Positions 1-64,000 of a stretch of DNA of 64,000 bases are shown here, piece after piece. The DNA is taken from contig OX485809.1 in NCBI GenBank assembly GCA_950295325.1, forward strand, positions 30,442,001 through 30,506,000. Direction: 5' to 3'. The notes beneath the pieces were generated by a model, which was not told where the DNA came from, did no database searches, and worked only from the letters and a program-made list of their open reading frames with translations. Position 1 is the first letter of the stretch. Every line of letters starts with the position of its first letter. A program made the position numbers and the translations under genes. Source of the stretch: Polytrichum commune. Its lineage: Eukaryota > Streptophyta > Polytrichopsida > Polytrichales > Polytrichaceae.

Positions 1-217
1 AAAACTCATCAAAAGTGTATTAAACATCGCGAATCAACTATTTTGCCACCCTTCCTGCCACCAAGAATGCCATCTACTATGCCCACACCACTACCCCCCA
101 CGAACCTTAAAGAATGATTACACAATAACAAATCATACCATCCTCCCTCAACACCCAACCCCCCCTATACACCCCCCAAACCCCCCTATTCCCCACCTAC
201 CCCCGCCTCCCAACAAT

Positions 218-1360
218 ATGCTTAACAACCCCCGTCAATTTCCTATACACACAATACTAGATCACAAACAACGACAACTCATAGATTCTAACGGGATTAA
301 AAGAAATGACACATCATACCTATGCCAATGGACTACTCCAAATAATACCAGATATAACAAATGGCGCACCCAAAGAGAGTTATTTCCTTATTATGATGCC
401 TATACTAGTTGCCACAACACCGAACTACTTATCCAATATTATACGAAAAGACAACACAAACACTTCACAAATATCGTCAACGCATATTTCTCCACGGAAC
501 AACTAAGAGATACTAGATACGTTATCCTTGCCACAATAATTCCATTGGCACATATCTCCATTAATGAATGCAACCCAGAGAGTGACATCGAAACAAATAC
601 TAACACTATCCAAACACAATTCGACGTCGCTCACATATATGAAAACAACGGCCGGCACCTCATTACCATCCCAAGAACTAGATTACTGTGGCTATGGAAA
701 CAATATCATCAAGCTGAAGATACCCCATATAGTCTAGAACCACCTACCCAATCATTTGAAACTGAAATCGTGTGGCTATACCAAAGGTATAAATACCGTA
801 TTCCAAAAAATGACCCACTTAAACGTGCCCAATATACTATTCCAACTCCAATACTAGATTCCCTAATAACATCATTCAATATCAACCATTCATACTTCTC
901 ATCCCCAGTTACTTGTCCCACACAATTCACCCAATTTCACTCACCATTCTCTAGGGATATAATATTTGGATCCCTGGGAAAAGCATTTGACAAAAAATGG
1001 AAGGGAATTGGTTATGCCCACCCCCATAACGCAACAGACTTACAACAAGCCATCCATTGGGCCCGCATTGCGGCCAAAAACGACCCAAATACAATCACTA
1101 TACTTATCTCAAAAGATATGGATTGGTACCATAACTTTAACCCATACACTGGCCCATTCTTGGACACACACATCATTGCCCACTTTGCAGCAGACACCAT
1201 CATATACGAAGAACCCACAATTCCCCCCGAACTCAATATCACGAGAAAAGAATTATCAACACTACGAATATTCTGTATCCACCACCAAAACAATTACATC
1301 GGTACCCACGAACAAATGAATCAACTCACCAACATAGCAAATAACCTCCAAATATTATAA
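218..1360 (+). pseudogene. LINE polyprotein segment upstream of RNase H, unidentified domain
   Basis: A 380-codon open stretch ends at a TAA (1358-1360) that is in frame with the RNase H segment downstream, so the two were probably one protein. No reverse-transcriptase motif is visible. The last 130 residues form a compact block with FGSLGKAF, KKWKGIGYAHPHN, QAIHWARIAAK, ITILISKDMDWY and RIFCIHHQNN. Its pattern (a Pro/Asn-containing turn, then a hydrophobic strand ending in D-x-W-Y) faintly recalls phage/DIRS-type Dam methylase-like domains. The catalytic DPPY/NPPY box is not present, so that similarity is only a guess. No independent host gene is suggested; codon use follows the A/C-rich bias of the whole element. 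Confidence 0.6.
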
Positions 1361-2194
1361 ATTCACACACAAATTGCACCACCCACCCCCTTAAATACCG
1401 TTGTTAATCCTAGCAAAAAATGGGTTAAATCTAATTATCCAAACACACCCAATAATAATAACATTCTTATTTCACAACTCCCTAATTACCAAACTAACTT
1501 ACCATTAAAATCCCATCCGCAATTCAGCTACTATACAGACGGTTCCTTTATGAAACCCAAAGAAATTAACCCTGGAGTATGGAGAAGAGAAAGAGCTGGA
1601 TATGGAATTTATAGCCCCAAAGGCCTTAACATCTCCAAAAGACTACATGGACTCCAAAACATACTACGAGCAGAAATGATAGCCATACATGAAACACTAA
1701 CAATCATTAATACACTATATCCAAACGAACCCGCATTCATATTTACCGACAGTCTCAATGTCTTATACTTACTCAACACACAAATTAAACACCCCACACT
1801 TCACAATAACCACCCTGACCAAATCACCCTCGCCACCATGGTACAAATACTCCAAAAACGAACACAACCAATCATACTATACAAAGTCAGAGCACACGTC
1901 AACATTGACGACAACGAACAAGCAGACAAATTGGCAAAAGAAGGGCTAGAACTAGAGCACAGAATTGCCATTCACCCATATGAACATGCCCATGCCACCC
2001 CATACTACTACCAAAAGGACGTTTGGGCCTCAATGATGGACGTTCCTGATAAAGGCCCCGTTAGATTCCTAGAAAAACAAATTATTAAATACGATAGGGA
2101 AAACAACTTGGAAAACATGGCCACACAAAACCCCAACACTTACAAATGGACAGGAAATGCAGATATAGACAAAGAACTTTCTAACGAATTCTAG
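1361..2194 (+). pseudogene. LINE RNase H domain
   Basis: The frame continues from the preceding stop. The RNase H fold starts at about 1525 with YYTDGSF (catalytic Asp codon at 1538-1540). It continues with LRAEMIAIHETL (Glu), FIFTDSLNVLYLL (Asp) and KVRAHVNIDDNEQADKLAKEG (shown here only as a motif outline: the H, N-E and A-D residues near 1890-1935 are present), so all four acidic active-site positions are recognisable. In LINEs this domain removes RNA from the RNA:DNA hybrid after target-primed reverse transcription. The open stretch ends at TAG 2192-2194, but the same frame goes on into the zinc-knuckle segment, so the stop is likely a later mutation. Confidence 0.8.
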
Positions 2195-2989
2195 GAAAAC
2201 CCGGAAATCACGGATAAACAAAAATCTTGCCTCATCAAATTCCGAACATGAACCTATATGGGCAATGCTCGTAAACAATTGTTCTTCGGTAGATAATCAT
2301 ATCCCTCTATTACATGCCCCATTTGCAACTCATACGAACCGGACACGTGGTTACATGTACTACTTACGTGTAAACAACAACATATACATTCACTTCACGT
2401 CAAAAGACACAACAAAGCTGTATGGGAAATTAGGAAATTACTAATCTCATCTGAAAAATCTCGATGTTATATTCTCATGAACGCTGGCACCTTCAATAAT
2501 ACACCCTAGGAAAGCACCGTTCCCAATTGGCTACTCCCTTGCACATGCGGTACACAAAGATGCCATTGTAACTCCAGATTTAGACCTAACATCCTTTGTG
2601 TTAGAGGATTACCGTACCAAAATGACCCCCCCACAGACATGGACCCCAACCTCGCCATACAATTCATCGAATTCACATACTGTAATGATAGATTCTCTCC
2701 ATAAACACTCGAAGCAGAAAATAACAAATATAAACCATTAATCGATAGTATTGCTGCTAGAGGATGGAAAATTGACCCCTTTATTATAATCACCGCAGGC
2801 GCTAGAGCCACTACACACATTCCTTCAATGAAATCACTTGAAAATAAATTTAAAATACCTATGCCTATCATTAAAAATACCTTTAAAAACATCAATACTA
2901 TTGCTATTAAATATACCATGTCTATCCTCCTACACAAAAGAAGAATAGAAAACCACCAACCACTGCCCCAAACACTAGACCCCCCATAG
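2195..2989 (+). pseudogene. LINE C-terminal segment: zinc knuckle and GW/AGAR motif block
   Basis: Same frame as the RNase H segment, with several stops. From 2315 it encodes TCPICNSYEPDTWLHVLLTC, a C-x2-C, W-x-H, C pattern like the zinc-binding motif near the end of many LINE reverse transcriptases. The terminal block (2720-2989) reads NKYKPLIDSIAARGWKID, then ITAGARATTHIPSMKSLE, then a basic region with LLHKRRIENHQ, and ends at TAG 2987-2989. The same block can be read from the minus-strand copies at 21.06-21.27 kb (AGARGTPHIPSMKKLE) and 53.78-54.04 kb (GWNTNPLVTITAGVRGAIHE). It is therefore a conserved family domain and not chance coding. Confidence 0.7.
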
Positions 2990-3232
2990 ATAAAGCCATA
3001 AAACTTTAGCAACTAAACCACTCTACTCCATCCACTAACAAATGCACTAAGAGACTTGGAAACCCAAACCATACTAACAATCCCCCCTAAAAACTAACCA
3101 TTTTGGTTCTTGTTACTAGTGACTGGTGACTATAGTGTCTACTCTCGAAAGGGAGGAGTAGATCTTTACCTCCATACCTTTGTCCTGTGGGCATCGGATT
3201 GGAGGAGGATCGAACAGACACTTCATTCACGT

Positions 3233-3251
3233 CGGTCTCCTCCGAAGACCG
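3233..3251 (+). other. small hairpin in LINE 3' UTR
   Basis: CGGTC at 3233-3237 and GACCG at 3247-3251 can pair around a 9-nt loop, followed directly by a T/C-rich tail. The corresponding positions of the 53.6-kb and 23.3-kb copies keep the neighbouring TTCACG-CGGT or ATTCA-ACCGGT sequence, which suggests a conserved 3' end. LINEs with strict template choice recognise such 3' stem-loops; that role is inference here. Confidence 0.35.
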
Positions 3252-3383
3252 AAGTTTTTTCTCTTTTTCTCTCTGGTACCTAAATGGGATGCAATTTTAC
3301 CTGTGCTAACATAACAGATTCTTATTCCCACTACGAAGATGCTCATCCCAATTCCCAAGACATCAACAACAACAACAACAACT

Positions 3384-5234
3384 TCATAGGCATGCATACC
3401 TCAGGGTTTCTTGGAAGAGCACCACTTTTGACGCAAACCTGGTTTTCACAGGTGTCTTCAGCCGCCTTATTGGCAATCCAGCCTCGATGCATGCAACATC
3501 CCATTCATGCTTTCCTTTGGTGGACTTTTTAGTCCACGTGATGGTCTTTTGCAAAGCTGCTTGAGCATCTTTAAGGCTCACCTCTTTCATCTTCATGCAC
3601 ACTTTGTCTTCAGTGGTTGCATATTGAGCAGCTTTGCTCATTACATGTCCAAAACACACACTTGCATATGGATCCTGTAACCCAAGTACATCACATGAAA
3701 TGTTGGCAGACAAGGCTCTTTCCAAAGTCTTCATATTAGAGCCTTCATCTTTGACATATGCAATTACCTTAGTCTGCAACTTGAACTGCTCCAGTAATGG
3801 CTTCACAATTTCGGCCAAGGCTATCCCTGAGGTCGTAGGAGCATCAAAAAGGCCCATGGTCACATGTTGCGGCACTCATGATTTGTCCACAAAATTCACA
3901 ACAGCTGCAAAAGTATCGTAACCGGCCCTGGACATCCAAAGGTCGAAAGTTATAGTTACAGTGTCACAGTTGTTGATGACTGGGTACACGTAGCGCTCCA
4001 TTGTTGTTGCTAACAACTGGGGAATGTGCTCCTTTGATAGTTGGTTGCGAGTAGGAAACACCACTCGTGCATCACATCGCAGCACTAGACGCCAAAGCCA
4101 TGGGTTCTCGACCATCGACAATGGAACGTTCCCTTTCGCAATCAACAAAACTAAATCCTCGATGAAACGGATCTGCATGGTGTCACACTTCTTGTATGGC
4201 CGAGCGGAAGAAAAAAAATTCTGTTATTGACGAGGGTGGCAGAGACTTACGTTTCTTGCCCTTTTGCCGCTCATCACGGGTTGCATTTTCAATCTCCTTC
4301 GCATGTTTTGAGTACCGCACAAACTCTTGTTGGTGGTCTCGCTCCACATGCTTCTTCATTGAAGAGAGTCCATGCTCCGCAGTGTACTTCAGAATTCCCA
4401 CATGGTTCCGAGTATTCTTCGACGGAGGCGCTGTGTGACTTGTGCTGCTCGCGGCAGGACTTGGGTGACACACCACGCATCGCAACATCTGCGGCTTGCT
4501 TGTGTCAAGGTTCTGCACTATACCGTCTTTGAGCAGGTAAAACGCCCACACCGATGAGTTTCGATGGTGCGGCATCCACAATTTTTGGTTCGCAGAAAGT
4601 TTCTCTCGCAAGACTGGAAATAAAAACCAGATCAGAAACTCTTGTGTATCTGTTCTTAGATCAACATCTAATCATGAAAGTATTTAAACATATAAGTGTC
4701 TGAATAAGAAAAGTAACCGAATAAGGCCCGCCCAATATCGCCTTCATCTCCAACCTAGTGCAGCAGAGGAAGAATTATTTACTTCGGATACATCCTAGCT
4801 TAACTTAATTCATGCATGCATCATCACTTTCAAACCATACATCAAACAAGTCGAGCCTACCCTAAGCGTATCACTTTTCACTCAGATCGGTTGAGATTTG
4901 CTTTCCAATCTCGGCGAGCTTCCTCTCTCTCTCTCTCTCATATTCACGAGAAATGTGACTCAACCCCAACGAAAGAGGTGCACAAAAGACGACATTGAAG
5001 TCTTCAAAGTGACTGACTGACCTTGCCAAACAACTTCTTCCTCTGCAGCAACTGCCTCTCTGATGAGAACATTGGTTTCCACAAAGCGTTGAACAGTTGA
5101 ACCTGTTGCTTCTTTATGCGTCTCTCCCTCGGTACCTCCGGAGAGTGACTCACGTTGCCAATCGCAACTGTCTCTTCATGAGCACAAACACCCTCATCGT
5201 CAGACAAAAGTTGAATCATTGCTACAGACTCCAT
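3384..5234 (-). pseudogene. hAT-like transposase relic with BED zinc finger
   Basis: Reading the minus strand, a putative first exon begins at ATG 5234 (MESVAMIQLLSDDE) and ends near tandem GTCAGT donor sequences around 5010-5025. An acceptor TTTTTATTTCCAG precedes the next coding block near 4612. That block (4611-4183) holds a BED-type finger: CVVC near residue 45 and HVERDH about 45 residues later. After a frame change near 4180 the hAT-like core follows: MQIRFIEDLVLLIAKGNVPL, TFDLWMS, AAVVNFVDKS, then TGA (3876-3878) where a Trp is expected, VTMGLFDAPTTSGIALAE, KVIAYVKDEGSNMKTL, CFGHVMSKAAQYAT. Coding fades near 3384 and the dimerisation region is not seen. hAT enzymes excise and reinsert elements with 8-bp duplications. 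One frameshift and one nonsense codon make this copy inactive. The exon 1 assignment is tentative because donor phase is ambiguous. Confidence 0.65.
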
Positions 5235-5946
5235 GGCGACAAATCTCACTCCCCTAAACACCCTAAGCAATCTCCTAAATCCTAACCCAGAATCACTAAA
5301 CTTGTTTAGCAAACACAAACCCTAGTTGTTATATGAAGTTGGTGCTTCAAGCAAAGACAAAACGGAATTACCTCTTCTTGAAGGTGCAACACCCTCTCTC
5401 CCACATTAATCAACGTTGCTAGTTTAATCCCAGCAACAAAGCTCCACTACCTGTAGTACGCTGTGCACACAACAAACCAGTACATCGCCGGAAGCAGGCA
5501 TAATGAACAAAGACGTGCATGTTTAAGGGTTTCCAAGCTCATCGTTGAGCAAGGTACGGGTTAGTGACCAGGTTTAGGGTTGGCAGTGAGTCCAGGGCCC
5601 GGGTATGAACCTGGTATTTGCACACTGCTTCACAAACCAATGTACATACCCTTTTACAGACCCGTGTGCTGGACAGATACCCGTTCAACACTGATACGAA
5701 CCCTACCCAACTACATTTCCTCTACATTTGGGCGGGGTTGTCCATATTCACACTCGAATCTGGTGGGTGAGCGGCCAACATGGAAACGCACCCTAAGAGA
5801 CCCCAAATAGGAAGGAAATTTGAAGCACGTCGCCTTGCAGGAGGGCGATGATGTATCTTGGGTGGATATGAAGGCAAATAGAAGGAGGAAGAATGAATAA
5901 CTTAGTATCCTAGAAGGTTGGAGCATAGAGATAGAGATAGAGAGAG

Positions 5947-8376
5947 ATGTTCAAGCAAGAACATCCCCATTTTGTTACTGGGAATTTCAAGCCACAGGGT
6001 ATTTACCTCGGAGACGACGAGTATGGGCGAGCTTTGGATTGTTTGGTGAAGGCCTGCACCGATCTGCTCTTACTGGACTCTGACGAGCCGCACTGCAAGC
6101 TGTTGCTGGGGAAGCGCATCGTGGAGCCCCAGCCGGATTGGTGGTATTTTACACTTTTCCTCACTTTCTCATCCCTCGCGACAATTTCACCAGAATTACA
6201 TTCAATTGAGCACTAGAGTTGTAGTTTCTATACATACATCTGTTGATTCTTGGTTGAGATTCTTATCTCTTAAGTGTGGTATTTATCTCCATATTCAAGA
6301 ATTCTTCCAGAGAATGTATTGTTTTGGCTGAACTACGCTCTGTTTTCGCAAAGAAATGTATATGTTGAGAGTTTTGATTAATCCACGAGTGTTCTAGAAA
6401 TTCCCAGAGATGGAAGCTTGAGACACAAGTTGCTGTCTGTTGACTCCAATATTGCCAAGAATCTGTGCATTTGATGGTGATGAGTGAAAACCTAAGGTGG
6501 TATAATCCTCCGGGTATGTCTCAAACCAGACTGTAAACCCCAAACTTTCAGCTTGGTATATCACAAGATAAACCCTGAAGTCCGATCAACCATGTTGTCC
6601 ATATATGGTTACCGATTACCATATATTTTGGGTCATCATACATTGTATCCACTTATTTTGGGCTCATGAACCCTTTTGTATGGCTTAAACCCCAAAATTT
6701 CAGGTCTATTTATCGTATGGTAAGTATACACACACCTTGACGACGTATTACTGAAGTTGATTCTACAACGTTATCAGGACGCTAGTAGTTCTGATTACAA
6801 AATCTCGGGGTTTAAGCCCAATGTCTAATGTTCGCTGTGTGTATAGGTATGTGGGAGGTAGAATGAAGCCAGGAGAAAGACCAGAGCAATCGATTGCAAG
6901 ATTGGTAAAGAGGGAGCTACATCTGGACATTGATACAGCCCGCTTTCGCCCATTAGGATGTCATTCTTATTCTTGGGCGAGAAGGCAGCAACCCCCTATG
7001 GATAATGGCACCTGTGACATCTCTGTCGTGCTGACTCTTGTTCTCCTACCAGGAGAGGCTGACAGAATTCACATGGACAAGAAAGAGTATGCTGAGTTCA
7101 GGTATTCAGTTTTGAGCCAGCAAAATGATTCTACTTTCAAAAGACATTGCAAAGATGTCACTGGAATGTTTACTGTAAATCTTAGCTAGATAAATGTTGG
7201 GCTGATTCGAAGATTCCCAGTGCTTCTGGAAGTCGTCATCGATGAAGCAGGCAATAGCCTATAGCCTTGTGCTTGGTACTCACAGTCTAGAGGTTGTAAC
7301 TTTGACCAGTAAAGGTAGGGTGACAGTAGCTTATGATATTGGGAGATTAGGTTTAGCTTTGCGTTGCAACTCTGGCATTCAAATAATCATTGTCATTAAT
7401 TGCATTGACCTATCTTGTGGAATATTATAGGAGTGTGATGTGAAGAGAAGGTCAGAAATATAAGTACAGAGGTTATTAATGAGGTACATAGGACTGCAGA
7501 GTGAAATATGCCTACAATAAATCAATTGATTCGTCATGGTAGAAAGTCAAAACGGCGCACACAACGTACTCGAGCTCTAACTCAATGTCCCCAAAAGCAA
7601 GGATAGCAGAAATTGCCAAGATTGTCATCCCAATGTTTCATCAAGTTTTATCCACAGTTCATTTCTGTGTTAGTTTGCTTGATTTGTGTCTACATACGTC
7701 TCAATTGGATATATATCATCTACCTTTGTAGATTATGAACGACCAGCCACTGTTAATTGTTGTGTACCTCATTTCTTCTGCTTGTTTGTGGAGCAGATGG
7801 TTTTCCCTTTCAGAGATTATTGCCGGTGAAGGCTTTCATCCTGCCCTCAAAGAATCTGCAAGGTATGATCAGATTCTCACTTCATTTGCAATCCTACAAT
7901 TGTGCGTGTATGAGGTAGTTATCATTTATCACAAAATATATGTTTATGTGCAATTTCTTTGCAAGTCTATCCTCCAATAAGCTGTACACTGGAATCACTC
8001 TCAAAAGTAGTTGGTGAAACCCTTATGTCGACTTTTAGATGATGATAATTTTGCAATGCCATAGTTTGAAAAAAGCTCTGATTGCGAGCATTCTATAAGG
8101 TTTACTCATTGGTAAGGTTGTGAGGTCCTGATTTCGGTAAATAATACAACTCCATATTTCCTTGATATAACTTGGTAGAATATATCAAGGGGATAAAGTA
8201 AACTTCATTAGCATAAATGGCAAGAAGACTAATAACTTGATTCCTGTGGGATATGTTTTTTCAGGGATATTTTGGCTAGGCATACCTGGCAAAAGCTTGT
8301 GCGTGAAGTTCAATCTGGTGACAGCAGTGGATCCATTGCGGAAACTGCAAAACAGCTTGTTGCTTTGAGAAGCTGA
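5947..8376 (+). CDS. Nudix-family hydrolase-like protein, 4 exons
   Basis: Exons 5947-6143, 6847-7101, 7797-7862 and 8265-8376 join without frame conflict to 209 residues plus TGA. All donors are GT (GTATTT, GTATTC, GTATGA) and acceptors AG; an in-frame TAG at 5938 makes ATG 5947 the first possible start. The protein begins [18 protein letters not shown]. Across the first splice it carries a Nudix-like box, [19 protein letters not shown] then [10 protein letters not shown], at about residues 66-95. A strand and helix region ([20 protein letters not shown]), [19 protein letters not shown] and a C-terminal helix follow. The box has three extra residues before REL and lacks the usual REUxEE pair, a spacing reminiscent of GDP-mannose mannosyl hydrolases as I remember them. 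Nudix proteins cleave nucleoside diphosphates linked to another moiety; the substrate here cannot be told. No transit peptide is evident. Confidence 0.75.
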
Positions 8377-9744
8377 AGAGGGTCAAACCCTCAACCATTA
8401 CATTAGATGCTTAGATGCATCACCAATTTGAGCTGGTCATAACCAGACAGTTCAATGCTATTCATTAGCCTCCTCTACACCAGTTAATGATGTATCTCAG
8501 ACTAAAGATTGTTTGATTTTTGTGTGAAAGCACCATAAGCTCATGGTACTCTGTAAATTCCCTTGTTCGTACACAAGCAGAGGAAACCCACTTGGTGGCG
8601 CTAGCTTTGCAAGATTGTAGCACATTGCTACCTTGCCATATTACATTGTGTCATCTTAAATTTTCAAGCCTTCAAAGCCTTTGTCTTCTCCTTTCCAAGA
8701 TTAAATTCCAAGATTAGTACTTTTGTTCATCTCACTCAAATAAAAAATTCTACTAGAAAATTTATACAAAAAGAATGCAAAATGTAGTCTGGATGTGATA
8801 GAACTTTACTTGGGAAGAGTTAATATTCCAAGTATAAAGTTATAGCACTCTGTAAGTCCAAATTGTAAGTGACTCTATCTACCACAAATGATAAGGTAGA
8901 GAAAGTAAACTTCAAGGTTAGGTTCAAGTTCAATTTAGGCTTTTTTTGAACCCCAATGCTTTTTTTGTTTTCTATGCTTATGTGAACCAACCCTAAGGTT
9001 ATTGTACAAACTGCTGTTCTCCAAATTTCTCTTGAATTCTTCTCGAGGTTGGATACTGTATTCCATCATTCATGTCAAAATGCATAATTGTATGTAATTG
9101 TTCTGTCATATTGTCAAACATAAAGAGCTTTGGTTGATGCCACAAATTGCACGTACACTGTGGTTGGGATATAGTGTGATTGGATAATTAGTATCCCCAA
9201 GAATTAGTGCAATTTACTACGAGTCACACCAATCATCAAATCGCGGAAAAGTCTAAATAAATGTGTAATATCTAATACATTAGTATTATAATGATTTCAA
9301 AATCTAGTATTTAAACTATTACTTTACCATTAAGATAATGATAACAATCCTTTGGGTTGTGAAGCTCACTAAATGTATACTTTTGGCGACTGTTGTATTG
9401 TGACCTGGAAATTACACTGATGATCCCAATTAGTGTGTGTGGTACTAATTGCCGTAACACACACTATTTTGTCAAATTTCAAAAATAGTTAGCGTTGAAA
9501 TTTTAATACTAAATTCAGGAATACATGCTCATTTACCATACAATTCAAGAAAATTAGTCTGTGCTCTAAGGTGTTTGTAAAGTGATAAGAATAAGAATAA
9601 AAATGTATGCATGCACATCCTTGTTAGCATAACATTACTCAACCCTATGTTTGAGTTCCATTTGTATATTTAGCATTTGACATGGGCCACCACTGTCTTA
9701 TCTTTATGGGAAGAAACTTAGATGATAGGAAGAAATTGACACCA

Positions 9745-9890
9745 ATATGAATAATATGAATATTGTGAATAATGCTGGTATTTTCAATGAATAGCGCTAC
9801 TACTATGAATAGTATTTTCATTGAATAATGCCAAGACGAATAGTGTTGCTTTGAATAGTATTTTCAATGAATAATGCTGGGATGAACAAT
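9745..9890. repeat. degenerate GAATAATG / TATTTTCAATGAATA repeat
   Basis: The phrase GAATA-T-G-TATTTTCA-TGAATAATGC recurs about three times with substitutions. It looks like a short, decaying tandem duplication. No coding potential is seen. Confidence 0.5.
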
Positions 9891-10278
9891 GCTTCCTAGA
9901 TTTGTTGATGGCACACCCTAAACTTCGTAATATCAACTTCTGTAATGTCACTCACTCTCTAATATCCTAAAACCCTAGGGAATGGATGTTCTTAGTTCAA
10001 ATCTCACTCCTTATTGTCACATTCCTCTCCCTTATATCATAGGTTTTGCCATTAATGCAAACCATCATAGAAGTCAACCCACGCCCTCGCATTGTGCCAT
10101 GTGTCAATATGTGAAGTGTCTTCTTCTTATTATCATTCTAATTCTTTTTCTTATGCCACTTTGTTGAATTGTTGGTGCATGGATATGTCACATTGCTCGG
10201 GAAGGCCAAGTGGAGGTTGACATGCAAAGATAGATCATGTGTTATGATACCATAGATTTCCCATGGCATCATTTGTTC

Positions 10279-10312
10279 TAAACCCTAAACCCTAAACCCT
10301 AATCCTAAACCA
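10279..10312. repeat. short interstitial telomere-like patch
   Basis: Three AAACCCT units and a variant AATCCTAAACC in a row match the Arabidopsis-type telomere repeat. Such telo-box sequences also occur in plant promoters, but no gene start is apparent nearby. Confidence 0.6.
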
Positions 10313-13300
10313 TGTCATCTCCCTCTCACATGTGTTGCACATCTCTTGGCAATTCAATTCACCAATGTGGGAAGCTCTTTAAGGAATTGAAAATGTACAG
10401 GTGCGTGAATTACTCATTGTGAAGGTTACCGCTTACTAATCTCAAATGCAAGCCCTATTAATTGTGCTTTCTACATATCCGTAGAAGCCGAGTTGTTTTG
10501 AATATGAGAGAGCATCATGGAATTGGTGTTGTTGTAGGACACTTCCATCAATTGCTAATGAAGATTTAGAAGCAATATTTTATGCATTAAATGACAATGG
10601 TGATTTCAAAGTTCGTTTTGCACACCAATTTTTGTATATTGTAAATATTTTCTTAGCAAATAGTGAAATTCTTCATCAAGTGTTTGGTGTTTTGTTCATG
10701 TCGGGAATTTGATGTGTTGGTTGTCTCCATATCAATAGGGAAGAATTTGTTGACCTTTGCAACACCATCTAATTGAATTTGAAAGGGTAGATGATGTGAG
10801 CTACATTCATCTCAAGAAACATACATGAAAAATAAACATTAGTATAAGGGACATCATAAAAATGCAGACATACGCCATAAGCTATTCAAAGCTCATGGCC
10901 TTATCCTTGTGATTCCTAGTCTTTGTGGGTGGGAGGCGTTCCCAACGCCCGGGGCCCTCTCCCACACTAGGATCACTTGGGCCCTCTCACCAACGGTGGC
11001 ACAAGTCCCGGATGTCATTCTAGGGTCTCCCTTGTGCCCATGATGTTTCAGGCACTCTTCATGGAGAGGTGCGCGACATGCGTGTTGCGGTGTAACTTCT
11101 GCAAGAGGTTGTTGGGGGGACACCCAAAGCGTCGCCGTCATCAATTGCTATGTCAGCAAGCCTTGAGTTCTTAGGAAACCACCTCATTGGCAAAGATGGA
11201 GAGAAACCTTTGTTTATATCTAACACTGAGATGCAAGAAGTGATGTACAAGTTTGAGAGTTTCACAAGTCGTAGACTATGCCAGAATGTTTGCTAATTCA
11301 AGCAAATGGGTAGGAATGGTGTTATTGATGGGATAGGACTAGTGTTATTGATGGGGTATGAGAATTACATGGAACAACTACTTGGTCATTTGTGAAGGAG
11401 AACATATTTCCAGGCCAAATAATAAAGAAAGACAAAGTGTTTGTTTTCAAAATGTCAGAAGTTGGTCTTGGCTCCAGGATTGACTTAGTTCAAATAATGC
11501 AACCAAATGGTGATTTATAAGATACATAAATCATGTTTGACCATATAAAATGTGTCAAACGTTACACGACCTTCATATGCCATATATGTGACTCTCATTA
11601 TTGCAAAGTTAAAACTATAGCTCTTTGTAATATGATGTCATAAGCTCATGATGTTAAAGCCTACTTATGGCATTGACTTAACGGCATCATGACATAGCAC
11701 GGGGTGCACAACCTCAACATCAAAGGATTCATGGCTGACAATTGTAGAGCAGATTTTGGACGACACTTCTATGTGAGTGGAGAGCGGACACATAGTAAAA
11801 ATAGTAACGTATTCTTAGTAATCCAACATTTTTATGACACAAGATTCGAATATACTAGGAAATATATAGGATTTATCCTTAAAAAAGTCATTTTCTAGAC
11901 CTACTATCGTAGAGTGGTGAGGCCCAAAAAAACAAAGGGGCTTTGAATTTGAAAAGGTCTGATTGAATTTGGGAACCGGTTTGGTGTGATTGAAGATTGA
12001 GTCAATCAAAATACATAGGGCGACCAACTTGCTTTATTATTATTCCACGACTTTTGTCCTTGTCCTATTCGTAATTCAACTCTACATCTTGGGCTCCACC
12101 AATTATTATTTGTGGTCTAGGAACTTATCTTCAGCTGAATATATATGAGGACATAATTTAAAGTTATACACAATATGAATGTAGAGATGCATGAATAAGA
12201 TGAGAGAGGAGGGAGACATGTTTGTTGGCTTAGGATGGCAGAAGGAGATCAAAAGTTTAGGAGATCCCCATGTTCCCTTTAAACCATCCCTGGAATGTGA
12301 CATAGGTGTTGTAAAGCGATATAATGATGACTACGAGATGACTTCATTTTCGCAATCCACACAAGCATAGAGGTGGAGGGTGGAATAGACGCGGCGACAA
12401 TATGCAGAACAAGACAAGATGCTAGTGGATGTGCTAGAAAATGACACAAGAAGTTATATGATTGGTAAGGCACATGATGCGGTTGATTTGAGTGATGACA
12501 AATCGATCGACACAGAGGAGGAGGTCAAGGTGGTAGGCGTATCTTCGAGGTCTTTCTTGTTTCGCGAGAAAATGAAAAGTTTATCACCTCATTGTCGTCT
12601 ATTGAAGGACCAGATGAAGGATAAAACGGTTTGCTATGTTGATTTGTTTCGACCGGGTCTACGTTCATCAAGAAAAGACGATGAAATGAAGCCCCAAGCA
12701 TCTAGGAGGTTGACAAACCGGAAGTAAAGTTGATAAAAAGAAAATGTATGTTTGATTGAATATGTAGTGTTCAACGGTATGAGAAACACATGGCATAATT
12801 GAGTATTGTAATGCAACATTTTAAATACAATAAAGATCATCCATAAGATTATATTTATTATAAAAAAACAATTGTAAGCACACATGAGGTTCACAAATGG
12901 CCACATCCATTATGGCACAATATAGTACTAGACCGTGAAGAATTCTAAAAAGTAGAATGTATCAAGAAGCCCTCCTCGATAATGAGTTTGACCTTATTGA
13001 AGCTAAATGTCGGGGCGTGAATGAACAAATCAACGTCATGATCTATATTGGAAACCTTGACAAAGATGAAGTAGAGGTGTTTACAATGTAGAAAAGAGTT
13101 TCGCTTGTAGCCGAACTTTGATATCATATCTTTGAGGGCCGGACAATTACACTCGGACAAAAAACTCACTGTAAATTGGTAAACTAATTGTGTATGTGTA
13201 AATTTGGACTGCAACATGATCACGTAATCAAATCCAAGGCGTGGAATCATGGTTACTTTCAAGATGGACCCGTCTATAGCTCATGCAGATGCAACCATCT

Positions 13301-13799
13301 GCATTTGTTTTGTTGATGATGCCGTGTTGAATCGTCGCGTAAACTTGGACTGCCTAAAAGTAGGGTAAGAGTATGGGTTGGATGGAACGAGGGGTCGAGT
13401 AGAGGAGCAGATGTATTAAAGAGGAGAGTTGGAGTGATGCGTTTTTTTTGGGGGTGTTGATAGCCAGTATTTTTAAGTTTAAGGATCTCTAGACAAGTGA
13501 GGTTAGTGCCAAGTTTGACAGGCCACACGGGCATGATTGGAGGTCTTTCTAAGTGAGTAGAGAATTTGTCGACCCACTTGTGATAAGAGCCCTTAACACA
13601 ACATTCAATGTCATCCGAGTAAAATAAAAACTTCTCAACTTTAGGTGTTGTAAATTTATAATAATTTCAAATTCCAAGGTATGCCGAGGCCGGGATGCTC
13701 TTGCTGTTGGTGTCGATTTTGGCAGTACATTTATTCTTGATGACCGCATACATGGCCCAACATGCCTTGGAGAAATTATAAGGAACACTAGCAATATGC

Positions 13800-14449
13800 C
13801 ACAAGACCGGACCTCGCATTTGTTGTAAGTGTGGTGAGCCAGTTTATGTCGAAGTCGGGTCCGATTCATTGGATGGCCGTCAAACGAATCATGCCGGTAT
13901 TTGAAGGGCACCTTAGTTATGAAGTTCCGCATCGGCAGCCAACATATCGACATAAAATGTTATTCCGATGCGGATTGGGCCGGCAATGTGGAAAACCGTA
14001 GGTCCACCTCTGGATATATTTTCTTTGTTGGAGAGGGGACTGTTTCGTGGAATAGCAAACGGCAACAAACGGTGGTACAATCTACAATGGAGGCGGAGTA
14101 CATGGTCATGAACCGATACACGAGGGAGGCCATTTGGCTTAGGCAACTAATGGAGGACATATGTTATGTACAAGAGGAGGCCACGACCATCATGTGCAAC
14201 AACCAAGGTTCTATGGCACTCGCCAAGAACCCCACTAAGCATGATAGGTCAAAGCATATAGACGTGCAACATTATTTTATTAGAGAAAATATTGAAAACA
14301 AAATTATAGAGCTAAAATATTGTCCAACGCAATATATGATAGCGGATATCCTAACAAAAGCATTAGCGAGAGATATGCATGAGTTGTTAGGTGAAATAAT
14401 GGAGTTGGAGTACAATGCCACCTCGCAAAGTGGGAGTATTGGAAAATAG
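13800..14449 (+). pseudogene. Copia-type retrotransposon relic: end of RT and RNase H
   Basis: From about 13810 one frame reads RPDLAFVVSVVSQFMS and HWMAVKRIMPVFEG, the end of a Copia reverse transcriptase. A frame change follows, and the segment 13949-14449 encodes a good Copia RNase H: CYSDADWAGNVENRRSTSGY, VSWNSKRQQTVVQSTMEAEY, EAIWLRQLME, NNQGSMALAKNPTKHDRSKH and IADILTKALARD. The catalytic D, E and D are retained. The rest of the polyprotein is missing or scrambled upstream. It is clearly different from the young Copia pair at 35-44 kb (different spacing and sequence) and so is an older insertion of another lineage. Confidence 0.8.
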
Positions 14450-14760
14450 TGTTAGGTTGCATCGGCGACATTGTCTCATATGGATTGTCAACGTTGGGCC
14501 TAACTCATACATATAAATAAAGACATAAGGGGAGGAGCTAATCACTCTCTCCATTGTATGCAATCCTTGTGCATTATGTTCTACCTTCCTACGCTTTGCT
14601 TCCTCTCTCATTTCCCAATAGAAACCACACTACATGCAAGACCTTTCATAAGAAATACATTCTTCTACATCTTCACGTTTTACTTGCTAGTAGAATTAGA
14701 TTAAGTTATAATCTCTACGAGATTAGGGTACCTTTTCAACAAATTGAACTCCAAACATCT
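14437..14760 (+). repeat. probable 3' LTR of the 13.8-kb Copia relic
   Basis: Just after the RNase H stop comes AAGTGGGAG (polypurine tract-like) and then TTGGAAAATAGTGTTAGG, the kind of junction seen at Copia 3' LTRs. A CATATAAATAAAG box lies about 75 bp in. The right end is not defined because no second LTR is in the window. Confidence 0.45.
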
Positions 14761-14939
14761 CCAAATTCCACGGTCATAGGCATTTTTTCTATCAAATTTG
14801 TTCATCATAATTCAAATTCTTCGCTCTTCAAAATTCACTCTCCGCTCTATACTCACACTACTAAGTTTCCCAACAAATTTTTGGGCTATAGTCTGAAACA
14901 AGACTTTTTTATTTAAGTTTTTTGAGGATTAGATGAAAG

Positions 14940-16060
14940 GATCTCAATAGCGGTTTTAGTAACCAAGTGACGTTAGGAAGGAATTACAACCGTCTCAGAG
15001 AATCGTGAGATAAGAGACTATCGTCGTAGAAAAGAGGCATGCCATAATCAAAAAGTGTTTTCGGGCAATAGGCTAGAATAGTCGTAGATAGTGAAGAATT
15101 TGTAGGATCGGCCAAGTTGCCGAAGTGAAAGGATATTATCTTGATTCTATGATAGAGTGAAGTAAGGCATTGTAATGAGAATCAATACAGGCTATAGCCA
15201 CAAAGTAATTTAGTTATTTTGATTTGTTGAAGATGTAAGTGTATGAGAGTGACACCCTATTGTGAAGGGAATATCTGATGTGAGTATGTAAAAGCGGGAG
15301 ATAAGAGCCACATAATGAGTGGGAATCCAAGAGATTACGTGTTTGAGAGCAAGTAGTCTTATAGAGAAGGTGCGAGTGAATGCATCTTGGAAAGAGGAGA
15401 GATATGTCAGTTATAAGGAAATTGTAAATAAAATGTCTGAGATTGAGAAAATATTGAGCAAATCAATACAAAGAGGAACAAAACGGTGTCAAAGAAACCA
15501 GGCTATAATCTAAGAGAGTTAAAGCCAAGTTACTATAGTGTTTCCTACTACAGGTTCAATGATTCAATTCATGCCATGTTGGATGAGTTGAATTGGAGAG
15601 CCGTATGATGGGAGACTAGACACCGGGAGAAGGCAATTGAGTGAAATATTGGAGGTTGGCCTAAGTTATTTCACCGAGAGCCAGCAAAGCTAAGAACCTC
15701 TTGCAAGGAACGAAATAAAGAGAGAGAGTGCTAGAGAGTTGAGACTTAACACAAATATTAGGAGCCAAAGAAAGACTATAGCCATTTGAGAGAGCTAGCA
15801 ACCTGCAAGAGAGGAGAGGTTAGCGAGAGAGAGAAGCAGGAATGCCTATCGCCAGAGAAAGAGGTGAGGACACTGAGAGTTAGTTAGACTCAACACGAGT
15901 GAATGGTAGAGAAAGAGGAGGAGTTATTAGGGTGGAAAGAAATGTAGTCTAATGATGTGATCATGGACGTGTTAACCTTGGAAGTGAGAGAAGTGTGGGC
16001 TGAGAGTGTAGCATTCATCATTACTTAGTATGTGAATCTATCACTTAACATTGAGATGAT
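14940..16060. other. purine-rich region without gene
   Basis: The plus strand is rich in GAGA/AAGAGG phrases (for example 15715-15950), with stops in all frames. It may be decayed retrotransposon sequence, but no motif proves this. Confidence 0.35.
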
Positions 16061-16767
16061 AGACTACGAAATTAGTGGTTGATATTGCTTGACTTATTGA
16101 CGTAATTAACACTTGGCTCATTAAATTTTATGCTAATACAAAATATAGCCACGTATGTTTGTTTTATATTGAATTGTGTAGAGATTGCGGACCGAGATGC
16201 TATGTGTGATGATTCATGAATAAGATAAGTTCATAAAGAAACATTAATGTAAGGAAATAAGGAATTGAAACTATTATGTTGAACAAAATTATTTGAATTA
16301 AGATTGATGGTATTGCATTATGATTTTATTGAAGCAAAAAAATACTAACCCCAATAGGGTCTGAAAATTTTAAGGAATTCTTTGCAAATATGTTGTTAGA
16401 AACATGTGCTTAGAAATATGGGACAATTTAGATACTCCAAAAGCAAGGTGGCTAGCCTATTGTGATTTGCACATTTTGGCATGAGAATTTGTGGACATGC
16501 TCAACTATTGAATTGTTCCCATCTAGTGGATCACATAAGCCTTCCACTCCTTTTCATGTCAAATTCATTGGCCAAAGGTCTCTTTCAAGAGATAAGACAT
16601 GGCATTTCTTGTGCATCACTTCTTTCAATTGTTACAATTTACAAATTCCAAGGGTTACCCACCACATATCAAGTTGTGACTAGTATTACAATTTTTATAC
16701 CCATTAGTAGGTTCTTTGATACCATTTTCAATGTTGATTATTGACATTGTGCATCCACCCATAGGCA

Positions 16768-17097
16768 TACCGTAACACCATAGTAGGTTCGTTCTTAAAT
16801 AATTCCAAAAAAAAAACGAAAAAAATCAGAAATTCCAGGCCATGAAGAACGAAATTATGGAAAATTATATTATGAAAAGAACGAAAATCCAGAAAGTTGG
16901 GTGAAGCAGACTCTGTTGAAAAAATCAATTTAAGTTGTCATCCCGGTACATCTACTCTGTTCCAGGACGAATTATTATTTTTCCTCAAAATAGAAGAACG
17001 AATTTCAAAAAAATCTATTTTTAGCAAACGAACCTTATTTTTTCAAAAAAAAAAATATTCGTTCGTCAGGTGATGAACCTGCTATAGTGTTACGGTA
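16768..17097. mobile_element. inverted-repeat MITE-like element (330 bp)
   Basis: The ends TACCGTAACACCATAGTAGG and its partner TACCGTAACACTATAGCAGG (read from the opposite strand at 17078-17097) form about 26-bp imperfect terminal inverted repeats. The interior is A/T-rich with repeated GAACGAA words. A clear target duplication was not found; TA is possible. Confidence 0.65.
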
Positions 17098-18732
17098 TTA
17101 GTCATTGGTAAGTATCACAAAACTTCACCCCTTGTTGGGGATTGACCAATGAAATGAAATGGAGAGAACCAATGAACGGGAGAACCCCCGGGGGTGCATC
17201 TTTCATAACACATTTGAGTATACGTGAGTGCACAAGAGGAGTATTAATTTGCACTTTTTTGTACTACGTATACATATGCTACAAAAATTGTAACCTATAG
17301 TTATGTACATGTATGGAGGACTACTAGAAAATATTTAGCATTTGTACTTGTATGGTAGGATCACTAAACCTTATAGGATAAGTTTTAAATTTTGGATGAA
17401 ACTAGGATGAATAATTTTTTGATTTCCTTATTCGTCTATGCATGTATGGAAGAGATAGTATAAGGGTTTTGGAAGGGGTGGTGAGCTGAGAACAAGGCCA
17501 CTTCCTGCTCAAGGTTGCAAGAGGAATGGTCGGCATTTTTTGTGGTTGATGCAGGTGGTTGATGCTCGGGGAGGTGGCTATCGGAATTTTAGAAACCACG
17601 TGAGATAAAAATAAAATAAGATCAATTTAATTCATTGAGGGTAAAAATTATAAATTCATTAGATCCACCATAGCATTGGAAATATGTCCCAATTGGGTAT
17701 TAATAGATCTAATATATTCAATTGGTTATATTCAGAATGGTACTTTGAATGGTTTAGGACTGGTATAACTAATTGAAACCAATTAAATGACAAGATGGAT
17801 GGTATGAAATGTTTGTTGCTCACATAGTTGATTTTGCAATGTTATAGTATTTTGTCCATTATTTGGTACTTGTATAATTTATATATATATAAAATATGGT
17901 TCCAAAAATTAGCCTCTCTAAATAATTACAAATAAATATAGGGTGCTAAAAAATACATCAAAGTAGCTATATATCTACAAATAGGGTGGGAAAAAATAAT
18001 GAGAGGTGCATAAATATCCCCCCATTAAATACCCCATTATCACACGTGGTTACAAAACATAAAGGGGTGTGATCGCCCCAAGGGTTGATGCCTTCATAAG
18101 ATCATGGACAACATCAAAATTGTGAAGGTGTTGATTCCCATGTGAGTTTTCTCTCAATTTTTTGTGTATCATAAATAAGCCTCTAATGTGTGCAACAATT
18201 TGCATCAAGCATTTAGGGATTACAATTGTTGCAAGTTCTTGGATCAAGCATGGAGATTGGTTTATGTTCGTATAAAAAGGAACCAACAATAAGTGGGCTC
18301 TTGATCTTACAAAACATTTGATGCTAAATTTAGTAACAATAATTGCATTAGTTTCTATGGCATATATTGTAGACTTAGATGCTTATGAGTTACACCCACG
18401 GGATGAAAAGGTCTTCAACAACTTTACTAATGAATGCCAGGGTTTTACATTATACATATGATAGGGGTTCATTATTATTCAAAAGTATCTTCGCATACTT
18501 ATGTTAATGACTATGTAAATCTTTTTACATTTACATATACACATACACACTATTTTTTTACATGTCACTTGTATTTTTATCGTTGACATTGTACATGTAT
18601 TGCTTGATTTTACCCACCCCCCCCCCCAATTTTTTTTTTTTTAAAACAAAAAAAACTCTTGTATATAGGGGGTTTTTAGAGTATGTTGTGAACACATGTG
18701 ATTCTTGATTTTTAGTAAAAGGTGCATCCCCC
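17098..18732. other. AT-rich region without gene
   Basis: No motif-bearing frames. A TATATATATA tract lies near 17880, and a C12 run followed by a T13 run lies at 18608-18642. Confidence 0.4.
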
Positions 18733-18898
18733 AGGGAAGAACCAAGCATTAGTTACAAATGAACCAGTTGAAGTTAAAGACTTTAGGAAAATTACCCAAC
18801 ATTTTAGAGGAATCCATGAAATATACCTCAAATTAATAGAGAGAGACCAAAAGATCCCCACATCCAACTGGTTGGACTTGGGAACACTAGGGTTTTGA
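18733..18898 (+). repeat. dispersed repeat A, copy 1
   Basis: Shares the order GGGAAGAACC, TTAGTTACAAATGAACC, GTTGAAGTT, TTTTAGAGG, ATACCTCAA, and a TGGTTGGACTTGG-like end with copies at 22575-22790 and 49148-49370, all in the same orientation. Identity is roughly three quarters by eye. The family is unknown and no coding is seen. Confidence 0.65.
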
Positions 18899-19190
18899 TG
18901 GGTTACAATTCACGTGGGAACATGGTAAAGTTGGAGCCGGAGAGGAGGATATATAGGGCGGCCAGTGAGGGTGGTAGCTGCCACTTGATCTTCACACCTT
19001 TACGACGGCAGTGATATTGATTCCATTGTTGTGGCCCAATGCTTATTACGCATGAAGGCTTATCAGTGAGAGTGAGAGAGAGAGAGAGAGAGAGAGCAAG
19101 AGAGCGAGAGTGAAGCAGACTTAAATGTGGCTTCATGGCCATCATAAATATGAGCGTTGTCATTGGGGACATTCCAGAAATATGTCGCCT

Positions 19191-19944
19191 ACATTCTAAC
19201 CTCGTTAATACGACACTCGTTTATACAACACCCTCGATATTGCGACACATTTTTGCAACACCAAACTTTTTAGTTCAAATCTCACTCTTTTATACAACTA
19301 CGACACTCGGTAATGTGACATTCAGAATCTCCATCGTTTTGTTATACGAAAGAGGTAGTTAATGCTAGAATTTCTTTCATCTATGTTATGTACGTCTAAA
19401 ATACACCCACTTTCACTTGGGAACTACTTGGAAACTACACGAGAATTAGGGTTACTAGTGTAGAATGGACGTGGTTAGGGTTAGAGTGGCCTCTTGCCTA
19501 GTATGTTGCCTTGTACACGGGTGATATAGTATCACCAGTATCTTGATGCTACACGTCATGCATCATTGTTGTCTAGTTTCTTATTAAAGAACTCTTTATA
19601 TTTGGGTGTCAATGAAATCATTAGTTTTCAAGAGTTGATAGGGAATTTAGATCAGATGACAATTGCTAACTTGGGCAGGCAAACACCAAAGATCTTTGGA
19701 CTCCTATTTCAAGAGTTCTTGAGAATATTTATATTTGTTTGAAGTTATAAGTTGATATTTCACACCATCTATATTGCTTAAACTCGTTGTATATATTTTG
19801 AAGCTCATATTTACTTATGTTTTCGTATTCCCTCCATAATACGACAGCTTTACGCCATTTGTCATATTAGTGAGAAAACGACACCTCGATAATACAACCC
19901 TTTTTGGTGTTTCCCAAACGTGTCATACTAACGAGGGAGAACAG
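19191..19944. mobile_element. pogo-type MITE with subterminal repeats
   Basis: The left end has three back-to-back variants of one word: CTCGTTAATACGACA, CTCGTTTATACAACACC, CTCGATATTGCGACACA. The right end carries the same words inverted, ending GTGTCATACTAACGAGG. The right end shares GACACCTC(G/A)ATAATACAAC with the terminus next to the pogo transposase relic at 28.2 kb, so the MITE probably derives from that family. The layout recalls Emigrant/Lemi1 elements. Exact ends and TA duplication are uncertain. Confidence 0.6.
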
Positions 19945-20477
19945 TCCTAGCATAGACTCACTCACTCATTCTATCCATCTGTCTATCTGTCTATCTATCT
20001 TACACACACATGACCTTTTTCATCATTTTAACTTATTACGATTATTGCCATTACTTTACAAACAAAGTGTTTGAATGCCTACCAGAGTACACCCAGTCGC
20101 TTGAAACCTCTGTGACTGCTTAATAGCCGCCAGTGGCCAATGCTTAATGTCCAGAAGTAGTAATTCCTCCAGTCGACGGTGGCACTAGAATTGAAGAGGA
20201 GCCCAGTCAGTACCCTCAGCTAGCTAATGCTGCTGCTTCAACAATGTCTGGGGAGATTTTAGGGCTTCATCAGTCATGAAGAAGAAGAACTCTGGTCTCC
20301 TGAGGAGGCCGGAGTGAATAAAGTGTTTGTTCGTAGAACATCCTAGGCCATGCCTTCCGGCAGTGGCGTTAGATGTAAAACTACTTTGCCCTTTGCAGGA
20401 CATTTGCACTATATTTAGTAACCAATAATAACTTTCGGTAGCCGGTTATTATGTATGAGCCGTGTTTGGGATAATTA

Positions 20478-21004
20478 GGGCCAAGTTCCATGTGCCGGTC
20501 CCGGTCCGTTTTTTTCAAAATAAATGGGCGGGCCGGTGAAAAGAGGGTGGTGCCATGTGCCCATCCTTCTCACCCAAGGACCGGTACCCCCATGGATGGG
20601 TGTCCCACATTTTGTGTTGTGCAAGAACGGGTGCCAAAGGACCGGCGGTCCTAACGGTCACAAGAAGGGCATGTGCCGGTTAGAAAGCTCCGGTGACCGG
20701 ATCGGCCAGTCACCTAGGGTACACCCTTGGATACTAAAGACCACTTTGTTCTTCTAGTCCCTTCTTTTGAGGAGTACTCCTATGTTTTTAGAATCTAGAT
20801 GACCTTCATTGCCGGTGACCTTCATAAAGTGTCATGTCTTATCACTCACCAAATTTAGTTAGAAAGTAGGAAATCGAAAAAACCAGCACCCCACATGGAA
20901 GTACCCCTCCATAAAATGGGTGACATCACCCATTTTTTGGATGATGTCACCCGTTTCTCACCCATTTAAAAAACGGACCGGGACCGGCACATGGAACTTG
21001 GCCC
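20478..21004. mobile_element. Harbinger-type MITE, 37-bp perfect TIRs
   Basis: Both ends read GGGCCAAGTTCCATGTGCCG onward with 37 matching bases, flanked by TTA on each side (20475-20477 and 21005-21007). A TWA duplication and GGGCC start are typical of PIF/Harbinger Tourist-like elements. The 527-bp interior is non-coding and contains further internal inverted words such as GTGACATCACCC / GATGATGTCACCC. Perfect TIRs suggest a young insertion. Confidence 0.85.
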
Positions 21005-21029
21005 TTAGTGGGGGGGGGGGAGGGGGGCG

Positions 21030-21870
21030 AGATCTATATTGGGTTGGGAATTTTAATTATTTATGGAAGGTCTTGGAGATCATTAATAGTTTGTCGATTT
21101 TCTAGCTTTCGTTTGTGGACTAATATGGAATGTGCATATTGTGTGGCAATTATGTTAATTTGTTTAAACGTGTTTTTGATTTTTGTGATAGGGAGTGTGA
21201 ACGTTGTTTCCAGTTTTTTCATTGATGGGATATGTGGTGTGCCTCTTGCTCCCGCAACTAGTACCATGAGTGGGGCTACGTTCCAACCCTTTGTTATGAT
21301 GTTGTTTATGAGTGGTTGGTATTTTATGATTTTTCTGTCTAGGGTTTCAATGGCGAATCTATCATTGCAGTATGTGCTCGGGGGGGGGGCAGTGTGTTAA
21401 AAAGTTAAGGATATAGGTGCGAACAACCACTATTTTATAGGGGGGTATTACTTTCAATTCTCTTCTTTTTTTCACATGCTATCATTATGTGATTTTCTAC
21501 TTTGGGTTAATAGAAAAATGGCTTACATTACTTATAACTCCAAATTACCTATTATTCCATACCCTATAGTACTTTAAAGATGTGCAGTGCCATTTTTGAT
21601 ACCCTATATTACTCTTAAGTCCAATTATAATTTTTTGCCCCCATGTTTTTAAAATACCCTATCATTTGTTCGCACGTATGTTGCTACTCCAACCAATGAC
21701 TACCCCCCCCCCCCCCGAGAGTATGTGAATTCGATGAACTATTAGGTGATATCAGGTGTAGGGTTTCTGGGGGGGGGTTATATGGATGGCCTATGATGCA
21801 TAGTATGTCTGGTTTGAGCCTAGCGTTGCAATGACATCTTTGGGTATCACATGTACATGGAAGTAACCAT
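21030..21870 (-). mobile_element. LINE 3' fragment, minus strand, interrupted by a MITE
   Basis: On the minus strand 21267-21061 encodes AGARGTPHIPSMKKLETTF, then IKNTFKQINIIATQYAHSIL and VHKRKLENRQ, matching the C-terminal block of the LINE at 1-3275. Beyond the inserted MITE the homology resumes at 21728 (AATTCGATGAACT) and runs to about 21870. This fragment lacks everything upstream and is not coding. Confidence 0.8.
21377..21719. mobile_element. hAT-type MITE with G-tract termini
   Basis: AGTATGTG occurs on both sides (21369-21376 and 21720-21727), while the LINE copy at 2.6-2.7 kb shows the same stretch once and uninterrupted, so the 343 bp are an insertion with an 8-bp target duplication. 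The ends are CTC plus ten G and fourteen C plus GAG, followed inside by inverted GTGCGAACAA words. An 8-bp duplication fits the hAT superfamily, although the CTCGGG start is not the usual CA-G. Non-coding. Confidence 0.85.
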
Positions 21871-22216
21871 GGGGGAACTGTATTTTCTTGGGGTAGTTCA
21901 TTATGCGTTCTTGCTTTTATTAATGTATAATGTCTTGATCAGTCAACATCCTAGTGTTTCCAAATCCAACTGGGTTGGTTGCATGTTGTTTGTGACCTTT
22001 GGGTGTTTTTTGTTATTCAATTGAAGATAGATATACATTCCATTGGTCTGAGATGATCCAAAACTACCGGATGATGGTGGAGACATACCCAAATCTCAAC
22101 GAAGAGGTTGGCAGTTCAATTCCCGGCTATGAAATCTCCTCTCTACTTGACGGAAAACTTGTCAGGTGGTCAACTGCCTCCTGTGCTTTGGCGCTAGCAT
22201 GTTGGTTTATTGTCTC

Positions 22217-22256
22217 CATATATATATATAGATATATAGATATATATATATATTCC
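22217..22256. repeat. TATA/GATA microsatellite
   Basis: ATATATATATAGATATATAGATATATATATATAT-like simple repeat, about 40 bp. Confidence 0.7.
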
Positions 22257-22574
22257 ATAGGTTCCATTAAAGTGATCGGTGGTTCATCCGCGTTCCTTGC
22301 TTCAACAATTGTTAGCAAGGTCATACTATGTTGTCCTATTACCAAGGGGGTGTCTTTTCGTTAGGCTCTAGGGAGGGAATTCAAAATGTAGGGTCTAAGG
22401 GTTCCCAAAGTTCATAATGCAATGAACTAGCGAGGGATGGGAGGTGTTGGAATCAAGTGGAGTCCAACTCCAGGAAGGGAACTCAGAAGCACTCGCATGG
22501 GAGAGGCAAGTGCCAAAAATAAAGAACCCGACATCTTTGTATATGAGAAGGTGAGCCCGGTGCTAAGTGATGAA

Positions 22575-22790
22575 CGGGGAGAACCGGCCGTTGGTTACAA
22601 ATGAACCGGTTGAAGTTCAAGACTTCATGAGACTTATTGATCGTTTTAGAGGGATTTAAAGAAAATACCTCAAGTACATAAAGCAAAACCAAAAGATGTC
22701 GACATGTGACCGGTTTGACTTGGAAATACTAGGACCTCAATTGATTGTGTCCAAAACTCTTCCTGAACATTGGTTTCAAGGACAAGGAAA
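22575..22790 (+). repeat. dispersed repeat A, copy 2
   Basis: Contains GGGAGAACCGG, TTGGTTACAAATGAACCGG, GTTGAAGTTCAAGACTTCA, ATCGTTTTAGAGG, ATACCTCAAGTACATAAAGC, and TGACCGGTTTGACTTGG in the same order as copies 1 and 3. No coding frame. Confidence 0.7.
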
Positions 22791-23329
22791 ACTCTTCCTT
22801 ATTCGTTTGTTATGAATTGGTTGGCTAGGGTGTTGGATATAGGACACTTGGTGGGGTTATTTAGAGCCAAGTTAGTGTGTAATTAGCTCATTGGCTAGTG
22901 GGTTCCAAGCCACATGATGAGTGTTTAGAGATAAACTTAGGCGTAATAAGTAGACAAAGATTTGATTCTATGATAGGAGTTGATCAAGTCAAAAATGGGA
23001 CCTTTTGAAATCTATTATAGCATACTCTAGTAGAAAATTTTGAAATTTCATAGATAATCTAAAATGATAAAATAAAAATTGAAAAATCATGGCATATTTA
23101 TGTTCACATCCTCTTCATGGGGAAAAACTTCATGCCAAATGCCAATGTCCATAAATAAATAAAAATTGTTGAAGATGTAGTCCTCTATAATAGGGCAACA
23201 TACCTTAAGTAGGGGACTAGCTTGGGAGGTTCTCTAGTACAGCTCCTACTTGGAACCGATCTTCAAGGGCGGATAGAAAATGTAGCAGTAATGAAAAGAT
23301 AAGGACAAGAACAAGAACAAGAACAAAAA

Positions 23330-23430
23330 TAAAAGGAAAGAAACATTTGTGCTCAAGCACCGGTATGAATGTGAGCCCATTCTTTTTGTATTGATCACGG
23401 GAATCTATGATACATGCAGTATGAGGCAAT
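23330..23430 (-). repeat. LINE 3' UTR-like fragment
   Basis: AATGTGAGCCC, GTATTGATC-CGGG and ATGCAGTATG-GGCA match the segment at 53665-53740 that directly follows (on the minus strand) the LINE C-terminal block there. It is therefore probably a very short 5'-truncated LINE insertion. Confidence 0.5.
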
Positions 23431-23754
23431 TGGTTGCCTTCCTTTCGGAAGGCATACTCTAAACTAGAATGTGGGTGGGTGGGGGGATAATAAACTATTA
23501 CAGTACAAGCCACTAGATTGGAACAAGTAGCACAGTGCCATATCTATTTATGTTGAGGGGTAGATTGCAATTGTTGATGTGGTGATGACAAGAATTAACT
23601 TAGGTTAAGGTAGATGTGCCTATTCGGTTCCTTATCCTAATTGACACCTATACTTGAATGGTATGCGGTTAGGTGTGGCTCCTAGAAGAGCGGATACAAT
23701 ATGACATGTGTTTTTTAAAGATTAAATTGCATGCTTAAAATATAATAATTATTC

Positions 23755-23945
23755 TAGATGCAATAGTCAACATAGTTGGAGGGGACCTACATGACCATGT
23801 AATGAGCAAGAAAAATCTCCACTTTGATAATCAATAAGATAATCAAATGAGCTCCAAAAAAAAAAGTGAAAAGTGGCTATGGCCTCAATTAGGACTTTGT
23901 AACTATCTTGTAGTAACCGGGTGTTCTAGGAGAAGTGGCTAGTAG
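23755..23945 (+). repeat. dispersed repeat B, copy 1
   Basis: Shares ATAGTTGG-GG-ACCTA, TTTAATGAGCA-like, CACTTTGATAAT, AAAGTGGCTATGGCCTC-AATTAG and GGAGAAGTGG with 55388-55580. Family unknown. Confidence 0.6.
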
Positions 23946-25963
23946 AAACAAAAGTAGCCATTTAAAACCCGCCTACCTAAGAGCACCTCCACTTGAGAAT
24001 AATCTATATTCTATGTAAGGTTTAAAGTCTCAAGGTTATTAAGGGGATTAATTTTTAATCAATTAATAATAATTTGTACACAAGCAAGCATAAGAAACTA
24101 AATGACATGAAACATTTACAGATGATCATATAAGACCTTTCATTATTTTTTCTATTCACATAAGTTTCCAAAGTTTGCAACCCAATCATGTGATATAAGT
24201 GGAAAACCATGCATCCATGTTCATGATGAAGATGTATCCTAAAAAAATTCAATCGATATCAAAATAAATAACATTGGGAGGTTTTTGAATGGAAAAATTG
24301 GGAGCTCAAGAACATTCACTGCACACATGGAAGGGGAATGTGGAACACTTGGTGGGAATATAAAAAATAAATGATATGCCGTCCAATTATGTTTGGATGC
24401 AAACATCATCGAGGTTACAATAAATGAAACTATGCTTAGCATATACTAAGGGTCAGTTTACACCATGGACCATGAAGTCAAACCATGGAAGATGGCCTTT
24501 TTTCATGGTCCGACTTCATGGTCCAACTTCCATGGTCCGATTTCTAAAAAAGTCAATTTACAAAGCCTTTGGGTCCCTCGCTAGGTGTAAACCGAATGTG
24601 GACCAAGAAGAATGACCATGCACCAAAAAGTGAATGTGCTGATTTTTCATTAAATATTTACTTTAAGAGCGTATCTCTGCCATGGACCCCTGCCTTTTTC
24701 TACCAAGCCACCTCTTTTGCCTCTCTCACCGCAAAACCTGTTGGACCACATTAAGGACTTAAAATATGTCTTTTGGGGACCTCAACCTTCATGGTCACTC
24801 CGACATTTTTTTCTTGATGTAAATTGAAGTGATCCTAGGACTTTTTCTTTTTTCTTTTTTGGTTTTGGTGGTTTATGGTGGCTTGAAAAACATTGTTCAT
24901 GAATGCATGAGAAAAAGTTTGTCACTTGATAGGTCCTCCTTACAAAACATAGAGTTGATTGGTGTGCCATTTGATGCAGTTGTGGCTAAACAAAGCAGAA
25001 GAAGAGAGGAGGGAAGCATAGATCTACTGAAAGTGCCAACTTGCACTCAAAAAAGCATGTGAAATTATCCCAAAGGAGTGATATCCCAAAAGTAAGAAAT
25101 TATGAAGTAGACGTAGCTGCAAAGGGAAGTCAACAATCTACGGCTAACAAGAAAATCAAGAAAAGAGGAAGACCATCTAACCTATAGATTTGTGGTTTAC
25201 TTGGTATACTGGAAGGGTTTATAGAATGTGTCAAAATTTTGGTAATAGGTGGGCAGAATATAGGAAACTTAAAAAGATCTAACAACCCATCCCTTACATA
25301 TGAAGATAGGGTTATGTCGGTATCCAAAGTCTGATGGGACAAGGTGAACTTTTGATATAACAGGTCATATGACGATGACTTTAGATGATGTTATTGCTTG
25401 AGCTTCAAGGATGTGTGTTTTAGGGTCAAATTACTATGAGCTACAACTTATGGATGAAGAAGTGCTTAATGACTTTCTCATTGAAAACTGAAAGTGGATT
25501 GCATATGTAACAAAGGCCCATTCATTTCTTGCTTTATGTTTTGTGTGTATAGTGGAGGCATTTAACACATCAAACTGAAAAGTTGAGCATAAATACACAA
25601 GTCCATTTTCTAGCCTACCTAAGTATGTATACATTTGTTCTCTCTATAAACATCTCATATGTAAGGATTTTATTTTATAGTCACCCATGCATGTCATTTT
25701 AAATTCTAATGAAGAGGGGACTCCCACGGGGTTTTAGCGTTGAGTGAGATGGATGACACATTCACAAATGATATGACTCGAGCTTCATTTAAAGAATGTG
25801 TCATCCATTATTTCATCTTAAACATGTGTAGGTTCCAATAATCCTATATTTTGTGTTTGAACTTACATCTAATACACACATGTCACCATTTATACATGCA
25901 ACGATGTGCCATGGTTGCATGGAAGAAGAAAAACCAATACGGTCAAGATACCCATACCTTATT

Positions 25964-25998
<35 letters not shown>

Positions 25999-27397
25999 AG
26001 TGAAATCCTCAATTTTAAACATGTCATCCTATAATGGAATAATTGAACTTGTGAACCCAAATTCAGGTAATTCCACAAATTTTGTTTGTTCATAATCTCA
26101 CGTGTGCAATAAGTTTGAAAGGCCTCTAGCACTTTAACCCTTATTATCCTGAGGGTTTTACCTACTTGATAGTTATAAAGTGAGATTTGCAAGTTTGCTT
26201 TATGACACCTTCATCAAGAAAAATCGTTGACACAAAATTGGAGCACGAATTTGTACGGTTGGACCTTCTAACTAAGATCATGAGATTTGTGAAAGAAATC
26301 TTCAAAGAAACAAGTCAAGAAAACCTTTATAAAATGAAGATGACATTAGTTTGTCAAAATATTTTGCATAAATGTTTATTTTCTAAAGGCTTCTAATTTA
26401 TTCTTCACTGCATGAAAGAATACGATCCTATGTTTAGAGAATCAAAACGTTTGCTGATGAATTTGACAATGTGTCATTTAGTTCATCAAAGTTAACTTTT
26501 GTTTCTATATTTATATCATGCTTACATAATCACCTCAATAAAATACATACCCAAATTGAAGCCAAACTAATAAAAAATTCATTTCTTATGGTTAATTTAT
26601 GTTTAATACTTTGAATATATATATGTGTGTGTGTGTTACTATATGTTGATTGCATGAATAGGGAACATATTCCCAAGAACTCTTCTTTAGAGATAAACAC
26701 CATACAAGGTTGAAAGTCAATAATTCTCATGAATATAGTGCTTCTATATAGAAAACCATCCCCGCGGGGGGTGGGGAGTGGACTCTTCATTGGATACCTA
26801 AATGACTGCATGGGTCACTATGAGATTAAACCCCCTCTGTATGGGAACTTTATGGAGAGAACAAATGTATACGTACTCATAATCGCATTCTAGAAAATAA
26901 ATTTGTGTATTTATGCCAAGATTTTAAATTGAATGTGATAAATGCCTCCACTACATATACAAAATATAAACTACAACTTAAATAGGCCCTTATTACATAT
27001 AACATCCACTTTTGCTTTCCAATTAAAAAGTCATTGAAAAAATTTACATCCATAGCATGTAACTCAACAATGTCACCAATCAAACAAAAATTAGAGCATA
27101 TACATGGCCTGACGTAAATTCCGACATACCATGTTAGTGGTATGACCTTTGGATGAGAATCAAGGACCCTCACAATTTCATGGTCACAACCCTAAACTTG
27201 TGTGTGAAGTGTTCCTACCTTAGTGTTGGTTTAGACTATGGTGAAGAAGTGCACCGGTCAAGAACTTTAGGGGAATGGAACAATATGATTGGCTACAAAA
27301 TGGGCTCTTTTCCGGCGAGGGTTTACACTACAACCAAGACTTCTCTAGTGGAGAACTTCAAGCATGGATAAGAAAATAACATGGACACCAACATGAC
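23946..27397. other. AT-rich region without recognisable gene
   Basis: Only short motif-less frames. Around 24460-24540 the word CCATGGACCATG / TTCCATGGTCC is repeated in both orientations, giving small hairpins. A TA microsatellite lies at 25965-25996 and a (AT)(GT) one near 26614-26636. Confidence 0.4.
25965..25996. repeat. (AT)n microsatellite
   Basis: About 16 AT units in a row. Confidence 0.85.
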
Positions 27398-28000
27398 AAG
27401 CACGGTCAAGTGTACCAAAACGTGCTCCGGTTTATTAAAACCATAATGTTTTTGGTCAAACGCCTAAAGTAGTAGCAAAGCGTTGTTTAAATTTTTTTTT
27501 AAACAAATTCACGGCGACCTCTATTATTGTGTTAAATACCTAAAATATCAAATATCAAGATGAGATTTTCAACACCTATCATAAGAAATGATGCTCAAAA
27601 GCAAATTGCTAAAAATAGTTTTGATATAAATGTCATGACCTTAAATATTTTGGAGTTGGATTTTTAATATTCCTTGAATTCATTTTAAACTTGAGGACAT
27701 CCTTACAAAGAATAGTGAAAAAAACATTTATTTTATCATATTTGTCACAATTTAAACAAATTTTAGACAAGTACTGTATTTGTTTGATATCACCTACTTG
27801 CACACATTTGCACCGTCTTCTTAAATATGCAAACTTTTTATGATTTTTTCTTTGTCAACATAAATTTCTTGGCTTTCTATATCAATGTGTTTTAAAATGT
27901 TTATGATTTTTTCTTTCAAAAAGTTTAAAGTTAGTATATAGTTTTGAATCACTTACACTTAACCGATGCAGGGTTCACAGTGGTGCACTTGACCGTGCTT
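27398..28000. mobile_element. inverted-repeat element (603 bp)
   Basis: AAGCACGGTCAAGTGTACC at the left end is matched by AAGCACGGTCAAGTGCACC read inward from the right end. The interior is AT-rich and non-coding. No target duplication is obvious, so the true ends may differ by a few bases; TIRs beginning CACGG would suit a hAT-like MITE. Confidence 0.6.
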
Positions 28001-28009
28001 GCACCCTAG

Positions 28010-28095
28010 GGGAGTTCTCCAAAGCTCAAGTTTCTTGGGCAACCTCAAATCCTCGGACAAGAAATTGGCCTTCAGAGAACTCCAACTTGAGGCAT
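28010..28095. repeat. short imperfect palindrome
   Basis: GGAGTTCTCCAAAGC-CAAGTTTCTTG and, inverted, GGAGTTCTCTGAAGGCCAATTTCTTG face each other across about 20 bp. Confidence 0.5.
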
Positions 28096-28161
28096 TTAAA
28101 AAAAATAAAAATCATCATCATCTTGTCCACCATACCAACCGTTGCCTCAAATACAATCTTG

Positions 28162-28265
28162 CCTTTTTAATATGACACATTTGGGAAATGAGAAAATCGT
28201 TGTATTATTGAGGTGTCACATATTCCGTAATATGACCAATTGAACCTCTTTGTCATAATAACGAG
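28162..28265 (-). repeat. 3' terminus of pogo-type element
   Basis: On the minus strand, immediately after the transposase relic, the sequence GGTCATATTACGGAATATG, TGACACCTCAATAATACAAC and AAATGTGTCATATTAAAAAGG closely follows the right terminus of the 19.2-kb MITE. It marks the end of the same or a sister element. Confidence 0.55.
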
Positions 28266-28285
28266 GTACTTCATGAAAACACACA

Positions 28286-29100
28286 TTAGATATAATTTTG
28301 CCACATATGCAAAACAAACATTCTTTCAAATGTCTTTAGAAATATCCAAATTTCTTTCATGAAATTTGTGGACTTGAAGAAGGAATCAATAGTCCGTTGA
28401 TTTTGCCACTTCAAACTAGCAAAAATTATTTTATTGAGCTTCTCCAATATGGCTTGTGGTTTCATTACGTATGTAGGAGTACACTCCAAATTTCCAATGG
28501 GATGTCCTTAAAAAATGTGTAATACCAATTGAGCATGATGTTGAGCATCTACCAGTTTCATAATAGGTGGAGGTCTCTCATCAACAACTAGAGAGTCCAA
28601 GAGTATTTCATGAAGGTCAAAACTAGGTGGCTCTATTCTATGCCCCAAGGCCATATCAACTAGTTCTCACATGCCATATTCAACTTCAATGATGTCTTTT
28701 CCTTCCATTATCATATATTCTTCAAATGGCATATCATCTTGTCCAAATTGTAGTTTCAATATGAGGAGTGCTAGATCCTCATACTCCTCTATCAATCTTA
28801 AATTTTCTCGATGATCCTCATTAGCAAAGTCTGCTCTCCAATCAGGTGACAAAATTTATGATTTTCTCCAACATTTTTGGATAACCTGAGGATCCATATT
28901 TGTCCACGGCTCTAGAGAATTGTTTGTAACATCGGGTGCAACCTTTTTCAAATCATGTTGTTGATATGAATCAAATGACGATAAATCCCATTCAAGCAAT
29001 TGGGACTTACAGTATCGCTAATAACAACTTGGACAGAAGCTAATGAGTCTCTCGATTATGTTTTGAGATAGAGAACCAACACTAAATATGATATTTAATG
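28286..29100 (-). pseudogene. pogo/Tigger-type (DDE_1) transposase relic, C-terminal part
   Basis: A single minus-strand frame with a few stops runs from about 29100 to 28286. It reads GSLSQNIIERLISF, CYxRYCKSQLLEWDLSSFD, PQVIQKCWRKS, then an acidic segment LRLIEEYEDLALLILKLQ and FGQDDMPFEEYM, then VDAQHHAQLVLHIF and a tail QRTIDSFFKSTNFM. The order QPLDQGII-like, HYRR-like, IxNCWRK-like and a terminal TIDSFFK matches the end of pogo-type transposases as remembered. These enzymes cut at TA sites. The catalytic DDD region upstream of 29100 was not recognised. At least three stops make it inactive; the terminus at 28162-28265 and the 19.2-kb MITE belong to its family. Confidence 0.65.
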
Positions 29101-29721
29101 TCGTGTGGTATTTTATGTCACTATGGTAACTTTTTGGAGGACAATTCTTATGAATAAGTGAACAAAATATTGTCATGAATGATGGATGAGTTCATGCATT
29201 GGCCAACACCTTAATTTCTTTTGTCAGCAACTTGTGATGAAACATTATCATGGATGATTGGAATTTGGATGAAAAATCATGTGGTAAGCAACTGTAATTG
29301 CAACACTGTAAATCTACAACCCCCAAAAAAATTTACAAGGAATGCAAAATGATGTTGGGTTACCATTGGTATTGGTGACACTACACCATGGTTTACAACT
29401 AGTATTGAACAAGACAATTAGAATTGGTGACATTAAATATCATGTTTAGTGCAGCTCCCTTAGTCCCCCCTTAGTTCCCATGTGAAAGGTACATGAATTC
29501 AATATGTTAACTATGTACATATGCCATATATCCAATTATCACCTCTACAATATGTCGTTGCGGGGGTCCAGGATTGTCATATTAACAATGCCATCATCGC
29601 ACTATAGGGGTCGATTTGAACGAGAAAGGTTGGTTTACAAAATTTGTGTCATTGTGTATCGAGGTTGTCTTGGGTTGGGATTCTCGCCATCCGACAGGCG
29701 CACTTCCTCACCGTAATCTAA

Positions 29722-30805
29722 GGGCCACTTCACACACAAGCCAAGAGCCATGACCATGAAATTATGACAGCCCAAAAGAAAGTGTCCAAAGGCCCTCCCA
29801 ACACACCTCCAAAGTCAAGTAGTGTAGTCACAAACCCTCAAGTGTAGTGTGCACGGGTAGGTCACTCTAAGGCATTTTTGTGCACCACGTGCGGCTGGGG
29901 GTTTTTTGTTTTGGGGCTATTTACCTTCAAGGGTTGAATTAAAGCCTCCCTATAATTACTTAAATTTCAAAAATGGCCCATTTGTTTGCACCCTTCCATT
30001 ACTTATATTGTCCAAGTCACTGCAATTTTTTGTACTCTATATTCCTTTTAAGTAATTAAAGGTAATCTACTTCCTAACGCATTGACGAGTGTTAAGGGAA
30101 ACCATGGAAACAAAGAAGGGTGCAAACAATAATATCATTGCAAACAAAGTTATGAAGAAAACACATAGGAGACCATACCAAACATACTAAACATACCTTC
30201 TAGGATCCTTATCTTCAGCCCCTATATTAATTTTACAAAAAAATAATGGCCCACATTTTATGTCCATCTAACTTACTTATAATGGGATTGTCTACATTTA
30301 ATGGCCCCTTCATTATTTGGAATTCCTTTATAATTTTTATTTCAAATGATTTTAATCCTCTCTATATTATGCCGCACGTCGTTTTAAAATGCACTAAGTG
30401 ACCTACCCGTGGTAGTGTGAAGTCATATGTGACCGGGCCCTCAACCAAATGCTATTTCTACGAATCTCTATTCATGCGGGTCCTCACACATGATAAAATA
30501 GAATAAATCAACAGTTGTGAACCATTTGGAGTGCCATGCTCTCCCGATGGTTTTGTGTTAGACCTACCTCCAAGAGGTGGTTTTGGGAAATAGTCCAAGT
30601 GACCATGGAACATGATCCATTCGATGCCATGTAGGAATCCATGTAGATTGTACATCCATCTTGCATTCACATACTCACTCCGTTGGTCCCTCCCTCAAGC
30701 CTCCTAGTGGGAAGCGAACTTGGACCGGCACCGCCTCTTCCACCAATGAGAGTGGTGGAGGTGCAATGGTCAGGGGCTCTCAGTCTCGTGTGTGTGAAGT
30801 GGCCC
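29722..30805. mobile_element. Harbinger-type MITE containing a nested MITE
   Basis: GGGCCACTTCACACAC at the left and its inverse GTGTGTGAAGTGGCCC at the right form 16-bp perfect TIRs. TAA stands on each side (29719-29721 and 30806-30808), a TWA duplication typical of PIF/Harbinger. Removing the nested element and its duplication leaves about 516 bp, close to the 527 bp of the 20.5-kb MITE. Non-coding. Confidence 0.85.
29852..30411. mobile_element. hAT-type MITE nested in the Harbinger MITE
   Basis: GTAGTGTG flanks both sides (29844-29851 and 30412-30419), an 8-bp duplication. The ends are CACGGGTAGGTCACT and, inverted, CACGGGTAGGTCACT, with homology continuing imperfectly through GCATTTT and ACGTGCGGC. 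The 560-bp interior is AT-rich and non-coding. Confidence 0.85.
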
Positions 30806-30808
30806 TAA

Positions 30809-33220
30809 CTAACCCAACCCTTAGTTGTCTGCAGGGAGTGGGGAGCTTGGGAGAAATGTTCAATATTGAAGTCTTCAACACCTGTCAAATGCCATTTGTG
30901 GCTATCAAAAAAGTTCTTTTTGTGGGGGGCACTTCACAAAAATGTGCTCTGCAAAGTTTCCACCCTTCACAATGAAGGCCTCTCCAAAAACAGCATGTCA
31001 CAAAATACTGCAATTTGCAAATAGAAACATAGTTGGACTCCAATCTTGGCACCCTAGCAAACACTTCCAATTTCCAATAACTCTTGCAATTTCGACTTTG
31101 CAGCTTCGACTCGGCATTGACTACAACTTCGGCTTGGCAACATAGCTATCTGTGAACGTGGATTTTCCAAACAAAATTGGGTGAAGAGTGATTGCAGAAA
31201 TTGATTGAAACTTGAAACATTGGATGCATTGATGCGAGTGTCATTATGCGGTCTTCAGATGGAAAATATGGATTGGGCTAGAATTTTCGACACTTGGTAA
31301 TCGACCAAAAATAGGAGGGCTTTGCCTTTGGAGTTGAATAATGGTTAAGTGCATTATGTAGGGAATCTAAATAATCTCAGTGCATCATTTGATTGCATGT
31401 ACTTCTTCAATACAGTGAGACATCATATTATTTTCATATTCAATACAAAACGGCCAATATCAAGTTTTTTTTTTTTTTTGAGAAGTGTTGCAGAAAAGTT
31501 TGAATGTTTGAGTGAAGTGTGATTATTTCGAAGCCCTTCTTCACATTGAAATGCATGTGCACACTTCAAACTTGAACACTGCCTGGGAGTGACAAGATTG
31601 CATAAAGAGGTGCGCAGGAGAATCTGTCAGGAGCACTGCCACCATTGCTGGGGGCTCAGGGGCGGCAGCAGCACAAGGGCCGTCGCTTGGGGCAAAGCCT
31701 CCTTGTAAGTTAACCTGGAGAGTAAATGTGCGTGAGAGATGGCGCTGTGAGCTATTAAAGGGCGCTTACTTAAATGGCCTCCCTCATACTGTACCTGTAC
31801 CCTACACCTTACCCCTCGTGCATCCAACACTCCAGGATCTATGATCCCAGGGAATCAATTCTCATGGCCATCAAGAATGTACTCCATCTATCTTCAACTA
31901 TCTACTACGAGGGCCTACAAAAGAAAAGCACCCACTTTTCTGTTCCTGCATCAATGGAATCCCCCTACTTGGCACCTGGGAGTCAGGGTTCTGATGATAG
32001 GAGAATCATTGGGGTGATGGGTGGAGGCCAGCAGTAAGGTGGACAGTTCTGAAACCAAACCCAACCCCGTAGATTTTGCGTGATATTGGTTCACAGTGAA
32101 TATTTGGGAGGGGATTAGATCCACCTGCCATTCCAACTTCAAAAGCTCAATAGGTATTTGTAGAAGAAAGACGCCCAAAAGTATGGACTTTTTGGGTATA
32201 ATTTCTCATTCACTACTTCTTGTCTACGCAAGGAAAACATTTTCGCAGTTCTTTGGGCTCAAAAAACGGTGGCTTTAAGGATCATTCACCTTGGAGGGTG
32301 CAGCTAGTCAAGAAGCAGGCGGCAGCTGCTAAGATCATGACAAAAAAAATCAGAGATTCAAGAGAATGTTCATCAAGAGGCTGTAATCTCCATACGACGC
32401 CCTTTCTTGTGCAGATTCTTCCATTTATCGACAGCTGCTGTAGTACAAGTAGTCGGCGAGTCGCCTAGCTAGTTGCATCATTCATTACCAGTCCACAGTG
32501 CACGCCGTCGGTTTGTAGGAATCAACATGGTGTGGTGAAAACTTACTTACAGTGGCCTCTCTCACCAGCGCCTCATGGATTTACCTACCCTCCTTCTCAG
32601 AGTGTCTGTCTGCGTGTTGGATGCAGTAACATCACAACAACATTGTAACAACTCATTAAATTACTTCGAAGTAAACTCATCAGGGTGCATTGTAAATGGA
32701 GTAAGAAAATAATATAGATTAACCTGTAAATTGCAAGATCGTGATGTGACTTTGAACTCTAGCCATGGCCGGCGACTTACACCATGCCGCCAATGATACT
32801 CCACCTCATGAAGAATGTACTACTGCATCTTGCAGGAACATTTTCTCCTGCCCATTTCTTGAATGGTCAGTCGATGATCATTATGTATCAGATTGTTAAT
32901 CAAAGCCGCACACAAAGCAGACCGCCACCGTGATGATTAACTAAAGTCCCAAATCGGTGCCACAACCAAACAATGTCAGGGATCACTTACGTACTCACTT
33001 CGTTGATGTACTTGACTGCGTCATGCTTGCAACTTGTAAAGAAATTACCTAGTAACACTCTTATTGTAGTGTTCATGAGAAACCAGTTGCAGTACAAGAG
33101 CATTACCAAATAATATTATGATACAGTTCTTGTGAGCTGGTGATCAGTACAATGCCTCATAACACAGATTCAGTAACCCAAATCAGCATCCGGGTTCTAC
33201 CCAAGAGCCCCGAGCGATCT
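30809..33220. other. intergenic region without recognisable gene
   Basis: Composition is more balanced than to the left, and a GC-rich patch lies at 31600-31800, but no frame carries a recognisable motif. A T16 run occurs at 31465-31480. Confidence 0.4.
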
Positions 33221-33229
33221 CCAGATTTG

Positions 33230-33237
33230 TATATAAG
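33230..33237 (+). promoter_or_regulatory. TATA box of the S1-like gene
   Basis: TATATAAG in a GC-balanced context, about 445 bp before the start codon, with a CT/CA-rich leader starting about 30 bp downstream. The long distance is explained by a likely intron in the 5' UTR. Confidence 0.5.
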
Positions 33238-33498
33238 TAGGCAAACCAACAAGCCCTCCACACTTCATTCATCTTCCATCACTCCTGGATCTTCATGTGC
33301 TCTAGACTAGTTTCTTGTAGCACAACTCTTCACACCGACCCTCAGCATAGTTACTTATTACCCAGGTGTTCATCAGATTCTGCTAGCTGCAAGGTCTTAG
33401 TACCCAACTTGTATTGCTGAGCAGTTGGAATCGTTCTGACCCTCGCGGTGGTCTCCAACAAAAATTGTTAGTTTGTCAGGCTCGTGATTCCTCACAAG

Positions 33499-33655
33499 GT
33501 ATTTGTTTCGTTGATGGAATTTCAGGTTGCTGCATTATTGCTGGACTATCTGAAGATATGGAAATCTCTCCTCTTGCAGGTGGAAATGTTGTAGTTCGAG
33601 GCTAATTAGGTGGGATGTGATAATTAACGGTTGTGTGGGATTCTTGGGGCTGCAG
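33499..33655 (+). other. likely 5' UTR intron of the S1-like gene
   Basis: CACAAG|GTATTT donor and GGGGCTGCAG| acceptor frame 157 bp just before the ATG at 33677. Other acceptors (for example CTTGCAG at 33573-33579) are possible. Confidence 0.35.
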
Positions 33656-33676
33656 ATCAGAAGAAATTTTTGCAAC

Positions 33677-34111
33677 ATGGGAATTATCAAGATAGTGGCA
33701 TTCGTGGTGATGGTTGCTGTGTCGGTGCAAGCTCAAGCTTCTGTGGATCTCATCAACCTGGTCGGTGACCCCATCACGGCCAGCTGCGTGGCCGACAATG
33801 CCAACAGCCGTGGCTTAGTGACCATCGGCCCAAATCAAATCGACTCTTGGGCCTTCAACGGCGATCTTCTCTCCCTGGGATGGACGTGTCATTTCGAATG
33901 GGCCGATTCCAGCGACTGTGCTTCCGGCACTTGCACTTTGCACACACAGGATGTCAAAGTGTGGCAAGGCGTCATGGGATCCCGGAAACTGCATGTCACC
34001 TCCATCTCTCTCACCCCCTGTGTCAATTGTGTCTGGCAAATCAAGTACGATGGGTTCCATCGAGCTGACAAGAAGGATCTTGTGTACACATTCATTGCAG
34101 GCTGGAAATAA
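33677..34111 (+). CDS. secreted S1-like (plant self-incompatibility protein homologue)
   Basis: A single coding exon of 144 residues. It starts with a hydrophobic signal peptide MGIIKIVAFVVMVAVSVQAQ, cleaved probably after AQA. The mature part follows the S1/SPH pattern: VDLINLVGDPITASCVADN, a G-x-V-x-I-G-P turn, SWAFNGDLLSLGWTCHFEW, and a C-terminal WQIKYDGFHRADKKDL ending IAGWK. Cysteines lie in SCVADN, WTCHF, DCASGTC and PCVNC, more than the usual four, so an additional disulfide is possible. S1 of poppy is a pollen-rejection ligand; most homologues are small secreted proteins of unknown role. The upstream GTG-initiated extension is not used because ATG 33677 begins exactly at the signal peptide. 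The coding part is GC-richer than its surroundings. Confidence 0.75.
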   Translation: MGIIKIVAFVVMVAVSVQAQASVDLINLVGDPITASCVADNANSRGLVTIGPNQIDSWAFNGDLLSLGWTCHFEWADSSDCASGTCTLHTQDVKVWQGVMGSRKLHVTSISLTPCVNCVWQIKYDGFHRADKKDLVYTFIAGWK

Positions 34112-35427
34112 TTGTGTCGAAATTGCTCCAGACAATCAAGTCAATTATTCCAACATGCTCTGCAACAAATTTGTGATGACAAGTACGTGGACCCATCCAC
34201 AACAAGACATCCCCCATACCTTCATCCGGAACTTTTTTGGTGGCATGGCAAGGATTAAATCTCAAATTCTAATGGGGAACCGCGAAGCTGTACTCCAGGG
34301 GATTGAGATGATATATCCGATCGTCAAGCTACTCTCGAAGGAGAGATATTGCTGCGCATTTCTTTTTTGACACTAGAAGGCCGGCGAAATTGAAGAATCG
34401 CTGTAGGATGTAAACTTTGTAGTCGATTCAGTGTGCAGCACAGAAATTTTTGCCACTAGTTAGAGGAAGATGTTCCGCGTAGAGTCGTGGGCAATCCAGG
34501 TTTTCAGAACAGGAGCAGATCAGTTTGGCGATTTCTGCATAGCGTAAAATTCATGATCTCAACTTTTTATGAGCATGATTTGATCTTGTATTTTCCAACA
34601 ATCTTTTGCGCTTTGAATATTAAGCTGCTCCTCCTTTCAAAAGTGTCCACGTTTGAAGGTGAAATATGTGTTTCTCTGAAATTGAACTTCACCCTGTTCA
34701 ACCCTAGAATGATAATTCAAGTATTTTCTCTCAATGATGTTTATGTGGTTTGATGCCTAACATACGACTGGTTTTGAAGGACGAGCTGCACGAGCTGCAG
34801 CTGTTGCTGACTAATGTGTTTGGGCGTCACGTGCTCTTCTTAATCGAACGCCTAATTTGAGTGGTCTACGGCAAGGCTAGTTGTTAAGAACGGCCAACGT
34901 GCTCAAAAGAGACAACATTTTAGTTGCAATTCTGAACAATAATACGGAGGGCCTATCTGATCTATTACTTGGAAAGAGTATGAGAATCTTTACTTGGACT
35001 TTTGCAACTCTCATACTCAAATTTTGAAACTTGAACAGATACTCTTTGGGATACGCGATTTCTTATCAGATGACACTTCAAGTCCTAATTCGATTCATCA
35101 GTCGAGTTAATTATGGAGTTAATTATTGTAGTCTACCTTATAGCATGCCAAGGTGGGGAGGATATATGTTTTAATCCCTATCTCTAGAATGGTACAGGTA
35201 AAGAGTGGAGATACTTCGAAATTCAGTTGAGATTGAATCAGCTTAATTTGCCTATTGGGGCATAATATGGAAAATGGAAAGAAATGTAACAATTTGTTAC
35301 CACTGGCCAACTCGAAAATTCGGTGGACTTTCAAAATGAACCGCCTTCAGGAAGTTTATACCCTCATAAGCTTATACCAACTCCGCATCTCAGTTTACAA
35401 CTTTGCACTCACAAGTGAATTGCATAG
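34112..35427. other. 3' flank of the S1-like gene and unannotated sequence
   Basis: The first few hundred bases are probably 3' UTR. No motif-bearing frame is present up to the Copia LTR. Confidence 0.4.
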
Positions 35428-36001
35428 TGATAAACACGGAAATCAATACACATGTATCTGTGTGAGATATTGCTTCTCTGATTCAATGAAAATTTTACTT
35501 CTACATTACTTGCTTATACATCTTACGGAATCCCTTCTACTGTATTCCTACGCCTGATGTAGATCTACTTGTATCTATACATTGTTGTATTCACTAGAAC
35601 TAACTTGTTCTCTCTCTGTCTACCAACACATGCATACAAAAGATAATCTCCATCTGATGACCGGTAGCGATATCAACTCTCCTCCCGGAGTCGACTAGAA
35701 GAATCCTTTCTAGAATGTTCTCACAGGTGAACAGAATTCATTCACTCTAATGACTGGATGAACGTAAATAAAAGTCATCCATCACTCCCACTCGTTCATC
35801 TGGTCATGAAGATGCCCTAGCCCTAAACCTAAATTTAGCAACTAAGGTCAATGATTGCCCTAATCTATTCCTAACCCTAACCCTAGGATTCATGAGTCCT
35901 TTGTACATCGTCTTTTGCAAGTTGTCTCGTCAGTTGATCTTCCTGATCTAATCAGATCACCTTTTATCCTCCTCAGGTGATGATTAAAAAATACCATAAC
36001 A
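35428..36001 (-). repeat. Copia 3' LTR of the full element (574 bp)
   Basis: Read on the minus strand it starts TGTTATGGTATTTTTTAATC and ends CCGTGTTTATCA, so it has TG...CA ends. It matches the central LTR with about three substitutions. On its right side a short purine tract on the minus strand (GTGAGGGCACATG) is the candidate polypurine tract. Confidence 0.85.
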
Positions 36002-36101
36002 CATGTGCCCTCACAATCGCCGATTATCTGTCTCCTTCGAGAGCTTTCTTATATCTCATGCGTCACTCCTTCGTTTATACATCTGCGGAGCAGACATAGC
36101 T

Positions 36102-36350
36102 TGATTGTTGCCTTTCACTTTGTTCGATGTGAAGAAATATCTTCTTTTAATAACCCCTTTCATGTTCTTCATCTTGTCAGTAGTCTTGATTTCAGTTTGG
36201 TCGACGTGATGAACCATCTCCTTTCAGGACCCCTTTCATGTTCTTCATCTCATCAATAGTCTTGATTGTTGTCTTTCACTTTGATCAATATAAGGAAACA
36301 TCTGCCTTCAGGATCCCTTTCAAGTTCTCCATCTTGTCGATAGTAATCCG
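36102..36350. repeat. three degenerate ~80-bp tandem units in the Copia 3' region
   Basis: Each unit carries CTTTCACTTTG-TC-A-T, CCTTTCA-GTTCTTCATCT-TC and A-TAGTC. They lie between the polyprotein stop and the LTR of the minus-strand element. Confidence 0.6.
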
Positions 36351-36634
36351 GTGTGTCGCTTTCTTGTTCATATATTTTTCACAAGACCAGATGCAATTTG
36401 GATCCCTTTCATGTAACTCCTTAATGTGTTGTCTACCTGTGTACCTTCTTGTGAATCCAGAGAAGAGATGTAGATATTTTCTTTTGCTAAACTCCTCCTA
36501 ATGTCTTTCATTATCTCTAAGTTCCCTGTTGCTGCTTGTACCTGCCTTTCTTTCTTCCTTATCTTATCAACTAGTGAACTCGTCTACTCCTTTTAATCCT
36601 TTGATCAAGCTTGTATGTCATCCTATTCTGTAAG

Positions 36635-39600
36635 TCAATCAATCTTGGAATCACAGTCTTGTTGATCACCTGTGAGAACGCTTCCATATAGTCTCCCACT
36701 CGTTTGAGACAGGGGTACAAGAAGACCTTGAAGACGTCGAAGATGTTGAAAAACTTCACGAGGAAGAGGTTTTGTAAGGGTATCGGCTAGCTGTTGTTTT
36801 GTGTTAATGTAGGATACATCAATCTGCTTGCGCTCGTATTTCTCCCGAATGAGGTAGTATTTTGTCTCAATGTGTTTAGTACGTTTGTGGTATTTTGGGT
36901 TCTTGACTAACTGGATAGCTCCTTGATTGTCTGAGAGAATGGGTGTAGGAGTCTGGGAGGGAAAACCAAGGCTCTGCATGAGACGGCGAAGCCAAAGAGC
37001 TTCCTTGACTGATTCTGCGAGGGCGACGAACTCAGCTTCTGTGGTGGAGTCAGCAGTACATCCCTGACGTTTGCTACACCAAGCAACGGCACCGTTAGCA
37101 AGAAGGAAGAGGTAACCAGTGCGCGACTTGCGGTCATCTTGATCTCCGGCATAATCAGCGTCACAATAGCCTCGAAGAGATAGATCAGGTAAGGTGCCGT
37201 AGTAAGAAATTCCCATATGAATAGTGCCAGAAAGGTAGCGAAAAATCCTTTTGACAGCGGTCCAATGAGATTGATGAGGGTTGCTGGTAAACTTAGCAAC
37301 CTTGCTGACAGCGAATGCAATGTCTGGGCGAGTTAGCACCATAGCATACATGAGACATCCAACAGCTTCACGATATGGCACAGACGAAGGAAGAGGAAAA
37401 TCATCCGGACCCAGTGTGGCTTGAAGAGGTACGTGAGTATCTGCTGGGGTAGTGACAGGGTTGGCTTTCTCTAACTGGAATCGTTGAATGATATCTGTAA
37501 TGTAGCGGGCTTGATTGATGTGTATAGTATGAGTGATAGGATCCCTGTGAACTTGAAAGCCAACATAGTAATCCATGGGTCCATAAGTAACTTTGAAGTT
37601 GGTCTGAAGATGTTGGATAACTGCATCAAGATCACTCTCATTGGTGGCACACACGATGCCATCATCAACGAAGATTCCAACTATAAGATCAACAGATTTG
37701 GATGTTGTCTGTCGATAATAAACACAAGTGTCCGCATCACTTGTTAGTAGATGGTAGAGTTTGAGGAATGTGTCAAATGTATGGTTCCACAATCTTCCAG
37801 ATTGTTTTAAGCCATAAAGACTTTTTAGTAAGGAACAAACATATGAGGGAGTGTTAGGATTTACAAATCCTTCTGGCTGATGCATATATATCCGAGTTGT
37901 AAGGTCGCTGTTGAGATATGCTGTTCCAATGTCAAATTGACGCATGTGCATGCGTAAAACAGCAGCAATCGCGAAGAGAACGCGTACAGAGTCATGCTTG
38001 ATAACAGGACTGAAAGTTTCATCATAATCAATGCCGTATACCTGGCTGTACCCCTTCGCGACCAGTCGAGCCTTATATTTATCGATGGCACCTGTAGAAG
38101 TATATTTGATCTTGTAAACCCATTTGCACTGAACAATAGTGCGACCAGGAGGAGGGGGAACTAGAATCCAGGTACGATTCTCCATTAAAGAGTCATATTC
38201 ACGTTCCATGGCTGCTTTCCATTGTGCAGCTTGAGGAGACATAGTGGCTTGTTTATATGTTGCCGGTTCTCGGAAGGTTTCAGCAGAATGAATCATGTTA
38301 GCAAAAGAACTTTGCTGAGATGAACTATCCTGTGATAAAACAGTAGAAGGAAATGTATCTTGTATATCAGAGGAGGCTGTGTAGATATCCGTAAGAGATC
38401 TGTATTTAGGGTGAATAGGTGAGTCTGGTAAGTGAGAAGAAGAAGGGATATCAAAAGCATATGGATCAGATGATCCGGATGATACAACATGAGGAGAAGT
38501 AATAGCATGGTCTGAAGAGATTGGAGGTGCAATAGGGGAAGGAACAGATAGGGTATGTGAATCTGCAGGACTATCTTGTTCAGGAAACGGTAGAGAATCT
38601 GTTGTAGAAGAAACTCCCACTGAATCAATAATAGGAACTGACGGAGGGTTAGGTGGAGGGTTAGGTGGGGGTAGGTGATTGGCAGGTATATCAACATGCG
38701 TGGACTGCATCGTCAGCGATGAGAAAAGGGAGGGGGAGTAAGCTGTGGCCTCATCGAAGATGACATCAGAACTTTCTGAAACGAGGTCTGTGACAGGGTT
38801 CCAAAATCGCCAACCCTTGCTGGTATCACTGTAGCCAACAAATATAACCCGCTTTCCTTTCGGTTGAAATTTAGTACGCTTTGATTTATCAATAAAGATA
38901 TAAGCAAGAGTACCAAACGTTTTGAAATGAGAAACACTAGGTTTCGTGTTGAACCATAGTTCATAAGGAGTCACGAAACCTACCTGAGTGTTGATTGTTC
39001 GGTTGAGAATGTAGACTGCAGTGTGAACAGCTTCTGCCCAGAGTTTCAGAGGTATATTGTGTAGATGTAACATGCATCTGGCTGCTTCACATATGGTGCG
39101 ATTGTCTCGTTCAATATACCCGTTCTGTTGTGGAGTATAGGATGTGCTGGTCTCTCGTAGGATGCCTTCTTTCTCAAGAAGTAAATCAAATTCAGTGTTG
39201 CAAAATTCCTTGCCGCGGTCTGTTCGAAGAGTCTTGACTGAATTCCCTGTTATGCGCTCAATAGAGCGTAAGATCTTAAGGAAAAACCTGATAGTATCTC
39301 CCTTGGCTTTAAGAAAAGCAACGAATCTGAAAGAGGTGCAGTCGTCCTTGATTAAGACGTAATAATGAGCACCCCCTAAGGAAGGAATGGACATCTTCCC
39401 GCATAAGTCAGCGTGCAACAATTCTCCAGGTATTTTCGATCGTTCTTTCTGTGGATTTGAAGAGTATGTCGACTTATGTTGTTTTCCCAAAGCACAGCCG
39501 GGACAGACTTGAATTATTTTGCTGTGAGAAAGAATTGGAAGATCCTTGACGCTGTCATGTGCACTCATATTCTTAATAGTATGAATGTTGACATGTCCCA

Positions 39601-41050
39601 TTCTGTTATGCCATAGCACTAACTCTGTGTCACGTGGGGTTGTGACAGCAAGAGCTGTAGATGGATGGCTATCTGCAGGTTGAGTGTCCATTGTTGATGC
39701 AGGAGGAACAGGGCTGATGGATAACTTGTACAATGTTCCGACTAAGTCTCCTTCCAATACTTTTGGACCTTCTCCAAAATCATCATAGAGAGCGCATTTC
39801 GTCCTGATAGTCTGAAAGGAGAATCCAGCTCTGGATGCAAGGCCGATTGAGAATAAATTTCGTCGTAGGTCAGGTACAAATAACACTTTCTTCAGAACAC
39901 CCTTCTTGTGTACACCATCAATTAGTCTTGTAATGTTGATGTCGCCTACGCCTCTCACCCATAGATTGCTATCATCTGCAATGGCAACGGGCCATGTGCC
40001 TGATGGTATGGCTTTAAAAGTAGAAAACCAGTCACGGTGTTCTGTCATGTGCTCAGTAGCACCTGAATCAGCATACCAAGCTTGTTTATCAAAATTGACG
40101 TTCAATGCGTGTGACAATCCACTTAGTGCCATGAGTGCACAATCGTCATGTTCAGATTCTGATGCAGAGTTACTTGAGCCAGAATTAGTTTGCTCAGATG
40201 TAGCAGCACATGCATTGCTCCGTTTATCTCTTGTAAACTTTTGTTTACGATCAAGTCTATTCTTCTTTTGATTTGAGAACTTATCTTTGTCACGTCGCGG
40301 ATGCGGACATTCAGCTGTCCAATGATCGTGTTCTCCACAGTTGTAGCATCGAGTGCGACTCTTCAGATTCTTGATATACTCCTTGTTTGGTTCATGATTT
40401 GTCTTCTTGTTCTGTGAGTGCATCTTGCTGGAGCGAGTGAAGAATGCTGAGTCTTCTGCGAGGTCTCCGCCTTGTAGCGCCAAGAGATTCTCCAGTTGTA
40501 GCAGTCGAACCTTAAGATTTGCAACTGTCTGTTGCTCGGCAGGGAGGTTAGTCCAGGCAGTGACAATACTATTGTAGCTAGGAGGTAAGCTACATATTAT
40601 CTTAGTAATAATACTGTCCTCATCAACTGGTTTGCCCAGATCTTTCAAAAGATTTCCCATGCTAATAACCTTGTTAACATGAGTATTGATGGAATCTCCT
40701 ATGTTCATTTTGTACTCATAGAAGCTATTCTGAACCATATAGATGTTTTCTTTTGATCTATGTTGGTAGAATGCACACAATGTAGACCACATAGAGGCTG
40801 CGGTTGTGCAATTGATAAGGTTCTCTAGTACAGATAGAGTTACTGACGCTCCTATTAATTGTTTGGCCAGATTATCTCCCTTTATCCACGCTGCTTTCTC
40901 AATTTCTGAAGCATCTTCACCTGGTTGCGGTATGGTGCCATCGACAATTGGCATCACTTCTCTGGTGGAAAAGCAGAGTTCCATATAGAACTTCCAGACT
41001 GGAAACTTAGTTCCATCAAACACTCGAATCTCAGATTCTCTCTTATCCAT
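36635..41050 (-). CDS. intact Copia gag-pol polyprotein (1471 aa)
   Basis: One uninterrupted frame. Gag occupies about residues 1-230, with a CCHC knuckle (CYNCGEHDHWTAECP) near 235. The aspartic protease motif WYADSGATEH lies near 325. The integrase zinc region (LWHNRMGHVNIHTIKN, CPGCALGK) is near 480-520, and the integrase core has Asp in LHADLCG (~545), Asp in RTDRGKEF (~610) and Glu in YIERDNRT (~645). The reverse transcriptase spans about 975-1215, with DIGTAYLNSDL and the active-site FVDDG where YVDD is usual. RNase H contains CDADYAGDQDDRKSRTGY and STTEAEFVALAES. The polyprotein makes the particle, copies RNA into DNA and inserts it. No stops or frameshifts are present, so recent mobility is likely. 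Its own 5' LTR is missing, which should prevent normal transcription. Confidence 0.92.
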   Translation of the reverse strand: MDKRESEIRVFDGTKFPVWKFYMELCFSTREVMPIVDGTIPQPGEDASEIEKAAWIKGDNLAKQLIGASVTLSVLENLINCTTAASMWSTLCAFYQHRSKENIYMVQNSFYEYKMNIGDSINTHVNKVISMGNLLKDLGKPVDEDSIITKIICSLPPSYNSIVTAWTNLPAEQQTVANLKVRLLQLENLLALQGGDLAEDSAFFTRSSKMHSQNKKTNHEPNKEYIKNLKSRTRCYNCGEHDHWTAECPHPRRDKDKFSNQKKNRLDRKQKFTRDKRSNACAATSEQTNSGSSNSASESEHDDCALMALSGLSHALNVNFDKQAWYADSGATEHMTEHRDWFSTFKAIPSGTWPVAIADDSNLWVRGVGDINITRLIDGVHKKGVLKKVLFVPDLRRNLFSIGLASRAGFSFQTIRTKCALYDDFGEGPKVLEGDLVGTLYKLSISPVPPASTMDTQPADSHPSTALAVTTPRDTELVLWHNRMGHVNIHTIKNMSAHDSVKDLPILSHSKIIQVCPGCALGKQHKSTYSSNPQKERSKIPGELLHADLCGKMSIPSLGGAHYYVLIKDDCTSFRFVAFLKAKGDTIRFFLKILRSIERITGNSVKTLRTDRGKEFCNTEFDLLLEKEGILRETSTSYTPQQNGYIERDNRTICEAARCMLHLHNIPLKLWAEAVHTAVYILNRTINTQVGFVTPYELWFNTKPSVSHFKTFGTLAYIFIDKSKRTKFQPKGKRVIFVGYSDTSKGWRFWNPVTDLVSESSDVIFDEATAYSPSLFSSLTMQSTHVDIPANHLPPPNPPPNPPSVPIIDSVGVSSTTDSLPFPEQDSPADSHTLSVPSPIAPPISSDHAITSPHVVSSGSSDPYAFDIPSSSHLPDSPIHPKYRSLTDIYTASSDIQDTFPSTVLSQDSSSQQSSFANMIHSAETFREPATYKQATMSPQAAQWKAAMEREYDSLMENRTWILVPPPPGRTIVQCKWVYKIKYTSTGAIDKYKARLVAKGYSQVYGIDYDETFSPVIKHDSVRVLFAIAAVLRMHMRQFDIGTAYLNSDLTTRIYMHQPEGFVNPNTPSYVCSLLKSLYGLKQSGRLWNHTFDTFLKLYHLLTSDADTCVYYRQTTSKSVDLIVGIFVDDGIVCATNESDLDAVIQHLQTNFKVTYGPMDYYVGFQVHRDPITHTIHINQARYITDIIQRFQLEKANPVTTPADTHVPLQATLGPDDFPLPSSVPYREAVGCLMYAMVLTRPDIAFAVSKVAKFTSNPHQSHWTAVKRIFRYLSGTIHMGISYYGTLPDLSLRGYCDADYAGDQDDRKSRTGYLFLLANGAVAWCSKRQGCTADSTTEAEFVALAESVKEALWLRRLMQSLGFPSQTPTPILSDNQGAIQLVKNPKYHKRTKHIETKYYLIREKYERKQIDVSYINTKQQLADTLTKPLPREVFQHLRRLQGLLVPLSQTSGRLYGSVLTGDQQDCDSKID

Positions 41051-41097
41051 TGTATGTAGACAGATAAAACTTCAATGTAAATGCTAATATCTCTTAC

Positions 41098-41112
41098 GGT
41101 GGGCCCATAACC
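41098..41112 (-). promoter_or_regulatory. primer-binding site of the minus-strand Copia
   Basis: The plus strand reads GGTGGGCCCATAACC; the minus strand is its complement. This equals 15 nt of the anticodon arm of plant initiator tRNA-Met as I remember it, so priming would use an internal tRNA fragment and not the 3' CCA end. Confidence 0.65.
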
Positions 41113-41186
41113 TCCTCTGATATACAAGATACATGATATACATAAAATATACCAGCAAGGGTATATTTTATGTATATACCAGCAAG
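41113..41186. other. junction filler between the two Copia copies
   Basis: 74 bp replace the expected 5' LTR. They contain a perfect hairpin, ATACATAAAATATACC (41138-41153), loop AGCAAG, GGTATATTTTATGTAT (41160-41175). ACCAGCAAGGGTAT occurs twice; the second copy merges with the forward LTR at GGTAT, a shared microhomology. The same words occur at the distal break (44043-44110). Confidence 0.8.
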
Positions 41187-41754
41187 GGTATTTTTTAATC
41201 ATCACCTGAGGAGGATAAAAGGTGATCTGATTAGATCAGGAAGATCAACTGACGAGACAACTTGCAAAAGACGATGTACAAAGGACTCATGAATCCTAGG
41301 GTTAGGGTTAGGAATAGATTAGGGCAATCATTGACCTTAGTTGCTAAATTTAGGTTTAGGGCTAGGGCATCTTCATGACCAGATGAACGAGTGGGAGTGA
41401 TGGATGACTTTTATTTACGTTCATCCAGTCATTAGAGTGAATGAATTCTGTTCACCTGTGAGAACATTCTAGAAAGGATTCTTCTAGTCGACTCCGGGAG
41501 GAGAGTTGATATCGCTACCGGTCATCAGATGGAGATTATCTTTTGTATGCATGTGTTGGTAGACAGAGAGAGAACAAGTTAGTTCTAGTGAATACAACAA
41601 TGTATACATACAAGTAGATCTACATCAGCCGTAGGAATACAGTAGAAGGGATTCCGTAAGATGTATAAGCAAGTAATGTAGAAGTAAAATTTTCATTGAA
41701 TCAGAGAAGCAATATCTCACACAGATACATGTGTATTGATTTCCGTGTTCATCA
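41187..41754 (+). repeat. central Copia LTR, missing its first 6 bases
   Basis: Matches the left LTR in the opposite orientation. It starts at GGTATTTTTT instead of TGTTATGGTATT and ends ATCA just before the primer site. It is the 5' LTR of the truncated plus-strand copy, 568 bp against 574 bp for the complete one. Confidence 0.88.
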
Positions 41755-41769
41755 GGTTATGGGCCCACC
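41755..41769 (+). promoter_or_regulatory. primer-binding site of the plus-strand Copia copy
   Basis: GGTTATGGGCCCACC immediately follows the LTR end CA. It is complementary to GGTGGGCCCATAACC in the anticodon arm of initiator tRNA-Met (from memory), the half-tRNA priming mode known for Drosophila copia, Ty5 and Osser. Confidence 0.65.
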
Positions 41770-41816
41770 GTAAGAGATATTAGCATTTACATTGAAGTTT
41801 TATCTGTCTACATACA

Positions 41817-44126
41817 ATGGATAAGAGAGAATCTGAGATTCGAGTGTTTGATGGAACTAAGTTTCCAGTCTGGAAGTTCTATATGGAACTCTGCTTTTCC
41901 ACCAGAGAAGTGATGCCAATTGTCGATGGCACCATACCGCAACCAGGTGAAGATGCTTCAGAAATTGAGAAAGCAGCGTGGATAAAGGGAGATAATCTGG
42001 CCAAACAATTAATAGGAGCGTCAGTAACTCTATCTGTACTAGAGAACCTTATCAATTGCACAACCGCAGCCTCTATGTGGTCTACATTGTGTGCATTCTA
42101 CCAACATAGATCAAAAGAAAACATCTATATGGTTCAGAATAGCTTCTATGAGTACAAAATGAACATAGGAGATTCCATCAATACTCATGTTAACAAGGTT
42201 ATTAGCATGGGAAATCTTTTGAAAGATCTGGGCAAACCAGTTGATGAGGACAGTATTATTACTAAGATAATATGTAGCTTACCTCCTAGCTACAATAGTA
42301 TTGTCACTGCCTGGACTAACCTCCCTGCCGAGCAACAGACAGTTGCAAATCTTAAGGTTCGACTGCTACAACTGGAGAATCTCTTGGCGCTACAAGGCGG
42401 AGACCTCGCAGAAGACTCAGCATTCTTCACTCGCTCCAGCAAGATGCACTCACAGAACAAGAAGACAAATCATGAACCAAACAAGGAGTATATCAAGAAT
42501 CTGAAGAGTCGCACTCGATGCTACAACTGTGGAGAACACGATCATTGGACAGCTGAATGTCCGCATCCGCGACGTGACAAAGATAAGTTCTCAAATCAAA
42601 AGAAGAATAGACTTGATCGTAAACAAAAGTTTACAAGAGATAAACGGAGCAATGCATGTGCTGCTACATCTGAGCAAACTAATTCTGGCTCAAGTAACTC
42701 TGCATCAGAATCTGAACATGACGATTGTGCACTCATGGCACTAAGTGGATTGTCACACGCATTGAACGTCAATTTTGATAAACAAGCTTGGTATGCTGAT
42801 TCAGGTGCTACTGAGCACATGACAGAACACCGTGACTGGTTTTCTACTTTTAAAGCCATACCATCAGGCACATGGCCCGTTGCCATTGCAGATGATAGCA
42901 ATCTATGGGTGAGAGGCGTAGGCGACATCAACATTACAAGACTAATTGATGGTGTACACAAGAAGGGTGTTCTGAAGAAAGTGTTATTTGTACCTGACCT
43001 ACGACGAAATTTATTCTCAATCGGCCTTGCATCCAGAGCTGGATTCTCCTTTCAGACTATCAGGACGAAATGCGCTCTCTATGATGATTTTGGAGAAGGT
43101 CCAAAAGTATTGGAAGGAGACTTAGTCGGAACATTGTACAAGTTATCCATCAGCCCTGTTCCTCCTGCATCAACAATGGACACTCAACCTGCAGATAGCC
43201 ATCCATCTACAGCTCTTGCTGTCACAACCCCACGTGACACAGAGTTAGTGCTATGGCATAACAGAATGGGACATGTCAACATTCATACTATTAAGAATAT
43301 GAGTGCACATGACAGCGTCAAGGATCTTCCAATTCTTTCTCACAGCAAAATAATTCAAGTCTGTCCCGGCTGTGCTTTGGGAAAACAACATAAGTCGACA
43401 TACTCTTCAAATCCACAGAAAGAACGATCGAAAATACCTGGAGAATTGTTGCACGCTGACTTATGCGGGAAGATGTCCATTCCTTCCTTAGGGGGTGCTC
43501 ATTATTACGTCTTAATCAAGGACGACTGCACCTCTTTCAGATTCGTTGCTTTTCTTAAAGCCAAGGGAGATACTATCAGGTTTTTCCTTAAGATCTTACG
43601 CTCTATTGAGCGCATAACAGGGAATTCAGTCAAGACTCTTCGAACAGACCGCGGCAAGGAATTTTGCAACACTGAATTTGATTTACTTCTTGAGAAAGAA
43701 GGCATCCTACGAGAGACCAGCACATCCTATACTCCACAACAGAACGGGTATATTGAACGAGACAATCGCACCATATGTGAAGCAGCCAGATGCATGTTAC
43801 ATCTACACAATATACCTCTGAAACTCTGGGCAGAAGCTGTTCACACTGCAGTCTACATTCTCAACCGAACAATCAACACTCAGGTAGGTTTCGTGACTCC
43901 TTATGAACTATGGTTCAACACGAAACCTAGTGTTTCTCATTTCAAAACGTTTGGTACTCTTGCTTATATCTTTATTGATAAATCAAAGCGTACTAAATTT
44001 CAACCGAAAGGAAAGCGGGTTATATTTGTTGGCTACAGTGATACCAGCAAGGGTATATTTTATGTAAGCAAAATATACCAGCAAGGGTATATACCAGCAA
44101 GGGTATATTTTATGATAGTAGGGTAG
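41817..44126 (+). pseudogene. truncated Copia gag-protease-integrase copy
   Basis: The first 746 residues equal the N-terminal half of the minus-strand polyprotein, including the CCHC knuckle, DSGATEH protease motif and all three integrase acidic residues. Homology stops at 44054 inside GYSDTSKG. Filler DNA then adds 23 unrelated residues (IFYVSKIYQQGY...) before TAG at 44124-44126. Reverse transcriptase, RNase H and the 3' LTR are absent, so the copy cannot move by itself. Because it keeps a nearly complete 5' LTR and primer site, it may still be transcribed. Transcripts reading through both arms could fold into long double-stranded RNA. Confidence 0.88.
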
Positions 44127-44996
44127 ACGGGCCCAATTCCAACATCTTCAATTCGCCTTTTTGGCTCCCGGACTTCATATCAACTTTATTTCATTCCATT
44201 TCACATAGCACAAATTTAGACACCTATATATGAGTGGTATGTCGTGAACTGTGGATCTGAGAGCAACCATCAAAAAGAAATTGCACTATTTGGAGGAATC
44301 TCCATTTGTGTGTATTTTTTAGCACAAAACTGCAAGTTTTTACATTTGACACGCAGAAACTTGCACCAAAGAGGATGTGGACATCAATTGACGCTCACAA
44401 TTTAAAATTCAAGTAGTGTGACTTGTGAATTCTGTTCCCATCACTCCTACACAAACTGCACATTGCAATTGAACTGAAACTGAATGAAGTGGCGGAATAG
44501 ACATCTTCTTTGGAAAATGACAACCGCTGTCTTTACACCTGATTGCGAAAATTGGATATGACTTGACATACACTTTATAATCAATGCATATCAAGTACAA
44601 CTTCTGTAGGAAATGGGTCCAACTCCAGCAGTGCATATCACCAACACTCCCATAAAACTGTCAAGAGAAGATCACATACATCGTAAATCGAATCAAACAA
44701 GACCCATACATTAAGTACAATGGTGATGCCTAATGACACAATTGTCTGTAAATATACACAATAACATTTAATTGACACAAAAATTGTTTGTATCCCGCCT
44801 CTATATTAAAACGAAACAAGCATCCCACAGTTCATCAGAGTAACTCAACTCTTCCCACAGCCTTCAACCGGCGCTCAAACTTTTCAAAAAATCTCAACCG
44901 AGTATTCTTCTTGTTTAGGCAAGAGAACATGCCCTGGGGAGCTCAAACCAATATTAATCACAATGCCTTAAGCACCACTACAAGGAGGTACCATCC
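44127..44996. other. flank and probable 3' UTR of eEF2
   Basis: AT-rich sequence between the Copia break and the eEF2 stop codon. Part of it must be the eEF2 3' UTR on the minus strand; no other gene is visible. Confidence 0.4.
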
Positions 44997-47900
44997 TTAC
45001 AGCTTGTCCTCGTACTCTGACAAGGGTGTGATCTGGTCCTTGAGACCCTTTCGTTTCCTGATCTCAGTCACAAGGGTCCCGGACTGGGTGGTGCTGTCAT
45101 AGGGATCGCTGTTCAACATCTCCCAATGATCAAACACACACTGGGGGAATGCTTGTCCGGAGGTTGCTGCACGAAGTGTGCCTGAGAAACCAAAAGACTC
45201 GATGACTGGCAAGTACGCCTTGATGTTGTACAGAGGAGTTCCTGGCCTTTGGACTTCCTCAAACACATGCCCACGCTTCTGGTTCAGCACTCCGTAGATA
45301 CCTCCAAGAGCACCCTCTGGAGCCTGAATCTCCACAAGGTACACTGGCTCCAACAAACGTGGCTTGGCAGTCAACATAGCTGCGTACATCACACGCCTTG
45401 CTGTGGGGATAACCTGTCCACCTCCACGATGGATGGCATCAGCGTGGAGAACCACGTCACAGACCTCAAAGGCAATACCTCTCATGTTCTCCTCCGCCAA
45501 GGCACCCTCCTTGGTGGCCCACTGGAATGCGGCAACCACAGAATCCTTGATTTCGTTCAGGTACTGCACTCCCTTACACATATCAACCACCATGTTGGGT
45601 CCAGTGGTCTCAGGTCCGAAACACCAAATCTTCTTGGCTAGGTCTTTGTCCCATCCGAACTCCTCTGCCAAGATCTTGCTCCTCACCTTGGGGTCGTCAC
45701 GGGGGCCAATGCGACCATCGTCAATGGCCTCGGGCAGACCTTCCTCCAATGGCCTAGCCTCAAAGTACAGCCTGTTGTGCTTATTGGGGGACTTGCTCAT
45801 CACTGTCCTGCATGATTTCTCCAACACTGTCTCGCGGAAAGACACCACTGGGTCAGAAACCACGATCTCAGCACCTCCCATGAAGTCGTCCTGAAGATCC
45901 TTCAGACAGATTTCCAAATGCAACTCTCCTGCTCCAGCGATGATGTGCTCTCCGCTTTCCTCGATCGAACAGATAACCATAGGGTCAGACTTGGCCAAAC
46001 GCTTCAATCCTTCCACCAGCTTGGGCAAATCTGATGCCACCTTGCACTGGACTGCGACACGCACCACAGGAGACACTGAGAACTTCATGGCACGAATGGG
46101 ATGAGCGTCCACCTCCTTCTCATTCGTCAAAGTTGCATTCTTCGTAATGAATTGATCAAGTCCCACCATGGCCACTGTGTTACCGCAAGGCACATCCTCC
46201 ACTGATTCTTGACGCCTTCCCATCCAGATGACGGTCCTCTGGACACTCTTGGTGTACAGATCCTTCTTTCCTCCGGGCACGTAGTTGGGTCCCATGATCC
46301 TGACCTTCAATCCGGTGGAGACCTTTCCAGCGAACACACGTCCAAAAGCAAAGAACCGACCCTTGTCGGGAGCGGGAATCATCTTCGACACATACAACAT
46401 CAGAGGACCATCGGGGTCACAGTTCCTGATGGCGTTCGCATACTGGTCATCCAAAGGACCCTCGTACAAGTTCTCAACCCTGTACCTCTGGGCAGTTGCC
46501 GGAGAGGGCAGGTGAAAGATCATCATCTCCAACAAAGCGCTAGAGGCAGGAAGCCATGTCTGCATGACTCTCTTCATCAAAGCCTTTCCAACCAAGTCCT
46601 TTTCCTCTCCCTTAAGGGAGCAGTTCAACTTTGCCATCATGGGCCACAGTTTGTCCTTCTGGTCATTCATGCAGATGTTGATCACCTGCTTGATGGGGTT
46701 GTACACGAACTGAACAAAACCACGCTGGCAAGTGGGAGAACCAGTATTCTTTGATGTCCACTTCTTCGTGGCAGGGTCAAAGTAATTCTCACCCCACAGC
46801 CTTTCCATCATCTTCTTCTCATCCACACCAAACTTGCCTGCGTACATCTTTGCGAAGTTCGTCAGGGTGAATGCCCATCCGTGCAGACCGGCGGAGAAAG
46901 CAACAGTTCCCTTCTCTGGGTACACTTGCACATCTCCCAAAAGTGCATCCTCGTAAGTGGCCATGATAACGTTGGCGTTCTCGATCACACGCTGGAATGT
47001 CTGGTAAGCCTCCTCACCCTCCACTTGCAGCTCGAGGAAACACCTGTCCATCTTATTCACGGTAAGCACCGGCCTAATCCTCTCTCCCAAAGCTTGTCGA
47101 AGCACGGTCTCTGTCTGGACACAGACACCCTCCACACAGTCGACCACCACCAACGCACCATCGGTAATACGCAGAGCTGCTGTCACCTCCGAAGAGAAAT
47201 CGACGTGCCCGGGTGAATCGATCAAGTTGATCAGGTAGTCATGGCCGTCCTTCTGACCATGGTAATCCTTCAAAGACTCCACAGTCATCTCGTAATACAG
47301 CGAGATACCGGTAGATTTGATGGTAATACCACGCTCGGCTTCATCGGCACGAGTGTCAGTAAGACGGACATCTCCGGCGACCTCTTGGGCAATGATACCC
47401 GCAGCAGCCACGAGAGAGTCAGTCAAAGTAGACTTACCTGAAACAGCAGGGGCAAACGAGTTAAAATATGGTTCATTCCACCATCATGAGCACACAGTCA
47501 GCATACATTACGTAATTGGCCATAAATTCTAGTTACAACTCATAAATTACAATCTTACGAAAGTCCTCACAAAAATTCAACGTTGTTATTAGCACTTCAA
47601 GATAGAGAACATATGCTCCACACCAACCGTAGAAAAATCCATTAGAAATTAGATACAATAGTTGACTAGGTTCAGTGCTATTTCTTCACTGCAAATGATT
47701 TATTCCTTAACACCTACAGAGTACACACATTCAGCGGACACTTAATGCTGGGACTTTCAGGGAGAAACAAAAACTGGGAACCTCTGTTTTCCCCTTCTTT
47801 AATTACACTGAACCACCCCCTTGCTAGAACAGATCTAGTATCTTCTCAAAGCCTACGAGCAACACAGGCTCGTGGCTCTTGGAAAAGACATCAAAGAGAA

Positions 47901-48702
47901 ATTTAGTGATTTACCACATATTCTTAAAAATCCCACAATCTAAAATATCGTAAATGTAACACTTGCACAGAACGATTCTAGCTAAATTCATGGACAACAT
48001 TAGAACACAAGAGAATTGATTTCTTCCGTTTCAATAGTTTCTCTAGGATACAGAACAAAGCGCATCTACATGTGTGATTACAGCATTTGGTAAGGATTCA
48101 GGAGTTCTGGAATGTGAAAAGAGATTGAGAATGTCAACATACCGTGATCAACGTGAGCAATAACGGACATATTCCTGATATTATGCTTCTTGTCCATAAT
48201 CCGACGCAACTCGTCGGCTGTGAACTTCACCTGCAAAACATAAAATGCCCATCCAAGTAAGTAACCAAATCAAAAACACACTACCTAATGTCCGATATGC
48301 ATCCCAAGAGCTAAATATACATGACAGAACAAGCTCATGCAGCCGCAGATCCACCCCAACTAACAAACATCACAACTTGCTACATCTCAAAAACACGTAA
48401 GTCACCACCAACTGAAAACAGGTAAAACTCAGTTACCATGACGCCGTCCCAAGGAGACGACAAATAACCTAGGGATTCAGAACTCCAAAACCCTAGGTGT
48501 CGACTAACAGGACACCCTTCATAACAGCCACGCACATCCAACAACAAAGAAACACAAAAACGATCCCCTAACCAAGCTAACGGGTTACAAAGCAACAACA
48601 GAACCCAACCATCGGAAACAGAGGGTATTGGAAAACACATGCAATTCTCAACCAGACAAATTTCTGTAAAAACGAAAGATCAGGATATTGCGAGCTTACC
48701 AT
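44997..48702 (-). CDS. elongation factor 2 (eEF2), 3 exons, 843 aa
   Basis: Minus-strand exons 48702-48700 (only the ATG, then donor GTAAGC), 48230-48143 and 47437-44997 join to 843 residues, the usual plant length. Exon 2 encodes [20 protein letters not shown] and the start of the GTPase loop IAHVDHG; exon 3 begins [13 protein letters not shown], so the P-loop is split by intron 2. Further marks are [18 protein letters not shown] (NKxD), the domain II/III region with [20 protein letters not shown], and [16 protein letters not shown], which holds the His converted to diphthamide. The end is SEYEDKL. The protein is the GTPase that translocates tRNA and mRNA on the 80S ribosome in the cytosol. 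An intron directly after the start codon often supports strong expression of plant translation genes. Coding GC is clearly higher than in the flanks, as expected for highly expressed genes. Confidence 0.97.
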
Positions 48703-49147
48703 CTTGGCGGCTGTGGAGTAATCCGCCCAGCGGGCAACAGAAGAGAGGGAAGGAGGAGTAACGTAAGAGAAAGGGGAGGAGCGGAAGAGAGCTGCAAGTG
48801 CTCTCGCGAAAGGGCCCTGTGCGAGCTGTGCTCAAGAGGATATGCCCCGCGGGTGCCCTAGGTCCACCGACGGCTGAGATGGGACCTTTGGGGATCTCAC
48901 GGTGGAGGAGGGCGGGGGAGTTAGGGTTCCAGGGGTGACTTGGGGCTTTGCATTTATGGCAGTGCTTCAGTCACTTGGCTGACTCAAGACCCTAGATAGA
49001 TTAGTTAGGTTTTTGTTCCTCGATTAGTGATAGTTTTCTTAATTGAGAGGCAAAATAGAGTCATAGACTTCTATCAGTCGTGCTGCTTATTTATTTTGCA
49101 CGCTCCATAACATTATTTAGCATCATGGTTGAGTTCCAATCTATGTC
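48703..49147 (-). promoter_or_regulatory. eEF2 5' UTR and promoter region
   Basis: Directly upstream of the ATG is a GC-rich purine/pyrimidine stretch (48710-48910) probably holding the leader and core promoter. No TATA box is obvious near the expected start. Confidence 0.4.
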
Positions 49148-49370
49148 CGGGAAGAACCGGCGGTTAGTTACATATGAACCTGTTGAGTTTGAGAAATAAC
49201 CGGTTGAAGTTGGAGACTTCAGGAAAATTACCGATCATTTTAGAGGAATCTAGAGAATATACCTCAAATGAATAAAACAAAACCGAAAGATGTCAACATG
49301 TAACCGGTTGGATTTAGAATCACCGGGATCTTGACCGACTATGCCCAAAAACTTCCTAGGCATTGGTGTG
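49148..49370 (+). repeat. dispersed repeat A, copy 3
   Basis: GGGAAGAACCGGCGGTTAGTTAC, GGAAAATTACCGATCATTTTAG and ATGTAACCGGTTGGATTTAG in summary match copies at 18733 and 22575. An internal extra segment of about 26 bp repeats the GTTGA-GTT-GAGA phrase. Confidence 0.7.
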
Positions 49371-49968
49371 AGGCCAAATCCACCACCCTTTAGCATCCTA
49401 GTCCGGGTGATGACTTTGAGAATCACATGTGTCTATTACAACATTGAACCGTGTGCAAGGTAATTTTCATGTTCAAATGAACCCATATTGTCTCACTCAT
49501 TGTGCTTCATTAATATTAGCCTCTTGGCTTGTGGTAGAATGGTCTTTATCAAGAGTCCAACCCGCGGCTTTAGCCACGCATGCCCTTAAGGATACTCCCC
49601 TCACTCTTTTAATCTTTACTTCCATCTTCTTGCTATTGCAAGAATCCTCCACCTTCTCCATTACTGTGCACCTAATTTATGGGGACTTGAGAGTGTGCAA
49701 GTGTTGAAAAACACTTTACTCCATAGTCAAAGTTACATTTACTCACATGTGACCTCCACACACACACCTCCTATCCTATTGAGCTCAACACTTATCTAAG
49801 GACTATTTTAATCCATGATTGGCATAACACCCTCACGGCTAGTTTAGTGGCACCCTCCACACAATCTCAACCTTAACTTGCTAAACCTACCAACTGTCTA
49901 ATTAACCTGTTGGTACGACTCTGGCCTGGTTACCGGCGGTCCCTTGGTTACCCGAGTCCCAACCGCAT

Positions 49969-50173
49969 AATCCCACACGGTCCAGCAGTCTCGGCTGCCA
50001 AGCCTAATCCCACACGGCCCAACAGTCTCGGCTGCCAAGCCTAATCCCACAAGGCCCAACAGTCTCGGCTGCCAAGCCTAATCCCACACAGTTCAGCAGT
50101 CTCGGCTGCCAAGCCTAATACCACACAGTCCAGCAGTCGGCTGCCAAGCCTAAGCCCACACAGTCCAGCAGTC
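49969..50173 (+). repeat. 37-bp tandem repeat, about 5.5 copies
   Basis: Units begin AATCCCACACGG(T/C)CCA, continue CAGTCTCGGCTG and end CCAAGCCT. Four 37-bp units are followed by one shortened by two bases and a partial one. The copies touch without spacers, so it is a minisatellite. Confidence 0.9.
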
Positions 50174-50505
50174 CGTGGTAAACCCAGCTACTAGCTGCCC
50201 TCAATACAAGCCCTTTCACCCATTAATCAAATGTTTCCTAGGTCTTTCCTTCTTTTCTTTTCCTTGCCCTAAGTCATGAACTAATCTAACACACTACTTT
50301 CACTAACTACTACCTAATCACCACATGCAATCCTAAGCTCTAAGAGCTCACTCCCTTGAGAGGCCTTGAGAGAGGGATCTTAACTAACTAACTTCACTAA
50401 AAACTAATAACCCACACACGTGGCTCAAGCTCTTAAGAGCTTGCTCCCTTGAGAGAGCTTGATGGAGAGAGAGGAAAATGAGAGAGAAAACACCTTAAGT
50501 AGCAA

Positions 50506-50544
50506 AGAGGGAGAGAGGGAGAGAGGGAGAGAGGGAGAGAGAGG
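50506..50544. repeat. (GGGAGAGA)n microsatellite
   Basis: Five repeats of GGGAGAGA. Confidence 0.85.
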
Positions 50545-50559
50545 TGAGGATAGGGTGAG

Positions 50560-53500
50560 AGGATTAGCACCTCCAATCACAATCCCTTAACCTTCACCTT
50601 CAAAGTAGGGACTAATCCCCTTCCACCAAGCTTCCTTCTTCCTAAACTACCAAGGTGGATCCAAAAGTGGGCATTTAACCCGCGGAGCTCACCTTGCTTC
50701 ACCTTACCCCCTACTCACATTATCAAGGCATACTCTTATTGAATTCAACCTTGAAATAATCACACAACACATTCTAAAGCCTAAACTTAAATCCACACCA
50801 CACTTCACTCTTTTTATGTTTTGTGAATAATCATAATACATCAAAGTCAAACTAAAATTGGTTTCGAAGAGTTAATCACCACATGTGGGCACCATTTTGG
50901 GCTCACAATTGGTTCCAATTCCAAAGAGAAATAGTGTTGTTCCCCAATTTTGTTTTCTTTCCACTGCACAAATCTTATTTTGTATTGAACATGCCTTTGA
51001 GGAGGGTCACATTGGAATTACACATGAACTATTCCATGCATATTCCTTGGTTCATGGAACATAACGTTTTTCATACCTAGAACAGTAATTTGTGGGATCG
51101 GCAATATTTAATGGAATATTCTCCTATATTTGGACCAACTGTGACAATATTCTATGGAATATTGTCAGTCCCACATAACAATGTTATGGTACTGAATAAT
51201 GTTATGAACTTTGTGTTGAAATTGATTGTTGCTATGTCAGGCTATCATCGATTGAATATTGCATAGATAGATTGAAGGGGTTGAAATAGTGTTTTTTTGC
51301 TTCCAATTTTATGAATATCTGATTCATGTTAGTTTTAACCTCTTTGTTATGGAGTTGACCTTAGATCGAAGATGTGTTATTTGAAAGTTTGAAAGTATGG
51401 GTTGAAGATAGAAGTAATTTGGGGTTTGCTTGCAATATAAGCTTGTTAGGGATGAACTTTAGAATACATGCATGCAATTTTTATACATTATTCTCAAAGT
51501 TCTCTTCTTTTCAAAGTTTTTCATTCCTAAAGTAGAGTATGAGTGAGAGAAGGAATTAAGCATCACATACATGAGTACCTCGAATTCATCCAAGATGAAT
51601 GCCCTGAAATGGTACGCATCCCTAGTGTTACTATTTTAAACTAGTATCAATGAACTCACAATAGTCTAGTCCAAGTCATTTGCAATGAATCAGCCATAAA
51701 CATGTAGGAGGTTTGTTTCCATGATAAGTGGATGAAATGTACACTTGCATGCGATAATTCCCTTTGTCCACGTTGAGGTCAATGGATTGATAATAAATTA
51801 AAATGGTATTCAGATTCATTTTGGGCCTCTTCTTCACACACACACACATGTGTTCAATATTAAGATTATGTTCAATATTATAACAAAATCTTCATGATGT
51901 GGAACCCTTCAATTATCAAAGGGTTTTATCATTAGTATGCAATTATCCTAATTTGGTGGTTTCCAAAATCTACACAACATCGTAGGCTTCATCCAAACAA
52001 GAAATGGTTGTGACAAATCTAGAAGAAAGAAAGAAGGATGACTTAAATGTGTGTGATTGGTATGAAAGATGATGTTGCTTCGTCTTTGAGTTGGTCTAAG
52101 TCTATATGTAATTTGAAATGGGCATCACGAGATCAATCAAAAGACCTCCAAAGACAATTGTGTCCTATCAACGATGAACACCTTGTATGTATGTGGACAA
52201 GTTGACATGCATCTATGTGTTCCAAGTGCAAACTCCTAACTTCCTACATGCTTGGTTGAGAATATCCAATTCACCCAGACACCCAATGTGATTGGGTGGA
52301 TCACGAGTAATAAGATGCACTTGAAACCAAATCCTATGAAGGTCTCCCATCCAAACCCTATTATAGGGATCTAACTTGAGGTCTTGGGTATGAGCCACCT
52401 TGACAAAATTAATCATATGAACTCATCTCAAAATATATTGATTTCTACACATATTAATAACTATGTAGTGTATTGCAGTTAATAGAAGATAAGATTCTAT
52501 TTGGTGAAAGATTGTGAGGGATTGAGTTGACACCCTTGTCTTAACCCCATGCGTTTCCATGTCAGTCAAGTGAATCCCACTCTAGTCATTTTTGGCACTT
52601 GAGCTTCAAGAACTAAATTGTTGTAATATATGTTGTAATTCAAATTGAGAGCTTCATTTGGTGCACTAACTAGCCTCAAGATGGACTATTGTCCCATTAT
52701 ATCATTTCATAAACGCCAAAATTTGTAGAAATTAAAATTTAAGATAATAAAATTAAATAAGGATTCTTTGGGGGGGGGGACGTCAATTGTCAAGTTTATC
52801 AAATTCATTTTTGGAAATAAATAAATAAAATTATTATTAGATTTGAAAACGCCCAAGTAGGATAGTGAAAACCATGAGCAAGAAGAAGAGGGCTTGCCAA
52901 GATGTAACTAATCATTGCATATGCAATTAGGAGCCATTGGAAAAAATTCCAACCATAGTGCCACAATAATGAGCAGGAGGCATTAAAGATAAGTAGGAGC
53001 CTTAACATGATGACCACCTAAGGAAGCCCCGTGGGGGCTCATTTGGCAGTAAAGGATTAAGGGGTTGAGATTGGACTCAAGCTTGAAGATTGGTTAACTG
53101 AACTTGGAGGAGTGTTTTCTTGAGTTGGTACTAACATGGGAAAGTCATGTCACATTAGCATCACTTCGATTTTCTCAAATTTGGGACATGGACCCTAATG
53201 TAAACTCCTTGGGTCCCAAACTAGCCACCCGGGGTTCACACCCCACTGTTGGAGGGTGGAGGAGGCCCTCGTAGAAAAGGTGGTGTTGTAATATCGTAGA
53301 TCACTTGGCACATGGGCAATCTCATGCACTCTAAACTTGAAACTTGAAACCTCTAGTAGTTTGCTTACACCAAGTTGATCTAAAAGGCAACAAGAAAATG
53401 CAGGATTGAACTTTAGACCTTCCTCAATCATGATTTGCTTAATATGTATGCGAGCTCAATATCTACATGTCCATGTGCCGAAGGTGCTCATATAAATCTT

Positions 53501-53629
53501 AATCAAAGAAGTCCAAATTATCATTAAAGACCACTGAGTTGAAAGCAAAAAAAAAAAGGCAAAGATATCTTGCAAAACTCACTCACAACACTTAGGTGAC
53601 ATCAAGTGAAGAGAACAAAGAAGTGATTG
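50560..53629. other. AT-rich region without recognisable gene
   Basis: No motif-bearing frames. Contains a CA microsatellite near 51836-51848 and a G9-10 run at 52768-52777. Confidence 0.4.
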
Positions 53630-54045
53630 GAAAGAAAAGAAAAGAAAAGATAACGCCTGTATTATGCATACCGGCGTGAATGTGAGCCCGTTAACCCTAT
53701 ATTGATCTCGGGGATCCGAGATGCAATATTGGGTGTTATGCCTCTTGTGGGAGGTGGGCTCTGGTGTAGTGCAAAATAATTTCCACCTTATGGTGGTGGG
53801 ATAGGGTTTTGTTTGTTGTCAAGTTTCCTTTTATTTAAGACCAAATAGGTAAGGTATTTAATGGCATTTTGGTGTATGTTTTCCATGAGGGTTTTGATGT
53901 GGGTTTTGGGGATTTTCAGGTTGGTTAATTGTTTGATGGAGTTTTCGTGAATAGCACCTCTTACTCCTGCGGTGATAGTAACGAGGGGGTTGGTATTCCA
54001 TCCGTTGGCTCTTAGTGTGATAATTAGCGGGTCATATTTGTTGTG
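53630..54045 (-). mobile_element. LINE 3' end, minus strand, third copy
   Basis: Minus-strand reading from 54043: NKYDPLIITLRANGWNTNPL, VTITAGVRGAIHENS, then KTLMENIHQNAIKYLTYLVL and NKRKLDNKQN, which is collinear with the LINE C-terminal block at 2720-2989. After its end follow a 3' UTR with CTCACATTCACGCCGGT and a TTTTCTTTTC tail at about 53630-53650. Confidence 0.75.
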
Positions 54046-55387
54046 TCATCACGTGATTGGAATTCACAAAGAATCACATAAACTGGCAAATAGAAATGCG
54101 TTGTAGCTTGAATCCAATATATCTTAGGATTGAAAAAGCACATAATCCACTTCTTTCGTTTCATGTCTCTCAAGTCTCTATGAACCTTTTGCATGGCATA
54201 CTAACAACAATCACAAAAGAGAATAGTACATCAAAGATTTCGTGATAGTTGAGGTGCTTTTGATAGATCTAATTACGCTTCTAGTAAGAGGTGCTTCAAA
54301 TGCAAGCATGGTGATTCTCATTCTTCCTACTTCTTTCCTCTCAAAGTCCCCTGCTTCAAACCCTAATTCTAACCCCGTGCTTCTCCTTTAGTTTTCTTTA
54401 AAATGGAGCAACATGGACATCTTATTAAGCATACTTCATGTCAACGTGTCCATGAGTGCGCTCATGAAGTGTTCGCCATTTGTCATAATGGGCTTAACGG
54501 AATTTTGGTTGATCAAATGGGTCTTGGAAATAAGTCAAGAAAATTAGTTTGCTTGCCCATTTGAAAGGCAAGAAGATGCATCTCAAAATGTTGCTTGAGA
54601 ATCAAGCGATGAGTTTAGAGTCTAGCATAATCAATGAATTTGGGCTTACACTTAGGGCTTGTGCCCTCCACCCGCTGTCCAAAAGACGTTTAGGCAAGTG
54701 CACTTTACAATGGACACCACTTGAAATTCACCAAATTTAAATGCGGTACATGAGAATTGATTATTCTTGTTTATAGAATGAAGGTGATTATTTTCATAAT
54801 TTCATGAAATGAAAATTATAGATGACCTACAATGGTTTTCTTTCAAATATGTATACTTCAATTTTGGATATGGACTTTTAAGTTTTAAGGTATGTAAGTT
54901 TTTTTCATTTATATTTGATTGGTGTGTATTAAGGTGAGTATCGAAGCAAACAATACAAAGACACATGTTTAAGAGAGATTGGACTATGTTTTCAACATTT
55001 ATTAACTACTATGCACTCGATAGTGAACACAATTGGAAAGACATTTTTCTTCAAATAAGGAATCAACGGACATGCACTTCCATTAACCAAAATCAAACCA
55101 AGAGTTGTTTGATTTTCACTGATTTTTGTTGATGTTTCATCATAAATTTGCTAATACAAAACAAATTTGAAGACACGAGGTCAATAGAAGACGGAGAACA
55201 AGAAAAAGTAACCGGATTACACCCACATACCTTAACTTAGATCAAGAGAGACACGCCTAATTCAATAAACTGTCTTAATCGTACACCTATGTTTGAGTGG
55301 TGTGTGATTCGATGTGGATCCAAGAATGGACACCCATGGACATGCTTTCAACAATAGAGATTGGTTTATGTCCTCAGAACATGTTAC
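54046..55387. other. AT-rich region without recognisable gene
   Basis: No motif-bearing frame or clear repeat structure seen. Confidence 0.4.
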
Positions 55388-55580
55388 CAAGACTCAATAG
55401 TGAATATAGTTGGGGGAACCTATATACCCATTTAATGAGCATGAGAATTTCCATTTTGATAATGAACATTCAACAACCAAAAACCACGAGGAAAGTGGCT
55501 ATGGCCTCGAATTAGATTTGCTAATCATTTCATAACCCACTAATAGCGTGTTTCATATCCAAGGAGAAGTGGACTAGTCC
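55388..55580 (+). repeat. dispersed repeat B, copy 2
   Basis: GAATATAGTTGGGGGAACCTA, CATTTTGATAATG, GAAAGTGGCTATGGCCTCGA and CCAAGGAGAAGTGG match 23755-23945 in order and orientation. Confidence 0.6.
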
Positions 55581-55759
55581 CATGCGTATATCCTATTTGA
55601 GATCCTACGATTCTCTCAGTTTTTGAGGTGGACAAAGAAGGTCCCAAAAGTTTCACCCAACCTTCAAATAGGCTCCAATACACGACGAGCTAACGAGCTT
55701 GTAATAGAATTTTTTCTCAAAGGAGGGTCAAACCCAAGGTTTCATACCTCTTTGTACTA

Positions 55760-55887
55760 GGTAGCGGTCATCTACAGAGTGGCTACCGGGTGTAGCAGGG
55801 GAGCAGAACCTGCCGAGTCGCGTCAGCGACGAGGGAGGTTCTGTTCACCTGCTACACCCGGTAGCCACTCTGGATGACCTGCTGCCA
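55760..55887. repeat. 128-bp near-perfect palindrome upstream of the recombinase gene
   Basis: Arms 55760-55821 and 55826-55887 face each other across the 4-nt loop GTCA. The innermost stem is GTCGC/GCGAC, and the central stem includes TGGCTACCGGGTGTAGCAGG on the left and its inverse on the right. A few mismatches and one small bulge occur. It is GC-rich within AT-rich DNA and ends 191 bp before the ATG at 56078. Confidence 0.85.
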
Positions 55888-56077
55888 TACGTAGCCGATG
55901 AAGGATCTCAAAAATAGTTACCTGCCTATCCAGTTACTAATAGGTACCTTCCTTGTTGGCGGGAGGTAGGAATTTCAAAAGTGTCACGCCGAGCTATCTC
56001 CAACACTTCTATTCTCAGTTTAGGCTTTTTGTGCTCTGTCAGTTCTGTCTTTGTTGTTTGCCAATCTTGTCGCTGTC

Positions 56078-59000
56078 ATGGAAGGTAATCAAGAGGATGG
56101 TGACGTTGAGCAACATCAGCCTATGCCGTCATTCAAGTTGTTTAGTGATGACGATGAGTTGGAGAGGCCGTTAGAAGTTGGTACTTCAAGGGGTAGAAAG
56201 AAGGGACGTTCTGGCACCAAGTTTCGTGGATCTAGATCTGGAAGGCGCAGTCGAGGTCGAGGACGAGGACAAGCTCCTGTGCATCGTGATTCACACGGTG
56301 TCGAAGAGATCTATGTTCCATCAGAAACATCTTTGTTGAATTCATCACAGTTTGCTTGTGGTGCAGATGGCGTTTTGTTGAGTGATAGCCATAATGTTGT
56401 TTCAAGTGTGCAAACTGTTTGTATTGACGCACCTCCATCCTCAGATGTTCGTGTTGATGGTGTTGATTCGAACATTGTGAGAAGCAACACTATTCCCAAT
56501 GTTTTGAATGCACCAGTGTTTGTGAACACTACTGTGTGTGCAGATCTCACAACTGCTGCATCCGTAAATGCTACCTTCATAAATGGGACAAGAAGTGATG
56601 GCAATCCAAGCTCTAGTTCTGTACATCTTGGGGAGGTTCCAGTGCATGCTAGTGAGTTTCCACTCCAAGATAGATCTTCACAGGACCTTGTTGTGCATGT
56701 GGCACATGCGATTGTTCCATCTTCCTCGGAATTTCTGGATTTAGATCAAGAGGATTTCAATAGTGTCTAAAATGGCGATGAATCAAACAGTTACCGAAAC
56801 GAGAGGTGGTGTATCAATAGATTTAATGCTTGGCGTAGGCACATGAATATCCCCACTGATATCCCCGTGGAAAAGATTCCACTACAGGAACTTGGTGTGA
56901 TTCTTAGCAAGTTCTTTTTGATGGTTTGCAAGGTTGATGGCAACAAGTATCCAACCGAGTCCATCAAAAACCTCTTGATGTCTTTCAATCGCATAATTCT
57001 AAGAGAGCAGAAAACTCGTATCAATCTGACTTGGAATGAGGAGGTTGAGTTCAATATTCAGAGGCATCCGTGGTTTATTGGTGCTTGTCGCGCCGTACAA
57101 AAGGCAATGACCAAAAGTAAGGATCTAGGGGCCAATAAACCTCGGAGGAAAGTCGATCCTCTAACTTATGAGCAGGAGAAGTTAATCTTGGCCCATCCTT
57201 TACATCAGGTTACATCTGCTCATGGGATTCACAAGAGAATGGCCTTTTACTGTTTTATTGTCTTCCTCATCAGAGGTAACACTGAATTGTGGAAGGTAAT
57301 GGTCAAGGACTTCACAATTGAAGTGGATCAACGTGGACGTGAGTTCTTGAAGTAGGTGTCCTCTCTTCAGAATCCATCAATTTTTAGAATCTACAAGTGC
57401 CTTTGTTGTTCTATATATGTGCACTAAAGTTCTGAGTATGAGCGTAATATTATTCTCATTTGAATGGCCTTTGGTCTTGAGGTTCAGAATGATGCATGAC
57501 TAACAACTTCAGTAATTAGGTGTCTACGGGCCTGCTCGGAGTCTCAAACATTTTCGGTAGTTTGAGTATGATCATATTAACAATATTGATATGTTGTGCA
57601 GGTACGATGAGCGTACTTCAAAGAACCACAAAGTTACACTCAGCAGGTTCCAAGAAGAACACTTCAGGAGGCCAGTAGTTTCTTTCGATCCTGATGTAGT
57701 AGCCACATTTCGAGCTCTTTTGTCTCATATGCCAACCAACTCAGAGCATGGTCATCTATTTCTTGCTGCAATTGTCAATCCACGTTCTAATATTTGGTTC
57801 AGAAGTGGCATCAATGTTGGTGAGTCTGCTATGAGAAACTGGATGCGTCAGATGTGTAAGACAGTAGGTCTAGTTGGTGATTTTACTAATAAATCAGGGA
57901 GAGTGACTGCAATTTCACGCATGTCAGCAGGTATGGTCCCTAGAAAAGCAATCGCTTCAGTTACTGGTCATCGTGATGAAAAGACTCTTGAAAGGTACGA
58001 TAGAACGTTGCAATTGCAACAAAACGCTGCCCAAGCTCTTTGTAGGGAACCTTACGATGAGGATGGTAATCCTCTTACATATGAAGACCATTATCGCAGG
58101 CAAATGGAGCATTACCATGCGCATGAAAATGTGCTAGAGGATAGTACATCAGAACTTCCTCCCTCTCATGGAAGTGGCATCCAACAAGGTTTTGGTGGCC
58201 GACTCCAGATCCGATCTGCACCGGACCAGGTTGAGGAACAAAATTTTGTTTCTGAAGCTTTTGAGGAAGATGTTCATAATACGAGTGAAAATGATGATGA
58301 AATTGTTGTTTGTCCTGAAGTTCAAGAGTGTGGCCAAAATTTAGACGATCCTTCTATTCTCCCACCAACAAAGACTAGGAGATTTGATTCCACTTCGCAT
58401 GTCAGATTCCAGGTTCCTCCTACTACAATTCCCCATGCAAGTGCCTTTCGTCCAAGTAATGTGCACAGTGCATTTCGTCCAGTAGTTTCTTGCCGACCTC
58501 ATGTGCCGCCTCCAATATACAGACCTCAAGCAGCTCCATTGCAGAGGCAATTTTATACCCCTTCAAGGCCTTTTAATCATGTGTACAAACCATACGATAT
58601 CTATCATGATAGGGTTTTTGCTCCTCCGCCGAGGCCTATGGCTCCTTATCAACATGTTCAGTCTATTGGTCAGGCAAATCCCGGTAACATCAGGACATGT
58701 TGCGGTAACATACCATATGTTGTGACACCTAATACATCTACCCCGGAAGCTGTGTGGTTAGAGTACGTTAAAGAATGCTGGAATTATGAATGGACATCTT
58801 TTGAGAAAGAAGATTTCAGTCATCACATCCCGGCTACTACTGTTGATGCTGTAAATTTACCGTGTGTCCAAGCTGTTTCAAGTGGTCAATGTGCAGAAAC
58901 TAATGATGTTAATCAGGTCATGCAAGATGCTGAGAGGAATAACCAACAAGTTGGTGAAGGAGTTGCAGTATTGAATCCCGTGGCATTGCAACAAGTTGAT

Positions 59001-59147
59001 GTCCCTAGGCAAGCTGATGTTGGTCGAATTCAGTTCCATGCTGGAGTTCACCACCACTACAATATTGTTTTAGGCGATCCCATCTCTTTGTCAAGAGTTT
59101 TGGAGAATATATTCCAACGAACTGGACGTGATGGTTCAGGGAATTAA
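56078..59147 (+). CDS. DUF3504/Crypton-type tyrosine recombinase gene, 2 exons, one in-frame stop
   Basis: Exon 1 ends at 57351 (donor GTAGGT) and exon 2 runs 57602-59147 (acceptor TGTGCAG); the join restores REFLK|YDERTSKNHK and a 940-codon frame. The N-terminal 230 residues are low-complexity with an RG/RS-rich basic patch (RSGRRSRGRGRG). An in-frame TAA at 56768-56770 separates them from the core. The core has a SAM-like N-terminal region (ERWCINRFNAWRRHMNIP), an Arg in FLIRGNTELWKV (57272), a Lys-rich strand, then TNKSGRVTAISRMSAG (Arg 57900; the usual His two positions before is Lys), TGHRD (His 57969) and LERYDRT (Tyr 57996). This order R, R, H, Y is that of tyrosine recombinases and matches the DUF3504 family related to Crypton transposons. 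The C-terminal 330 residues are Pro-rich and disordered-looking, with WLEYVKECWNYEW near the end. Translation may restart at ATG 56843, or the copy may be dead. Confidence 0.7.
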
Positions 59148-59248
59148 TGCAGGAAGATTAGTGCAAACCCAGTGCAGGTATGCGATTGAATTAATTGTGT
59201 TGGCAACTTTGAGCATGGGTTGATCTGTAGCTAATTCCTCTGCCTGCA

Positions 59249-60620
59249 TTAATTTGTGCAATGATCTGTAGCTGGCTGTTCATGTGCCTGCCTTACTTTG
59301 TTTTCGATCATCCTCCTGGATATAGATTGCACCCTAGCTTGATAATTTCTGAAGCTAAATGTGTTTTTGGTGTGAATGGTTAGCATATTTTGTGTTTTGT
59401 TTTGTTTCGAATAATCTGTTTTGTTCCGGAAGTCTTTTTCAGCAATGTAATGTTGAGTGGAACTTCGAATGTATTTGCAGGTGGGTACATTGTCATGGGC
59501 TCCCGCACCTCTGGTAAGACTGAGGTGGCTACCACCCGAGCTACATGAGACCAATTTGTTCCTTAGAATACAACAACACGTCTTCAGGTGTCATTCTGGA
59601 GGTCATTCTGTGAACGAACCTCTGAATTTGAGCAGGATATGAGGTGCTTAGCTCATACTGGAAAAGAGGCCTTACCTGCCTCATGCTTTTAATCCATTTG
59701 GTAGAAAGAGGTGTTTGAATATAGTGCATTAATGCACTATTCATTTGCAAGCACCCACCCGATGGTTTTGGAAGGTCCTAGAGCTAGAATAGGCTGTCAA
59801 TAGATGTTGCATTAGACCCCTAACCTGTGAGGTTGATTGGACCTTGCTCCAGTCCAAGTTCCTTGGATCAACACTAGATTCATGCAAAAGAACACATAGT
59901 AGAGGAGATGTTTGTGCTTTATATGGCATCGATCTTGAGCATCCAAGATGTCAAATGGTGGCTTGTGCACTCTCATTGTCAATTCTGAAATCATTCATCA
60001 GATGCTCAACAAAAATAAAAGCAGGGGGAGAAGTATGTAAGCACCCCTTGTCGTGTCTCCTGGTAAGTGTTGGGTTCTATTTGTCTCTGAATTGTCAATT
60101 GATCTGGTATTAGTGTAGTTGTACATCACTTTTTTGGTAGTTAACCAATTTGAAAATCCATGGAATGATTCACAAGAGGTTTAGCCTATTGGCTAGCAAA
60201 CTGTACCATTGGTTTTTGTGTACCTGAGCTGTTTGATTGAGGAAAGGCATACAATTATTCTTGCATACTGCTGTGGAACCTTAATGTGAAGAGGTCACCT
60301 TTTTGCAGCAATTCCCTATTTGATGGTGTTGGAACATGTGCAGATAAGATTTAAACCATTCTAGGTTCAATAGCTAATGCAATTGGGTAGGGTCTATATG
60401 ATTGTTTAAAGTGAGAATATTTACTTCGACCCCTTATAACTTTTGCATCTCACCTTGATTCTGAAACTTGCAATGACAATCTCCAAGCTGACGGATCAAT
60501 CATTCCAACAGATTTCACCAGCTGATGTGGCTAGGGTGCAATCGATCTCCAGGTGGATGATCGTATGCAAATTAACGCAAGCACTGAAACAGCTAGCTAC
60601 CTACAGATCAATACACAAAT
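59249..60620. repeat. inverted repeat pair of about 95 bp
   Basis: 59270-59345 read on the minus strand (CTAGGGTGCAATC-AT, CCAGG-GGATGATCG, AAGGCAGGCAC-TGA) resembles 60528-60600 on the plus strand (CTAGGGTGCAATCGAT, CCAGGTGGATGATCG, ACGCAAGCACTGA). They could be ends of a decayed element or two insertions. Confidence 0.5.
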
Positions 60621-61265
60621 TCGATAGTCCCGGCACACTTCACCGCAAAAAGTTCCAAAATCAAAGGCAGGGTGCAAGACGATCTCCAGAAGCACGATGA
60701 GCTACAACGGAGAGAAAGAGAAAAGATATTTGAAAATGGATTCCCGCCCATTTGGGGCTAATTGGTGTAATAATCTAGTCCCACATGGTGAAAAGGGTAG
60801 GTAAGTAGGTCGGAACAAGTTAGGTAGGTCGCAACACAGTAGGTCGCTATGGTCTTGGACCGTCCAGTGGAGAGCCAATGGGACTTCGCCACATCAGCTT
60901 CTATATCTCCAGAATCGGCTACGAGGGACTGTACAGATAACTATATTGTGTTAGTAAGCTTCAGATCTTTCCTCACAATCAAGGATTTATGTAGATGGGA
61001 GCTTATGTTACAGCCCATAATCGTCAAAAAATGATTATTTTCTTAGTTTAGGTAGAGCTCACAACGGTTTTACACTATTTACAATAAATTGGAACTTTTC
61101 TATGAGATGCTGAAGTTCATCGTTAGTGTGCAGTTTGGGGGGGGGGGGGGGGAGGGGAGTTTGAGAGGCACAGTGGAGGAGATGAGGCTTGGGAATTTGG
61201 AGTGGAAGCAATTGATCTGTGTATCTTATGCAAGCACATGTTCTGTGATTGGGTGGGGATTGCAG
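59346..61265. other. region without supported gene
   Basis: Several short frames but no recognised motif. Contains a G17-like run at 61137-61153. Confidence 0.35.
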
Positions 61266-61430
61266 GTGGCCATTGCGACAGGCAAAACAGAGGATGATGA
61301 ACCAAAATTAGAAGAGGAGGGAGACATCGATGAAGATGCTGGAGAAGAGTATGAAGATGTGCACAACTACAATGATGTGGAATTACCCACATTTGGGGCT
61401 GCGGAGGAAGAGGATTACTATGAGTATTGA
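61266..61430 (+). CDS. possible acidic terminal exon
   Basis: After a plausible acceptor (GGGGATTGCAG) an open frame of 54 codons reads VAIATGKTEDDEPKLEEEGD, then IDEDAGEEYEDV, HNYNDVELPTFGA and AEEEDYYEY before TGA. Such strongly acidic tails close many nuclear proteins. I do not recognise the gene and could not place upstream exons, so it may also be chance or a relic. Confidence 0.3.
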   Translation: MAIATGKTEDDEPKLEEEGDIDEDAGEEYEDVHNYNDVELPTFGAAEEEDYYEY

Positions 61431-61433
61431 CTT

Positions 61434-62805
61434 GGAATATAGATTCCCAATGCTGCTCTTGTATCAGTATCCCACTGTCTATATTCTTTTTGTTCCTGAA
61501 TGTAGAGCTTACAAACAGACAGACAGCCAGGTGAGCCACCAGATGTTACACAGTAGAAATGATACATCCTTCCATCAAGGAAAACAGAGTTGTATACTAT
61601 GAATCTCATACGGCACTGCTTCCAAGAAGCAGAAATTCATTGATTGGTCAATTGGCTTGGCATTGAGATGTGTAATATGAGAGTTATACCTCTCTAGTTG
61701 GATTTTGAATTAAATTGATTAACTGGAGTCATATGAGCCCTTCTGTAAAGTCTCTAGTGGGTTGTTCCATCAGCACAATGGTACGCTCTAGTGTTGTTAC
61801 TCAATGTAAGACAGTTTGCTCACATGCCACGTGCAAGTGCATTTGTTGAAGATTCAAGACAGTGAATCAGTGATGTGATTGGACAAAAATGTGATCAATG
61901 TCGTTGGCCCTGTCTTTAGTTGCTCAGGTCTGGTACCTACTTTTCTTAGATACATTTTGAAGATAACAGTGCCACTACTTGTTAATTAAAGGGTGTTCAA
62001 CTCAAAGTGGACATTTCATGATGCTCAATATTGCTGCACATCTGTTCAAACTTGGTGTGTGAATCATTATGAAATGTATGACGTAAAAATAGTAAAAAAC
62101 CCTCACTTTCAGGAAATGAGTTGACAAATCTCCACACTACTCATCACATTTTCAGACAATTCTACCTAATCCCTGCCAGTCGTTTGATGATTCTTGCATA
62201 GAACTGCAATATGCAGAGCATGGGCAGAGAACGGTATTCAAATACTACTAAGATTCTCCGAGTCAGGAGCTTTGAACTTGCTGGAGGTGTGCGTGAATTT
62301 ACCTAGTTCTCAAGCAACCCTACATATGTTAAGTAATGACATTCATCGTCCTCCGATACTCCAATTCTGGCCCATTTTGGATCTTCCTCATTATCAACGG
62401 TCTGCAAATGTTCTGGAAGGACGACCGATACCAGAACAAAAGTGCCGTTGGAATCAATTTAGAGACTCACTCAGGGTTGAGATATCATTGACATTCTTAA
62501 TATTTGCCCTCATCGATGGCAGCAGCGGATCGACGGCGTCCATGAAGCTTCGGCAGCCCATGCGGAGCTCAATCCGTTCACCAATAAAAATAAAAATAAT
62601 CTTATCCAAAACTTTTGACGAGGCTCTTATCATCCTTCCCTTCGCTTCGGGGAAGGCCTGCTTCCCTTCAGCTTTCTCTGGAAATCAAAATCCTCACCAC
62701 CTACCTCCCAAAGTGTGTATGCAGATCGCACACTCGCGGCAGCTCAAGATTTCCAAGCACTACTGCGTGGCGGGTTGTGTGTTTAGCAGGTTAAGTGTAC
62801 CAGCC
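61434..62805. other. region without supported gene
   Basis: The frame is open from 62194 into the plastid-type sequence below, but its residues carry no motif and are probably 5' leader or chance. Confidence 0.35.
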
Positions 62806-63140
62806 ATGGCATCCATTGTTGCACTTCAAGCTGCATCGGTGGTCACATTGGCACTGATGTCGTTGAAGAAAGCCGCCATGCCAGGATCATTATCCTCAAA
62901 GGTTTCATCTCTCAGCTTGAAGCGGAGAGTGAACGAGAAAGCTTCTCGGGGACCTAAGGTGGTGTGCGCAGTGGGAGATGTCTCCGCCGAAGGCACCAAC
63001 TACTTGATTGCAGGCGACATAGCCATCGCCTTGGTAGGGACAGCCTGACCTATCCTGTTCTCTCGCAAGGATTTGTGCCCGGAGTGCGATGGTGCAGGCT
63101 TCGTCCGCACGACCGCAAGACCCTCGCTGCTGTTGGGCCT
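62806..63140 (+). pseudogene. plastid-targeted zinc-finger (DnaJ/SSUH2-like) protein, broken copy
   Basis: ATG 62806 starts a typical transit peptide (MASIVALQAASVVTLALMSL, then Ser/Lys/Arg-rich SLSSKVSSLSLKRRVNEK). The mature-like part is GDVSAEGTNYLIAGDIAIAL and a short membrane-like segment ALVGTA. A TGA (63046-63048) then interrupts, and the same frame continues PILFSRKDLCPECDGAGFVR, with one CxxC pair of a DnaJ-type zinc finger. The expected second CxxCxGxG half and end are replaced by GC-rich, unrelated residues. As I remember, plant homologues (At1g22630 type) continue through both halves. So this is a copy with a nonsense codon and lost end, or the 3' exon is elsewhere and the stop is a sequencing error. 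Lack of introns would also fit a retrocopy. Confidence 0.5.
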
Positions 63141-63312
63141 CGTTCCGCCCCCGATCGACACCAAATCGGGGCGGTCACGCGGCCGCTGGGAGCGGCAGCG
63201 CGAGGCGGGAAGGCGCATGGCGATGGTGGCGAGCGGGGCCGCCCTGCCTTCGATGATGGTGGCTGACGATGATGTGCGGTGTCGGTGACGCGCTGGCTCG
63301 CCGCGAGCGTTC

Positions 63313-63439
63313 GGGGAACGTGGGGAACGCAGGACGACGTGGCTGGCTATGGCCTCGAGCTATGGGGAACGTGGGGAACGCATGACGACGTGGCTGGCTA
63401 TGGCCGCGAGCTATGGGGAACGTAGGACGACGTGGCCGC
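63313..63439 (+). repeat. 51-bp GC-rich tandem repeat, about 2.5 copies
   Basis: Units start GGGGAACGTGGGGAACGCA, continue GACGACGTGGCTGGCTATGG and end CGAGCTAT. Two full units and a shortened third. The period is a multiple of three but no gene was recognised across it. Confidence 0.8.
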
Positions 63440-64000
63440 TTCATAGGGCCGGCATTTCTGGACGGCACTTCAAACCTCCTCTTCAAATATTTGGGTCATT
63501 GTAAATTACATTGGTACTAGGGCGATTTTATCTAGTTGTTAAGGTTTGAGCATGGTATATACATCTAAATGGTAGCAATTTTTTTTTATATCTCTGTATC
63601 TTATTTTTATTGAAAATTAATAATATCCTCATTATAGATACCGAAACGATATCAAAAGAAGACACTATCATGCCAACATTGGTTTACACTATTATAAATT
63701 GGGGGGGGGGGGGGATCAAGCTCAAATAAACTTCAAAACCATGTAGTCTTGTTAATCAAGAGCATTATTATGGAGGAGGAGTTAATGACTCAAGTTTATG
63801 GGAAGGGAATTGTATAATCCCCCACACAGTATGTTAAAATGACCATAAAGATGCATCGTGTGATCACATGACCTATCAAAATTTGAAAATCCATCATACA
63901 CATTAAGAGGAGCAAGGTATCGGCTTTGCTTCCCTCTTTCTTTACATTTAAGCTATGCATCCTCTTTCGATACTACCGTAAGTACCTTTTACCACTTCAG
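63440..64000. other. AT-rich end of window
   Basis: No gene seen. A G13 run lies at 63702-63714. Confidence 0.4.

What the first reader, a model, noticed from the sequence alone, without database searches (positions are those of the whole stretch)
56078..59147. Crypton/DUF3504-type tyrosine recombinase in a land plant
The two-exon frame carries the R...R...H...Y series of tyrosine recombinases in the DUF3504 context (TGHRDEKTLERYDRT). Cryptons are known to me from fungi, oomycetes and animals, and their domesticated forms from vertebrates; I do not know of a described land-plant case. The usual His before the second Arg is Lys (TNKSGR). It may be a plant Crypton, a horizontally acquired element, or a domesticated gene.
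Basis: partly seen in the sequence, partly recalled or inferred. Interest (0 to 1): 0.85.

Follow-up and report, generated by a model that had tools for sequence, protein, structure and literature searches.

The report
Moss Crypton-like transposon with hairpin end
A jumping gene that uses a phage-integrase-like enzyme, of a class that a 2026 review says is not described in plants, sits with several relatives and many short derivatives in this plant genome, and one of its ends folds into a long hairpin that recalls the recombination sites of bacterial integrons.

Summary
The finding is real and goes further than stated. The gene lies in a 5,169-bp mobile element (55755-60923). Its ends recur at four insertion sites with unlike flanks, and paralogous empty sites are gap-free at the junction for the window insertion and for one of another family. 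The protein is a tyrosine recombinase (phrog_1 integrase E 1.2e-9; 6 of 7 members) with invariant K-x-x-R, H, Y. Pfam DUF3504 does not match it. The window copy has an in-frame TAA at 56768-56770 that three other copies lack. Four families have defined ends, and one miniature derivative's left-end pattern matches 221 times. Target: TATG in 23 of 42 sites. Left ends share one design (fam4 on one locus): spacer, long hairpin, inverted copy of the right end. The joined circle junction folds into one long hairpin with a small interruption at the spacer, next to the crossover. Best reading: Crypton-like DNA transposons of a plant, probably the first characterised. The bold reading, recombination on a folded single strand as in integrons, is not excluded and can be tested.

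The parts
55755..60923 (+). whole element, fam1, 5169 bp; target G at 55754 (TTTG|TACTAG), right end CGGCTACG|AGGG
   Evidence: sharp loss of similarity at both ends at four insertion sites; empty sites gap-free at the junction
55760..55886 (.). left-terminal hairpin (outermost pair 55760-55886)
   Evidence: DNA fold of 55753-55900 -65.5 kcal/mol, z -13.4, 0 of 200 shuffles as good; limits
55890..55899 (.). inverted copy of the right end (CGTAGCCGAT) just inside the hairpin
   Evidence: 10-bp uninterrupted match to the reverse complement of 60914-60923
56078..57351 (+). exon 1 of the recombinase gene, with TAA in frame at 56768-56770; holds N-terminal helical domain and first catalytic Arg
57352..57601 (+). 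intron GTAGGT...TGCAG
   Evidence: splice sites read from sequence; no transcript seen
57602..59147 (+). exon 2: Lys, K-x-x-R, His, Tyr; long proline-rich tail
60914..60923 (.). right terminus ATCGGCTACG

Best explanation
The feature is a decayed copy of a tyrosine-recombinase DNA transposon that works like a Crypton. Shown: defined ends, copies at unlike sites, empty sites without net duplication, a 4-base core TAYG, non-autonomous derivatives, a recombinase with the catalytic set. Inferred: the recombinase joins the two ends into a circle at G|TACTAG and inserts it at TATG-like sites by attack of its tyrosine. The left hairpin together with the inverted copy of the right end forms the enzyme's binding site at the circle junction. 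The window copy probably cannot make the full protein; fam2 copies L019 and L021 in the same genome have open frames in both exons and could still move.
For: Ends and copies. Empty sites: the window insertion against C7:26859401-26859800 (272 columns, no gap), C3:8920651-8921050 (356 columns, gaps only away from the junction) and C5:28369751-28370150 (84 columns, no gap); fam2 L021 against C6:24134401-24134850 (409 columns, gaps only away from the junction). Equal-length matches span the junction for three miniature copies, L031, L041 and L050 (letters not seen). Target: TATG 23 of 42, A or T at -3 in 42 of 42; G at -1 in 42 of 42, partly by my anchoring. Enzyme: phrog_1 6 of 7 members, best 1.2e-9, residues 123-340 of the joined window protein; PF00589 5 of 7, best 3e-5; 3nkh 3.2e-5. 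Derivatives: 221 left-end pattern matches, 0 with the reversed pattern. Common end design.
Against: No circle and no transposition event was observed. All five long fam1 copies have broken frames. Half-domain structure models were weak (mean pLDDT 69.4 and 64.3) and Foldseek gave nothing at E 0.001 or better; 3nkh and XerA ranked first and second for the exon-2 half, but at E 1.2 and 4.4, and the exon-1 half had no recombinase among the 50 rows shown. The flank comparison for the L011 site is not clean (72%, 3-base gap at the junction). Six of the 9 sites given and 28 of the 31 given showed no spanning match (40 candidates scored in each).
Confidence: 0.85

Rival explanations
1. The hairpin is inert or regulatory, and recombination is ordinary double-strand exchange at short inverted arms or a short core, as in other tyrosine recombinases.
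For: fam1 and fam3 circle junctions have short inverted arms around GTA[CT]TAG (inner runs of 5 and 7). A 4-bp TAYG core fits duplex exchange too. With the junction correctly joined, the folded spacer is mostly paired in fam1-3, unlike a wide attC spacer.
Against: fam2 has no such arms (inner run 0) and fam4 a run of 2, while the inverted copy of the right end matches 28 and 23 of 30 there. The hairpin sits at the same place in four families with unlike sequences.
Confidence: 0.5
2. A tyrosine-recombinase retroelement (DIRS, Ngaro) that lost its reverse transcriptase.
For: Internal copies of terminal sequence recall DIRS repeats (passages of PMC4157794).
Against: No RT among the window frames; fam2 elements of 3.2 kb have no room for one (frames of other families were listed but not scanned with Pfam for RT). 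Genomic copies keep the intron.
Confidence: 0.05
3. A domesticated host gene that happens to be duplicated.
Against: Copies share exact non-coding ends, unlike flanks, empty sites and decayed frames.
Confidence: 0.02
4. Rolling-circle or other replicative transposition with a terminal hairpin (Helitron-like), the YR acting only as resolvase.
For: A terminal hairpin on one side only.
Against: No Rep or helicase match in the window frames; TAYG-like core on both sides; the 34 miniature loci fetched keep both ends, two of them (L049, L051) with a damaged first base stretch.
Confidence: 0.05

Closest known systems
Crypton DNA transposons (CryptonF, S, A, I)
   Same: YR gene as the only enzyme found; short core repeats at the ends (4-6 bp, TATGG in most CryptonS, passages of PMC3212892; here TATG/TACG); few full-length copies with more abundant non-autonomous derivatives
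   Different: plant host; Lys for His in H-x-x-R; no GCR1_C or C48 peptidase match; terminal hairpin plus inverted copy of the right end. The words hairpin, palindrom and stem do not occur in the held main text of that paper
Integron cassette attC sites
   Same: a palindromic site that can fold into one long hairpin from one strand, with an asymmetric interruption near the crossover (passages of PMC2727003)
   Different: interruption is small in fam1-3 (2-3 unpaired bases on the spacer side); no consistent extrahelical bases; eukaryotic; many target sites
CTXphi phage attP (recalled, no call)
   Same: folded single-strand attachment site used by tyrosine recombinases
   Different: uses host XerC/D; phage
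DIRS retrotransposons
   Same: YR, internal copies of terminal sequence (passages of PMC4157794)
   Different: no RT found here

Membership tests
Crypton | tyrosine recombinase with catalytic Arg, His, Arg, Tyr | tested here: met
   the His of H-x-x-R is Lys here
Crypton | no RT, no DDE transposase in the element | tested here: met
   window element: only YR frames are long; no RT or DDE match up to E 1 in the three long frames
Crypton | short (4-6 bp) direct repeats at both termini as recombination core | tested here: met
   imperfect: left TATG in 23 of 42, right TACG or AACG in 39 of 42; two sites (L050, L052) end in TATG and one (L030) in AAC
Crypton | no terminal inverted repeats | tested here: inconclusive
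   an inverted copy of the right end exists but lies inside the left hairpin, not at the terminus
Crypton | clusters with a known Crypton group in a YR tree | not testable with these tools
   no Crypton sequences held
CryptonF | GCR1_C domain | tested here: not met
   no such match up to E 1 in the three window frames or 7 catalytic-region sequences
CryptonS | C48 peptidase (in some members) | tested here: not met
   no such match up to E 1 in the three window frames
DUF3504 (PF12012) | profile match over cut-off | tested here: not met
   one genome-wide match, E 0.95, elsewhere; absent
attC-type folded site | two-stem hairpin with unpaired central spacer at the crossover | tested here: inconclusive
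   long hairpin across the junction in four families, but the spacer has only 2-3 unpaired bases in fam1-3 and 9 in fam4
attC-type folded site | conserved extrahelical bases | tested here: not met
   no shared extrahelical bases; fam3 inner stem is perfect and fam2 nearly so
attC-type folded site | recombination of one strand of single-stranded DNA | not testable with these tools
   needs biochemistry

The most novel reading that the evidence does not exclude
These plant elements recombine through a folded single strand of the circle junction, as integron cassettes do: the recombinase reads hairpin shape, exchanges one strand at G|TACTAG, and replication finishes the job. This would be a eukaryotic attC-like transposition system. 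In its favour: the same hairpin place in four families without sequence conservation; changes on both sides of a pair within families (2 of 58 pairs in fam1, 0 of 54 in fam2; 4 of 66 in fam3); a crossover nearly confined to one point (the TA[CT]TAG spacer never follows the right end, 0 of 42; three sites, L030, L050 and L052, shift by a few bases); and two loci where the stretch opposite the spacer has become its exact complement (L025, L068), which suggests that the strand does fold in vivo. Against: the spacer is mostly paired in fam1-3, and template switching at palindromes could give the paired changes. I lowered the probability from 0.33 to 0.28 after one search corrected the fam1 junction.
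Probability: 0.28. Interest if true: 0.93.

Novelty: new variant of a known kind. Interest (0 to 1): 0.82.

Why it matters
A 2026 review states that Cryptons are not described in plants (passage of PMC13317346). Here four families with ends, cores, empty sites and a miniature derivative whose left-end pattern matches 221 times lie in one plant genome, so the host range of a transposon class widens. The terminal hairpin makes a clear prediction (folded-strand recombination) that can be tested with one enzyme and oligonucleotides. Similar miniature elements in other bryophyte genomes may now be filed as unknown repeats (inference).

Tried and rejected
DUF3504 membership: tested, not met. Structure: exon halves folded separately because the tool admits only uninterrupted translations; models too weak for a fold verdict. 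Relatives in phage records, viral contigs and prokaryote genomes: none at the sensitivity used; searches find close relatives only. Domesticated gene: rejected (ends, copies, empty sites). DIRS remnant: no RT found. Promoter/terminator scan of 55700-56200: nothing, and not suited to plants. An attC-like wide unpaired spacer, which I first read, did not hold for fam1: that fold had one G too many; one search gives the corrected folds.

Print search: (ten searches, open-access PMC only). Plant tables that list 'Crypton' were seen: 535 in the authors' own soybean annotation (PMC8729191, section 12) and a 'Crypton-H/A' row in a sour cherry genome paper (PMC10722297, passage). I saw no description of a plant Crypton's structure in what I read, but most listed papers were not opened. 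Preprints, Repbase reports and subscription papers were not searched.

Full report
Setting. The window is C7:30442001-30506000 of a 407.8-Mb assembly whose seven large contigs sum to 406.1 Mb (lengths). The LEAFY domain PF01698 gives four matches over its cut-off and none in 14 control genomes, so the host is of the plant lineage. A haploid set of seven and this size would suit a moss such as a polytrichid; that is recalled, not tested.

The observation. Frames at 56024-56770, 56771-57355 and 57561-59147 form a two-exon gene. The intron 57352-57601 is GTAGGT...TGCAG, read from sequence. The window copy has an in-frame TAA at 56768-56770; three other copies have a sense codon there and the duplicate L009 shares the TAA. 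PF00589 matches exon 2 weakly (E 0.003, below cut-off) and 5 of 7 family sequences, best E 3e-5. phrog_1 (integrase) matches 6 of 7, best E 1.2e-9, over residues 123-340 of the joined window protein. NCBIfam gives a weak XerA-type match for 4 of 7 (best 0.0033) and none for the window sequence. A profile of the seven finds integrase 3nkh (3.2e-5) and, below significance, XerA (0.4); in both, H-x-x-R of the known enzyme aligns with K-S-G-R here. K-x-x-R, H and Y are invariant in 10 exon-2 pieces, and the first Arg in 10 exon-1 pieces. That Lys can stand at this place (as in pox-type topoisomerase) is recalled. DUF3504 fails.

The element. Comparing the window copy with copies on C7 and C6 shows 97-98.7% identity that begins at 55750-55753 and ends at 60923-60924, with unlike flanks. 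L010 matches nearly throughout, with about 400 extra bases near its right end; L011 and L012 match only 55753-59394 and 60762-60924, so their non-coding 3' parts differ. The copy at C7:30531753 is part of a duplication (99.96% over the 10 kb compared) and not an independent insertion; that leaves four independent sites. The left 153 bp occur at six full-length places and the right 162 bp at five; one left end (L024, C1) is truncated. All five long fam1 copies have broken frames; L010 has stops in the 5' part.

More families. A search with the exon-2 frame gave 34 matches. Fetched loci fall into fam2 (L019-L022, 3.2 kb, 97.6-98.9% alike over shared parts, open frames in L019 and L021), fam3 (L014, L015), fam4 (L013, L016, L017) and singletons L018 and L023. 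Identities of the joined catalytic regions to the window sequence are 34-57%. Judging from where the frames break, fam1, fam3 and fam4 share the intron position and fam2 has another.

The shared ends. Left ends: G|TACTAG (fam1, fam2), G|TATTAG (fam3), G|AACTAG (fam4, seen in L017 only), each followed at once by a hairpin. For fam1-3 the fold has z -13.4, -13.5 and -10.5, 0 of 200 shuffles as good in each; fam4 was not tested that way. L013, L016 and L023 gave no such left end; L018 has a 102-bp palindrome but no defined ends. Inside the hairpin comes an inverted copy of the right end: 28, 25 and 23 of 30 for fam2, fam3 and fam4 against a maximum of 20, 19 and 20 in 2000 shuffles each; fam1 has 17 of 30 (shuffle maximum 19, so not significant by that count) but an unbroken run of 10 from the end. 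Right ends finish in TACG or AACG, in L016 TATG. Joined right-to-left as in a circle, all four fold into one long hairpin. Correctly joined, the interruption at the spacer is small in fam1-3 (2, 2 and 3 unpaired bases on the spacer side, beginning 1-2 bases after the crossover) and wide in fam4 (9 bases, beginning 2 before it); the wide fam1 bulge came from a joining error. Duplex inverted arms around the spacer are weak or absent in fam2 and fam4. Changes on both sides of a pair: 2 of 58 pairs in five fam1 left ends, 0 of 54 in eight fam2 left ends, 4 of 66 in 30 fam3 junctions, with 1954 of 1978 cells paired. The fam1 copy L011 has a decayed stem (-48.5 against -64 to -66 kcal/mol), and fam2 L020 lost part of its hairpin.

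Derivatives. Concatenated fam2 and fam3 ends hit contiguous miniature elements of about 255-280 bp that hold left and right ends only: 5 of fam2 and 35 of fam3 in the 40 places scored of 236 candidates; 34 of these 40 were fetched. The fam3 left-end pattern with up to two mismatches matches 221 times, reversed-pattern control 0. The full-length copies L014 and L015 are within two mismatches too, and a perfect palindrome such as L068 counts twice, so 221 is not an exact number of miniature elements.

Target and empty sites. At 42 sites (31 miniature, 11 full length) the four bases before the element are TATG in 23, AATG in 6, TTTG in 3, others 10; G at -1 is 42 of 42, but my anchor included that G, and in L030 it may belong to the element. 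Two sites have TATG instead of TACG at the right (L050, L052), so the shared core is TAYG. Paralogous empty sites align without gap at the junction for the window insertion (three places: 272 columns without gap; 356 columns with gaps elsewhere; 84 without gap) and for L021 (409 columns, gaps elsewhere). For L041, L031 and L050 equal-length matches span the junction (letters not seen; a second match of L031 differs by one base in length). The L011 comparison is not clean. No spanning match appeared for 6 of 9 sites and 28 of 31.

Mechanism. Shown: past mobility, end structure, core, enzyme class. Inferred: circle intermediate, junction at G|TACTAG, integration at TATG. Exchange over a 6-8 bp spacer, as in Tn916 (recalled), should leave the element's spacer on either side; here TA[CT]TAG or AACTAG never follows the right end (0 of 42). 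This fits either a 4-bp core with duplex exchange or an attC-like single-strand exchange (attC features from passages of PMC2727003). Two loci, L025 and L068, have the stretch opposite the spacer turned into its exact complement, which suggests folding in vivo but not recombination on the folded strand.

Known or not. PMC3212892 (abstract, sections 5 and 17, passages) lists Cryptons in fungi, animals and stramenopiles; its Table 1 has no plant (Chlamydomonas appears only among species abbreviations of the tree), and the words hairpin, palindrom and stem do not occur in the held main text. A 2026 review says that Cryptons are not described in plants (PMC13317346, passage). Annotation tables for angiosperms carry Crypton rows (PMC8729191 section 12; PMC10722297 passage). 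I found no description of a land-plant Crypton structure in ten searches (listed in Tried and rejected); most listed papers were not opened.

Verdict. A real, once mobile, Crypton-like YR transposon lineage of a plant, with a hairpin end design not mentioned in the Crypton paper consulted here. Membership in a Crypton clade needs a tree that could not be made here.

Noticed in passing
L068 (C2:9663789-9664078) and L025 (C1:28596001-28597500): Left ends in which the stretch opposite TA[CT]TAG has become its exact complement, giving palindromes of 90 and 71 bp; looks like hairpin-templated repair or template switching.
   Followed up: partly
L024 left flank and L025: The two loci on C1, 9 kb apart and inverted, share 77 bp (95%), of which about 43 bp are flank, so the same target sequence seems to have been used or copied twice.
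   Followed up: partly
C7:30499561 and C7:30531753: A duplication with an offset of 32,192 bp holds the window element in both copies (99.96% over the 10 kb compared); it could be real or an assembly effect.
   Followed up: partly
C5:34291977-34292267 near L050: Two stretches just downstream of one miniature copy match its joined flanks, so it seems to have inserted in a tandem repeat.
   Followed up: no
window 59251-59338 and 60530-60621: Inverted repeat (about 81%) inside the non-coding 3' part of the element; role unknown.
   Followed up: no
L013: About 1.7 kb inserted in this fam4 copy between the exon parts, with 77-81 bp internal repeats.
   Followed up: no
window exon 2 tail, L013, L019, L021: By eye, the C-terminal ends look alike (FHAGVHHHYNIVLGDPISL / FSGHISNNVFHFHVHDPFEL / FHGNISNCTIQLSIPDAAS) after a long low-complexity stretch, possibly a second conserved module.
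   Followed up: no
window 49965-50173: Short tandem array with a period of about 37 bp.
   Followed up: no
window 24466-24525 and 25749-25808: Two further palindromes of 60-64 bp, weaker than the element's hairpin.
   Followed up: no
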